Part shown: positions 1 to 64,000 of the stretch, piece after piece
How positions within the stretch are numbered: position 1 is the first letter of the stretch
Layout: the number at the start of each line of letters is the position of its first letter
Assembly: GCF_014202435.1 (NCBI RefSeq)
Contig: NZ_JACHGU010000002.1
Span: 186,001-250,000 of the forward strand
Direction of reading: 5' to 3'
DNA: 64,000 nucleotides
Source of the DNA: Pseudoxanthomonas broegbernensis
GTDB taxonomy: Bacteria; Pseudomonadota; Gammaproteobacteria; Xanthomonadales; Xanthomonadaceae
The notes under the pieces: model-generated
The model's database searches: none
The model's input: the letters and a program-made list of their open reading frames with translations, nothing else
What the model was told of the DNA's origin: nothing
Made by a program: the position numbers and the translations under genes

Positions 1-23
1 CCCGATATCGAGAAGAAGCAGCC

Positions 24-1214
<1,191 letters not shown>

Positions 1215-1223
1215 CGATCTGAC

Positions 1224-1251
1224 CCGGGTGGGCGCAAGCCCACCCGGCTTT
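1224..1251 (+). terminator. Intrinsic terminator after tuf copy 1
   Basis: A perfect 10-bp stem (1224-1233 with 1238-1247) closes a GCAA tetraloop and is followed by CTTT. It starts 9 bases after the tuf stop and separates tuf from the tRNA-Trp/secE unit. Confidence 0.75.
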
Positions 1252-1394
1252 GTCGGGCCGTCGTCCCCGCGAGGCGCTTTTCAACGGTCCACTGGGCCGG
1301 CCGCCCGGGGATTCAACGGCTTGACGAGGCGACAAAGGCGGGCCGGAACCACGGTCCGCCTTCGCCGTCTAAAGGGAAGCCAAGGTTCACGCGT

Positions 1395-1470
<76 letters not shown>

Positions 1471-1534
1471 CTTCCCGACTAGCCCCGCAGGGCCGGCCCA
1501 GCGGGCCGTAACGGTAACGAGAGCGACAGCGAAC

Positions 1535-1948
1535 TTGAACAGCAAGATCGATCCGGCCCAATCTGCCGCCAGCGGCGGCGAAATCGTCAAGTACACGCTC
1601 GCCGCACTGTTGGTGCTCGGCGGCCTGTTCGTCTGGTTCTGGTTTTCCTCGCCCGAACATGCCGCCCGGCTCGGCGAGTGGTCCACCCCGCTGCGCGGGC
1701 TGGCCGTGGTGGCCGGTCTGGCTGCCGGCCTGATGGTGTTCCTGACCAGTGTCCGGGGACACGACCTGCGCGAATTCGTGGCCGAGTCCCGCTTCGAGCT
1801 GCGCAAGGTGGTGTGGCCGACGCGCCAGGAGACCACCCGCATGACCTGGGTCGTGATCGCCGTAGTGGTGCTTTTGAGCCTGATACTGGCCGGCTTCGAT
1901 TTCGTCGTGAAGTGGGCGATCGAGCTGTTCCTGAATCTGGGCCGCTGA
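1535..1948 (+). CDS. secE: Preprotein translocase subunit SecE
   Basis: Small membrane subunit of the SecYEG channel, 137 residues. Three hydrophobic segments are visible at about 16-37, 53-72 and 104-130, as in the E. coli three-helix form. The conserved amphipathic stretch before the last helix reads [15 protein letters not shown] (about 87-101). The start chosen is TTG at 1535, because no in-frame ATG gives the usual N-terminus and the next Met lies far inside. It sits between tRNA-Trp and nusG, 13 bases before the latter, so the two are probably co-transcribed. The start is the least certain point. Confidence 0.95.
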
Positions 1949-1961
1949 GGAGAGTGTCGCA

Positions 1962-2519
1962 GTGAAGCGTTGGTATGTGGTTCACGCCTATTCCGGTTTC
2001 GAGAAGAGCGTCGCCCAGGCGCTGCGCGACCGCATCGTCCGCAACGGCATGGAAGATCGCTTCGGCGACGTGCTGGTCCCGACCGAGGAAGTGGTGGAGA
2101 TGCGCTCCGGGCAGAAGCGCCGGTCCGAGCGCAAGTTCTTCCCCGGCTACGTGCTGGTCCAGATCGAGACCCACGAAGAAGCGGGCATCCCGCGCATCGA
2201 CAGCGAAAGCTGGCACCTGGTGAAGGAAACCTCCAAGGTCATGGGCTTCATCGGCGGCACCGCCGACCGTCCCCTGCCGATCCACGACGACGAGGCCGAC
2301 GCGATCCTGCAGCGCGTGCAGGAGGGTGTGGAGAAGCCGCGGCCGAAGGTGCTGTTCGAGCCCGGGCAGATGGTCCGCGTCGTCGATGGCCCGTTCAACG
2401 ACTTCAATGGCGTGGTCGAGGAAGTCAACTACGAGAAGAGCCGTCTGCGCGTGGCGGTGCTGATCTTCGGCCGGTCCACGCCGGTGGAGCTGGAGTTCGG
2501 CCAGGTCGAGAAGGCCTGA
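1962..2519 (+). CDS. nusG: Transcription termination/antitermination factor NusG
   Basis: RNA polymerase elongation factor of 185 residues, which also couples to Rho or ribosomal S10. It begins with GTG, preceded by TGAGGAGAG at about 1946-1954. The N-terminal NGN domain starts [13 protein letters not shown] and includes FFPGYV (59-64) and GFIGG (95-99). The C-terminal KOW motif [13 protein letters not shown] begins at 138. It follows secE by 13 bases, the usual secE-nusG pair. No intrinsic terminator was seen between it and the rplK promoter. Confidence 0.98.
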
Positions 2520-2550
2520 CCGGGCGGGCCCTGTGGGGCTGCCAAAACCC

Positions 2551-2559
2551 TGCTACAAT
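2551..2559 (+). promoter_or_regulatory. Extended -10 promoter of the rplK operon
   Basis: TGCTACAAT matches an extended -10 (TGn plus TACAAT at 2554-2559) about 165 bases before rplK. The -35 position at 17 bases spacing holds CTGTGG, a weak match. The prediction rests on the extended -10 and its place between nusG and rplK. Confidence 0.55.
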
Positions 2560-2598
2560 GCCCGGCTTCCCGCCCGGAAGCTACCGGGTACCCGCATC

Positions 2599-2621
2599 GG
2601 CCGCCGACCTGGCGGCCTTTT
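2599..2621 (+). terminator. Terminator-like hairpin in the rplK leader (possible attenuator)
   Basis: GGCCGCC (2599-2605), loop GACCT, GGCGGCC (2611-2617), then TTTT. It has the form of an intrinsic terminator but lies between the predicted promoter and rplK, so it would act as an attenuator rather than an end. Two more hairpins follow: CCGGGA/TCCCGG at 2652-2673 and GCCCGC/GCGGGC at 2685-2699. One of these could be the L1 binding site known from E. coli; that assignment is inference. Confidence 0.5.
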
Positions 2622-2722
2622 GCACGGTCGGGTTTCAGTATGGACGCGGTGCCGGGACGCGTGATTTTCCCGGAACGATGGGGAGCCCGCCATGCGGGCG
2701 CTAGCACCCGGAGAGCATTGAA

Positions 2723-3151
2723 ATGGCAAAGAAAGTCGTCGGTTACATCAAGCTGCAGGTGAAGGCCGGGCAGGCCAATCCCTCGCCGCCGGTGGGCCCT
2801 GCGCTGGGTCAGCGCGGCCTGAATATCATGGAATTCTGCAAGGCGTTCAACGCCGCCACGCAGAAGCTGGAGCCGGGCCTGCCGATTCCGGTGGTCATCA
2901 CCGCCTATTCGGACCGCACCTTCACCTTCATCACCAAGACGCCGCCGGCGACCATCCTGCTGAAGAAAGCGGCGGGGATCACGTCCGGCTCCAAGCGCCC
3001 GAACACCGAAAAGGTGGGCAAGGTCACCCGCCAGCAGCTCGAGGAAATCGCCAAGGCGAAGGAACCCGATCTGACCGCGGCCGACCTGGAAGCGGCGATA
3101 CGTACCATCGCGGGCTCCGCCCGGGCGATGGGTCTGTCGGTGGAGGGCTGA
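2723..3151 (+). CDS. rplK: 50S ribosomal protein L11
   Basis: L11, 142 residues, binds the GTPase-associated region of 23S rRNA and supports factor binding and the stringent response through RelA. The Pro-rich N-terminal stretch [14 protein letters not shown] (19-32) and the C-terminal RNA-binding end [12 protein letters not shown] are typical. RBS GGAGAG at 2711-2716. rplA starts 4 bases after its stop. Confidence 0.98.
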
Positions 3152-3155
3152 GAAC

Positions 3156-3854
3156 ATGGCACTGAACAAGCGGCAAAAGGCAATCAAGTCGGCCGTGGAG
3201 CCGGGCAAGGCGTATCCGATCGATGACGCCCTGAAGATCATCAAGGGCTTCACCAAGGCCAAGTTCGTCGAGGCCGTCGACGTGGCCGTGCGCCTGGGCG
3301 TGGACGCCAAGAAGTCCGACCAGCAGGTCCGCGGCTCCACCGTGCTGCCGGCCGGTACCGGCAAGAGCGTGCGCGTGGCCGTGTTCGCCCCGGCCGGTGC
3401 CAAGGCCGACGAGGCGCTGGCCGCCGGTGCCGAGGCCGTGGGCATGGACGACCTGGCCGAGAAGATGCAGGCCGGCGACCTGAACTACGACGTGGTCATC
3501 GCCACCCCGGACGCCATGCGCGTGGTTGGCAAGCTCGGCACCCTGCTCGGCCCGCGCGGGCTGATGCCCAACCCGAAGGTCGGCACCGTGTCGCCGAACC
3601 CGGCCGAGGCGGTGAAGAACGCCAAGTCGGGCCAGGTCCGCTACCGCACCGACAAGGCCGGCATCATCCACGCCACCATCGGCAAGGCCGATTTCGGCGA
3701 CGACGCCCTGAAGTCGAACCTGCAGGCGCTGTTGCTGGACCTGATCAAGGCCAAGCCGGCGACATCCAAGGGCCAGTACCTGCAGAAGATCTCGCTCAGC
3801 TCGACCATGGGCCCGGGCGTGATCGTCGACCAGGCATCGCTGACCCTGAAGTGA
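3156..3854 (+). CDS. rplA: 50S ribosomal protein L1
   Basis: L1, 232 residues, forms the mobile L1 stalk at the E site and in E. coli represses its own rplKA mRNA. The L1 signature [14 protein letters not shown] is at 132-145. It follows rplK after four bases. A structured spacer of 375 bases separates it from rplJ. Threonine codons are ACC in 10 of 11 cases, which makes it a useful contrast with tuf. Confidence 0.98.
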
Positions 3855-4229
3855 CGAAGCAGTAATGCCGTTGCCCCAGGCTATCGCCAAAGGCAGCGGC
3901 GAATTTTGAGGGCAGTCGCCGGTTCTTCCGGCGACAGCCGTCAAAGACCGCAGGTGCGGTCGGCGCACATCGACGACGGGCAGGGAGGCTCGCACTGGCA
4001 GGGAATCGCCGTCGATGCAGCGGGACAGCTTAATCGAGGGCCGTCGAGGCCCGGAGCCTGCGTAGATGGTGCCGCCTTCTGGAAGTTTTCCGGCATGCCC
4101 GATTGTTCGGGCATGCGGATCAGAAAGGCCAGCACCGGGATGCCGAGGCATCCCCGGCGCGCACGGAAGGGCGCCGCCCTGGACCGCAAGCGGCAGGAGC
4201 CGCGAGCGGAGTTCATACGGAGGAGTGTT
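3855..4229 (+). promoter_or_regulatory. Structured rplJ leader (L10 leader candidate)
   Basis: A 375-base spacer between rplA and rplJ with no convincing coding region. Strong hairpins: GTCGCCGG/CCGGCGAC (3915-3935), GACCGC/GCGGTC (3946-3961) and GCATGCCCG/CGGGCATGC (4093-4116, 9 bp). In E. coli this position carries the L10 leader, where L10 with L7/L12 binds and represses rplJL translation. I infer the same role from position and structure; no kink-turn was verified. The RBS ACGGAGGAG ends the leader at 4217-4225. Confidence 0.6.
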
Positions 4230-4763
4230 ATGGCTCTCAATCTGTCCCAGAAGAAGGAAGTCGTCGCCGAAATGGCCGACGTCGCCGCCAAGGCGCACTC
4301 CCTGATCGCCGCCGAGTACGCAGGCACCACGGTCGAGCAGATGACCGCGATGCGCAAGAAGGCCCGTGAAAATGGCGTGTTCCTGAAGGTCGTCAAGAAC
4401 ACGCTGGCCGCGCGCGCCGTCGAAGGTACCGAATACGAGTGCGCCAAGGATGCGCTCGTCGGGCCGCTGCTGTATGCGTTCTCGACCGAGGAGCCCGGCG
4501 CCGCCGGCCGCCTGATCAAGGAGTTCTCCAAGACCAACGACAAGCTGCAGCCGAAGGTGGTCGCCGTGGGCGGCCAACTGTACCCGGCGAGCCACGTCGA
4601 GGTCCTGGCGTCGCTGCCGACCCTCGAGCAGGCCCTGGCCATGCTGGCCCGCGTCCTGGCCGAGCCGGTCACCATGTTCGCCCGCGCGGTCAAGGCCGTC
4701 GGCGAGCAGCAGGGTGGCGGCGAGTCCGCGCCGGCCGAGGAGGCCCAGGCCGAGACGGCCTGA
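4230..4763 (+). CDS. rplJ: 50S ribosomal protein L10
   Basis: L10, 177 residues, forms the base of the L7/L12 stalk and binds 23S rRNA beside L11. The start at 4230 gives the normal N-terminus [12 protein letters not shown] and lies 5 bases after ACGGAGGAG; the frame stays open further upstream but without L10-like sequence. The C-terminal helix region that binds L12 dimers ends in a short Glu/Ala-rich tail. It is followed by rplL after 57 bases. Confidence 0.97.
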
Positions 4764-4820
4764 GTCGCATCGACGATTTCCTGAATCCCTTTCCAGAAAA
4801 CATTTCAGAAGGTAATCACA

Positions 4821-5195
4821 ATGTCCCTTTCCAACGAGCAGATCGTCGAAGCCATCGCCGGCAAGACCCTGATGGAAGTGATGGAGCTGGTCAAGGCCAT
4901 CGAAGATAAGTTCGGCGTTTCCGCCGCCGCCCCGATCGCCGTGGCCGCCGGCCCGGCCGCCGCCGGCCCGGCCGCCGAGGAGCAGACCGAGTTCACCGTC
5001 GTGCTGAAGGCCACCGGCGAGAAGAAGGTCGAGGTCATCAAGGCCGTCCGCGCCATCACCGGCCTGGGCCTGAAGGAAGCCAAGGACCTGGTCGAAGGCG
5101 CGCCGAAGGACGTCAAGGAGGGCGTGTCCAAGGAAGACGCCGAGAAGTTCAAGAAGGACCTTGAGGCCGCCGGCGCCACCGTCGAGCTCAAGTAA
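4821..5195 (+). CDS. rplL: 50S ribosomal protein L7/L12
   Basis: Stalk protein of 124 residues, which recruits translational GTPases. The N-terminal dimer domain covers about 1-33, a flexible Ala/Gly/Pro hinge about 34-54, and the factor-binding C-terminal domain follows, including [20 protein letters not shown]. The hinge DNA is a short run of GCCGGCCCGGCC-like repeats. A hairpin attenuator candidate follows before rpoB. Confidence 0.98.
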
Positions 5196-5236
5196 GCGGC
5201 ATCTTGCGTCGCCGGCATACCCGGGCGATGCACGAA

Positions 5237-5264
5237 GGCTGGGGGCGAAAGCCCCCGGCCTTTG
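5237..5264 (+). terminator. rplL-rpoB attenuator hairpin
   Basis: Stem GGCTGGGGGC (5237-5246) pairs with GCCCCCGGCC (5251-5260) around a GAAA loop, followed by TTTGG. E. coli has a partial terminator at this position that lowers rpoBC expression relative to rplJL. A similar partial role is inferred here. The remaining 213 bases before rpoB show no clear gene and no promoter that I trust. Confidence 0.65.
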
Positions 5265-5477
5265 GTCGTTCCGGAGCCTTGGGTTCCGCGGCGGCCTGAA
5301 ACGACCGGGGAAACCCGGAGCGACACGGCAAAACCCAGTTTCCAGTACGGAGCTGGTAGTCGGAAGTAGCGATAGATGGCGTGCTGGTGCCGGCAATACC
5401 AGCGACTACCGACTGACAGCTTCATGTTCCCCGCAGGCCACGCACATGCGGCCCGCACTGCCAAAGGTGGTAGACCC

Positions 5478-9632
<4,155 letters not shown>

Positions 9633-9715
9633 GGCGCTGGCGCGGCGTGCACGTGCATGCCGCGCCCCTTCCCGAACCGCCCATCGACTGCCTTCACTCC
9701 TGACGGAGACAAGAA

Positions 9716-13942
<4,227 letters not shown>

Positions 13943-13952
13943 CGCAGTAGGG

Positions 13953-14024
13953 GCCTGGGCAGCCTGCCCAGGCGATCGGCGCGGCAAGGAAGCCGCCACC
14001 GGCACCGAGGGGCACTCCCCTCGG
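13953..14024 (+). other. Two GC hairpins after rpoC
   Basis: GCCTGGGCA (13953-13961) pairs with TGCCCAGGC (13965-13973); CCGAGGGG (14005-14012) pairs with CCCCTCGG (14017-14024). Both stems are perfect, but neither is followed by a T run. They may be weak terminators or RNA processing/stability elements between rpoC and the rpsL promoter. Confidence 0.45.
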
Positions 14025-14059
14025 GCGGTCCCGGGGCCGATGTCCGGCGATGAGGGCGG

Positions 14060-14089
14060 TTGACGCAGTTTTCAGCCGCCCGCTATACT
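14060..14089 (+). promoter_or_regulatory. Promoter of the str operon (rpsL)
   Basis: -35 TTGACG (14060-14065), 18-base spacer, -10 TATACT (14084-14089). This is one of the two best sigma-70-type promoters in the window. The sequence after the -10 closely resembles that of the rpsJ promoter at 18724-18752. Confidence 0.85.
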
Positions 14090-14099
14090 TTCCTGTCTC

Positions 14100-14130
14100 G
14101 GCAGGCCGTCCTTCGGCCTGCCGTCGTTTT
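14100..14130 (+). terminator. Terminator-like hairpin in the rpsL leader
   Basis: GGCAGGCCG (14100-14108), loop TCCTT, CGGCCTGCC (14114-14122), then GTCGTTTT. It begins about 11 bases after the -10 box and ends 52 bases before rpsL. It looks like an intrinsic terminator placed in the leader, so attenuation of the str operon is inferred. Confidence 0.6.
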
Positions 14131-14182
14131 CACGTACAGGCCCCGGCGGCAACGCGGGCCCCCAAGCAGAAGAACCTTACAG

Positions 14183-14557
14183 ATGGCGACGATCAACCAA
14201 CTGGTCCGCAAATCGCGGCAGGCGGCGACCTACATGAGTGCCTCGCCGGCGCTCGAGAAGTGCCCGCAGCGCCGCGGTGTGTGCACGCGCGTGTACACCA
14301 CCACCCCCAAGAAGCCGAACTCGGCCCTGCGCAAGGTCGCCAAGGTGCGGCTGACCAACGGCTACGAGGTGATCTCGTACATCGGCGGCGAAGGCCACAA
14401 CCTGCAGGAGCACTCGGTCGTGCTGATCCGCGGCGGCCGCGTCAAGGACCTGCCCGGCGTGCGCTACCACACCGTCCGCGGTTCGCTGGACGCCGCCGGC
14501 GTGACTAAGCGCCGTCAGGCGCGTTCCAAGTACGGCGCCAAGCGCCCGAAGAGCTAA
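14183..14557 (+). CDS. rpsL: 30S ribosomal protein S12
   Basis: S12, 124 residues, sits at the decoding centre. The start at 14183 gives [13 protein letters not shown]; the frame is open to 14060 but that part lies in the promoter and leader. Lys43 ([11 protein letters not shown]) and Lys88 (GGRVKDLPG), the classical streptomycin-resistance sites, are unaltered. First gene of the rpsL-rpsG-fusA-tuf operon. Confidence 0.98.
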
Positions 14558-14572
14558 TCGAGGAAGCCCGAC

Positions 14573-15040
14573 ATGTCCCGTAAAGGTTCCACCCCCCAGC
14601 GTGCCGTCCTTCCCGATCCGAAGCACGGGAGCGAGACCATCGCCCGCTTCATCAACATGGTGATGAAGAGCGGCAAGAAGTCGATCGCCGAGAACATCGT
14701 GTACGACGCGATGGACGTCATCGGCGAGAAGAACGCCAGCGCCATCGAAGTGGTGCAGAAGGCGCTGGACAACGTGTCCCCGGCGGTCGAGGTCAAGTCC
14801 CGCCGCGTCGGCGGCGCGACCTACCAGGTGCCGGTCGAGGTGCGCGCGTCCCGCCGCCTGGCTTTGGCCATGCGCTGGGTGATCGACTCGGCCCGCAAGC
14901 GCGGCGAGAGCTCGATGGCCCGCAAGCTGGCCGGCGAGCTGCTCGATGCATCGGAGAGCCGCGGTGCGGCCATCAAGAAGCGCGAAGAGACGCACCGCAT
15001 GGCCGAGGCCAACCGGGCCTTCGCACACTATCGCTGGTAA
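14573..15040 (+). CDS. rpsG: 30S ribosomal protein S7
   Basis: S7, 155 residues, a primary 16S rRNA binder at the head of the small subunit. The typical N-terminus [16 protein letters not shown] and the [14 protein letters not shown] motif are visible. In E. coli S7 autoregulates the str operon; no matching site was identified here. It is followed by a 130-base spacer before fusA. Confidence 0.98.
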
Positions 15041-15170
15041 TCGGCCGGGCCCCCATGGGCCCGCCTGACCAGCCCGGGCGTCGCGCACATCGCGCGCCCC
15101 CGCATCGCGGAAGCTGGCGCCGTGCGCCGCTCCGCCATCCATAAAGCCAAAAGCAAACGAGAGGCTCCCC

Positions 15171-17300
15171 GTGGCCCGCACTACTCCCATCGAGCGTTAC
15201 CGCAACTTCGGCATCATGGCCCACATCGATGCCGGCAAGACCACCACGTCCGAGCGCATCCTGTTCTACACCGGCAAGAGCCACAAGCTCGGCGAGGTGC
15301 ACGACGGTGCCGCCACCATGGACTGGATGGAGCAGGAGCAGGAGCGTGGCATCACGATCCAGTCCGCCGCCACGACCGCGTTCTGGAAGGGCATGGACAA
15401 GTCCCTGCCGGAGCACCGCTTCAACATCATCGATACCCCCGGACACGTCGACTTCACCATCGAGGTCGAGCGTTCGCTGCGCGTGCTCGACGGCGCGGTA
15501 TTCGTGCTGTGCGCCGTCGGCGGCGTGCAACCGCAGTCGGAAACCGTGTGGCGCCAGGCCAACAAGTACCACGTGCCGCGCATCGCGTTCGTCAATAAGA
15601 TGGACCGTACCGGCGCCAACTTCTACAAGGTCCGCGACCAGTTGAAGTCCCGCTTGGGCGCCGTGCCGGTGCCGATGCAGGTGCCGATCGGCGCCGAGGA
15701 CGGCTTCGAGGGCGTGGTCGACCTGATCAAGATGAAGGCGATCCATTGGGATTCCGCCTCCCAGGGCCTGAGCTTCGAGTACCGCGAGATCCCCGCCGAG
15801 CTGCAGGCCAAAGCCGCGGAAGAGCGCGCGTTCATGGTCGAATCGGCCGCCGAGGCCAGCGAAGAGCTGATGAACAAGTACTTGGAGGGGGGCGACCTCA
15901 CCGAGGCGGAGATCGTCGCGGGCCTGCGTATCCGTACCCTGGCCACCGAAATCGTGCCGATGTTCTGCGGCACCGCGTTCAAGAACAAGGGCGTGCAGGC
16001 CATGCTCGACGGCGTGATCAACCTGCTGCCGTCGCCGGTGGACGTGCCCGCGGTCAAGGGCCTGGACGTCGACGACGAAACCAAGGAGCTGATCCGCGAA
16101 TCCAGCGACAAGGCCCCGTTCTCGGCGCTGGCGTTCAAGATCATGACCGACCCGTTCGTCGGTTCGCTGACGTTCTTCCGCGTGTATTCGGGCAAGCTCA
16201 ATGCCGGCGACCAGGTGCTGAATTCGGTCAAGGGCAAGAAGGAGCGCATCGGCCGCCTGCTGCAGATGCATTCCAACAACCGTGACGAGATCAAGGAAGT
16301 GCTGGCCGGCGACATCGCCGCGGCGGTGGGTCTGAAGGACGTCACCACGGGCGACACCCTGTGCTCGCAGGACGACCCGATCGTGCTGGAGCGCATGGTG
16401 TTCCCCGAGCCGGTGATCTCCATGGCGGTCGAGCCGAAGACCAAGTCCGACCAGGAGAAAATGGGCACCGCCCTGGGCCGGTTGGCTCAGGAGGACCCGT
16501 CGTTCCGGGTGAAGACCGACGAGGAGTCCGGGCAGACCATCATCTCGGGCATGGGCGAGCTGCACCTGGACATCATCGTCGACCGCATGAAGCGCGAGTT
16601 CAACGTCGAGGCCAACGTTGGCAAGCCGCAGGTCGCCTACCGCGAGACGATTCGCGCCAGCGACGTGAAGTCGGACTACAAGCATGCCAAGCAGTCGGGC
16701 GGCAAGGGCCAGTACGGCCACGTCGTGATCGAGCTGTCGCCGCTGACCGCCGAGGACCGCGAGAAGTACGCCGCCGACATCAAGAACGATTTCCTGTTCG
16801 TCAACGAGATCACCGGCGGCGTGATCCCGAAGGAGTTCATCCCTTCGGTCGAAAAGGGCATGCGCGAGACCATCACCAGCGGCCCGCTGGCCGGCTTCCC
16901 TGTGGTGGGCGTGAAGGCCAAGCTGGTCTTCGGTTCCTACCATGACGTCGACTCCTCGGAAATGGCGTTCAAGCTGGCCGCGTCCATGGCGTTCAAGCAG
17001 GGCTTCGCCAAGGCCAGGCCGGTGCTGCTGGAGCCGATCATGAAGGTCGAGATCGTCAGCCCGGAGGACTACCTGGGCGACGTGATGGGCGACGTGAGCC
17101 GCCGCCGCGGCGTGCTGCAGGGCCAGGACGACAGCCCGTCGGGCAAGATCATCAACGCGATGATCCCGCTGGGCGAGATGTTCGGTTATGCGACCTCGCT
17201 GCGCTCGATGAGCCAGGGCCGCGCGACGTTCTCGATGGAGTTCGATCACTACGAGGAAGCGCCGACCAACATCGCCGAGACGGTGATCAAGAAGGCGTGA
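15171..17300 (+). CDS. fusA: Elongation factor G
   Basis: Ribosomal translocase GTPase of 709 residues. It begins with GTG at 15171, after ACGAGAGG. Motifs: G1 AHIDAGKT (17-24), RGITI (59-63), DTPGH (88-92), NKMD (142-145). The full-length domain set I-V is expected from its size and the C-terminal [12 protein letters not shown] motif. It is third in the str operon, 100 bases before tuf copy 2. Confidence 0.98.
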
Positions 17301-17400
17301 TTCGTGCGCCCGTCCACGGGCGCGAAGAAGATCAAGAAGCGGCCATGCGTGGTCGCACTTTCCAAGAAAAGCAAACTCCAAGTTCAAGAGGCATCAGACA

Positions 17401-18591
<1,191 letters not shown>

Positions 18592-18608
18592 TTCACTGCT
18601 TTGCCGGT

Positions 18609-18632
18609 CCCCGTCCGCCTGGGCGGGCGGGG
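18609..18632 (+). terminator. Hairpin after tuf copy 2
   Basis: CCCCGTCCG (18609-18617) pairs with CGGGCGGGG (18624-18632), with one T-G pair. It begins 17 bases after the tuf stop. No T run follows, so it may be a weak terminator or a 3' protecting structure. The rest of the 322-base gap up to rpsJ holds the S10 promoter and leader described separately. Confidence 0.45.
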
Positions 18633-18723
18633 GCTCAACGCGAAAAGAGGCATAGGACGTGTCTCGTGTTCGCCGGACAGGGAAGGTTCGCGTGACGAAT
18701 GCGCGGAAACGGCCGAATGGCTG

Positions 18724-18752
18724 TTGACCGCGCTGTTTACGCGTTCTATACT
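18724..18752 (+). promoter_or_regulatory. Promoter of the S10 operon (rpsJ)
   Basis: -35 TTGACC (18724-18729), 17-base spacer, -10 TATACT (18747-18752). The stretch from the -10 box onward matches the rpsL promoter/leader at 22 of 25 positions (18746-18770 against 14083-14107). Confidence 0.87.
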
Positions 18753-18760
18753 TTTCCGTC

Positions 18761-18795
18761 TGGGCAGGCCGGCTAGCTGGTCTGCCCACGCTTTT
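18761..18795 (+). terminator. Terminator-like hairpin in the S10 leader
   Basis: TGGGCAG (18761-18767) pairs with CTGCCCA (18782-18788), with an inner CC/GG pair, a G/T mismatch and an 8-base loop, then CGCTTTT. It lies between the promoter and rpsJ, as in the rpsL leader. E. coli controls its S10 operon through an attenuator in the leader bound by L4; whether L4 acts here is unknown. Confidence 0.55.
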
Positions 18796-18913
18796 GGGGC
18801 CGCGCGCCGGCCCCGCCTGCCGGCCGGTACGGCACCAGGCAGATCAATGGACCATCCGGGGCAGGCATCCCAGAGGCCGCGCCCGTCGCTCTTTATAACG
18901 AAGGAACTCCGTC

Positions 18914-19225
18914 ATGGCGGACCAAAAGATCCGGATTCGGCTCAAGGCGTTCGATCATCGTCTGATCGACCGTTCGGCCAGCGAGATCGTCGAGACGGCG
19001 AAGAGGACCGGCGCGCAGGTGCGTGGCCCGATCCCGCTGCCGACCAAGATCGAGCGCTACACCATTCTCGTTTCCCCGCATGCCGACAAGGATGCGCGCG
19101 ACCAGTACGAGACCCGCACGCACAAGCGCGTGCTCGACATCGTCGACCCCAACGACAAGACCGTGGACGCGCTGATGAAGCTCGAGCTCGCGGCTGGCGT
19201 CGACGTCCAGATCAAGCTCGCCTGA
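18914..19225 (+). CDS. rpsJ: 30S ribosomal protein S10 (NusE)
   Basis: S10, 103 residues, binds 16S rRNA in the head and also acts as NusE in antitermination with NusB and NusG. The N-terminal [15 protein letters not shown] is typical. First gene of the S10 operon, with a leader of about 155 bases after the promoter. rplC follows after 11 bases. Confidence 0.98.
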
Positions 19226-19236
19226 GGACTGCCGAC

Positions 19237-19887
19237 ATGACGAAGAAGTATTCGTTGGGTCTGGTCGGCCGCAAGGCCGGCATGAGCCGGGTGTTCACCG
19301 AGGATGGCCGTTCCATCCCGGTGACCCTGATCGAGGCCACCCCGAACCGCATCACCCAGATCAAGACCGCCGAGGTCGATGGCTATAGCGCCGTCCAGGT
19401 CGCCGCAGGCACCCGCCGCGCCGCGCTGGTCAACAAGCCGCTGGCCGGGCATTACGCCAAGGCCAAGGTCGAAGCCGGCCGCGGCCTGTGGGAGTTCCGC
19501 GTCGCCGACGAGAAAATCGGTGATTTCGCCGTCGGTGGCGAGATCAAGGCCGACATCTTCGAGGTCGGCCAGATCGTGGACGTCCAGGGCGTGACCAAGG
19601 GCAAGGGTTTCCAAGGCACGATCAAGCGCCACAACTTCACCATGGGCGACGCCACCCACGGCAACTCGCTGTCGCATCGCTCGCCGGGTTCGATCGGCCA
19701 GCGGCAGACGCCGGGCCGCGTGTTCCCGGGCAAGAAGATGTCCGGCCACATGGGCGCCGAGGTGCAGAGCACGCAGAACCTGGAAGTGGTTCGCGTCGAT
19801 GCCGAGCGCGGCCTGATCGCCGTTCGCGGCGCCGTCCCGGGTGCTCCGGGTGGCGATGTGATCGTGCGACCGGCGAGCAAGGCGTAA
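19237..19887 (+). CDS. rplC: 50S ribosomal protein L3
   Basis: L3, 216 residues, an early-assembly protein reaching toward the peptidyl transferase centre. The start at 19237 ([20 protein letters not shown]) is the family N-terminus; the frame is open further upstream but that sequence is S10 read in another frame. The loop [17 protein letters not shown] includes the glutamine methylated by PrmB in E. coli. Confidence 0.97.
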
Positions 19888-19898
19888 GGAGAAGCACG

Positions 19899-20504
19899 AT
19901 GGAACTCACCATTACGGGTAGCGCCAACAAGTTGTCGGTTTCCGATGAAGTGTTCGGCCGCGAATTCAGCGAAGACCTGGTCCACCAGGTCGTGGTCGCA
20001 TTCCGCAACGCCGGCCGCGCCGGCACCAAGGCGCAGAAGACCCGGTCCGAGGTCAGCGGCACCACCAAGAAGTCGAAGAAGCAGAAGGGCGGCGGCGCAC
20101 GTCATGGCGCCCTGACCGCTCCGATCTTCGTCGGCGGCGGCGTGACCTTCGCGGCCAAGCCGCGCAGCTTCGCGCAGAAGGTCAACCGCAAGCAGTACCG
20201 CGCCGCGATCAGCTCGATCCTGTCCGAGCTCAACCGCCAGGGCCGGCTGAAGGTCGTCGATGCGTTCGAGGTCGATTCGGCCAAGACCAAGGGCCTGGTC
20301 GAGAAGCTGGCCGGTTTCGAGCTGGGCAAGCGTCCGCTGATCGTCACCGAGGAGGCCTCGGAGAACCTGTTCCTGTCCGCCCGCAACCTGCCGTACGTGC
20401 AGGTCCGCGACGTGCAGGGCCTGGATCCGGTGGCCCTGGTCGGCGCCGATTCCGTGCTGATCACCGCCGATGCGGTCAAGAAGGTCGAGGAGTGGCTGGC
20501 ATGA
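19899..20504 (+). CDS. rplD: 50S ribosomal protein L4
   Basis: L4, 201 residues, lines the exit tunnel through an extended loop; the basic segment [14 protein letters not shown] is part of that loop. In E. coli L4 represses the S10 operon at transcription and translation. Its stop overlaps the rplW start by 4 bases (ATGA), indicating translational coupling. Confidence 0.97.
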
Positions 20505-20800
20505 GCACCAACGAGAATGTTTTCAGCGTGCTGCGCGCGCCGCGTGTGTCGGAAAAGACCGCGCGCCTGCAGGAGCTCAGCAACCAGTACGTGTTCGAGG
20601 TTTCGAACGACGCCACCAAGGCCGACGTCAAGGCCGCCGTGGAGAAGCTGTTCGACGTGAAGGTCGAGTCGGTCAACGTCGTCAACGTGAAGGGCAAGAA
20701 CAAGTCCTTCCGCTTCCGTGCCGGCCGCCGCGGCGACTGGCGTAAGGCGTACGTGCGCCTGGCCGACGGCCAGAGCATCGACGTGTCCGCCAAGGCCTGA
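20501..20800 (+). CDS. rplW: 50S ribosomal protein L23
   Basis: L23, 99 residues, located at the exit of the peptide tunnel and the docking site for trigger factor and SRP. I start at ATG 20501, which overlaps the rplD stop, with GAGGAGTGG upstream (20488-20496), rather than at the in-frame ATG 20492. The sequence [14 protein letters not shown] and the [10 protein letters not shown] end are typical. Confidence 0.96.
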
Positions 20801-20810
20801 GGGTGATCCC

Positions 20811-21638
20811 ATGCCATTGATGAAGTTCAAGCCCACTTCCGCCGGCCGCCGTTCCGCGGTTCGCGTGGTCACGCCCGACCTGCACAAGGGCGCACCACAC
20901 GCCCCGCTGGTCGAGAAGCAGAGCAAGTCCGGCGGCCGCAACCACCACGGCCGCATCACCACCCGCCACGTCGGCGGCGGTCACAAGCAGCATTACCGCC
21001 TGATCGACTTCAAGCGCAACAAGGAAGGCATCGTCGCGCGCGTGGAGCGGATCGAATACGATCCCAACCGCACCGCGCACATCGCCCTGCTGTGCTACGC
21101 CGACGGCGAGCGCCGCTACATCATCGCGCCGAAGGGCCTGAAGGCCGGCGACCAGGTGATCGCCGGTTCCGATGCGCCGATCAAGGCCGGCAATACCCTG
21201 CCGCTGCGCAACATCCCGGTCGGCACCACCGTGCACTGCATCGAGCTCAAGCCGGGCAAGGGCGCGCAGATCGCGCGGGCCGCCGGTGCCGCGGTGCAAC
21301 TGGTCGCCCGCGAACAGGGCTATGCGACCCTGCGCCTGCGTTCCGGCGAGATGCGCAAGATCCCGAGCGAGTGCCGCGCCACCATCGGCGAGGTCGGCAA
21401 CGACGAGCACAGCCTGCAGAAGCTGGGCAAGGCCGGCGCCAGCCGCTGGCGCGGCATCAAGCCGACCGTCCGCGGCGCGGCCATGAACCCGGTCGATCAC
21501 CCGCACGGCGGCGGCGAAGCCAAGGCCGGCCAGGGCAACCCGCACCCGGTCACCCCGTGGGGCGTGCCGACCAAGGGCTACAAGACGCGCAAGAACAAGC
21601 GCACCCAGCAATTCATCGTTCGTGATCGTAGGGGCTAA
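20811..21638 (+). CDS. rplB: 50S ribosomal protein L2
   Basis: L2, 275 residues, needed for subunit joining and peptidyl transfer. The start [14 protein letters not shown] at 20811 follows GAGGGTGA. Typical segments are [18 protein letters not shown] and [14 protein letters not shown], the latter with His230 (E. coli His229). The C-terminus is rich in basic residues. Sixth position within the S10 operon order is conserved. Confidence 0.98.
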
Positions 21639-21644
21639 TCGACC

Positions 21645-21911
21645 ATGCCACGTTCCCTCAAGAAAGGCCCGTTCGTCGATCACCACCTCATCAAGAAGGT
21701 GGAAGCCGCCGGCGGCAGCAAGCGCCCGATCAAGACCTGGTCGCGCCGCTCCATGATCCTGCCGGAGATGGTGGGATTCACCATCGCCGTGCACAACGGC
21801 AAGAACCATATTCCGGTGCTCGTCAACGAGAACATGGTCGGCCACAAGCTCGGCGAGTTCGCCATCACCCGGACCTTCAAGGGTCACGGCGGCGACAAGA
21901 AGTCGAAGTAA
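21645..21911 (+). CDS. rpsS: 30S ribosomal protein S19
   Basis: S19, 88 residues, at the top of the 30S head, forming a complex with S13. The N-terminus [15 protein letters not shown] and the C-terminal [12 protein letters not shown] are typical. It starts 6 bases after rplB. Confidence 0.98.
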
Positions 21912-21923
21912 GGAGAGATGACC

Positions 21924-22259
21924 ATGGAAGCGAAAGCCATCCTGCGCACCGTGCGCATCTCCCCGCAGAAGGCACGCCTGGTCGCCGACCAGGTGCGCGG
22001 CCTGCCGGCCGAGCGCGCCGTCAACCTGTTGAAGTTCTCGGACAAGAAGGCCGCCCACCTGATCAAGAAGGTGGTCGAGTCGGCCATCGCCAACGCCGAG
22101 AACAACCAAGGCGCCGACGTCGATGCACTGAAGGTCAAGGCCATCATGGTCGACGAGGGTCCGACCCTGAAGCGTTTCATGGCGCGAGCGAAGGGCCGCG
22201 GCACCCGCATCCTCAAGCGGACCAGCCACATCACCGTCGTCGTGGGAGAGGGCAAGTAA
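21924..22259 (+). CDS. rplV: 50S ribosomal protein L22
   Basis: L22, 111 residues, with a beta-hairpin reaching the exit tunnel (macrolide-related loop [16 protein letters not shown]). I choose ATG 21924 (MEAKAILR) because AAGGAG at 21910-21915 is correctly spaced for it and too close to the alternative ATG at 21918. rpsC starts 1 base after the stop. Confidence 0.95.
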
Positions 22260-22260
22260 T

Positions 22261-22980
22261 ATGGGTCACAAAGTTCATCCCACCGGTATCCGCCTGGGCA
22301 TCGCCAAGGACTGGAACTCCAAGTGGTACGCGGGCAAGGGCGAGTACGCCCAGTACCTGGCGGCCGACCTCAAGGTCCGCGAGATGCTGCGCAAGAAGCT
22401 GGCCCAGGCCGGCATCAGCAAGATCCTGATCGAGCGTCCGGCCAAGACCGCGCGCGTGACCATCCACACCGCCCGCCCGGGCGTGGTGATCGGCAAGCGC
22501 GGCGAGGACATCGAGAAGCTGCGCAAGGAAGTCAGCGCGATGATGGGCGTCCCGGCGCACATCAACGTGACCGAGGTCCGCAAGCCCGAGCTGGACGCGC
22601 AATTGGTGGCCGAGTCGATCGCCCAGCAGTTGGAGCGCCGCATCATGTTCCGCCGCGCGATGAAGCGCGCCGTCGGCAACGCGGTGCGCCTGGGCGCACT
22701 GGGCATCAAGGTCAACGTCGCCGGCCGCCTGAACGGCGCCGAGATCGCCCGTTCGGAGTGGTACCGCGAAGGCCGCGTGCCGCTGCACACCCTGCGCGCG
22801 GACATCGACTACGGGTTTGCCGAGGCTCACACCACCTATGGCGTGATCGGCATCAAGGTATGGGTCTACAAGGGCGAGATCTTCGACTTCGCCCAGGTCG
22901 GACAGGAGAAGCAGGAAGAAGCCAGCAGCCCCCGCGGCGAGCGTGAGCGTCCCTCCCGTCCCGCACGTGAAGCGAGGTAA
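22261..22980 (+). CDS. rpsC: 30S ribosomal protein S3
   Basis: S3, 239 residues, forms the mRNA entry tunnel with S4 and S5. A KH-type RNA-binding segment reads [18 protein letters not shown]. The C-terminal 30 residues form a charged Glu/Arg/Ser/Pro-rich tail, somewhat longer than in E. coli S3 (233). Start [13 protein letters not shown] is standard. Confidence 0.98.
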
Positions 22981-22985
22981 CGGCG

Positions 22986-23399
22986 ATGTTGCAACCCAAG
23001 CGAACCAAGTACCGCAAGCAGCACAAGGGCCGTAACGAGGGCCTGAGCTGGAGTGCCAATGCCGTTTCCTTCGGCGAGTACGGCCTGAAGGCCACCGCGC
23101 ACGGCCGCCTGACCGCGCGCCAGATCGAGGCGGCCCGCCGCACGATCAGCCGCTACGTCAAGCGCGGCGGCAAGATGTGGATCCGAGTCTTCCCGGACAA
23201 GCCGATCACCCAGAAGCCGATCGAGGTCCGCATGGGCTCGGGCAAGGGTGGCGTGGAGTACTGGGTGGCCCAGATCCAGCCCGGCCGCATGATCTATGAA
23301 ATCGAGGGCGTGCCGGAGGAGATGGCGCGCGAAGCGTTCCGCCTGGCGGCGGCCAAGCTCTCGGTCACCACCACCTTCGTGACCCGCACGGTGCGCTAA
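22986..23399 (+). CDS. rplP: 50S ribosomal protein L16
   Basis: L16, 137 residues, near the A site and required for late 50S assembly. [17 protein letters not shown] and [12 protein letters not shown] are typical. Its stop shares one base with the rpmC start (TAATG). Confidence 0.98.
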
Positions 23400-23587
23400 T
23401 GGCTACGATCAACGAACTCCGTGAAAAGTCGGCCGACGACCTCAAGGCCCACCTGCTGGACCTGCGCAAGGAGCAATTCTCCCTGCGCATGCAGCGGGCG
23501 ACCGGTCAGTTGACGAAGACCCACGAAACCCGCCGGGTGCGTCGCGAGATCGCGCGCGTGAAGACCCTGCTCGGCAGCAACAAGTAA
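23399..23587 (+). CDS. rpmC: 50S ribosomal protein L29
   Basis: L29, 62 residues, two antiparallel helices beside L23 at the tunnel exit. The overlap with rplP suggests translational coupling. Length and the [11 protein letters not shown] start fit the family. Confidence 0.97.
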
Positions 23588-23599
23588 GGGATCGCAGCG

Positions 23600-23866
23600 A
23601 TGAGCGAGAACAACAACAAGCCGCTGCGCACGGTCGAAGGCCGCGTGATCAGCAACAAGATGGACAAGACGGTCACCATCCTGGTCGAGCGCCAGGTCAA
23701 GCACGCCCTGTACGGCAAATACATCAGGCGCTCGACCAAGCTCCACGCCCACGATGCGGACAACAGTTGCAACGAGGGCGATGTGGTGCGCGTGACCGAG
23801 ATCGCACCGTTGTCCAAGACCAAGAACTGGCGCGTGGTGGAAGTCGTCACCCGCGCGGCCGAATAA
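23600..23866 (+). CDS. rpsQ: 30S ribosomal protein S17
   Basis: S17, 88 residues, an OB-fold primary 16S rRNA binder. Typical segments are [16 protein letters not shown] and the basic [16 protein letters not shown]. Last gene of the classical S10 operon; rplN follows after 14 bases with no terminator, so spc genes are probably read through. Confidence 0.98.
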
Positions 23867-23880
23867 GGGAGATCTGAATC

Positions 23881-24249
23881 ATGATCCAGATGCAGAGCTA
23901 CCTCGACGCCGCCGACAACTCCGGCGCCAAGGAACTGATGTGCATCAAGGTGCTGGGCGGCTCCAAGCGCCGCTATGCGGGCATCGGCGACATCATCAAG
24001 GTGACCGTCAAGGACGCGATCCCGCGCGGCAAGGTCAAGAAGGGCGAGGTTTACGACGCCGTCGTGGTCCGTACCCGCAAGGGCGTGCGCCGCGCCGACG
24101 GCTCGCTGATCCGCTTCGACGGCAACGCCGCGGTCCTGCTCAACAACAAGCAGGAGCCGATCGGTACCCGTATCTTCGGACCGGTGACCCGTGAGCTGCG
24201 TTCCGAGAAGTTCATGAAGATCGTTTCGCTCGCGCCTGAAGTGCTCTGA
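23881..24249 (+). CDS. rplN: 50S ribosomal protein L14
   Basis: L14, 122 residues, at the subunit interface in contact with 16S helix 14. [20 protein letters not shown] is the usual N-terminus, and the end ends in [18 protein letters not shown]. First gene of the spc group. Confidence 0.98.
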
Positions 24250-24265
24250 GCGGAGGAAGGCAGAC

Positions 24266-24583
24266 ATGGCAAACCGTATCAAGAAGGGCGACCACGTGGT
24301 CGTCACCGTCGGCAAGGACAAGGGCAAGCAGGGCGAGGTGGTGCGCGTGGACGGCGACCGTGTGGTCGTGTCCAACGTCAACCTGGTCAAGCGGCACACC
24401 AAGCCGAATCCGCAGGCGGGCATCGCCGGCGGCGTGGTCGAGCGCGAAGCCTCGATCCACATTTCCAACGTGATGCCGTTCAACCCGGCCACCGGCAAGG
24501 GCGAGCGCATCGGATACAAGGTCCTGGAGGATGGACGCAAACTGCGTGTGTTCCGCTCCAGTGGTGAGGCGCTCGACGCCTGA
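24266..24583 (+). CDS. rplX: 50S ribosomal protein L24
   Basis: L24, 105 residues, an assembly initiator for 50S with a KOW motif near the N-terminus ([20 protein letters not shown]). It starts 16 bases after rplN and precedes rplE by 11 bases. Confidence 0.98.
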
Positions 24584-24594
24584 GGAATGAAGCA

Positions 24595-25137
24595 ATGACC
24601 ACGCGGCTCGAAAAGATCTACAAGGAACAGGTTGTGCCGGCTCTCATGGAGAAGTTCGGCTACACCAATCCGATGCAAGTGCCCAAGCTCGTCAAGATCA
24701 CGCTGAACATGGGCGTGGGCGAGGCGGCGGCCAACAAGAAGGTGCTGGAAAACGCGGTCGCCGACATGACCAAGATCTCCGGCCAGAAGCCAGTGACCAC
24801 CAAGGCCCGCGTCTCGGTGGCGTCGTTCAAGATCCGCGACGGTTGGCCGATCGGTTGCAAGGTCACCTTGCGTCGCGCCCAGATGTTCGAGTTCCTGGAT
24901 CGCCTGATCAGCGTCTCGCTGCCGCGCGTGCGCGACTTCCGCGGCGTGTCCGGCCGCTCGTTCGACGGCCGCGGCAACTTCAACATGGGCGTGAAGGAGC
25001 AGATCATCTTCCCGGAGATCGACTTCGACGCGATCGATGCGACCCGTGGCATGGATATCGCCATCACCACCAGTGCCAAGACCGACGCCGAAGCCAAGGC
25101 GCTGCTCGAAGCGTTCAAGTTCCCGTTCCGCAATTAA
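24595..25137 (+). CDS. rplE: 50S ribosomal protein L5
   Basis: L5, 180 residues, binds 5S rRNA and contacts S13 and P-site tRNA. The motif [16 protein letters not shown] and the [20 protein letters not shown] loop are typical. rpsN follows after 11 bases. Confidence 0.98.
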
Positions 25138-25148
25138 GGGTTAGAGAA

Positions 25149-25454
25149 ATGGCAAAGACCTCGATGGTCAACCGCGATGCGAAGCGGGCAAAGCTGGCGA
25201 AGAAGTACGCGGCCAAGCGCGAGGCCCTGAAGAAGGTCGTCTCCAGCCATACCGCGTCGTACGAGGAGAAGATCGAGGCGGCGACCAAGCTGGCCAAGCT
25301 GCCGCGCGATTCTTCGCCGAGCCGCCAGCGCAACCGCTGCGAACTGTCCGGCCGTCCGCGTGGCGTGTATCGCAAGTTCGGCCTGGGCCGCAACAAGCTG
25401 CGCGAGGCCACCATGCGCGGCGACGTGCCGGGCCTGCGCAAGGCCAGTTGGTAA
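25149..25454 (+). CDS. rpsN: 30S ribosomal protein S14 (zinc-independent form)
   Basis: S14, 101 residues, in the 30S head. It is the long form: the CxxC pairs of the short zinc-binding type are absent and only one Cys occurs ([11 protein letters not shown]). ATG 25149 follows TTAGAGAA. After it comes a 183-base spacer with a predicted internal promoter before rpsH. Confidence 0.97.
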
Positions 25455-25524
25455 CAGCCCGCCGGGGGCGCGCACTGCCCCTGCCGGATGCGTCGATGGA
25501 TGACCGGCCGGACGGCCGTTTATC

Positions 25525-25533
25525 TGCTATGAT
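25525..25533 (+). promoter_or_regulatory. Internal promoter before rpsH
   Basis: TGCTATGAT is an extended -10 (TGC plus TATGAT at 25528-25533) inside the rpsN-rpsH spacer. The -35 position is GC-rich and weak. It would let rpsH and the genes after it be transcribed apart from the upstream ribosomal genes. Confidence 0.55.
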
Positions 25534-25637
25534 TTCGCGCTTTCCCGCCCGGTACGGCGCGCGGCAAGGGCCCCGGCCCCTTCCGGGACAATCCAGATTT
25601 CGCGAAAGCGGATATCGGTGCACTCAAGGAACCATTC

Positions 25638-26036
25638 ATGAGCATGACTGATCCCATCGCCGACATGCTGGTCCGCATCAAGAATGCGGCCGCTGTGGGC
25701 AAGCCGACGGTGAAGCTGCCGTCTTCCAAGATCAAGGTGGCCATCGCCAACGTCCTGAAGGACGAGGGCTACATCGCCGACCTGCGTGTCGTCCAGGTCG
25801 AGAACAACAAGGCCGAGCTGGAAATCGTCCTGAAGTACTTCGAGGGTCGCCCGGTCATCGATCAGCTCAAGCGTGCCTCGCGCTCGGGGCTGCGCCTGTA
25901 CCGCGGCAAGAGCGACCTGCCGAAGGTCCTTGGTGGCCTCGGCGTGGCCATCATTTCCACCTCCCAGGGCATCATGACCGACAAGCAGGCGCGCAGCGCC
26001 GGCGTGGGCGGCGAAGTCCTGTGCTACGTGGCCTAA
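25638..26036 (+). CDS. rpsH: 30S ribosomal protein S8
   Basis: S8, 132 residues, a primary binder of the 16S central domain and, in E. coli, the translational repressor of the spc operon. [17 protein letters not shown] and the end [11 protein letters not shown] are typical. The repressor site known near rplE in E. coli was not identified here. rplF follows after 19 bases. Confidence 0.98.
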
Positions 26037-26055
26037 TCGAAGGAGTACGACGACC

Positions 26056-26583
26056 ATGTCCCGCGTAGCCAAGAAGCCGATCGCCCTGCCCAAGGGCGTG
26101 GAACTGAACATCCAGGACACCAGCGTCAGCGCCAAGGGTCCGAAGGGCACTCTTTCCCTGGCCAAGCCGGCCGGCGTGCAGATCGCCATCGAGGACGGCA
26201 ATGCCGTGCTGTCGGCCAACGATCCGTCCCTGGTTCCGCTGACCGGTACCGTCCGCTCCATCCTGGCCAACATGGTCAAGGGCGTGTCCGAGGGCTTCGA
26301 GCGCAAGCTCGAGCTGGTCGGCGTGGGTTACCGCGCCGCCATGCAGGGCAAGGACCTGAGCCTGTCGCTGGGGTTCTCGCACCCGGTCGTGTTCCAGGCG
26401 CCGGAAGGCATCACCCTGGCGGCCCCGACCCAGACCGAGATCCTGGTGCAGGGCGCAGACAAGCAGCGCGTCGGCGAAGTCGCGGCCAAGATCCGCGCCT
26501 TCCGTCCGCCGGAACCCTACAAGGGCAAGGGCGTGAAGTATTCCGACGAAGTCATCATCCGCAAGGAAGCCAAGAAGGCGTAA
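26056..26583 (+). CDS. rplF: 50S ribosomal protein L6
   Basis: L6, 175 residues, near the factor-binding site. It has two related domains; the C-terminal signature [16 protein letters not shown] is visible. [15 protein letters not shown] start. A 97-base spacer precedes rplR. Confidence 0.98.
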
Positions 26584-26680
26584 GCGTACGCGGGCCCTTC
26601 CGCAGGAGCCCGGCCATTCATGGCCAGGCTTCCCGAGGCAAAGGCCCGGACCATCCTTCAGCTTCCACGAGGTAATCCAC

Positions 26681-27037
26681 ATGAGCATCAAGAACGACGC
26701 CCGCCTGCGCCGCGCCAAGACCACCCGGGCCCACATCCGCAAGCTCGGCGTTCCGCGCCTGTCGGTGCTCCGCACCGGGCAGCACCTGTACGCCCAGCTT
26801 TTCACCGCCGATGGCGCCAAGGTCATCGCGGCCGCCAACACCCTGCAGGCCGACGTCAAGGACGGCCTGAAGAACGGCAAGAACACCGACGCCGCCGCGA
26901 AGGTGGGCAAGTTCATCGCCGAGCGGGCCAAGGCCGCGGGCATCGAGAAGATCGCATTCGATCGCTCGGGCTATCGCTTCCATGGCCGCATCAAGGCGCT
27001 GGCCGATGCCGCCCGCGAGGGTGGCCTGCAGTTCTGA
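26681..27037 (+). CDS. rplR: 50S ribosomal protein L18
   Basis: L18, 118 residues, binds 5S rRNA with L5. The basic N-terminus [14 protein letters not shown] and the C-terminal [20 protein letters not shown] are typical. The RBS GAGGTAA is at about 26668-26674. A 162-base spacer with a hairpin follows. Confidence 0.98.
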
Positions 27038-27053
27038 TCCATTCCGGTCATAT

Positions 27054-27073
27054 GGGTCCGTTCCGGCGGACCC
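27054..27073 (+). other. Hairpin between rplR and rpsE
   Basis: GGGTCCG (27054-27060) pairs perfectly with CGGACCC (27067-27073) around TTCCGG. No T run follows. It lies within a 162-base spacer where most relatives have a short gap; a processing or stability role is inference. Confidence 0.4.
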
Positions 27074-27199
27074 GTCCTGCCGGCGCAGGTGGCGCCGGGC
27101 GCCGTCCTCCTTCTGCGGGGACGTGACGCTGCAACGCGACAGCCCACAACCATAAGCGGCGCTCGAGCCGTACATATCCGAATCCATAAGGAAACGAAA

Positions 27200-27739
27200 A
27201 TGGCAGAAGAACGTCAGCAGCCGCGGGGCCGCGACCGCAACCGCGAAGAAAAGATCGACGATGGCATGATTGAGAAGCTGATCGCGGTCAACCGCGTCAG
27301 CAAGACGGTCAAGGGTGGCCGCCAGTTCACCTTCACCGCGCTGACCGTGGTCGGCGACGGGGACGGCAAGGTCGGCTTCGGCTACGGCAAGGCCCGCGAG
27401 GTCCCGGTCGCCATCCAGAAGTCGATGGAGTACGCGCGCAAGGGCATGCTCAGCGTCGACCTGAACAACGGCACCCTGTGGCACCCGGTCAAGGCCGGCC
27501 ACGGCGCGGCCCGCGTGTTCATGCAGCCCGCCTCCCAGGGTACCGGCGTGATCGCCGGCGGCGCCATGCGCGCCGTGCTGGAAGCGGTCGGCGTGAAGGA
27601 TGTGCTGGCCAAGGCGGTGGGTTCGCGCAACCCGATCAACCTGGTCCGCGCCACCCTGAGGGGCCTGGAGGCCATGCAGTCGCCGGAGCGCATCGCGGCC
27701 AAGCGCGGCAAGAAGGCGGAGGAACTCCTCAATGGCTAA
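27200..27739 (+). CDS. rpsE: 30S ribosomal protein S5
   Basis: S5, 179 residues, involved in decoding fidelity and mRNA unwinding. The start at 27200 ([14 protein letters not shown]) follows AAGGAAACG; the frame is open upstream without S5-like sequence. The double-stranded RNA-binding part includes [18 protein letters not shown]. The last 8 bases overlap rpmD. Confidence 0.97.
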
Positions 27740-27923
27740 CGAGTCGAACAAGACCGTCAAGGTGCGCCTGGTGCGCGGCCTGCGCGGCACCCAGGCCCGC
27801 CATCGCTTGTCGGTGAAGGCCCTGGGCCTGAACAAGCTCAACGACGTGCGCGAGCTGAAGGACAGCCCGCAGGTCCGCGGTCTGATCAACCAATTGCACT
27901 ATCTGGTGCGGGTCGAGGACTAA
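27732..27923 (+). CDS. rpmD: 50S ribosomal protein L30
   Basis: L30, 63 residues. The ATG lies within the last codons of rpsE (8-base overlap), so translation is likely coupled. [16 protein letters not shown] and the end [12 protein letters not shown] fit the family. Confidence 0.97.
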
Positions 27924-27933
27924 GGAGAACACC

Positions 27934-28371
27934 ATGCGTCTCAACACTCTCAAGCCCGCCGAGGGCGCCCGCCAGGAGCGTACCCGCGTCGGTCGCGGTA
28001 TCGGTTCGGGCCTGGGCAAGACCGCTGGCCGCGGCCACAAGGGCTCGTTTGCCCGTTCCGGCAAGGGCAAGATCAAGGCCGGTTTCGAAGGCGGCCAGAC
28101 CCCGATGCAGCGCCGCCTGCCGAAGGTCGGCTTCCGCTCGCTGTCGGCCAAGGACACCGCCGAGGTGCTGCTGTACAAGCTGGCGCTGATCGAGGGCGAC
28201 ACCGTCGATTTCGCCGCGCTGAAGGCGGCCAAGCTGGTGCCCAGCACCGCCAAGCGCGCCAAGATCGTCAAGAAGGGCGAGCTGTCGCGCAAGCTGGTCA
28301 TCAAGGGCGTGCAGTTGACCGCCGGCGCCAAGGCCGCGGTCGAAGCGGCCGGCGGCAGCATCGAGGAGTAA
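27934..28371 (+). CDS. rplO: 50S ribosomal protein L15
   Basis: L15, 145 residues, a late-assembly 50S protein. The Gly-rich basic N-terminus [18 protein letters not shown] and the [15 protein letters not shown] motif are typical. secY starts 7 bases after its stop. Confidence 0.98.
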
Positions 28372-28378
28372 GCGGCAT

Positions 28379-29734
28379 ATGGCGCAAGCTGGCATCGGCA
28401 ATCTCGGCGGCGGTCTGGGCAAGTTCACCGAACTGCGCCAGCGCCTGCTGTTCGTGCTGGGTGCGTTGGTCGTCTATCGCATCGGCTGCTTCGTGCCGGT
28501 GCCGGGCGTCAATCCCGATGCCATGCTGGCGATGATGCAGGCGCAGGGCGGCGGCATCGTGGACATGTTCAACATGTTCTCGGGCGGCGCCCTGCACCGC
28601 TTCAGCATCTTCGCGCTGAACGTGATGCCGTACATCTCGGCGTCGATCGTGATGCAGTTGGCCGTGCACATCTTCCCGGTGCTGAAGTCGATGCAGAAGG
28701 AAGGCGAGTCCGGCCGCCGCAAGATCACCCAGTACTCGCGCATCGGCGCGGTGGGGCTGGCGGTGGTGCAGGGCGGCAGCATCGCCATGGCGCTGCAGAA
28801 TCAGGTCGCGCCGGGCGGCATGCCGGTGGTGTACAGCCCAGGCATCGGCTTCGTCCTGACGGCCGTGGTATCGCTGACCGCCGGCACGATCCTGCTGATG
28901 TGGCTGGGCGAGCAGGTGACCGAGCGCGGCATCGGCAACGGCGTGTCGCTGATCATCTTCGCCGGCATCGTCGCCGGCCTGCCCAGCGCGGTGATCCAGA
29001 CGATCGAGTCCTACCGCAGCGGCAGCATGAACTTCCTCGCCCTGCTGTTGATCGTGACGCTGGTGCTCGCCTTCACCTGGTTCGTGGTGTTCGTCGAGCG
29101 CGGCCAGCGCCGGATCACGGTCAACTACGCGCGCCGCCAGGGCGGGCGCAATGCGTACATGAACCAGACCTCGTTCCTGCCGCTGAAGCTCAACATGTCG
29201 GGCGTGATCCCGCCGATCTTCGCCTCCAGCATCCTGGCCTTCCCGGCGACGCTGAGCATGTGGTCGGGGCAGGCGACCTCGATCACCTGGTTGCAGCGCG
29301 TCTCGAACGCCCTGGCGCCGGGCGAGCCGCTGCACATGATCGTGCTGGCCTCGCTGATCGTGGGTTTCACGTTCTTCTATACGGCCCTGGTCTTCAATTC
29401 CAACGAGACGGCCGACAACCTGAAGAAGTCGGGCGCGCTGATTCCGGGCATCCGCCCGGGCAAGGCGACCGCCGACTACATCGATGGCGTGCTGACCCGC
29501 TTGACCGCCACCGGCTCGGCCTACCTGGTGATCGTGTGCCTGCTGCCGGAGGTGATGCGCACCGAACTGGGCACCTCGTTCTACTTCGGCGGCACCTCGC
29601 TGTTGATCGTGGTGGTGGTGGTGATGGACTTCATCGCCCAGATCCAGGCCCACCTGATGTCGCACCAGTACGAGAGCCTGCTGAAGAAGGCCAATCTCAA
29701 GGGCGGTTCGCGCGGCGGTCTGGGGCGCGGCTGA
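28379..29734 (+). CDS. secY: Preprotein translocase subunit SecY
   Basis: Channel subunit of SecYEG, 451 residues, with about ten membrane helices. Visible landmarks: [13 protein letters not shown] in the first helix region, [12 protein letters not shown], and [14 protein letters not shown]-like [16 protein letters not shown]. It closes the spc group, 7 bases after rplO. rpmJ, which follows secY in E. coli, is absent; a 323-base spacer leads to rpsM. Confidence 0.98.
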
Positions 29735-29749
29735 ACTTACGAATCCAAT

Positions 29750-29770
29750 CCGGCGGACCCATTCCGCCGG
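29750..29770 (+). other. Hairpin after secY
   Basis: CCGGCGGA (29750-29757) pairs with TCCGCCGG (29763-29770) around CCCAT, 15 bases after the secY stop. A second GC inverted repeat follows at about 29774-29788. There is no T run, so termination is uncertain. Confidence 0.4.
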
Positions 29771-29904
29771 TCTCCGGCCAAGGCCGGAAACAGCAAATGG
29801 GCGGCCCGTGCGACGTCTCGCGCGCGGGTGAGACACTGCGGTGCCGCGCTGGAGTAGCGCGGTCGGCTCCGGGGAACCGGGTGCCAGCAGAGTCCGGCGC
29901 CGGA

Positions 29905-29948
29905 GCATGGGCACACTCCCCATGCCGGGCCAGGAACCTTTCGGTTCC
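29905..29948 (+). other. Paired hairpins upstream of the alpha-operon promoter
   Basis: GCATGGG (29905-29911) pairs with CCCATGC (29919-29925), and GGAACC (29933-29938) pairs with GGTTCC (29943-29948). They sit upstream of the predicted rpsM promoter, in the 323-base spacer that otherwise contains no gene. No rpmJ-like reading frame was found in it. Confidence 0.4.
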
Positions 29949-29972
29949 GGGCTTCCAAGTAATCCGGGACAT

Positions 29973-29981
29973 TGATAGAAT
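29973..29981 (+). promoter_or_regulatory. Promoter of the alpha operon (rpsM)
   Basis: TGATAGAAT is an extended -10 (TAGAAT at 29976-29981). A partial -35, TTCCAA, lies at 29953-29958 with a 17-base spacer. A small hairpin GTTCA/TGAAC (29987-30000) would be near the 5' end of the transcript. Confidence 0.6.
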
Positions 29982-30057
29982 TCGCAGTTCACTTTTGAAC
30001 CAATCCTGTCGGGCGTGCCCTGGGCGCGTGCCGACCCTCAAGTTTGGAGATCGCGTC

Positions 30058-30414
30058 ATGGCGCGTATTGCAGGCGTCAACCTGCCGACCCACAAGCACG
30101 TCTGGGTGGGGCTGCAGAGCATCTATGGCATCGGCCGCACCCGGTCGAAGAAGGTTTGCGAGGCCGCTGGCGTGGCCTCGGTGACCAAGATCCGTGACCT
30201 GTCCGAGCCGGAAGTCGAGCGCCTGCGCGCCGAGGTGGGCAAGTACGTGATCGAAGGCGACCTGCGTCGCGAAATCGGCATCGCCATCAAGCGACTGATG
30301 GACCTGGGCTGCTACCGCGGCCTTCGCCACCGCCGCGGCCTGCCTCTGCGCGGCCAGCGCACCCGCACCAATGCCCGCACCCGCAAGGGCCCGCGCAAGG
30401 CAATCAGGAAGTAA
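30058..30414 (+). CDS. rpsM: 30S ribosomal protein S13
   Basis: S13, 118 residues, in the 30S head, contacting P-site tRNA and L5. [14 protein letters not shown] and the basic C-terminus [16 protein letters not shown] are typical. RBS TTTGGAGA at 30043-30050. First gene of the alpha operon. Confidence 0.98.
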
Positions 30415-30426
30415 GGGATACCGATC

Positions 30427-30819
30427 ATGGCAAAGCCGGCAGCAGCCAAGACCAAGAAGAAGATCAAGCGCGTCGTCACCGACGGCATCGCCCACGTCCA
30501 CGCTTCTTTCAACAACACCATCGTCACCATCACCGACCGCCAGGGCAACGCGCTGTCGTGGGCGACTTCGGGCGGCGCGGGTTTCCGCGGTTCGCGCAAG
30601 TCGACCCCGTTCGCCGCCCAGGTGGCCGCCGAGAAGGCCGGCCGCGCCGCGCTGGACTATGGCGTCAAGTCGCTGGAAGTGCGCATCAAGGGCCCGGGCC
30701 CGGGTCGCGAGTCCGCCGTGCGTTCGCTCAACGCCGTCGGTTACAAGATCACCAATATCATCGACGTGACGCCGATCCCGCACAACGGGTGCCGTCCGCC
30801 GAAGAAGCGTCGCGTCTAA
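30427..30819 (+). CDS. rpsK: 30S ribosomal protein S11
   Basis: S11, 132 residues, on the platform beside the E-site m[22 protein letters not shown] and the C-terminal [17 protein letters not shown] are family hallmarks. It follows rpsM after 12 bases. Confidence 0.98.
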
Positions 30820-30833
30820 GGGAGCGATAAGAA

Positions 30834-31463
30834 ATGGCTCGTTATATCGGTCCTACCTGTAAGCTCGCGCGCCGCGAAGGCGCCGACCTGTCGCTCAAGA
30901 GTCCGGCCCGCGCGCTGGATTCCAAGTGCAAGCTGGAGCAGAAGCCCGGCCAGCACGGCGCCACCGCGCGCAAGGGCAAGCTGTCCGACTACGCCACCCA
31001 GTTGCGCGAGAAGCAGAAGGTCAAGCGCATCTACGGCCTGCTGGAGCGCCAGTTCCGCAACTACTACAAGAAGGCCACCACCAAGAAGGGCAACACCGGC
31101 GAGAACCTGCTGCAGTTGCTGGAGACCCGCTTGGACAACGTGGTGTACCGCATGGGCTTCGCGGTGACCCGGCCGGCGGCGCGCCAGTTGGTCAGCCATC
31201 GCGGCGTGCTGGTCAACGGCAAGCCGGTCAACTTGCCTTCCTACCAGGTCAAGGCCGGCGACGCGATCGCCCTGGCCGAGAAGGCGCAGAAGCAGTTGCG
31301 CGTCCAGGAGGCGCTGACCGTGGCCGAGCAGCACGACCTCAGCCCGTCGTGGGTGGAGGTCGACGCCAAGAAGTTCGCCGGCGTGTTCAAGGCCGTCCCG
31401 GACCGGGCCGACCTGCCGGCCGACATCAACGAAGCGCTGATCGTCGAGCTGTACTCGAAGTAA
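30834..31463 (+). CDS. rpsD: 30S ribosomal protein S4
   Basis: S4, 209 residues, an early 16S rRNA binder and, in E. coli, the translational repressor of the alpha operon. The S4 RNA-binding signature [20 protein letters not shown] is visible. No zinc-type CxxC cluster is present. A 157-base spacer separates it from rpoA. Confidence 0.98.
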
Positions 31464-31620
31464 CAGTGGCAGGCCGCCGCGTCCATCCGGGCGCGGCGCC
31501 GCATCCCACCTCCGGCCGGATCGCGTCGCCCCGCCTTCCGGCCGTCCCCGGATGAAGGGGCCACACATCAGGGCCGGCGTTTCCCCCGAATCGTCGGCTT
31601 ATTGCAGGAGAATCCGCAAC

Positions 31621-32619
31621 ATGACGGTTACCGCCAACCAGGTCCTGCGTCCCCGCGGACCGCAGATCGAACGCCTCACCGACAATCGCGCCAAGATCGT
31701 GATCGAGCCGCTCGAGCGCGGCTACGGCCACACGCTGGGCAATGCGCTGCGCCGCGTCCTGCTGTCCTCGATTCCCGGCTTCGCGATCACCGAGGTCGAG
31801 ATCGACGGCGTGCTGCACGAGTACACCACGGTGGAAGGTCTGCAGGAAGACGTGCTGGAAGTCCTGCTGAACCTCAAGGACGTCGCCATCCGCATGCACA
31901 ATGGCGAAAGCTCCACCCTGAGCCTGTCCAAGCAGGGTCCGGGCGTGGTCACCGCCGGCGACATCAAGACCGACCACAACGTCGAGATCCTCAATCCCGA
32001 CCACGTGATCTGCCACCTGACCAAGGACACGGCGCTGAACATGCGCCTGAAGATCGAGCGTGGCTTCGGCTACCAGCCGGCCACTACCCGTCGCCATCCG
32101 GACGAGGAAACCCGCGCCATCGGCCGGCTGGTCCTGGACGCCTCGTTCTCGCCGGTCCGGCGCGTGGCCTACGCCGTGGAAGCCGCGCGCGTGGAGCAGC
32201 GTACCGACCTGGACAAGCTGGTCATCGACATCGAGACCAACGGCACCATCGATGCCGAGGAAGCCGTGCGCACCGCCGCCGACATCCTCAGCGACCAGTT
32301 GTCGGTGTTCGGCGACTTCACCCACCGCGACCGCGGCAGCGCCAAGCCGGCGCCAGCGGGCGTGGACCCGGTGCTGCTGCGCCCGATCGACGACCTCGAG
32401 CTGACCGTGCGTTCGGCCAACTGTCTCAAGGCCGAGAGCATCTACTACATCGGCGACCTGATCCAGAAGACCGAAGTGGAACTGCTCAAGACCCCGAACC
32501 TGGGCAAGAAGTCGCTTACCGAGATCAAGGAAGTGCTCGCCCAGCGCGGCCTGTCCCTGGGCATGAAGCTGGAGAACTGGCCGCCGGCCGGCATCGCACA
32601 GCACGGCATGCTGGGGTGA
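31621..32619 (+). CDS. rpoA: DNA-directed RNA polymerase subunit alpha
   Basis: Alpha subunit, 332 residues. The N-terminal assembly domain includes [20 protein letters not shown]; the C-terminal domain, which binds UP elements and activators, includes LRSANCLK-like [18 protein letters not shown] and the [14 protein letters not shown] helix. Start at ATG 31621 after GCAGGAGAA; the open frame reaches further upstream without alpha sequence. A 293-base spacer precedes rplQ. Confidence 0.98.
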
Positions 32620-32641
32620 TTCGCTGACGCGAACCCCGCCC

Positions 32642-32771
32642 GACCCCGCACGACCATGTGCGGGGTCCGGCAAAAGGCCCGGCCATGGACGGACGGGCGC
32701 GGCTCCGCGGAGCCGACGATACATGGCCCTGGATGGGCCGACACGATAACGGGCCTGCAGTCCCTGCAGGC
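32642..32771 (+). other. Structured rpoA-rplQ spacer
   Basis: The 293-base gap contains no gene that I can support. It has a perfect 10-bp hairpin, GACCCCGCAC (32642-32651) with GTGCGGGGTC (32658-32667), and an 8-bp hairpin, GCCTGCAG (32753-32760) with CTGCAGGC (32764-32771). Neither is followed by a T run. A role in processing or in uncoupling L17 from alpha synthesis is inference. Confidence 0.45.
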
Positions 32772-32912
32772 TCCAAGCGCCGACGGGCCTGAAGGCACGC
32801 GGCGACTCTCCGGCCAGGGAATGCCGGACAGGACCAGCGCAGTCCGCAGCACCAACGCCTGGATGGCGACAGCGAACCACAGACGTCACACCATTCCGAA
32901 GGAACCACGACC

Positions 32913-33284
32913 ATGCGTCACCAGAAAGCAGGCCGCAAGTTCGGCCGTACCAGCGCCCACCGCGAAGCGATGTTCCGCAACATGGCCGCCTCGCTGTTCA
33001 AGCACGAATTGATCAAGACCACCCTGCTCAAGGCCAAGGAACTGCGCCGCGTCGCCGAGCCGCTGATCACCCTGGCCAAGGTCGACAGCGTGGCCAACCG
33101 CCGCCTGGCCTTCGCCCGCCTGCGCGACAAGGAAGCGGTGGGCAACCTGTTCACCATGCTCGGCCCGCGCTACGAGGCCCGCCCGGGCGGCTACCTGCGC
33201 ATCCTCAAGTGTGGCTTCCGGGCCGGCGACAATGCGCCGATGGCCTATGTCGAGCTGGTCGACCGCCCGCAGGCGGCCGAGTAA
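32913..33284 (+). CDS. rplQ: 50S ribosomal protein L17
   Basis: L17, 123 residues, last gene of the alpha operon. [17 protein letters not shown] and the [19 protein letters not shown] segment are typical. RBS GAAGGAACC at about 32899-32907. A strong terminator follows 28 bases after the stop. Confidence 0.98.
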
Positions 33285-33312
33285 CTCGTCCGCCGAGGCG
33301 GACATGTCCGAG

Positions 33313-33343
33313 AATCCCGGCCTCCGCGCCGGGATTTTCGTTT
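33313..33343 (+). terminator. Intrinsic terminator of the ribosomal cluster
   Basis: AATCCCGGC (33313-33321), 6-base loop, GCCGGGATT (33328-33336), then TTCGTTT. A perfect 9-bp stem with a T-rich tail directly after rplQ ends the 33-kb + strand run. Confidence 0.88.
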
Positions 33344-33421
33344 CAGGCGGCACGGTTACCCTTGCCGCCGCAGATGCGGAATAATTGGCCGATTCCTTCC
33401 ATGCCCTGGGTGCCAACGCCA

Positions 33422-33940
33422 ATGAACCCGTTCCGCTGGAGTTTCCGAGCCCAGTTCCTGGCTGGCTTCCTGGGCTGCGCCGCCTTGCTCGCCTATGCGA
33501 TCTACACCCAGCTTTACCAGGGGCTGGAGCCATGTCCGCTGTGCATCTTCCAGCGCATCGCCTATGCCGCGCTGGGACTGGTGTTCCTGGTGGGAGGCCT
33601 GCACGCGCCACGGGCGCCGGGCGGGCGCCGCTTCTACGGCGTGGCGGTCGCGCTGGCCGGGCTGGTGGGCATCGGCATCGCCGGGCGCCATGTCTGGCTG
33701 CAGCTTCAGCCTCAGGGGACGGCGCCGTCCTGCGGTCCGCCGCTGTCGTTCCTGCAGGAAACCCTGGGCCCGATGGAGCTGGTGCGCAAGGTGCTGACCG
33801 GCACCGGCGATTGCGGCACCGTGGACTGGACCCTGCTGGGCCTGAGCATGCCGGCCTGGAGCCTGATCGGCTTCGTGTCGCTGGCCGCCTGGGGCTTGCT
33901 GGCCGCCTTCCGCCGGCGCAAGGGCCGCCACCGGTTCTGA
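33422..33940 (+). CDS. dsbB: Disulfide bond formation protein DsbB
   Basis: Inner-membrane quinone reductase of 172 residues that reoxidises DsbA. Four membrane helices are visible. The two catalytic cysteine pairs are present: Cys38/Cys41 (EPCPLC) and Cys104/Cys131 (PSCGPP and GDCGTV). I start at ATG 33422 (MNPFRWSFRAQF), the usual N-terminus; an in-frame ATG at 33401 would add seven residues. The DAHP synthase gene follows 28 bases downstream on the same strand. Confidence 0.94.
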   Translation: MNPFRWSFRAQFLAGFLGCAALLAYAIYTQLYQGLEPCPLCIFQRIAYAALGLVFLVGGLHAPRAPGGRRFYGVAVALAGLVGIGIAGRHVWLQLQPQGTAPSCGPPLSFLQETLGPMELVRKVLTGTGDCGTVDWTLLGLSMPAWSLIGFVSLAAWGLLAAFRRRKGRHRF

Positions 33941-33968
33941 TCTCCCATCCCCCCATCCGAGTTTCACG

Positions 33969-35363
<1,395 letters not shown>

Positions 35364-35721
35364 AAGCCGGCGGTGCATGGCCGTGGAGCGGAGGCTCGCG
35401 GCCCGCGCCTTGGGCGTTCGCTGCATATCCGTCACGCGGTGGCGGGCATCATCGGGCGTTACGAAACGATGCGCCGGCCCGCGCGCCCGTCCGCCGTTCC
35501 GGCCATCGTTCATGGCAGCGAAGGGGAACAGGGCGATGCCTTGCCTGCCATCATCCGTATGCACTTGCGGGCCGCGTTCGGCCGCGAGGCGGAAGACGCC
35601 GCGCCGACGCCGCGCCGGCAGGCACGACCGCGAGGCAGGTGCCGGGGTCGCCGCATGCGGAGGACGATGATGCCGGCGCGGAGGCCGCCGGTCGTCCCGT
35701 CGCGGCCGCGCGCTGAAAGCG
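35364..35721. other. Intergenic region with no supported feature
   Basis: 358 bases between the convergent DAHP synthase and amidase genes. Open frames exist on both strands, but they have no recognisable start signal or sequence, and no T-tailed hairpin was seen. Confidence 0.5.
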
Positions 35722-37314
35722 TCAGGGTGCCGTGGTCGTCAGCGGCGGCGGGCGCCGGGCGCGGGTCAGTTGCTCGTAGGCGTAGCCGAGCTGCAGCAGG
35801 CGGGTCTCGCTCCATGCCGGGCCGATGAAGGTCAGGCCCAGCGGCAGGCCGCCGCTCTGGCCCATGGGGACGGTCAGCGACGGGTATCCGGCCACGGCGG
35901 CGGCGCCGTAGCTGGCGCCTGGAAAGCGGTCGCCGTGCGCCGGGTCGATCGGCCAGGCCACGCCGGTAGTGGGGGCGACAAGCACTTCCAGCCGCTGCGC
36001 GCGCAATGCGGCATCGATGCCCTCCGCGCCGGCCAGGCGGCGCGCGCGCATGCGTGCGGCGATGTACGCGGGCGAGGCGAGATCGCCGCGGGCGGCGGCC
36101 TGCTCGAACAATTCCTGGCCGAACAGCGGCATCGTTTCATGCGCATGCGCGCGGTTGTATTCGATCAAGCCGTCCAGCGTCCGCACCGGCGCCTGCCGCT
36201 GCTGCAGGTAGCGCTCCACGCCGGCCTTGAATTCGTGCAGCAACACCTCGAGCTCGTCCACTTCCCACTGGCCATCGGTGGGAATGCGCGCATCGACCAC
36301 GGTCGCGCCGGCCTCGCGCAGGACCGCCACGGCACGTTCCGTCGCCGCGGCGACTTCGGGGGAAATGGCCATCGATTCGCGTAGCAGGCCGATGCGCACG
36401 CCCCGCAGGCTGCCTTCGCGCAGGTGCTCGGCATAGTCGAACGTAGTCAGAGTGGCGTTGGCCGAGGTGGCCGGATCGGCCGGGTCGCGCCCGGCCATGG
36501 CGGCCAGCAGCAGGGCCGCGTCCTCGACGCTGCGGGTCATCGGCCCGGCGGTGTCCTGGCTGTGCGAGATGGGCAGGATGCCGTCGCGGCTGACCAGGCC
36601 GACGGTCGGCTTGAGCCCGACCAGGCCGTTGACCGCCGCCGGGCAGAGGATGCTGCCGTCGGTCTCGGTGCCGACCCCGACCACGGCCAGGTTGGCGGCC
36701 ACCGCGACCGCGGTGCCGGAACTGGAACCGCAGGGCGAGCGGTCCAGCGCGTAGGGGTTGCGGGTCTGGCCGCCGCGCGAGCTCCAGCCGGAGGTGGAGC
36801 GGGTGGAACGGAAGTTGGCCCACTCGCTGAGGTTGGACTTGCCCAGGATCACCGCGCCTTCCTGGCGCAGGCGCCGCACCAGGAAGGCATCGCCGCCCGG
36901 CCGGAAGCCGGCCAGGGCCAGCGAGCCGGCCGTGGTGCTCATCGGCGTGGCGTCGATGTTGTCCTTCAGTACCACGGGGATGCCGTGCAGCGGCCCGCGC
37001 ACGCGGCCGGCGCGGCGTTCGGCGTCCATCTGCGCGGCTTCCGCGCGCGCGTGCGGGTTGATCTCCAGGTAGGCGTTGAGCCGTGGGCCGTTGCGGTCCA
37101 CGGCGACGATCCGGGTCAGGTAGGCCTGGACCAGCGCGCGGCTGCTGGTCTCCCCGCGCGCCATGGCCGCTTGCAGGTCGCCGATGCCGGCCTCGGCATA
37201 GGCGAAATCCTGCGGAGACGCGGCCGCCGGCGGCCGTTGCGCGTCTCCCTCAGGCTGGCAACCCATCGCGGCACCGCACAGGGTTGCCGCGGCCAGCAAT
37301 GCGAACGGACGCAT
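35722..37314 (-). CDS. Exported amidase of the amidase-signature family
   Basis: Amide hydrolase of 530 residues with the Ser-cisSer-Lys catalytic design. Lys117 is in VVLKDNID, the cis-Ser is about 197 in CGSSSGTA, and the nucleophile is about Ser221 in [10 protein letters not shown]. The N-terminus has a signal sequence with a possible lipobox (AAMGC, Cys19), so it probably acts in the periplasm, perhaps as a lipoprotein. The start at 37314 follows GGGGAGA. Substrate is unknown; GatA is excluded by the export signal and the lack of gatB/gatC. typA lies 71 bases upstream on the same strand. Confidence 0.9.
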
Positions 37315-37385
37315 TCGCAGTCTCCCCAGGTGAATCTCCGAGACTAAGGCGCCCGGCCGGGCTTGGCAAACCCGCCCCGGGGCGA

Positions 37386-39215
<1,830 letters not shown>

Positions 39216-39394
39216 GGGAATGACGCGCCGTCTGGGGGCACGTGGGGCGAGAGTGGGGGAAGCCGGGTATTATATCCGGCTGGCCGTCGCTCATAGCGAC
39301 CGTTTGCCGGCGGGCGGCGCCGTCCCCCGGTGCCGCCCCGGCCGGCATCGCATCGATTGCCGTCCCCTCATCCCCTGCGCAGGAGCCTGACCGA

Positions 39395-39889
39395 ATGTCC
39401 CTGATCGCCACCTTCGCCACCGCCCGCGGTCCGATCCGGGTCGAACTGCTGCCCGACAAGGCGCCCCTGACCGTGGCCAATTTCGTCAACCTGGCCGCGC
39501 GCGGCTTCTACGACGGCCTGAGCTTCCATCGCGTGATCCCCGACTTCATGGTGCAGGGCGGCTGTCCCGAGGGCTCCGGCCGTGGCGGCCCGGGCTACCG
39601 CTTCGAGGACGAGACCGACAATGGCGTGGCCCATGAGCGCGGCGTGCTGTCCATGGCCAACGCCGGCCCCAACACCAACGGCAGCCAGTTCTTCATCACC
39701 CACGTGGCCACCCCGTGGCTGGACGGCCGCCACACGGTGTTCGGCAAGGTACTGGAAGGCCTGGAGGCTGTGGATGCCATCGCCCAGGGCGACCGGATCG
39801 ACTCGGTGAAGATCGAGGGCGATGCCGAAGCGGTGCTGGCGGCCAAGGCCGACCGCGTCGCCGAGTGGAATCGCTACCTGAGCGCTTGA
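39395..39889 (+). CDS. ppiB: Peptidyl-prolyl cis-trans isomerase, cyclophilin type
   Basis: Cyclophilin of 164 residues without a signal peptide, hence cytoplasmic like PpiB. Core motifs: [14 protein letters not shown] (43-56), [12 protein letters not shown] (91-102) and [14 protein letters not shown] (106-119). The start at 39395 follows AGGAGC; the frame is open upstream toward typA but lacks cyclophilin sequence. The glutaredoxin gene follows 84 bases downstream with its own promoter candidate. Confidence 0.95.
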
Positions 39890-39939
39890 TCGGCCATGCC
39901 GGCACCGGACCTGCGTCCGGCCGGCCTGGCGGGGCCGCG

Positions 39940-39948
39940 TGATAAAAT
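39940..39948 (+). promoter_or_regulatory. Extended -10 promoter of the glutaredoxin gene
   Basis: TGATAAAAT (TAAAAT at 39943-39948) lies in an AT-rich patch 26 bases before the ATG. The -35 region is GC-rich and weak. Confidence 0.55.
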
Positions 39949-39973
39949 CACCGGCCCCACGCGACGGATTCCC

Positions 39974-40333
39974 ATGCGCACCCTCGGCTTCCTGCTGATC
40001 CTCGGTATCGCCGGCGGGCTCTATGCCTGGTGGTCGCAGCACCGCCAGCCGGAACTGCACCCGGACGATCCGCGCGTGGCCACCGGCGAGCAGGGCATCG
40101 TGATGCTCGCCGCCGACTGGTGCGGCTACTGCCGCAGGCAGCAGGGCGACTTCGAGCGCGCCGGCGTGCGCTACCAGGTGCTCGACATCGACACCGAGCC
40201 CGGCGACCGCGCCCTGCGCGCGATCGGCGCCCGCGGCGTGCCGGTGACCGTGGTCGGTCAGGCCGTGATCCGCGGCTACGACACCGCCGCCCTGGACCGG
40301 AAGCTGGCCCCGCTGGGCTACGACGTCTATTGA
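39974..40333 (+). CDS. Membrane-anchored glutaredoxin-like protein
   Basis: 119 residues. An N-terminal hydrophobic helix (about 2-20) is followed by a short linker and a glutaredoxin fold with active site Cys50-Gly-Tyr-Cys53 (ADWCGYCRR) and the cis-Pro segment RGVPVTVV. No internal cleavage site was evident, so the helix may act as an anchor with the redox domain in the periplasm; orientation is inferred. The start at 39974 follows the promoter candidate. CGYC differs from the CPYC of classical glutaredoxins. mdh follows after 70 bases. Confidence 0.85.
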
Positions 40334-40403
40334 CCTGCGCGCCGGCCACGTCCATTCCTCCCACCTCCGCGACATCCGCAACCACCGTAAGGACCTCCAC
40401 GCG

Positions 40404-41390
40404 ATGAAGACCCCCGTTCGAGTTGCCGTCACCGGCGCCGCCGGCCAGATCGGCTACGCCCTGCTGTTCCGCATCGCCTCCGGCGAGATGCTGGGCAAGG
40501 ACCAGCCCGTGATCCTGCAGTTGCTGGAACTGCCGATCGACAAGGCCCAGGCCGCGCTGAAGGGCGTGATCATGGAACTGGAGGACTGCGCGTTCCCGCT
40601 GCTGGCGGGCATCGTCGGCACCGACGACCCGGAAGTGGCATTCAAGGACGCCGACGTGGCCCTGCTGGTCGGTGCGCGTCCGCGCGGCCCGGGCATGGAG
40701 CGCAAGGATCTTCTGCTGGAAAACGCCAAGATCTTCACCGCCCAGGGCGCGGCGCTGAACAAGGTCGCCAGCCGCGACGTCAAGGTGCTGGTGGTCGGCA
40801 ACCCGGCCAACACCAACGCCTACATCGCGATGAAGTCCGCACCGGACCTCAGGCCGGAGAACTTCACCGCGATGCTGCGCCTGGACCACAACCGCGCGCT
40901 GAGCCAACTGGCCGCCAAGGCCGGCGTGGCCGTGGGCGACATCGAGAAGCTGGTGGTGTGGGGCAACCACAGCCCGACCATGTACCCGGACTACCGCTTC
41001 GCCACCGTCGGCGGCGCTTCGCTCAAGGACAAGATCAACGACGCCGACTGGAACGCCAACGAGTTCATCCCCAAGGTGGGCAAGCGCGGCGCGGCGATCA
41101 TCGAGGCCCGCGGCCTGTCCTCGGCCGCGTCGGCCGCCAATGCCGCCATCGACCACGTGCATGACTGGGTGCTCGGCAGCAACGGCAAGTGGGTGACCAT
41201 GGGCATCCCGTCCGACGGCAGCTACGGCATTCCGGAGGGCGTGATCTTCGGCGTCGCGGTGACCACCGAGAACGGCACCTACACCCGGGTCCGCGACCTG
41301 CCGGTCGACGCTTTCAGCCAGGCTGCGATCGACAAGACCCTGGCCGAGCTGGAAGAAGAGCGCGCCGGCGTGGCCCACCTGCTGGGCTGA
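40404..41390 (+). CDS. mdh: Malate dehydrogenase (NAD)
   Basis: Cytoplasmic TCA-cycle enzyme, 328 residues, malate to oxaloacetate. The Rossmann motif is GAAGQIG (11-17), the catalytic His189 is in [13 protein letters not shown], and RLDHNRA carries the paired Asp/Arg. The N-terminal form [18 protein letters not shown] is that of the type 2 (cytosolic-like) bacterial MDH. A strong terminator follows. Its product oxaloacetate is also a substrate for the methylcitrate synthase encoded nearby. Confidence 0.97.
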
Positions 41391-41409
41391 GCGCGATGAT
41401 GCCGCGTAC

Positions 41410-41436
41410 GAAAAGGCCGGGTTTCCCGGCCTTTTC
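41410..41436 (+). terminator. Intrinsic terminator after mdh
   Basis: AAAAGGCCGGG (41411-41421), TTT loop, CCCGGCCTTTT (41425-41435). A perfect 11-bp stem with flanking A/T tracts, 20 bases after the mdh stop. The following 243 bases up to the citrate-synthase-like gene hold no feature that I can support. Confidence 0.88.
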
Positions 41437-41679
41437 GCGTTCCGGGGCACTGGGCTCCGGCGCGTTCCCCCACGGCCGGGCCGGGCTTTCCGCCGCGCCA
41501 TCGGGAAATCGGCGGACGTACGCCGCCGGGTCCGCTGTCCTCCTCGCACTGAAGAAGAGCGGCGCGGCCGACGGTGCGGCGCATGGGCGTCGAGGTTTGG
41601 CACCGGGAGCATCCGGTACCGTGCCACGCCCACGGATGCACGTTGATGCGCATCCGGACCTCATCCCGGAAGCGGCGCC

Positions 41680-42906
41680 TCAGTCGTGCGCCGCCGCCGC
41701 CGCGGCCTCCGGCTGCAACCCGGTATAGCGGGCGCGGGGGCGGATCAGGCGGCCTTGGGCCTGCTGCTCCAGCGCATGGGCCAGCCAGCCGGCGAGGCGG
41801 CTGGTGGCGAACATCGCCAGCGCATGGGTGGCCGGCAAGCCGAAGGCCAGGCAGATCGCGGTGAGCATGAAGTCGATGTTGGGCTGCCGTCCGCTGGCCT
41901 GGCCGGCCGCGTCGATCACCGTGTCGAGCAGCCGCATCGTCGCCGGGTCGACCGGCGCGGCGCGCAGCATGGACAGCAGTTCGGCCGCGCGCGGATCGCC
42001 GTCCGGATACAGGGCGTGGCCGAAGCCTGGCAGGTCTTCTCCCTGGCGCCAGTGGGTGGCGATGAAGCGGCCGATGTCGCGGGACTGCCCGGCTTGCTCG
42101 ATCAGCATGTAGGCGCGCGTGGCCGCGCCGCCATGGCGCGGGCCGGACAGCGCGGACAGCCCCGCGCACACTGTGGCGTGCAGGTGCGCTCCGGTGGAGG
42201 CGACCACGCGCGCGGCGAAGGCCGAGACGTTGAGTTCGTGGTCGGCGCACAACACCAGCGCGGCGCGGACCAGTTCGGCGAAAGCCGCATCGCCGGGGCG
42301 CCATGTCTGGCCCAGCAGGCGATGCACCGGGCCGGCGGGCCGGCTGGCCACCAGCAGCGCGGCGTTCTGCCGCAGCAGGGTGGCGGCCACCGCGCGGCGC
42401 GTGGCCTGGTCTGCGCGAAAGGAGTGCGGCACCTGCAGCGCCAGCAGCGGGATCACCGCCATCGCCCGTGCCAGCGGCGGCAGTTCGGCGTCGAGCGCCA
42501 GCGCAGCGACCCGCGCGGGCCAGTCGCCGGGCGGCTCGACGAACGGATCCTGGCTGCCGCAGTCCCACAGCAGGCGGGCGGTGTCCTCCAGGGTGGCGCC
42601 GGCGCGGACCGCGGCCACGGCCGAGCGGCCGCGGTAGTAGGGCCCGTCCGGCCGGATCAGCGAGATCCGCGTCTCCAGTACCGGCAGGCCGCGATCCAGG
42701 CTCTGTGCCGCGCCACGCGCCGGTCCGCGGCCCAGTCGCTTGCGCTGCGCCAATTGTTCCACCTCGCGGCGCAGGTAGACGCGGCTGCGGTGATCGCGGC
42801 CCGGCCGCGATTCCAGCAGCCCGCGGCTGACGTAGGCGTAGAGCGTGGCCGGGCTGATGCCCAGCAGCCGGCAGGCCTCGACGGCGGGGATCAGATCGCT
42901 ATCCAT
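41680..42906 (-). CDS. Citrate-synthase-like protein with N-terminal helix-turn-helix (putative regulator of prpBC)
   Basis: 408 residues. Residues about 6-56 form a MerR/excisionase-like DNA-binding domain: helix-turn-helix ACRLLGISPATLYAYVSRG, then a wing rich in Arg (RDHRSRVYLRREVEQL). The rest is a citrate synthase fold, closest within this window to PrpC. The catalytic set is intact: His223 (CADHELN), His258 (SGPRHGG), Asp345 (PNIDF). GFGHALYPDGDPRA replaces Prp[15 protein letters not shown]. It is transcribed away from prpB, where many relatives have the activator prpR. I infer a transcription factor that senses a substrate or product of PrpC; residual enzyme activity is possible. Databases often label such proteins simply citrate synthase. 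Confidence 0.8.
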   Translation of the reverse strand: MDSDLIPAVEACRLLGISPATLYAYVSRGLLESRPGRDHRSRVYLRREVEQLAQRKRLGRGPARGAAQSLDRGLPVLETRISLIRPDGPYYRGRSAVAAVRAGATLEDTARLLWDCGSQDPFVEPPGDWPARVAALALDAELPPLARAMAVIPLLALQVPHSFRADQATRRAVAATLLRQNAALLVASRPAGPVHRLLGQTWRPGDAAFAELVRAALVLCADHELNVSAFAARVVASTGAHLHATVCAGLSALSGPRHGGAATRAYMLIEQAGQSRDIGRFIATHWRQGEDLPGFGHALYPDGDPRAAELLSMLRAAPVDPATMRLLDTVIDAAGQASGRQPNIDFMLTAICLAFGLPATHALAMFATSRLAGWLAHALEQQAQGRLIRPRARYTGLQPEAAAAAAHD

Positions 42907-42914
42907 CGAATGTA

Positions 42915-42941
42915 TTGATTCTTCAGATCAAGATTGATCAA
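42915..42941. promoter_or_regulatory. AT-rich inverted-repeat cluster, candidate operator
   Basis: TTGAT (42915-42919) and ATCAA (42927-42931) form an inverted repeat spaced by 7 bases, and a palindrome TTGATCAA lies at 42934-42941. It begins 9 bases from the regulator start and is 140 bases from prpB. The AT content stands out in this genome. Candidate binding site for the helix-turn-helix protein at 41680-42906; inference. Confidence 0.5.
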
Positions 42942-42962
42942 CTGGTGACAGGGTGCCACATT

Positions 42963-43034
42963 GCCGCTGCCGCTGCCGCTGCCGCTGCCGCTGCCGCTGC
43001 CGCTGCCGCTGCCGCTGCCGCTGCCGCTGCCGCT
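42963..43034 (+). repeat. Hexanucleotide tandem repeat (GCCGCT)x12
   Basis: Twelve uninterrupted perfect copies of GCCGCT, 72 bases, ending 47 bases before the prpB ATG. It lies between the candidate operator and the prpB RBS, so it is in the promoter/5' leader of prpBC. Perfect short repeats of this size are prone to slippage. Six bases per unit means copy changes do not shift any reading frame but change spacing by about half a DNA helical turn. Confidence 0.95.
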
Positions 43035-43081
43035 GGCACGCCGCGCCCTCGCATTCCTCCCAGCCAGGCCGAGGTCCGAAC

Positions 43082-43969
43082 ATGACCATGTCCCCGTCCG
43101 CAGGCGCCCGCTTCCGCGCCGCGCTGACCGCCGAGTCGCCGCTGCAGGTGATCGGCGCGATCAACGCCAACCACGCCCTGCTGGCGCGGCGTGCCGGCTA
43201 TCGGGCGATCTACCTGTCGGGCGGCGGCGTGGCCGCCGGTTCGCTGGGCCTGCCGGACCTCGGCATCAACACGCTTGAGGATGTGTTGATCGACACCCGC
43301 CGCATCACCGACGTGTGCGAGCTGCCGCTGCTGGTGGACATCGACACCGGCTTCGGACCGAGCGCATTCAACATCCAGCGCACGGTCAAGTCGCTGATCA
43401 AGGCCGGCGCGGCGGCCTGCCACATCGAGGACCAGGTGGGCGCCAAGCGCTGCGGCCACCGGCCCGGCAAGGAGATCGTGCCGGTGGCCGAGATGGTCGA
43501 CCGGGTCAAGGCCGCGGCCGACGCGAAGACCGATCCGGACTTCTTCCTCATCGCGCGCACCGACGCCATCCAGGTCGACGGGGTGGACGCGGCCATCGAG
43601 CGCGCCATCGCCTGCGTGGAGGCCGGCGCCGACGGCGTCTTCGCCGAGGCCGCCTACGACCTGGACACCTATCGCCGCTTCGCCGGGGCGGTGAAGGCGC
43701 CGGTGCTGGCCAACATCACCGAGTTCGGCAGCACCCCGCTGTTCTCCCGCGAGGAGCTGGCCGCGGCCGGCGTGGCGATCCAGTTGTTCCCGCTGTCCGC
43801 GTTCCGCGCGGCCAACCGGGCCGCCGAGCGCGTCTACGAGGCCATCCGCCGCGACGGCCACCAGCGCGGCGTGGTCGACGCCATGCAGACACGCGAGGAA
43901 CTGTACGAGCGCATCGGCTACCACGCCTTCGAGCGCAGGCTCGATGCGCTGTCGGCGGCGAAGCGATAG
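43082..43969 (+). CDS. prpB: Methylisocitrate lyase
   Basis: Final step of the methylcitrate cycle: 2-methylisocitrate to pyruvate plus succinate. 295 residues of the ICL/PEP mutase superfamily. Motifs: SGGG (46-49), metal-binding DIDTGFG (Asp86, Asp88) and KRCGH (122-126) with catalytic Cys124. The start at 43082 has GAGG at 43071-43074. The frame is also open through the hexamer repeat to a GTG at 42953, which would add a Cys-Arg repeat; that start is rejected because the extension is unlike any lyase N-terminus. First gene of prpBC. Confidence 0.95.
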
Positions 43970-44020
43970 CCTCGTCCCTCAGCCTTGAGGCAACCAGGCA
44001 ACAGGACCGGGAGCACTCCG

Positions 44021-45178
44021 ATGAGCGAAGCCACCCCTGCCGCATTCAAGCCGAAGAAGTCGGTCGCACTGAGCGGCACGGTCGCCGGCAACACCGCGCT
44101 GTGCACCGTCGGCCGCAGCGGCAACGACCTGCACTACCGCGGCTACGACATCCTCGACCTGGCCACGGCCAGCGAGTTCGAGGAGGTGGCCCACTTGCTG
44201 GTCCACGGCACCCTGCCCAACCGCGCCGAGCTGGCCGGCTACAAGGCCAGGCTGAAATCGCTGCGCGGCATTCCCGCCGCGGTGAAGGCGGTGCTGGAAC
44301 GGTTGCCGCCCTCGGCGCATCCGATGGACGTGATGCGCACCGGCGTATCGGCGCTGGGCTGCGTCTGCCCGGAAAAGGACGACCACGGCCATCCCGGCGC
44401 GCGCGACATCGCCGACAAGCTGATGGCCAGCCTCGGCTCGATGCTGCTGTACTGGTACCACTACAGCCACAACGGCCGCCGCATCGAGGAAACGGCGCCC
44501 GGGGAAGACTCCATCGGCGGCCACTTCCTGCACCTGCTGCATGGCCGGGAACCGCACGAATCGTGGGTGCGTGCGATGCACACCTCGTTGATCCTCTATG
44601 CCGAGCACGAGTTCAACGCCTCCACCTTCGCCGCGCGGGTGATCGCCGGTACCGGCAGCGACATGCATAGCTGCATCGCCGGGGCGATCGGCGCGCTGCG
44701 CGGGCCCAGGCACGGCGGCGCCAACGAGGTCGCCTTCGAGGTGCAGCAGCGCTACGACACCCCCGACGAGGCCGAGGCCGACATCCGGGCGCGGGTGGAG
44801 CGCAAGGAAGTGGTGATCGGCTTCGGTCACCCGGTCTACACCGTGGGCGATCCGCGCAACCAGGTGATCAAGCAGGTGGCGCGCGAACTGTCGGACGAGC
44901 AGTCCAACCGGAAGATGTTCGACATCGCCGAGCGGCTGGAAACGGTGATGTGGGACATCAAGAGGATGTTCCCGAACCTGGACTGGTTCAGCGCGGTCAG
45001 CTACCACATGATGGGCGTGCCCACGGCCATGTTCACCCCGCTGTTCGTGCTGGCCCGCACGTCCGGCTGGAGCGCGCACGTGATCGAGCAGCGGGCCGAC
45101 GGCAAGATCATCCGGCCCAGCGCCCACTACACCGGCCCGGAGAACCGGGAGTTCGTGCCGCTCGACCGGCGGGGGTGA
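44021..45178 (+). CDS. prpC: 2-methylcitrate synthase
   Basis: Condenses propionyl-CoA with oxaloacetate; 385 residues. Catalytic residues: His196 ([10 protein letters not shown]), His231 (RGPRHGG), Asp321 (PNLDWF). The assignment to PrpC rather than GltA rests on the short length and on linkage to prpB. The start at 44021 has GGGAGC upstream. 51 bases separate it from prpB, so co-transcription is likely. No acnD, prpF or prpD follows in the window; a gene of unknown function does. Confidence 0.94.
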
Positions 45179-45213
45179 TAAGGTTGGGAGATGCGTATTC
45201 CTGGGGGGGAACG

Positions 45214-45798
45214 ATGCGCGAGGGGATCTATCGCAAGACCGACGCCGGCCGGGACGAGATCCGCGACCGTGGGCGGCGCCTGCCGCCGCCGCTGCGGACC
45301 GTCCTGCTGATGGTGGACGGGCAGCGCACGTTGTCCGAGCTGCGCGAGCTGGCTACCGGCGTGCGAGCCCAGGAGGACGCGCTGGAGCGTCTGTTGGCAG
45401 AGGAGCTGATCGAGCTGGTGCCCAGCGGCTTCGACGCCGCCGGCCTGATGCGGGCGTTGGGGCCTGCGGCGCCGGCAACTGCGGCCGCCGCCGTCCCGCC
45501 TTCGCCTTCGCCACCTTCGCCCGCAGCGGTAGAGGCAGTGGAAGAGGAGCCGGCCGCGGCTGCGCCGGCCGGCACGCCCGGCGACACGGACCGCTACGTC
45601 CGCTTACACACGGAAATGAGCGAGGCCGTGCGCGGCCATCTGGGGCTGCGCGGCTATTTCCTGCAGTTGAAGATCGAGCGCTGCAAGGACCTGGGCGCGC
45701 TGCAGGGGGTGCTGCCCGAGTTGCGCCAGGCGCTGGCCAAGGGCAAGGGCGAGGCGTTCGCCACCGACTGGGAAGCGCGCCTGGCCGATCCCGGCTGA
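45214..45798 (+). CDS. Protein of unknown function with a winged-helix-like N-terminus
   Basis: 194 residues, not recognised. Residues about 20-70 (RTVLLMVDGQRTLSELRELA, then a second helix pair ending EELIELV) resemble a small winged-helix fold. A Pro/Ala-rich linker spans about 75-118, and a second helical region of about 65 residues starts near DRYVRLHTEMSEAVRGHLG. No signal peptide or membrane segment. The start at 45214 follows GGGGGGGA. It lies 35 bases after prpC on the same strand and could be co-transcribed; a link with propionate metabolism is only positional. Confidence 0.75.
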   Translation: MREGIYRKTDAGRDEIRDRGRRLPPPLRTVLLMVDGQRTLSELRELATGVRAQEDALERLLAEELIELVPSGFDAAGLMRALGPAAPATAAAAVPPSPSPPSPAAVEAVEEEPAAAAPAGTPGDTDRYVRLHTEMSEAVRGHLGLRGYFLQLKIERCKDLGALQGVLPELRQALAKGKGEAFATDWEARLADPG

Positions 45799-45844
45799 CC
45801 AGCGGGCGCCGCCCGCAAGGGCAGGGCGCCGCCGGGCGGGAGGG

Positions 45845-46456
45845 TCAGGCCAGGCCCTCGGTGCGCAATGCGCGTTGTACGCCGGCATCGGCCTGCATGC
45901 GCTGGCGGAAGCCGGCCAGCCGGTCCAGGCCGGCCAGGTCCACACCGAAGCGCTCGGCCCAGGACAGGGTCACGAACAGGTAGGGGTCGGCGAAGCTGCG
46001 GAAGCCGGCCAGCCAGTCGCGGCCGTCCAGGCGCGCATCCGCGGTTTCGTACAGCCCGCGCAAGCGCTTGCGCGTGGAGGCCGCCAGCGCCTCGTGCTGC
46101 GCCGGGTCGGCGATGAACAAGGCCGGTGCGAACAGCGGCCGGAACGCCGGGTGCAGGTCGGAGTTGACGAAGGACAGCCAGCGGGTGGCTTCGCCCCGCT
46201 GCCGGGCGCTGCCGTCGCCGGCCAGGCCGGCCTGCGGGAAGCTGTCGGCGATGTAGCCGACGATGGCGGCGTTCTGGGTGAGGACGAAGTCCCCGTCGAC
46301 CAGCACCGGCACCGAGCCGGCGGGATTCAGGGCGCGGAATGCGGGTGCCTTCATCCGCTCGGCGTCCATCACCTCCACGTCGAACGGCTGGCCGGTCCAG
46401 CACAGGTCGATATGGACTGCGGTGGAGCAGGCGCCGGACTTGGTATAGAGCTTCAT
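45845..46456 (-). CDS. Glutathione S-transferase
   Basis: 203 residues, cytoplasmic. The N-terminal thioredoxin-like domain starts MKLYTKSGACSTAVHI; Cys10 is placed as in beta-class bacterial GSTs. NPAGSVPVLVDGD carries the cis-Pro, and LTQNAAIVGYIAD the glutathione-binding segment. The C-terminal domain is all-helical (DWLAGFRSFADPYLF). Substrate unknown. It is convergent with the 194-residue unknown gene, with 46 bases between the stops. Confidence 0.9.
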   Translation of the reverse strand: MKLYTKSGACSTAVHIDLCWTGQPFDVEVMDAERMKAPAFRALNPAGSVPVLVDGDFVLTQNAAIVGYIADSFPQAGLAGDGSARQRGEATRWLSFVNSDLHPAFRPLFAPALFIADPAQHEALAASTRKRLRGLYETADARLDGRDWLAGFRSFADPYLFVTLSWAERFGVDLAGLDRLAGFRQRMQADAGVQRALRTEGLA

Positions 46457-46552
46457 GCGGGGATCCTCGTGCAGAAACGGAACGGACCCGCGATTATGCG
46501 GGCCCGTGCCGTGTCGTGCGCGTGGTCTGCCGGCGGTGCCGGGAGCGGCGGA

Positions 46553-47008
46553 TCAGGTGCGCGGGCGCAGCCGCTGGACCCGGTAGAAGGTGTGGTCGCC
46601 GATGGTCGCCACCTGGTAGGCGTTGCTCCAGCTCGGGCTGGCGATGGCGTGGGCGGCGAAGTGGCTGGCGCCGGGGACGATCTCCTCGCGCTGGCCCAGC
46701 GGCAGCGCCCAGTTGCGCTCGGCGCGCAGGGCCACGTCGATCGAGCGGTTCCAGGCGTCCAGGTTCCGCAGCCGGGTATTGGGCGAGACGATGGTGGGCG
46801 CGAACTGCTTGCGGGCGGTGACCACGTCGCACATCGATTCGCCCCACAGGCCGCTGTCGCGGCGGCGCAGGGCGACCTCGGCCACCGCCTGCTGGCCGCG
46901 CACGCTCTGGTCGCGGGCTTCCAGGTACACGGTGGTGCTCAGGCACAGCGAGTCGGCGGCCGGCTGCGGCAGGAGCTGCGACAGCCAGAGGATCCATGCC
47001 AGTTTCAT
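46553..47008 (-). CDS. SleB-family cell wall hydrolase
   Basis: 151 residues with an N-terminal signal sequence (MKLAWILWLSQLLPQPAADS). The hydrolase-2 fold is recognised from CLSTTVYLEARDQSVRGQQA with the probable catalytic Glu30, and from PGASHFAAHAIASPSW and IGDHTFYRV at the C-terminus. Family members are peptidoglycan lytic enzymes first studied in spore germination; in a non-spore-former it is presumably a periplasmic wall hydrolase. The start at 47008 has AAGGAG upstream; an earlier in-frame ATG at 47080 lacks a signal sequence at its beginning. Confidence 0.85.
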   Translation of the reverse strand: MKLAWILWLSQLLPQPAADSLCLSTTVYLEARDQSVRGQQAVAEVALRRRDSGLWGESMCDVVTARKQFAPTIVSPNTRLRNLDAWNRSIDVALRAERNWALPLGQREEIVPGASHFAAHAIASPSWSNAYQVATIGDHTFYRVQRLRPRT

Positions 47009-47412
47009 TCGTTTTCTCCTTGCTCCGTCTTCGCCGCCCGGCTGCCTTCCTCCACGTGCGGGAGGAAGCTGGCGGGTCATGGCGCGGCGTCATGGGGAGG
47101 CGGCCTTCCGCGGGTCGCCCGGGATGTCGGCCAACGAAGGGCCGGCGGGTCCGCCAGTTGAATAGGGGCGGATCAGAGGTGGCGCGCAAGATAGAGGCGC
47201 TTTGCAGAACGAAAACTGAACATCCTGGCTTGACAACCGGCTTCGGTACAGATTCCGGAATGGGGCGCCCCCCGGCCGCGAGCGGGCAGGCGGCCGGCCA
47301 GGACGGGCGTCGGGACCCAAGGTGGAATGGAGCGGGCCCGGCGCAGAAAGGGGTTCCGGAGGCCGGGCATGCACTCGGGGTCAAGCCCCCGGCCTTGTCC
47401 TTCTGGTGGCGC
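47009..47412. other. Intergenic region with no supported gene
   Basis: 404 bases between the SleB-like gene and fadH (both - strand). A TTGACA at 47230-47235 (+ strand) has no -10 at normal spacing. An imperfect GC inverted repeat around 47360-47394 could terminate fadH transcription but lacks a T tail on that strand. Confidence 0.4.
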
Positions 47413-49527
<2,115 letters not shown>

Positions 49528-50187
49528 TCAGCGTGCCTGCGCCGGGCGCGGGCCGCGGTCGAACAGGGGCAGGGCGATGCCGCACAGCGGCCCGATCAGC
49601 AGGGCGAAGGCCAGGGTGCCCCAGCCGACGTCGCCGCCCAGCCACCACCCCACCGCCAGCACCGACGTCTCCAGCAGGGTGCGGACCCGCCAGATCGGCT
49701 GGCCGGTGCGCGCGTTCAGGCCGGTCATCAGCCCGTCGCGCGGGCCCGGCCCGAAATGCGCGCCGATGTACAGGCCGGTGCCGACCGCCAGCAACACCAG
49801 GCCCGCGGTGAACAGCGAAAGCCGGCCGGCCGGCGTGGTCGCCGCGGGAATCAGCCACAGCCCCCATTGCGCGCTGGGGCCGATCAGCAGTGCGTTCAGT
49901 ACGGTGCCCAGGCCCGGCTTCTGCCGCAGCGGCCACCACAGCAGCAACACGGCGATCCCGACCAGGTTGGTGACCAGGCCGAACGCAAGCCCGCTGCGGA
50001 TCGACACGCCCTGGGCCAGCACATCCCAGGGCGCGATGCCGATGCCGCCCCGGATCATCAGCGAGGAGGCGATGCCGAACAGGAACAGCCCCAGCAGCAG
50101 TTGCAGCAGGCGTGCCGGCAGCCGAACCGGCGGGACGGCTTGCGCGCTGGACTCCGGCATCCGGCGCGTGATCGCGGGCTCGCTCAC
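49528..50187 (-). CDS. YczE/YitT-like integral membrane protein
   Basis: 219 residues with about five to six hydrophobic helices. The segment MIRGGIGIAPWDVLAQGVS and later GPGPRDGLMTGL are typical of YczE-like proteins, whose function is not established. I start at GTG 50187 because it overlaps the stop of the dehydrogenase by four bases (GTGA), indicating translational coupling; ATG 50160 is the alternative (210 residues). fadH begins 72 bases downstream on the same strand. Confidence 0.8.
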   Translation of the reverse strand: MSEPAITRRMPESSAQAVPPVRLPARLLQLLLGLFLFGIASSLMIRGGIGIAPWDVLAQGVSIRSGLAFGLVTNLVGIAVLLLWWPLRQKPGLGTVLNALLIGPSAQWGLWLIPAATTPAGRLSLFTAGLVLLAVGTGLYIGAHFGPGPRDGLMTGLNARTGQPIWRVRTLLETSVLAVGWWLGGDVGWGTLAFALLIGPLCGIALPLFDRGPRPAQAR

Positions 50188-51203
50188 GGCCACCCGGCCA
50201 GTGCCAGCTTGCCGATGACGGTCCCCGACTCCAGGCGCCGATGCGCCTCGCGCAGGCCGGCCGCGTCGATCGGCCCGAGCACCTGCGCGAGCGTGGCCTG
50301 CAGCTCGCCGGCCTCCACCAGGCTGCCCACCCGGCCCAGGATGCGGTGATGCTCGATCATGTCCGGGGTGCGGAAGCGCGGCCGGGCGAACATGAACTCC
50401 CAATGGATGCCGATGCACTTGGCCTTGTACGGATCGCCGATGCGCAGCGGGCCGGCCGGCTCGACGATCAGGCCCACGTGGCCCTGCGGTGCGAGCAACT
50501 GGCCCAGTTCGTCCCAGTACCGGTCGGTGTCGGCCAGGTTGATCGCGGCATGCACCTCCTCCAGGCCCAATGCCCGCACCTGCGGCGCCAGCGGTTGGCG
50601 GTGGTCGATGACGTGGTGGGCGCCCATCGACCGGCACCAGTCGCTGCTGCGCGGGCGCGAGGCGGTGGCCACCACGGTGAAGCCGGCGTGCCGCGCCAAC
50701 TGGATGGCGATGGAGCCCACGCCGCCGGCGCCGCCGATCACCAGCAGGCAGCGCCCGCCATTGTCGGCGTCGAAGTCGAAGGGCATGCGCTCGAACAGCA
50801 GCTCCCAGGCGGTGAGCGTGGTCAGCGGCAATGCCGCGGCCGCGGCGAAATCCAGCGTGGCCGGCTTGGCACCGGCCAGGCGTTCGTCGACCAGGTGGTA
50901 TTGCGCGTTGCAGCCGGGCCGGGTGACGTCGCCGGCGTAGTAGACCTCGTCGCCCGGACGGAACAGGGTGACGCCCGGACCGACCGCCTCGACCACGCCG
51001 GCGGCATCGAAGCCGAGCACTCGCGGCTGCGCCTCGACCTGCGGCCTGGGCGCACGCAGCTTGGTATCCACCGGATTGACCGAGACGGCCTCCACCCGCA
51101 CGCGCAGGTCCAGGTCGCCCGGCACCGGCTGCGGCAGCTCGACGTCCTGCAGCGAGAGCGGGTCGTCGATGGGCAGGTAGCGGGTCAGTGCGATGGCCTT
51201 CAT
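50184..51203 (-). CDS. Zinc-type alcohol dehydrogenase/quinone oxidoreductase family protein
   Basis: 339-residue medium-chain reductase. The N-terminal GroES-like part includes VEAVSVNPVDTKLR and RVLGFDAAGVVEAVGPGV; the nucleotide-binding motif is GGAGGVGS in LLVIGGAGGVGSIAIQLA. The four structural-zinc cysteines of classical ADHs are absent, so it is likely an NADPH-dependent zinc-free oxidoreductase despite the family name. Substrate unknown. Probably co-transcribed with the membrane protein, whose start overlaps its stop. Confidence 0.88.
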   Translation of the reverse strand: MKAIALTRYLPIDDPLSLQDVELPQPVPGDLDLRVRVEAVSVNPVDTKLRAPRPQVEAQPRVLGFDAAGVVEAVGPGVTLFRPGDEVYYAGDVTRPGCNAQYHLVDERLAGAKPATLDFAAAAALPLTTLTAWELLFERMPFDFDADNGGRCLLVIGGAGGVGSIAIQLARHAGFTVVATASRPRSSDWCRSMGAHHVIDHRQPLAPQVRALGLEEVHAAINLADTDRYWDELGQLLAPQGHVGLIVEPAGPLRIGDPYKAKCIGIHWEFMFARPRFRTPDMIEHHRILGRVGSLVEAGELQATLAQVLGPIDAAGLREAHRRLESGTVIGKLALAGWP

Positions 51204-51701
51204 GGGCGGCTCCGTTCTGCGGCCTGGACGCCGGCCATCATACGCATCGGGTCGCTCCGCGATCCGGCCCGGAACGGTCCTTGAGGCAGGTGCAGGCGCG
51301 CCTTCATGCCTTGCCGAAGGTGCCGGATTCCGGCCTCGTCCGGGATCGCAGGCTCCGGGTCGATGCGGGCGACGCGTCCGTGCTGCCGCGCCAGTCGCTG
51401 GCCTGGCGGGTCATGGTCGGCAAGCGTGCGGAGGCGCCGGCACGACACCGGTCCGGCAGCGCATCGCTAGGTGAACGAAAGCTTGCCGGGCGAGCTGGAT
51501 GGCTCCACCAGGCCCGGCGATTTTCACATGTTATGGTACTGTTAACGCCGTCTTCACCCGGTCCCGCCTACCCTTCGCGGCGACGACGTGACAGAACGGC
51601 CGTCAGGGATGTCCGCTGCCGCAAGCAGCGATGTCTATATACGAGAACCCTGAGGCACCCGAAGGTTTCTTCGATCCCCCTGAATCATCAAGGAGCTATA
51701 G
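51204..51701. other. Intergenic region upstream of ompA
   Basis: 498 bases between divergent genes. No reading frame I can support. AT-rich patches occur at about 51524-51549 (TTTTCACATGTTATGGTACT region) and at TATATA 51636-51641, either of which could contain the ompA promoter; neither has a clear -35 partner. The RBS AAGGAG lies at 51689-51694. Confidence 0.4.
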
Positions 51702-52799
51702 ATGAACAAGAAACTTCTGACTGCTGCGTTGATCGGCGGCCTCGCCGTTTCGCAGCTCGCCTCCGCGCAGGAGTTCGACGACCGCTGGTACCTGACCGGC
51801 GCGGTCGGCTTCAACGTGCAGGACAACGACCGCGGCACCGAAGACGCGCTGTTCGGCACCCTGGGCCTGGGCAAGTTCATCAGCCCGAGCTGGTCGGTCG
51901 ATGGCGAACTGAACTACCAGAACCCCGGTTTCGAGGCCAACCAGGACCTCAACTGGAGCCAATACGGCGTGTCGCTGGACTTCCGCCGCCACTTCATCAA
52001 CGAAGCCCGCGGCTGGAATCCCTACCTGCTGTTCGGCGTCGGCTACCAGCGCTCGGAAGAAGAGTTCGACAGGTTCCCGAACCCGGATTCGCCGGGCAAG
52101 CGCAAGGACGGCAACCTGGCCGCCAAGGTCGGCGTCGGCCTGCAGACCACGTTCAACCAGCGCGCCGCCGTCCGTGCCGAGCTGGCCTACCGCGGCGATT
52201 TCGACGACCAGAGCGTCGGCGGTGCGGGTGAGGACTGGTTCGGCGACGTGCTGGCTTCGGTCGGCATCGTGATCCCGCTGGGCCCGGCTCCGGTCTCCGC
52301 CCCGCCGCCGGCTCCGGCTCCGGTCGCGCCGAGCTGCGCGGACCTGGACGACGACGGCGACGGCGTCAACAACTGCGACGACAGGTGCCCCGGCTCGCAG
52401 GCCGGCCAGGCGATCGGTCCGGACGGTTGCCCGGTGCCGGTCTCCATCGACCTGAAGGGCGTGAACTTCGACTTCGACAAGTCCACCCTGCGTCCCGACG
52501 CGGTCGCGATCCTGTCCGAGGCCACCGAGATCCTGAAGCGTTACCCGGATCTGCGCGTGGAAGTGGCCGGTCACACCGACTCGAAGGGTACCGATGCCTA
52601 CAACCAGGCCCTGTCCGAGCGCCGCGCCAAGGCGGTGTACGACTACCTGACCAACAACGGCGTCAGCGGTTCGCGTCTGGTCGGCCCGGTGGGCTACGGC
52701 GAGAGCCGCCCGATCGCTCCGAACGCCAACCCGGATGGTTCCGACAATCCGGAAGGCCGCGCGAAGAACCGTCGCACCGAGCTGAACGTCCAGAACTGA
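51702..52799 (+). CDS. OmpA-family outer membrane protein
   Basis: 365 residues. Signal peptide MNKKLLTAALIGGLAVSQLA, cleaved after SA near residue 22. A predicted beta-barrel follows to about 195, then a Pro/Ala linker (APPPAPAPVAPS), a calcium-type TSP3 segment DLDDDGDGVNNCDDRCPGS with a Cys cluster, and a peptidoglycan-binding OmpA domain from about 255 (FDFDKSTLRPDA, VAGHTDSKGTDAYN, LSERRAKAV). It links the outer membrane to peptidoglycan. Monocistronic, with a strong terminator. Confidence 0.94.
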   Translation: MNKKLLTAALIGGLAVSQLASAQEFDDRWYLTGAVGFNVQDNDRGTEDALFGTLGLGKFISPSWSVDGELNYQNPGFEANQDLNWSQYGVSLDFRRHFINEARGWNPYLLFGVGYQRSEEEFDRFPNPDSPGKRKDGNLAAKVGVGLQTTFNQRAAVRAELAYRGDFDDQSVGGAGEDWFGDVLASVGIVIPLGPAPVSAPPPAPAPVAPSCADLDDDGDGVNNCDDRCPGSQAGQAIGPDGCPVPVSIDLKGVNFDFDKSTLRPDAVAILSEATEILKRYPDLRVEVAGHTDSKGTDAYNQALSERRAKAVYDYLTNNGVSGSRLVGPVGYGESRPIAPNANPDGSDNPEGRAKNRRTELNVQN

Positions 52800-52827
52800 G
52801 TGACGTCCGCTCGCGGTCGAGTGAACG

Positions 52828-52859
52828 CGGGGCCCGGCAATGCCGGGCCCCGTTTTTTT
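52828..52859 (+). terminator. Intrinsic terminator after ompA
   Basis: CGGGGCCCGGC (52828-52838) pairs with GCCGGGCCCCG (52842-52852), followed by seven Ts. Perfect 11-bp stem; the strongest terminator in the window. Confidence 0.95.
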
Positions 52860-52997
52860 GTGCCGGCCATGCAAGGCCCGCATGGGCCGATGCGCCTTCG
52901 CAGGCGACGCGCTGCAGCATGCATCGGCCGATGCACGCGCGTCGTCCTTGAATCGGTCCATGGCGCTGCCTACACTCGGTCACTGTCCTGGAGACCC

Positions 52998-53498
52998 ATG
53001 CCCATGCACGCTTTCGCCGTGGCCGGATTGCTGGCCCTCACCTTCGCCCCGGCCGCTGCCACCGCCGCGGTGAGTTGCTCCGGATCGGCCGTGCCGCAGC
53101 CCCTGCAACTGCCGTCCACGGTGGTGGCGCCGGTGGCGCCCGAACTGGGCGCGCGCGCTTCGCAACTGGGGATGCCCTCGGGCGTGCTGGCCCCGGCCAG
53201 CGATGCTTCGCAGTCCCTGGACCGGGTGTTGCTGCGCCTGCGCATCGAGGGTTGCCGCAACGTCGCCCAGGCATTGCCGGCCGCACCTGTGGCGGCCAAC
53301 CCGGACGATCCGGCCGCCTACAAGCCGCAGACCGAATTCGACAACACGCCCTGGCGCTTCGACATGAGCCAGGGGGGCAAGCGCATGACCGCCGACGAGT
53401 TCGACGCCTGGATGAAGGCGCGCGGCGTGCGCGTGGCCAAGGGCGCGCCGAGCGCGGCGCCGGCGGAAGCGCCCGTGGCACCGGCCGCCACGGAATGA
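52998..53498 (+). CDS. Exported protein of unknown function with FDAWMKARG motif
   Basis: 166 residues. The start at 52998 (or 53004) gives a signal peptide MPMHAFAVAGLLALTFAPAA with cleavage near ATA. A low-complexity Ala/Pro-rich mature part follows, with two Cys. Near the C-terminus is the motif WRFDMSQGGKRMTADEFDAW continuing MKARGVRVAKG, then a Pro/Ala tail. The same motif ends the next gene. RBS CTGGAGAC at 52988-52995. No function can be assigned; the open frame extends back to 52800 through the ompA terminator, which I do not count as coding. Confidence 0.75.
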   Translation: MPMHAFAVAGLLALTFAPAAATAAVSCSGSAVPQPLQLPSTVVAPVAPELGARASQLGMPSGVLAPASDASQSLDRVLLRLRIEGCRNVAQALPAAPVAANPDDPAAYKPQTEFDNTPWRFDMSQGGKRMTADEFDAWMKARGVRVAKGAPSAAPAEAPVAPAATE

Positions 53499-53607
53499 TC
53501 GCTCCGCGACGATGACGCTGCGCGTGCCGCGAGCAGGGCATCGGCCCGGCGCGGCGCGCCGGCGCGCACGGCACGGGGAGGGGGCGATCGCGGGGGAAGC
53601 TGCCCTG

Positions 53608-53850
53608 GTGCCTTCGATCCGCTTCCTCCAGGCATGGGTCGCCCTGGGCCTGATCGCTGCCTGCGCTCCAGCGAAGGACCGGCCCGCGGCCGGGGAGGGG
53701 GTGGTCGTCCGCAGCGAAGATCCGCTGGACTATCGCTTCGACATGCAACAGGACGGGCGCGGGATGAGCGCGGACCAGTTCGATGCCTGGATGAAGGCAC
53801 GCGGGATCCGCATCGCCAAGGGCGTGCCTGCGCGGCACCTCCGCAAATAG
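53608..53850 (+). CDS. Small putative lipoprotein with FDAWMKARG motif
   Basis: 80 residues from a GTG start (MPSIRFLQAWVALGLIAAC), preceded by GGGGGAAG at 53592-53599. The signal ends in a lipobox IAAC, so Cys19 would be lipidated. The mature protein is short and ends in YRFDMQQDGRGMSADQFDAW, then MKARGIRIAKG, clearly related to the end of the preceding gene. An ATG at 53512 would add 32 Arg-rich residues before the signal and is rejected. Function unknown. It is convergent with kbl. Confidence 0.7.
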   Translation: MPSIRFLQAWVALGLIAACAPAKDRPAAGEGVVVRSEDPLDYRFDMQQDGRGMSADQFDAWMKARGIRIAKGVPARHLRK

Positions 53851-53886
53851 ACCGCGCGGTACGCCGGCACGGATCGGGGGCACGGA

Positions 53887-55086
53887 TCAGCCGGAGAGGG
53901 CGCCCAGTTCGCGGCCGACGCGGACGAAGGCGTCGATCGCCTGGTCCAGTTGCGGGCGGGTGTGCGCCGCGCTGATCTGGATGCGGATGCGGGCCTGGCC
54001 TTGCGGCACCACCGGATAGAAGAAGCCGGTCGCGTAGATGCCTTCCTCCAGCAGCCGTCGGGCGAAGCGCTGCGCCAGCGGCGCGTCGTACAGCATCACC
54101 GGGCAGATTGGATGGGTGCCGGGTTTCAGGTCGAAGCCGGCCGCGCCCATCCGCTCGCGGAAGTAGGCGGTGTTGTCCCGCAGGCGCGCGCGCAGCTCGT
54201 CGGCGCCGGCCAGCATCTCGAACGCCTCGATCCCGGCGGCCACCACGTGCGGCGGCAGCGAATTGGAGAACAGGTAGGGGCGCGAACGCTGGCGCAGCAG
54301 TTCCACGATCTCGGCACGGGCGGTGGTGAAGCCACCCAGCGCGCCGCCCATGGCCTTGCCCAGGGTGCCGGTGAAGATGTCGATCTTCTCCATCACGCCC
54401 TTGACCTCGGCCGAGCCGCGGCCGGTGGCGCCGAGGAAGCCGGTGGCATGGCATTCGTCGATGTGGACCAGGGCGTCGTACTTGTCCGCCAGCGCGGCGA
54501 TCTCGTCCAGCGGGGCGATGAAGCCGTCCATCGAGAACACCCCGTCGGTGGTGACCATGACGGTGCGGGCGCCGTCGGCGCGGGCCTGCCGCAGTTGCTT
54601 CTCCAGGTCGGCCATGTCGCAGTTGGCGTACCGGTACCGCTTGGCCTTGCACAGGCGCACGCCATCGATGATCGAGGCATGGTTGAGGGCGTCGGAAACG
54701 ATCGCGTCGCGCTCGTCCAGCAGCGGCTCGAACAGGCCGCCGTTGGCGTCGAAGCAGGCGGCATAGAGAATGGTGTCCTGGGTGCCGAAGAACTCGGCGA
54801 TGGTCCGCTCCAGGCGCTTGTGCAGGTCCTGGGTGCCGCAGATGAAGCGTACCGAGGCCATGCCGAAGCCGTGGGAGTCCAGCGCGGCCTTGGCCGCGGC
54901 GACGATGTCCGGGTGGTCGGCCAGGCCCAGGTAGTTGTTGGCGCAGAAATTGAGCACCGTGCGCCCGTCGGCCAGGGCGATCCGCGCCGACTGCGGGCCG
55001 GTGATGATGCGCTCGGCCTTGAACAGGCCCTCCGCGCGCAGGGCCTGCAACTGCGCCGCGTAGCGGGCGAGGGCGGCTTCGGACAT
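53887..55086 (-). CDS. kbl: 2-amino-3-ketobutyrate CoA ligase (glycine C-acetyltransferase)
   Basis: PLP enzyme of 399 residues that cleaves 2-amino-3-oxobutyrate with CoA to glycine and acetyl-CoA, the second step of threonine breakdown. The PLP lysine is Lys244 ([10 protein letters not shown]), and [12 protein letters not shown] (208-219) contains Asp210 and His213. [14 protein letters not shown] near the N-terminus is typical. Start at 55086 (MSEAALARY) after TAAGGA. Its partner tdh lies 6.7 kb away on the same strand instead of adjacent. Confidence 0.95.
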
Positions 55087-55254
55087 GCGCAAATCCTTAA
55101 CTGCAAAGGGAAAAAGATAGTCTACCCGGGGTGGTGCCCGGCCCGCCTTCATGCGCGTTCGCTATAAGAATCCGCCGTCAAGTCATTTCCCGAGCCGAAA
55201 CTGAATAGGGACTATTTGCCCACCGGCCGATCGGCCACCACCAGGAAACGAGCA

Positions 55255-56709
55255 ATGCAACTGCGACGCAACGAGGGGCGCGGTGCCGGCGGGAGGCAGA
55301 TGTTCTGGCTGGCCGGGGCGCTGGCCTGCGCGCTGGCGGCTCCTGCCCTGGCCCAGGACAAGAAGCCGACGGTGGATGAGCTGCAGCGCCGGCTCGAGGC
55401 GCTCGAGCAGCGCTTTGGCGGCGCCGGGACGGCCACCGTCGACGGCCAGCCGCTGGACCTGTCCGCCCTGGACCAGCGCCTGCGCGCGCTGGAGCGCAAC
55501 CTGGAACTGCAGGAAGAGGTCCGCACGGCCAAGGAGAAAGAGGCGGCGGTGGTGACCGTCAACGACAAGGGCGCCTCGTTCAAGTCCGGCGACGGCGGCT
55601 ACGAGGTCAAGATCCGCGGCCTGCTGCAGGGCGACGGCCGCTTCTTCGGCAGCGGCGCACCGGCCGGCGCCAACGACACCTTCCTGCTGCGCACCGCGCG
55701 GCCGACCATCGAAGGCACCCTGGGCAAGTGGATCGGCTACCGCTTCACCCCGGAATTCGCCGGCGACAGCGCCAGCATCGTCGACGTCTACGCCGACCTT
55801 AAATTCTCCCCGGCGGCCACCCTGAGGGTGGGCAAGTTCACCTCGCCGGTCGGCCTGGAGCGCCTGCAGTCGTCCTCGTCGCTGCCCGACATCGAGCGCG
55901 CGCTGGTCAGCGAACTCAACCCCAACCGCGACATCGGCGTGCAGTTGCAGGGCGAGGTGGCCGGCGGCAAGGTCGGCTATGCGATCGGCGTGTTCAACGG
56001 CACCGTCGACGGCCGCGACGCGGTGACCAGCAACCCGGACGATAACTTCGAGTACGCCGGGCGGGTGTTCGTCGAGCCGCTCAAGGGCAGCGGCGGCTTC
56101 TGGTCCGGGCTGGGCTTCGGCATCGGCGGCAGCATCGGCGACGTCGAGGGCGCCGGCAACAACTTCCTGCCGCGCTACCGCACCCCGGGCCAGTCGCAGT
56201 TCTTCAACTACCGCAGCGCCGTGGCCGCCGACGGCCGCCGTACCCGCTGGTCCCCGCAGGGCTATTTCTATCGCGGGAGCTTCGGCCTGCTGGCCGAATA
56301 CGCTTCTTCCAGCCAGGAACTGCGCGTGGACGGCGCCACCGCCGAGCTGGAAACCACCGCCTGGCAGGCCACCGCCAGTTGGGTGCTGACCGGCGAGGAC
56401 GCCGGCTACCGCGGCGTGGCCAAGCCGGCACGGTCGTTCAACCCGGGCAAGGGCGGCTGGGGCGCCTGGGAAGTGGTGGCGCGCTATGGCGAGCTGGAAG
56501 TGGACGATGGCGCCTTCCCCCTGTTCGCCGACCCGGCGGTGGCCGCGCGCAAGGCCGATGCCTGGGTGGCCGGCGTCAACTGGTACCTCAACAGCAATCT
56601 CAAGCTGGTCGTGAACTACCTGCAGACCGGGTTCGAGGGCGGCGCGGCCGGCGGCGCCGACCGTCCCACCGAGAAGGCCGTGTTCACCCGCCTGCAAGTC
56701 GCGTTCTGA
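55255..56709 (+). CDS. OprO/OprP-like outer-membrane porin
   Basis: 484 residues. A long signal peptide ends ALA near residue 33; then a heptad-like helical stretch (about 38-100: [15 protein letters not shown] and [17 protein letters not shown]) of the kind that precedes trimeric anion-selective porins, then a beta-barrel ending in Phe (FTRLQVAF), the outer-membrane insertion signal. Family members take up phosphate or polyphosphate. Here it lies 29 bases before a sulfate-binding protein gene, so sulfate or another sulfur oxyanion is the likelier substrate. The start at 55255 has CAGGAAACG upstream. Confidence 0.88.
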
Positions 56710-56738
56710 CCTACTCCCACGCAAACGGAGCCAAGCCC

Positions 56739-57770
56739 ATGAACATCTCCACCCGCTACCGCAAATCCGCCTTCCGCCTGCTCGCCGCCGCGTTCTGCCT
56801 GGCCATGGCGGCGGGCGCGGCGGCCAAGGACGCCAAGCTGCTCAATGTCTCCTACGACCCCACCCGCGAGCTCTACCGCGAATACAACGCCGCCTTCGCC
56901 GAGCACTGGCAGAAGGCCAAGGGCCAGAAGGTGACGATCGAGGCCTCGCATGGCGGTTCGGGCAAGCAGGCGCGCGCGGTGATCGACGGCCTGGAGGCCG
57001 ACGTGGTCACCCTGGCGCTGGCCTACGACATCGATTCCATCGCCGAGCGGGCCAAGCTGTTCCCGGCCAACTGGCAGCAGCGCCTGCCCGAGAACAGTGC
57101 GCCCTACACCTCGACCATCGTGTTCCTGGTGCGCAAGGGCAACCCGAAGAACATCCGCGACTGGCACGATCTGCTCAAGCCGGGCGTATCGGTGATCACG
57201 CCCAACCCGAAGACCTCCGGCGGCGCGCGCTGGAACTACCTGGCCGCCTGGGCCTACGGGCTGAAGATCTTCAAGGGCGACGAGGCCAAGACCCGCAACT
57301 TCGTGTCCGCACTGTTCCGCAACGTGCCGGTGCTGGATACCGGCGCCCGCGGCTCGACCACCACCTTCGTCCAGCGCGGCATCGGCGACGTGCTGCTGGC
57401 CTGGGAGAACGAGGCGTTCCTGTCGATCGAGGAACTGGGCCCGGACAAATTCGACATCGTGGTGCCGTCGCTGTCGATACTGGCCGAACCACCGGTGGCG
57501 CTGGTGGACAAGAACGTGGACCGGCACGGTACCCGCGAGGTCGCGCAGGCCTACCTGGAATACCTGTATTCGCCCGAGGGCCAGCGCATCGCCGCCAAGC
57601 ACTACTACCGCCCGCGCCATCCCCAGCACGCCGACCCGAAGGACATCGCGCGCTTCCCCAAGGTCGAGCTGGTGACCATCGACGGGGTGTTCGGCTCCTG
57701 GGCCGAGGCGCAGAAGAAGCACTTCGCCGACGGCGGCGAGTTCGACCGCATCCAGCAGGCGAAGAGGTGA
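56739..57770 (+). CDS. sbp: Periplasmic sulfate-binding protein
   Basis: 343 residues. Signal peptide to about residue 29 (GAAA|K). The mature start [17 protein letters not shown] and [18 protein letters not shown] are ligand-pocket segments of Sbp/Cys[16 protein letters not shown] is the second lobe hallmark. It delivers sulfate (possibly thiosulfate) to CysUWA. The start at 56739 follows ACGGAG. Second gene of the module porin-sbp-cysU-cysW-cysA. Confidence 0.95.
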
Positions 57771-57798
57771 CGATGGCACTGCTTCACGGGACGCCGCG

Positions 57799-58686
57799 AT
57801 GAGCGCGGCGGCAACGGGTCCCGCGATCGCCACGCCGCCTTCGGGCGGCGTGGCCGTGCGCGGGCGCCGGGTGATGCCCGGCTTCGGCCTGAGCCTGGGC
57901 TATACGCTGTCCTGGCTCGGCCTGATCGTGCTGATTCCGCTGGCGGGGGTGTTCCTGCATTCGGCACAGTTGGGGTGGGATGGGTTGTGGCGGACGTGGA
58001 CCGAGCCGCGCGTGCTGGCGGCGCTGAAGATCAGCTTCGGCACCGCGCTGGTGGCGGCCGCGTTCAACGCGGTGATGGGCACGCTGGTGGCCTGGGTGTT
58101 CGTGCGCTACCGCTTCCCGGGCCGGCGCCTGTTCGACGCGGTGATCGACCTGCCGTTCGCGCTGCCCACCGCGGTGGCCGGCATCGCACTGACCGCGCTG
58201 TACGGCCCCAACGGCTGGATCGGCCGCTGGCTGGAGGCGGTCGGAGTGAAGGTCGCCTACACCCCGCTGGGAATCATCGTGGCGCTGGTGTTCATCGGCC
58301 TGCCGTTCGTGGTGCGCGTGGTCCAGCCGGTACTGGCCGAGGCCGAGCGCGAACTGGAGGAGGCCGCGGCCACCCTGGGCGCCGGCCGCTGGCAGACCGT
58401 GGTCCGGGTGGTGCTGCCCTCGGTGTGGCCGGCGGTGCTGGCCGGCTTCGCCCTGGCCTTCGCCCGCGGCGTGGGCGAGTACGGCTCGGTGATCTTCATC
58501 GCCGGCAACATCCCGCAGGTGTCGGAGATCGCGCCGCTGCTGATCACCATCAAGCTGGAGGAGTTCGACTACGCCGGCGCCACCGCCATCGCCACCGCGA
58601 TGCTGCTGCTGTCGTTCGCATTGCTCTTGCTGATCAACACGCTGCAGTCGCGCCTGGCGCGCGGCGGGCGCAGGGGAGGGAGCTGA
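57799..58686 (+). CDS. cysU: Sulfate ABC transporter permease CysU (CysT)
   Basis: Inner-membrane permease of 295 residues with six predicted helices. The cytoplasmic EAA loop, which contacts the ATPase, reads [20 protein letters not shown]. The segment [15 protein letters not shown] is typical of CysT. It starts 28 bases after sbp; cysW follows after two bases. Confidence 0.95.
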
Positions 58687-58688
58687 CG

Positions 58689-59654
58689 ATGGCCGACCGA
58701 TCCACCGGCGCCCTCGCCCTGGATGCACTGGAGTTTCCCATGCAACACGCAACGACCCGCAGCGCGGCCCGGCCGGCCTCGCCGACCACCGAGCCGCGCT
58801 GGGTGCAGTGGCTGCTCATCCTGCTGGCCCTGAGCTTCCTGCTGTCCTTCCTCCTGCTGCCGTTGCTGCTGGTGTTCTCCGAGGCGCTGCGCGGCGGGGC
58901 GGCGGCGTTCCTGGCCGCGATCCGCGAGCCGGACGCGCTGGCCGCCATCCGCCTGAGCCTGTTGGTCACCGCCATCGTGCTGCCGCTGAACCTGGTGTTC
59001 GGCGTGGCCGCGGCCTGGACGGTGAGCAAGCACAGCTTCCCGGGCAAGCGCTGGCTGGTCAGCCTGATCGACCTGCCGTTCGCGGTCTCGCCGGTGGTGG
59101 CCGGCCTGCTGTTCATCCTGATCTTCGGCGCGCACGGCTGGGCCTGGCCGCTGATCGACGAGGGCTGGACCTTTGGCGTGCCGCTGCTGGGGCAGTTCCA
59201 CCTGCAGTTGCCGAAGATCGTGTTCGCGCTGCCCGGCATCGTGCTGGCCACGGTGTTCGTGACCTTCCCGTTCATCGCCCGCGAGCTGATGCCGCTGATG
59301 GAGCAGCAGGGCAGCGACGAGGAACTGGCGGCGCTGAGCCTGGGCGCCGGTGGCTGGCAGACGTTCTGGCGGGTGACCCTGCCCAACATCCGCTGGGGCC
59401 TGCTGTACGGCGTGCTGCTGTGCGGGGCGCGGGCGATGGGCGAGTTCGGCGCGGTGTCGGTGGTGTCCGGCCACATCCGCGGGCGCACCAACACGCTGCC
59501 GCTGCACGTGGAGATCCTCTACAACGAATACGCCTACAGCGCGGCCTTCGCCACCGCCTCGCTGCTGGCGCTGACCGCGCTGGTCACGCTGGTGCTCAAG
59601 ACCTGGCTGGAATGGCGCCACGGCGAATCCCTGGCCACCGGCCACCGCCGCTGA
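58689..59654 (+). CDS. cysW: Sulfate ABC transporter permease CysW
   Basis: Second permease, 321 residues, six predicted helices. EAA loop: [35 protein letters not shown] mirrors the CysU segment, and the end [16 protein letters not shown] is characteristic of CysW. The start at 58689 has GGGAGGGAG upstream; ATG 58740 is a possible shorter start. cysA follows after 10 bases. Confidence 0.95.
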
Positions 59655-59664
59655 AGGAGACGAC

Positions 59665-60705
59665 ATGTCGATCGAGATCGAACACCTGTACAAGCGCTTC
59701 GGTACCTTCGCCGCGCTGGAGGACATCAGCCTGGAGATCCGCGAGGGCGAACTGCTGGCCCTGCTCGGCCCGTCCGGCTCGGGCAAGACCACGTTGCTGC
59801 GGATCATCGCCGGCCTGGAGCACGCCGACGGCGGCCGCGTCCTGTTCGGCGGCGAGGATGCCTCGCGGCTGGGCGTGCAGGAGCGGCGCGTGGGCTTCGT
59901 GTTCCAGCACTACGCGCTGTTCCGGCATATGACCGTGGCCGACAACATCGCCTTCGGCCTGAAGGTGCGGCGCCGGCGCGAGCGCTGGCCGGCGGCCAAG
60001 ATCGCCGGGCGGGTCGAGGAACTGCTGTCGCTGGTGCAACTGCAGGGCCTGGGCGGGCGCTATCCGGCGCAGTTGTCCGGCGGCCAGCGGCAGCGCGTGG
60101 CGCTGGCCCGCGCGCTGGCCATCGAGCCGCGCGTGCTGTTGCTGGACGAGCCGTTCGGCGCGCTGGACGCGCAGGTGCGGCGCGACCTGCGTGGCTGGCT
60201 GCGGGAACTGCACGACCGCACCGGCGTGACCACCGTGTTCGTCACCCACGACCAGGAGGAAGCGCTGGAACTGGCCGACCGTGTGGCCATCCTCAACGGC
60301 GGCCGGATCGAACAACTGGCCACGCCGGCCGAAGCCTACGACCGACCGGCCTCGCCGTTCGTGTATTCGTTCGTCGGCGCGGTCAACCGCCTGCGCGGCC
60401 GCCGCCGCGGCGACCGCATCGAGGTCGCCGGACTGGCACTGCCGGCCGGCGCGGCGACGCCGGACGCGGCGGAAGTGGACCTGTACGTGCGGCCGGAGGA
60501 CCTGAGGATCGGTGAGGGCGGCTGGCCGGCTTTGGTGCTGGGCAGCCAGCGCAGCGGCCCGCGCGTGCGCCTGCGCGTGCGCCTGCTCGGCGGCACCGAC
60601 GAGGAAGTGGAACTGGAACTGCCGGTGGACGCCGAGGCGGCGCATCCGCCCGGCAGCCAGGTGCGATTGGCGCCGGCCCGATACGGCACCTTCGCGGCGG
60701 GCTGA
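59665..60705 (+). CDS. cysA: Sulfate ABC transporter ATP-binding protein CysA
   Basis: ATPase of 346 residues. Walker [10 protein letters not shown] (35-43), Q-loop Gln81, signature LSGGQ (137-141), Walker B LLLDEP (158-163) and switch His in [10 protein letters not shown]. The C-terminal part from about 240 is the short regulatory beta domain (YVRPEDLRI). Last gene of the sulfate module; no clear terminator follows before the TorF gene. Confidence 0.96.
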
Positions 60706-60815
60706 AGAACGCGCGGGACGCGGACCGGGACGAAGGCGACGGGTTCTCCAGAGGCCGATAAATGGCGCGGCGTGGTGCATACGCTGCCCCATTCGGGGGC
60801 GCCCGCACTGGGTTG

Positions 60816-60841
60816 GTGCAAACATTAAAAATTTGTTGCAC
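60816..60841. promoter_or_regulatory. Inverted repeat upstream of the TorF-type gene
   Basis: GTGCAA (60816-60821) and TTGCAC (60836-60841) form a perfect inverted repeat across a 14-base AT-rich spacer, about 100 bases before the TorF start. The stretch is strikingly AT-rich for this genome. It could be a regulator site or part of the promoter; no regulator is assigned. Confidence 0.45.
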
Positions 60842-60941
60842 GGACAATGCCGGCCGGGTTAAACGTTCGCTGGAACCATGGGTGGAGAGCGGCAAGGGCC
60901 CATGGTTCCGCTCCCACCCCCACCGATTGGAGAACCCCCGG

Positions 60942-61640
60942 ATGAAGCCGTTCAAGCTCGCTGCGCTCGCCATTGCGCTTCTCGCCCTGCCCTTTGCATC
61001 GCTGGCGCAGGAGGCCGACGAGGCCGCCTCGCCGTTGACCTGGTCCGTCGCGGCCGTTTCCGACTACGTCTGGCGCGGTGCCTCGCAGTCGGACGAGAAC
61101 CCCACCGCCCAGGCCGGGCTGACCTATACCTCGTCCAGCGGCGTGTATGCCGGCGTCTGGGGTTCGGGCGTGGACTTCGGTCCCGGCGATCCCGACCTGG
61201 AGGTCGACTACTTCGTCGGCTACAACGTCGATCTGAGCGAGTCGGTCAATTTCGACGTCCTGCTCAACCGCTACAGCTATCCGGGCGCGGCCGACCTGAA
61301 CTTCAACGAGCTGGCCGCCACCGCCGCCTTCGCCGAGACCTACCGCCTGACGGTGGCCTACAGCAACGACTTCGGCGGCTCGGACACCGACGCGTGGTAC
61401 TTCGCCGGCGGCGCCAGTTGGGGCCTGCCCAACGACTTCAGCCTGGATGCCGGGGTGGGCTACAGCAAGTTCGACAGCGCCTACTCGGACAACTACGTGG
61501 ACTGGAACATCGGCGTCAGCAAGAGCTGGGGCCTGTTCACCGCCGCGTTGGGCTACCACGGCGTGGACGGCAACGGTCGCGACATCTTCGGCGACCTGGC
61601 CGACGACCGCCTGGTGCTGACCTTGAGCCTGGGCAACTGA
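60942..61640 (+). CDS. TorF-family putative porin
   Basis: 232 residues. Signal peptide MKPFKLAALAIALLALPFAS, cleaved at SLA|Q near 22. The mature protein opens with SVAAVSDYVWRGASQSDENP, the hallmark of the TorF (Gcw_chp) family, and consists of alternating beta segments. The substrate of the family is not established. Start at 60942 after TTGGAGAAC. It is a single gene with its own AT-rich upstream region and a strong terminator. Confidence 0.9.
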   Translation: MKPFKLAALAIALLALPFASLAQEADEAASPLTWSVAAVSDYVWRGASQSDENPTAQAGLTYTSSSGVYAGVWGSGVDFGPGDPDLEVDYFVGYNVDLSESVNFDVLLNRYSYPGAADLNFNELAATAAFAETYRLTVAYSNDFGGSDTDAWYFAGGASWGLPNDFSLDAGVGYSKFDSAYSDNYVDWNIGVSKSWGLFTAALGYHGVDGNGRDIFGDLADDRLVLTLSLGN

Positions 61641-61681
61641 GCCGGGCGGATTCCGCGCCGGCGAGGCGGCAAGCGCAACAC

Positions 61682-61709
61682 GGGAAAGGCGCCGCAAGGC
61701 GCCTTTCCC
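61682..61709 (+). terminator. Intrinsic terminator after the TorF gene
   Basis: GGGAAAGGCGCC (61682-61693), GCAA tetraloop, GGCGCCTTTCCC (61698-61709). Perfect 12-bp stem. It lies between the convergent TorF and tdh genes and could serve both. Confidence 0.82.
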
Positions 61710-61788
61710 CCATTCTCACCCTGGAATATTCGCACCCTGGAGTAGACCGATCGCCAGCGCGATGCGCGAACGGCTCCCGGCCGCCGGC

Positions 61789-62823
61789 TCAGTGCCAGCT
61801 CAGCACCACCTTGCCGGCCTTGCCCTGTTCCATCAGGTCGAAGCCGCGCTGGAACGCCTCGGCCGGCAACTGGTGGGTGAGTACCTTGCCCAGCGGGAAA
61901 CCGGACAGCACCAGTTGGGTCATCTTGTACCAGGTCTCGTACATCTTCCTGCCGTAGATGCCCTGCACGGTCAGGCCCTTGAAGATGATCCGGTCCCAGT
62001 CCACGCCCGAGCCCTTGGGCAGCAGGCCGAGCAGGGCGACCTTGCCGCCGTGGTACATGCAGTCGAGCATGTCGTTGAACGCGCGCGGGTTGCCGCTCAT
62101 CTCCAGGCCCACGTCGAAGCCTTCCATGTGCAGGTTGGCCATCGCGTCCTTGAGCGAGGCGTCGGCCACGTTGACCACGCGGGTGGCGCCCATGTCCGCG
62201 GCCAGCTTCAGGCGGAAGTCGTTGACGTCGGTGATGACGACATTGCGCGCGCCGATGTGCTTGCAGATGCCGGCGGCGATGATGCCGATGGGGCCGGCGC
62301 CGGTGATCAGTACGTCCTCGCCGACCACGTCGAACTCCAGCGCGCAGTGAGCGGCGTTGCCGCAAGGGTCGAAGAAGGCAGCCAGCTCCGACGGGATCGG
62401 GTCGGGGATCGGCCACAGGTTGGAGGCCGGCATCACGATGTACTCGGCGAAGGCGCCGTCGCGGTCGACCCCTATGCCCTGCGTGTGCGGGCACAGGTGC
62501 GGGCGCCCGCCGCGGCAGTTGCGGCAGTGGCCGCAGACGATGTGGCCCTCGGCCGACACGCGCTGGCCGATGCGGTAGCCGGACGCACCCGGGCCCAGCG
62601 CGGCCACCCGGCCGACGAACTCGTGGCCGATCACCAGCCCCGGGCGGATGGTGCGCTGCGCCCACTCGTCCCACAGGTGGATGTGCAGGTCGGTGCCGCA
62701 GATGGCGGTCTTCTCGACCCGGATCAGCACCTCGTTGGGGCCGGCCATGGGCACCGGCACCTCGTCCATCCAGAGGCCCCTGGTGGCCTCGCGCTTGACC
62801 AGCGCCCTCATCGTACCGGCCAT
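61789..62823 (-). CDS. tdh: L-threonine 3-dehydrogenase
   Basis: NAD- and zinc-dependent enzyme of 344 residues, threonine to 2-amino-3-oxobutyrate, the substrate of Kbl. Catalytic zinc ligands: Cys42 ([10 protein letters not shown]) and His67-Glu68 (VIGHEFVG). Structural zinc: Cys97, Cys100, Cys103, Cys111. NAD motif TGAGPIG in [14 protein letters not shown]. The start at 62823 has GGAG upstream; ATG 62811 is the alternative. It is separated from kbl by the sulfate transport genes and the TorF gene, which are on the opposite strand. Confidence 0.95.
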
Positions 62824-62935
62824 CGTCGGTCTCCGGCGGGGAAAGCGGCATTGTATGTTGCTCGAGAAACCATTGGCGTGATGCCGCCGCGGTGCGGCCG
62901 TAGGCCATCGGTCATGGGGCGCCCCGGACCGGGCG

Positions 62936-62945
62936 TGGCTAGAAT
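62936..62945 (+). promoter_or_regulatory. -10 promoter candidate of the S46 peptidase gene
   Basis: TAGAAT (62940-62945) with a TG four bases upstream, 30 bases before the ATG at 62976. The -35 is not evident. Confidence 0.4.
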
Positions 62946-62975
62946 GGGGAAATCATTTCACATGGAACCGTCGCC

Positions 62976-64000
62976 ATGCGCCTGCGTCTGCTCTCCGTTT
63001 CCGTCCTGGCGGTCCTGGCCGCCGTTCCCGCCGCCCATGCCGGCGAGGGCATGTGGGTGCCGCAGCAACTGCCGCAGATCGCCGGCCCGCTGGAGAAGGC
63101 CGGCCTGAAGCTGTCGCCGCGGCAACTGGCCGACCTGACCGGCGATCCGATGGGCGCGGTGGTGGCGCTGGGCGGCTGCACCGCCAGCTTCGTCTCCCCC
63201 AACGGCCTGGTGGTGACCAACCACCACTGCGCCTACGGCGCCATCCAGCTCAACTCCACCGCGCAGGACAACTTGATCGAGCAGGGATTCAACGCGCCCA
63301 CGCCGGCCGCCGAACTCAGCGCCGGGCCCAACGCGCGCGTGTTCGTGCTCGACCAGATCACCGACGTGACCGAACGGGCGCAGGCGGCCATCGCCGCCGC
63401 CGGCGACGACGCGCTGGGCCGCACCCGCGCGCTGGAGGACTTCGAGAAGAAGCTGGTCGCGCAATGCGAGGCCGACGAGGGCTTCCGCTGCCGCCTGTAC
63501 AGCTTCTCCGGCGGCAACGTCTACCGCCTGTTCAAGAACCTGGAGATCCGCGACGTGCGCCTGGCCTACGCGCCCCCGGGCAGCGTGGGCAAGTACGGCG
63601 GCGACATCGACAACTGGATGTGGCCGCGCCACACCGGCGACTTCGCCTTCTACCGCGCCTACGTCGGCAAGGACGGCAAGCCGGCCGCGTTTTCGGCCGA
63701 CAACGTGCCGTACAAGCCCAGGCACTGGCTCACGCTCGCCGAGCAGCCGCTGGGCGCGGGCGATTTCGTGATGGTGGCCGGCTACCCGGGCTCGACCAAC
63801 CGCTATGCGCTGGCCGCCGAGTTCGACAACACCGCGCAATGGACCTATCCCACCATCGCCCGCCACTACCGGGAGCTGATCGCCCTGGTCGGCGAGGCCG
63901 GCAAGCAGGACCCGGACATCCAGGTGAAGTACGCCAGCACCATGGCCGGCTGGAACAACACCAGCAAGAACTACGCCGGCCAGCTCGAAGGCTTCCGCCG
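62976..64000 (+). CDS. S46-family dipeptidyl-peptidase, 5' part
   Basis: Cut by the window end; 341 codons are present of an expected 700 or so. Signal peptide MRLRLLSVSVLAVLAAVPAA, cleaved near AHA|G. Chymotrypsin-like family S46 (DPP7/DPP11) marks: GGCTASFVSPNGLVVTNHHC with the catalytic His at 83-84, and GDIDNWMWPRHTGDF with Asp222 as the likely catalytic Asp. The catalytic Ser would lie beyond the window. These enzymes remove dipeptides from peptides in the periplasm. The ATG at 62962 is in a different frame. Confidence 0.92.
   Translation, partial: MRLRLLSVSVLAVLAAVPAAHAGEGMWVPQQLPQIAGPLEKAGLKLSPRQLADLTGDPMGAVVALGGCTASFVSPNGLVVTNHHCAYGAIQLNSTAQDNLIEQGFNAPTPAAELSAGPNARVFVLDQITDVTERAQAAIAAAGDDALGRTRALEDFEKKLVAQCEADEGFRCRLYSFSGGNVYRLFKNLEIRDVRLAYAPPGSVGKYGGDIDNWMWPRHTGDFAFYRAYVGKDGKPAAFSADNVPYKPRHWLTLAEQPLGAGDFVMVAGYPGSTNRYALAAEFDNTAQWTYPTIARHYRELIALVGEAGKQDPDIQVKYASTMAGWNNTSKNYAGQLEGFR

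Follow-up and report, generated by a model that had tools for sequence, protein, structure and literature searches.

A perfect twelve-copy hexamer array past the predicted prpB promoter of Pseudoxanthomonas broegbernensis, probably a slippage expansion within the 5' leader

We report that twelve GCCGCT units, repeated without a single mismatch, lie between the predicted promoter and the coding sequence of prpB in Pseudoxanthomonas broegbernensis. We consider it probable that this array is a young, lineage-private expansion, by slippage, of a TGCCGC seed just past the prpB -10, that it makes up most of the leader, and that its effect on prpBC is likely small. It is the comparison with relatives that tells leader from promoter at this site: the array lies past the predicted promoter, is private, and is one of several in the genome.

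The array was analysed in a window of 64,000 nucleotides (the whole stretch of DNA studied). A script count gives 12 copies of GCCGCT at 42963-43034, and Tandem Repeats Finder together with inspection of the sequence gives a 100% perfect array with period 6 and 12.3 copies at 42962-43035 (forward strand), where the unit reads TGCCGC and a CCG triplet alternates with a CTG triplet. The longest perfect array in the window is thereby 74 bp, whereas 20 simulations of the window with a third-order Markov model never exceeded 22 bp, i.e. the head-to-tail array goes beyond chance length, as a slippage repeat does, and what chance could produce is far exceeded by (GCCGCT)x12. Between the array and the prpB ATG (43082) there are 47 bases (43035-43081), and 21 bases (42942-42962) separate it from the 15-mer ATCAAGATTGATCAA (42927-42941); in these respects the sequence and Tandem Repeats Finder agree with the initial annotation, which had described GCCGCT x12 without mismatch 47 bases before prpB and 21 bases past a candidate operator. 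Curated models identify prpB (methylisocitrate lyase, 43082-43969, forward strand) and prpC (2-methylcitrate synthase/citrate synthase, 44021-45178, forward strand) above their cut-offs: for prpB, PRK11320 with 509 bits vs 353 and TIGR02317 with 401 vs 354, and for prpC, NF009006 with 706 vs 550.

Operator-like element, predicted promoter and divergent citrate synthase

For comparison, 97 prpB upstream regions were taken from 17 genomes of the genus and from the best 80 loci in genome contigs. A pattern holding ATTGATCA selected 31 element loci, which after merging of identical regions corresponded to 29 distinct regions (28 besides our own), and these were aligned on TTGATC. The ATTGATCA core, as the selection pattern, is conserved by construction, whereas the TTGAT in the left part of the element and the TGnCA(C/G)ATT block were unselected. 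The conserved operator-like element, ATTGAT N7 ATCAAGATTGATCAA, spans 42914-42941 (forward strand); its left-part TTGAT is present in 28/28 distinct relatives, TCAAGATTGATCAA is identical in all 28 (as regards its core, a result of how they were selected), and the 15-mer has a single site in our genome at up to two mismatches.

At a fixed distance past the element the relatives carry the block T20 G21 n C23 A24 (C/G)25 A26 T27 T28, in which T20, G21, A24, A26 and T28 are present in 28/28, T27 in 27/28 and C23 in 26/28. In the ungapped comparison of the 28 relatives the information content falls from 2.0 bits at +28 through 1.32 at +29 to 0.45 at +30, the last being the position where the array starts, and a later column, +42, is strongly conserved again (G in 27/28). 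The array starts at the end of the conserved block because the last T of CACATT (42962) doubles as the first base of the TGCCGC register. Judging by conservation and spacing, TTGATC, 17 bases and CA(C/G)ATT preceded by TGn can be interpreted as a -35 with an extended -10. The predicted -35, TTGATC (42934-42939, forward strand), overlaps the operator-like element and has a fixed 17-base spacing to CA(C/G)ATT in the relatives, and the predicted extended -10 is TGC CACATT (42954-42962, forward strand), with column conservation in 28 relatives pointing to its function. By eye, the two hexamers match the consensus at 4/6 and 3/6 positions only, and a consensus scan of 42850-43150 for a sigma-70 site reported none, the predicted -35/-10 included. 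The layout suggests that prpB transcription starts upstream of the array or at its beginning.

The position of the predicted promoter bears on one claim of the initial annotation, namely that each copy shifts promoter and operator by half a helical turn; copy number would then rotate the operator relative to the promoter and toggle prpBC. Six bases are about half a turn of the DNA helix. The element and the predicted -35/-10 are, however, both upstream of the array, with their spacing fixed in 28/28 relatives, so added copies move neither operator nor promoter, and the consensus scan, which included the 47 bases past the array, found no promoter there. Given the predicted promoter, the repeat does not lie between an operator or UP element and a core promoter, as it would in a spacing rheostat. 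Mechanisms that act through spacing are known, e.g. the Helicobacter pylori sabA T-tract (PMC4081817), but with the predicted promoter upstream of the array we rejected helical-phase switching here and regard it as highly improbable.

Divergently from prpB, a 408-residue protein is encoded at 41680-42906 (reverse strand), in which domain matches place a helix-turn-helix (PF12728) before a citrate synthase domain (PF00285). A helix-turn-helix citrate synthase is present at 31/31 loci with the operator-like element (our own genome and two same-species repeats included) and at 0/66 loci without it; since these 66 span other genera and orders, the association speaks for co-inheritance at the locus and is not proof of binding. 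The protein is 31% identical to PrpC and retains GPRHGG, GFGH and PN-D, the His, His and Asp of which we take to be the citrate synthase active site. It is likely to be the local regulator, and is a candidate for a regulator that has taken over an enzyme fold from the pathway itself. Through its link to a single conserved element, the helix-turn-helix citrate synthase is a candidate metabolite-sensing regulator, and it is a better lead than the array. Among the matches listed from the open-licence literature, none concerned a regulator joining a helix-turn-helix to a citrate synthase.

Two observations concern the control of prpB elsewhere. At one locus (L025, genome G014) the regulator is 84.5% identical to that of the window and PrpB only 65% identical, and prpB may possibly have been replaced there beside its regulator. 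Moreover, the Stenotrophomonas/Xanthomonas loci L042, L044, L045, L047 and L055 are without the element and have, by eye, TTGGCA-N6-TTGC upstream of prpB, which to us resembles, presumably, a sigma-54 promoter; it would seem, as judged by eye from these element-free loci, that an exchange of prpB control took place within the family.

The predicted leader and its dependence on copy number

If the predicted -10 is right, transcription starts at about 42969, i.e. some 7 bases past it, and the array is leader, the predicted prpB 5' leader being 42969-43081 (forward strand) on the basis of the comparison of relatives and a distance count. Between the -10 and the first in-frame ATG there are 33-90 bases (median 52) in 27/28 relatives (in L022 no in-frame ATG was found, and it was excluded from the count), and here there are 119, or 59 with two copies, i.e. 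with ten removed. These comparisons make it most likely that the array is 5' leader. A longer 5' leader had been put forward in the initial annotation as the alternative to a switch, and it is this alternative that fits best, the array being past the predicted promoter in the comparison of relatives.

An open frame runs from GTG 42953 through prpB, and initiation there would turn the array into an in-frame (Cys-Arg)n N-terminal extension of variable length. This GTG, however, precedes the end of the predicted -10, the matches to the two methylisocitrate lyase models begin at residues 3 and 8 when numbered from ATG 43082, and the leaders of the 27 relatives with an in-frame ATG are short. On these three grounds we rejected the coding extension, to which we assign next to no probability. 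With respect to known RNA families in the leader, the single match was isrG (42876-43047; 18 bits vs a gathering score of 100, E 0.01), which was rejected as far under the gathering score.

In the computed fold, CCG and CUG triplets alternate along a regular leader hairpin, to which every copy adds approximately 2.8 kcal/mol of fold energy (-18.3 with 1 copy, -72.2 with 20), and each strand of the array DNA is also computed to fold. The CCG/CTG alternation would thus give a regular hairpin in both DNA strands and in the RNA, which would favour slippage. Leaders with 8 and 16 copies share the first 49 bases past the -10 as well as the last 95 bases ahead of the ATG; copy number therefore leaves the bases flanking the -10 and the ribosome site unchanged. 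The modelled openness is constant at 13 copy numbers between 1 and 20, both for a candidate Shine-Dalgarno sequence identified by eye, GAGGT (43071-43075, forward strand; 0.22-0.24), and for the AUG (0.58-0.59); since GAGGT is largely paired throughout, the fold is little informative on absolute translation.

We propose that replication slippage expands a short TGCCGC seed adjoining the prpB -10 box, and that the array is transcribed and forms most of the prpBC 5' leader. Copy number would then alter only the length of a self-contained hairpin, whereas the operator-promoter spacing, the beginning of the transcript and the surroundings of the ribosome site would stay as they are, and prpBC would be left unaffected, or its mRNA yield would change in a graded manner like that at Haemophilus hmw1A P2. 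The composition of the array (72 bases: 36 C, 24 G, 12 T, A absent) would also suit a C-rich Rho entry site in the leader, with a strength that rises with copy number and attenuates prpBC; its hairpin would hinder Rho, however, and the leaders of relatives are without the array, and we regard this as very unlikely.

Origin of the array and hexamer arrays elsewhere

Scanning of the 96 other prpB upstream regions (at most 400 bases each, with only the longest array per region recorded) gave a longest perfect array, for units of 1-9 bases, of at most 18 bp in 96/96. In P. kaohsiungensis (L020/L092) a two-unit TGCCGCTGCCGC lies directly past the equivalent -10 and has the form of a seed, and P. 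koreensis (L014/L063) has TGCCGGTGCCGC in the corresponding upstream region; among the 97 regions, each of these two pairs is the same species from two sources. The prpB genes of two genomes of the genus match those of named strains exactly, which places P. koreensis and P. kaohsiungensis in this genus. A perfect array here, no array at the site in 96/96 other regions and a two-unit seed in a relative (L020/L092) are what slippage would leave behind, and they speak for the slippage origin assumed in the initial annotation. There, equal copy number in relatives had been named as the outcome that would count against the proposal: equal copy number was not observed, but the relatives are without the array altogether, an absence that speaks for a young expansion rather than for a conserved switch.

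The nearest prpB among the genomes of the genus has 90% DNA identity. In the prpB tree our genome is on a poorly supported fork and has no close sister, and the age of the expansion is therefore bounded no better than "within this lineage". As sampled, the expansion is private to this lineage.

Our own genome (G000) was sampled over 864 kb of 3.47 Mb, comprising 40 stretches of 20 kb (contigs 1-5) and the window; the sample is non-random in that one stretch (L176), which holds the first of the arrays described below, was picked on an earlier hit. It contains four perfect hexamer arrays with at least 5 copies (range 5-15.5), including the one at prpB. Specifically, (ATACCG)x5 (L176 10615-10644 = G000:C3:260615-260644) is situated approximately 17 bp before an azlC-like ORF, for which no match in 16 sister genomes reaches E 1e-40; (CAGCCG)x6.7 is inside an ORF; and (GGCAAC)x15.5 (L192 19212-19304 = G000:C2:569212-569304), which is longer than the prpB array and deprives it of the rank of longest in the genome, starts 9 bases past an ORF stop codon. 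The ORF before this last array resembles, by eye, a lytic transglycosylase. The sister loci of the transglycosylase-like gene, searched as whole loci, are without a hexamer array above 3 copies in 16/16, and on this comparison the GGCAAC array is likewise private. That arrays also occur past a stop codon and inside an ORF makes neutral slippage the simplest origin.

GGCAAC in at least 5 copies is present in 8/17 genomes of the genus, our own included, and copy numbers in the arrays retrieved from sisters range from 6.3 to 14.5; the reversed-letter control is uninformative for this unit, because reading it backwards only rotates it. In the draft genome of a sister (G006), contigs C29 and C32 have GGCAAC arrays at their very first bases, and such arrays may therefore break assemblies and be undercounted. 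The copy count at prpB itself rests on one assembly, and the repeat length could in principle be an assembly artefact. Sister assemblies, however, hold arrays of similar length, and short reads of the usual length exceed 72 bp; we give this explanation very little credence.

In our whole genome, TGCCGC in at least 3 copies is found at one other place only, with 3 copies. Among 297 genomes of the family, at least 5 copies are found in 10, our own included, with 5 to 8 copies elsewhere; the reversed letters, used as control, gave 8/297 (hand count of the table). Ten TGCCGC arrays outside our genome were viewed by eye, of which at least two look coding and most others intergenic. Hexamer arrays are a dispersed class in the family, and an array in a leader thus needs no special cause. 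The 12 copies are nevertheless the longest TGCCGC array among the 297 genomes, so the array at prpB may have a special cause.

These data also bear on the array as a contingency locus of the hmw1A P2 type, in which frequent length change, with stepwise less prpBC mRNA from a longer array, would give a mixed propionyl-CoA capacity. The array is perfect and sufficiently long to slip, but 0/96 other prpB upstream regions have an array here, the positions of the other arrays in the genome show leader position to be no rule, and the modelled openness of the ribosome site does not change with copy number. We consider a contingency function unlikely; a genetic switch at the array is possible but not indicated. 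Taken as a whole, the interpretation given in the initial annotation is partly supported.

Comparison with known repeat systems

Haemophilus influenzae hmw1A P2 is the closest studied layout: a heptamer repeat there overlaps the -10, is in the 5' UTR, and reduces expression the longer it becomes (PMC8262952). The two have in common a perfect short tandem repeat and, if the prpB promoter is as predicted, also a first unit overlapping the -10 and a location in the 5' UTR (PMC8262952 for hmw1A P2); this putative likeness would count in favour of a contingency locus at prpB, where the predicted -10 ends at 42962, the first base of the array register, and where the consensus promoter scan was negative. 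They differ in that hmw1A P2 has a heptamer at an adhesin gene, copy number varying among isolates and an expression change demonstrated by experiment (PMC8262952), whereas the prpB array is a hexamer in a metabolic operon of one genome, next to a predicted -10 and known from sequence alone. Since repeat number changes expression at hmw1A P2, in what would be an equal layout, the "small effect" at prpB is a judgement, and by analogy a graded effect of copy number on prpBC is possible.

The AGAT tract of Moraxella catarrhalis uspA2, with mRNA changes of up to 3.37-fold with copy number (PMC7302503), lends some further weight to a contingency locus. It is alike in being a tandem repeat upstream of an ORF (132 bp), and differs as a tetranucleotide at a surface protein gene with measured mRNA changes (PMC7302503). 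Against such a function, the authors of a study on H. influenzae did not regard hexanucleotide arrays as mediating phase variation (PMC2651432). The H. pylori sabA T-tract rheostat resembles the prpB array in being intergenic and near a promoter, with a length that could tune output; however, the T-tract shifts the core promoter relative to UP-like elements (PMC4081817), whereas the prpB array is past the predicted -10.

Repeats in related genomes are exemplified by the GGGNATC repeats of Xanthomonas, which are alike in having units of 6-9 nt across related genomes and in being over-represented in non-coding regions; they differ as G-quadruplex-capable heptamers with four units preferred (PMC4692102), while at prpB the unit is a CCG/CTG hexamer present 12 times. 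CTG/CAG repeats form hairpins and tend to expand with length (PMC3310812), which suits a slippage origin of the prpB array. Among the matches listed from the open-licence literature, none concerned repeats at prpB or in Pseudoxanthomonas.

Finally, in the reading closest to hmw1A P2, the array would be a leader-length rheostat for an operon of core metabolism, in a bacterium that is not known to show phase variation, with slippage setting the size of the 5' hairpin and hence the dose of the methylcitrate pathway. This we regard as quite improbable; if true, the hexamer arrays dispersed across the genus would offer similar tuning at further genes. If copy number did tune prpBC, repeat-based tuning would extend beyond the surface proteins of germs adapted to humans and reach central metabolism in a different kind of bacterium.
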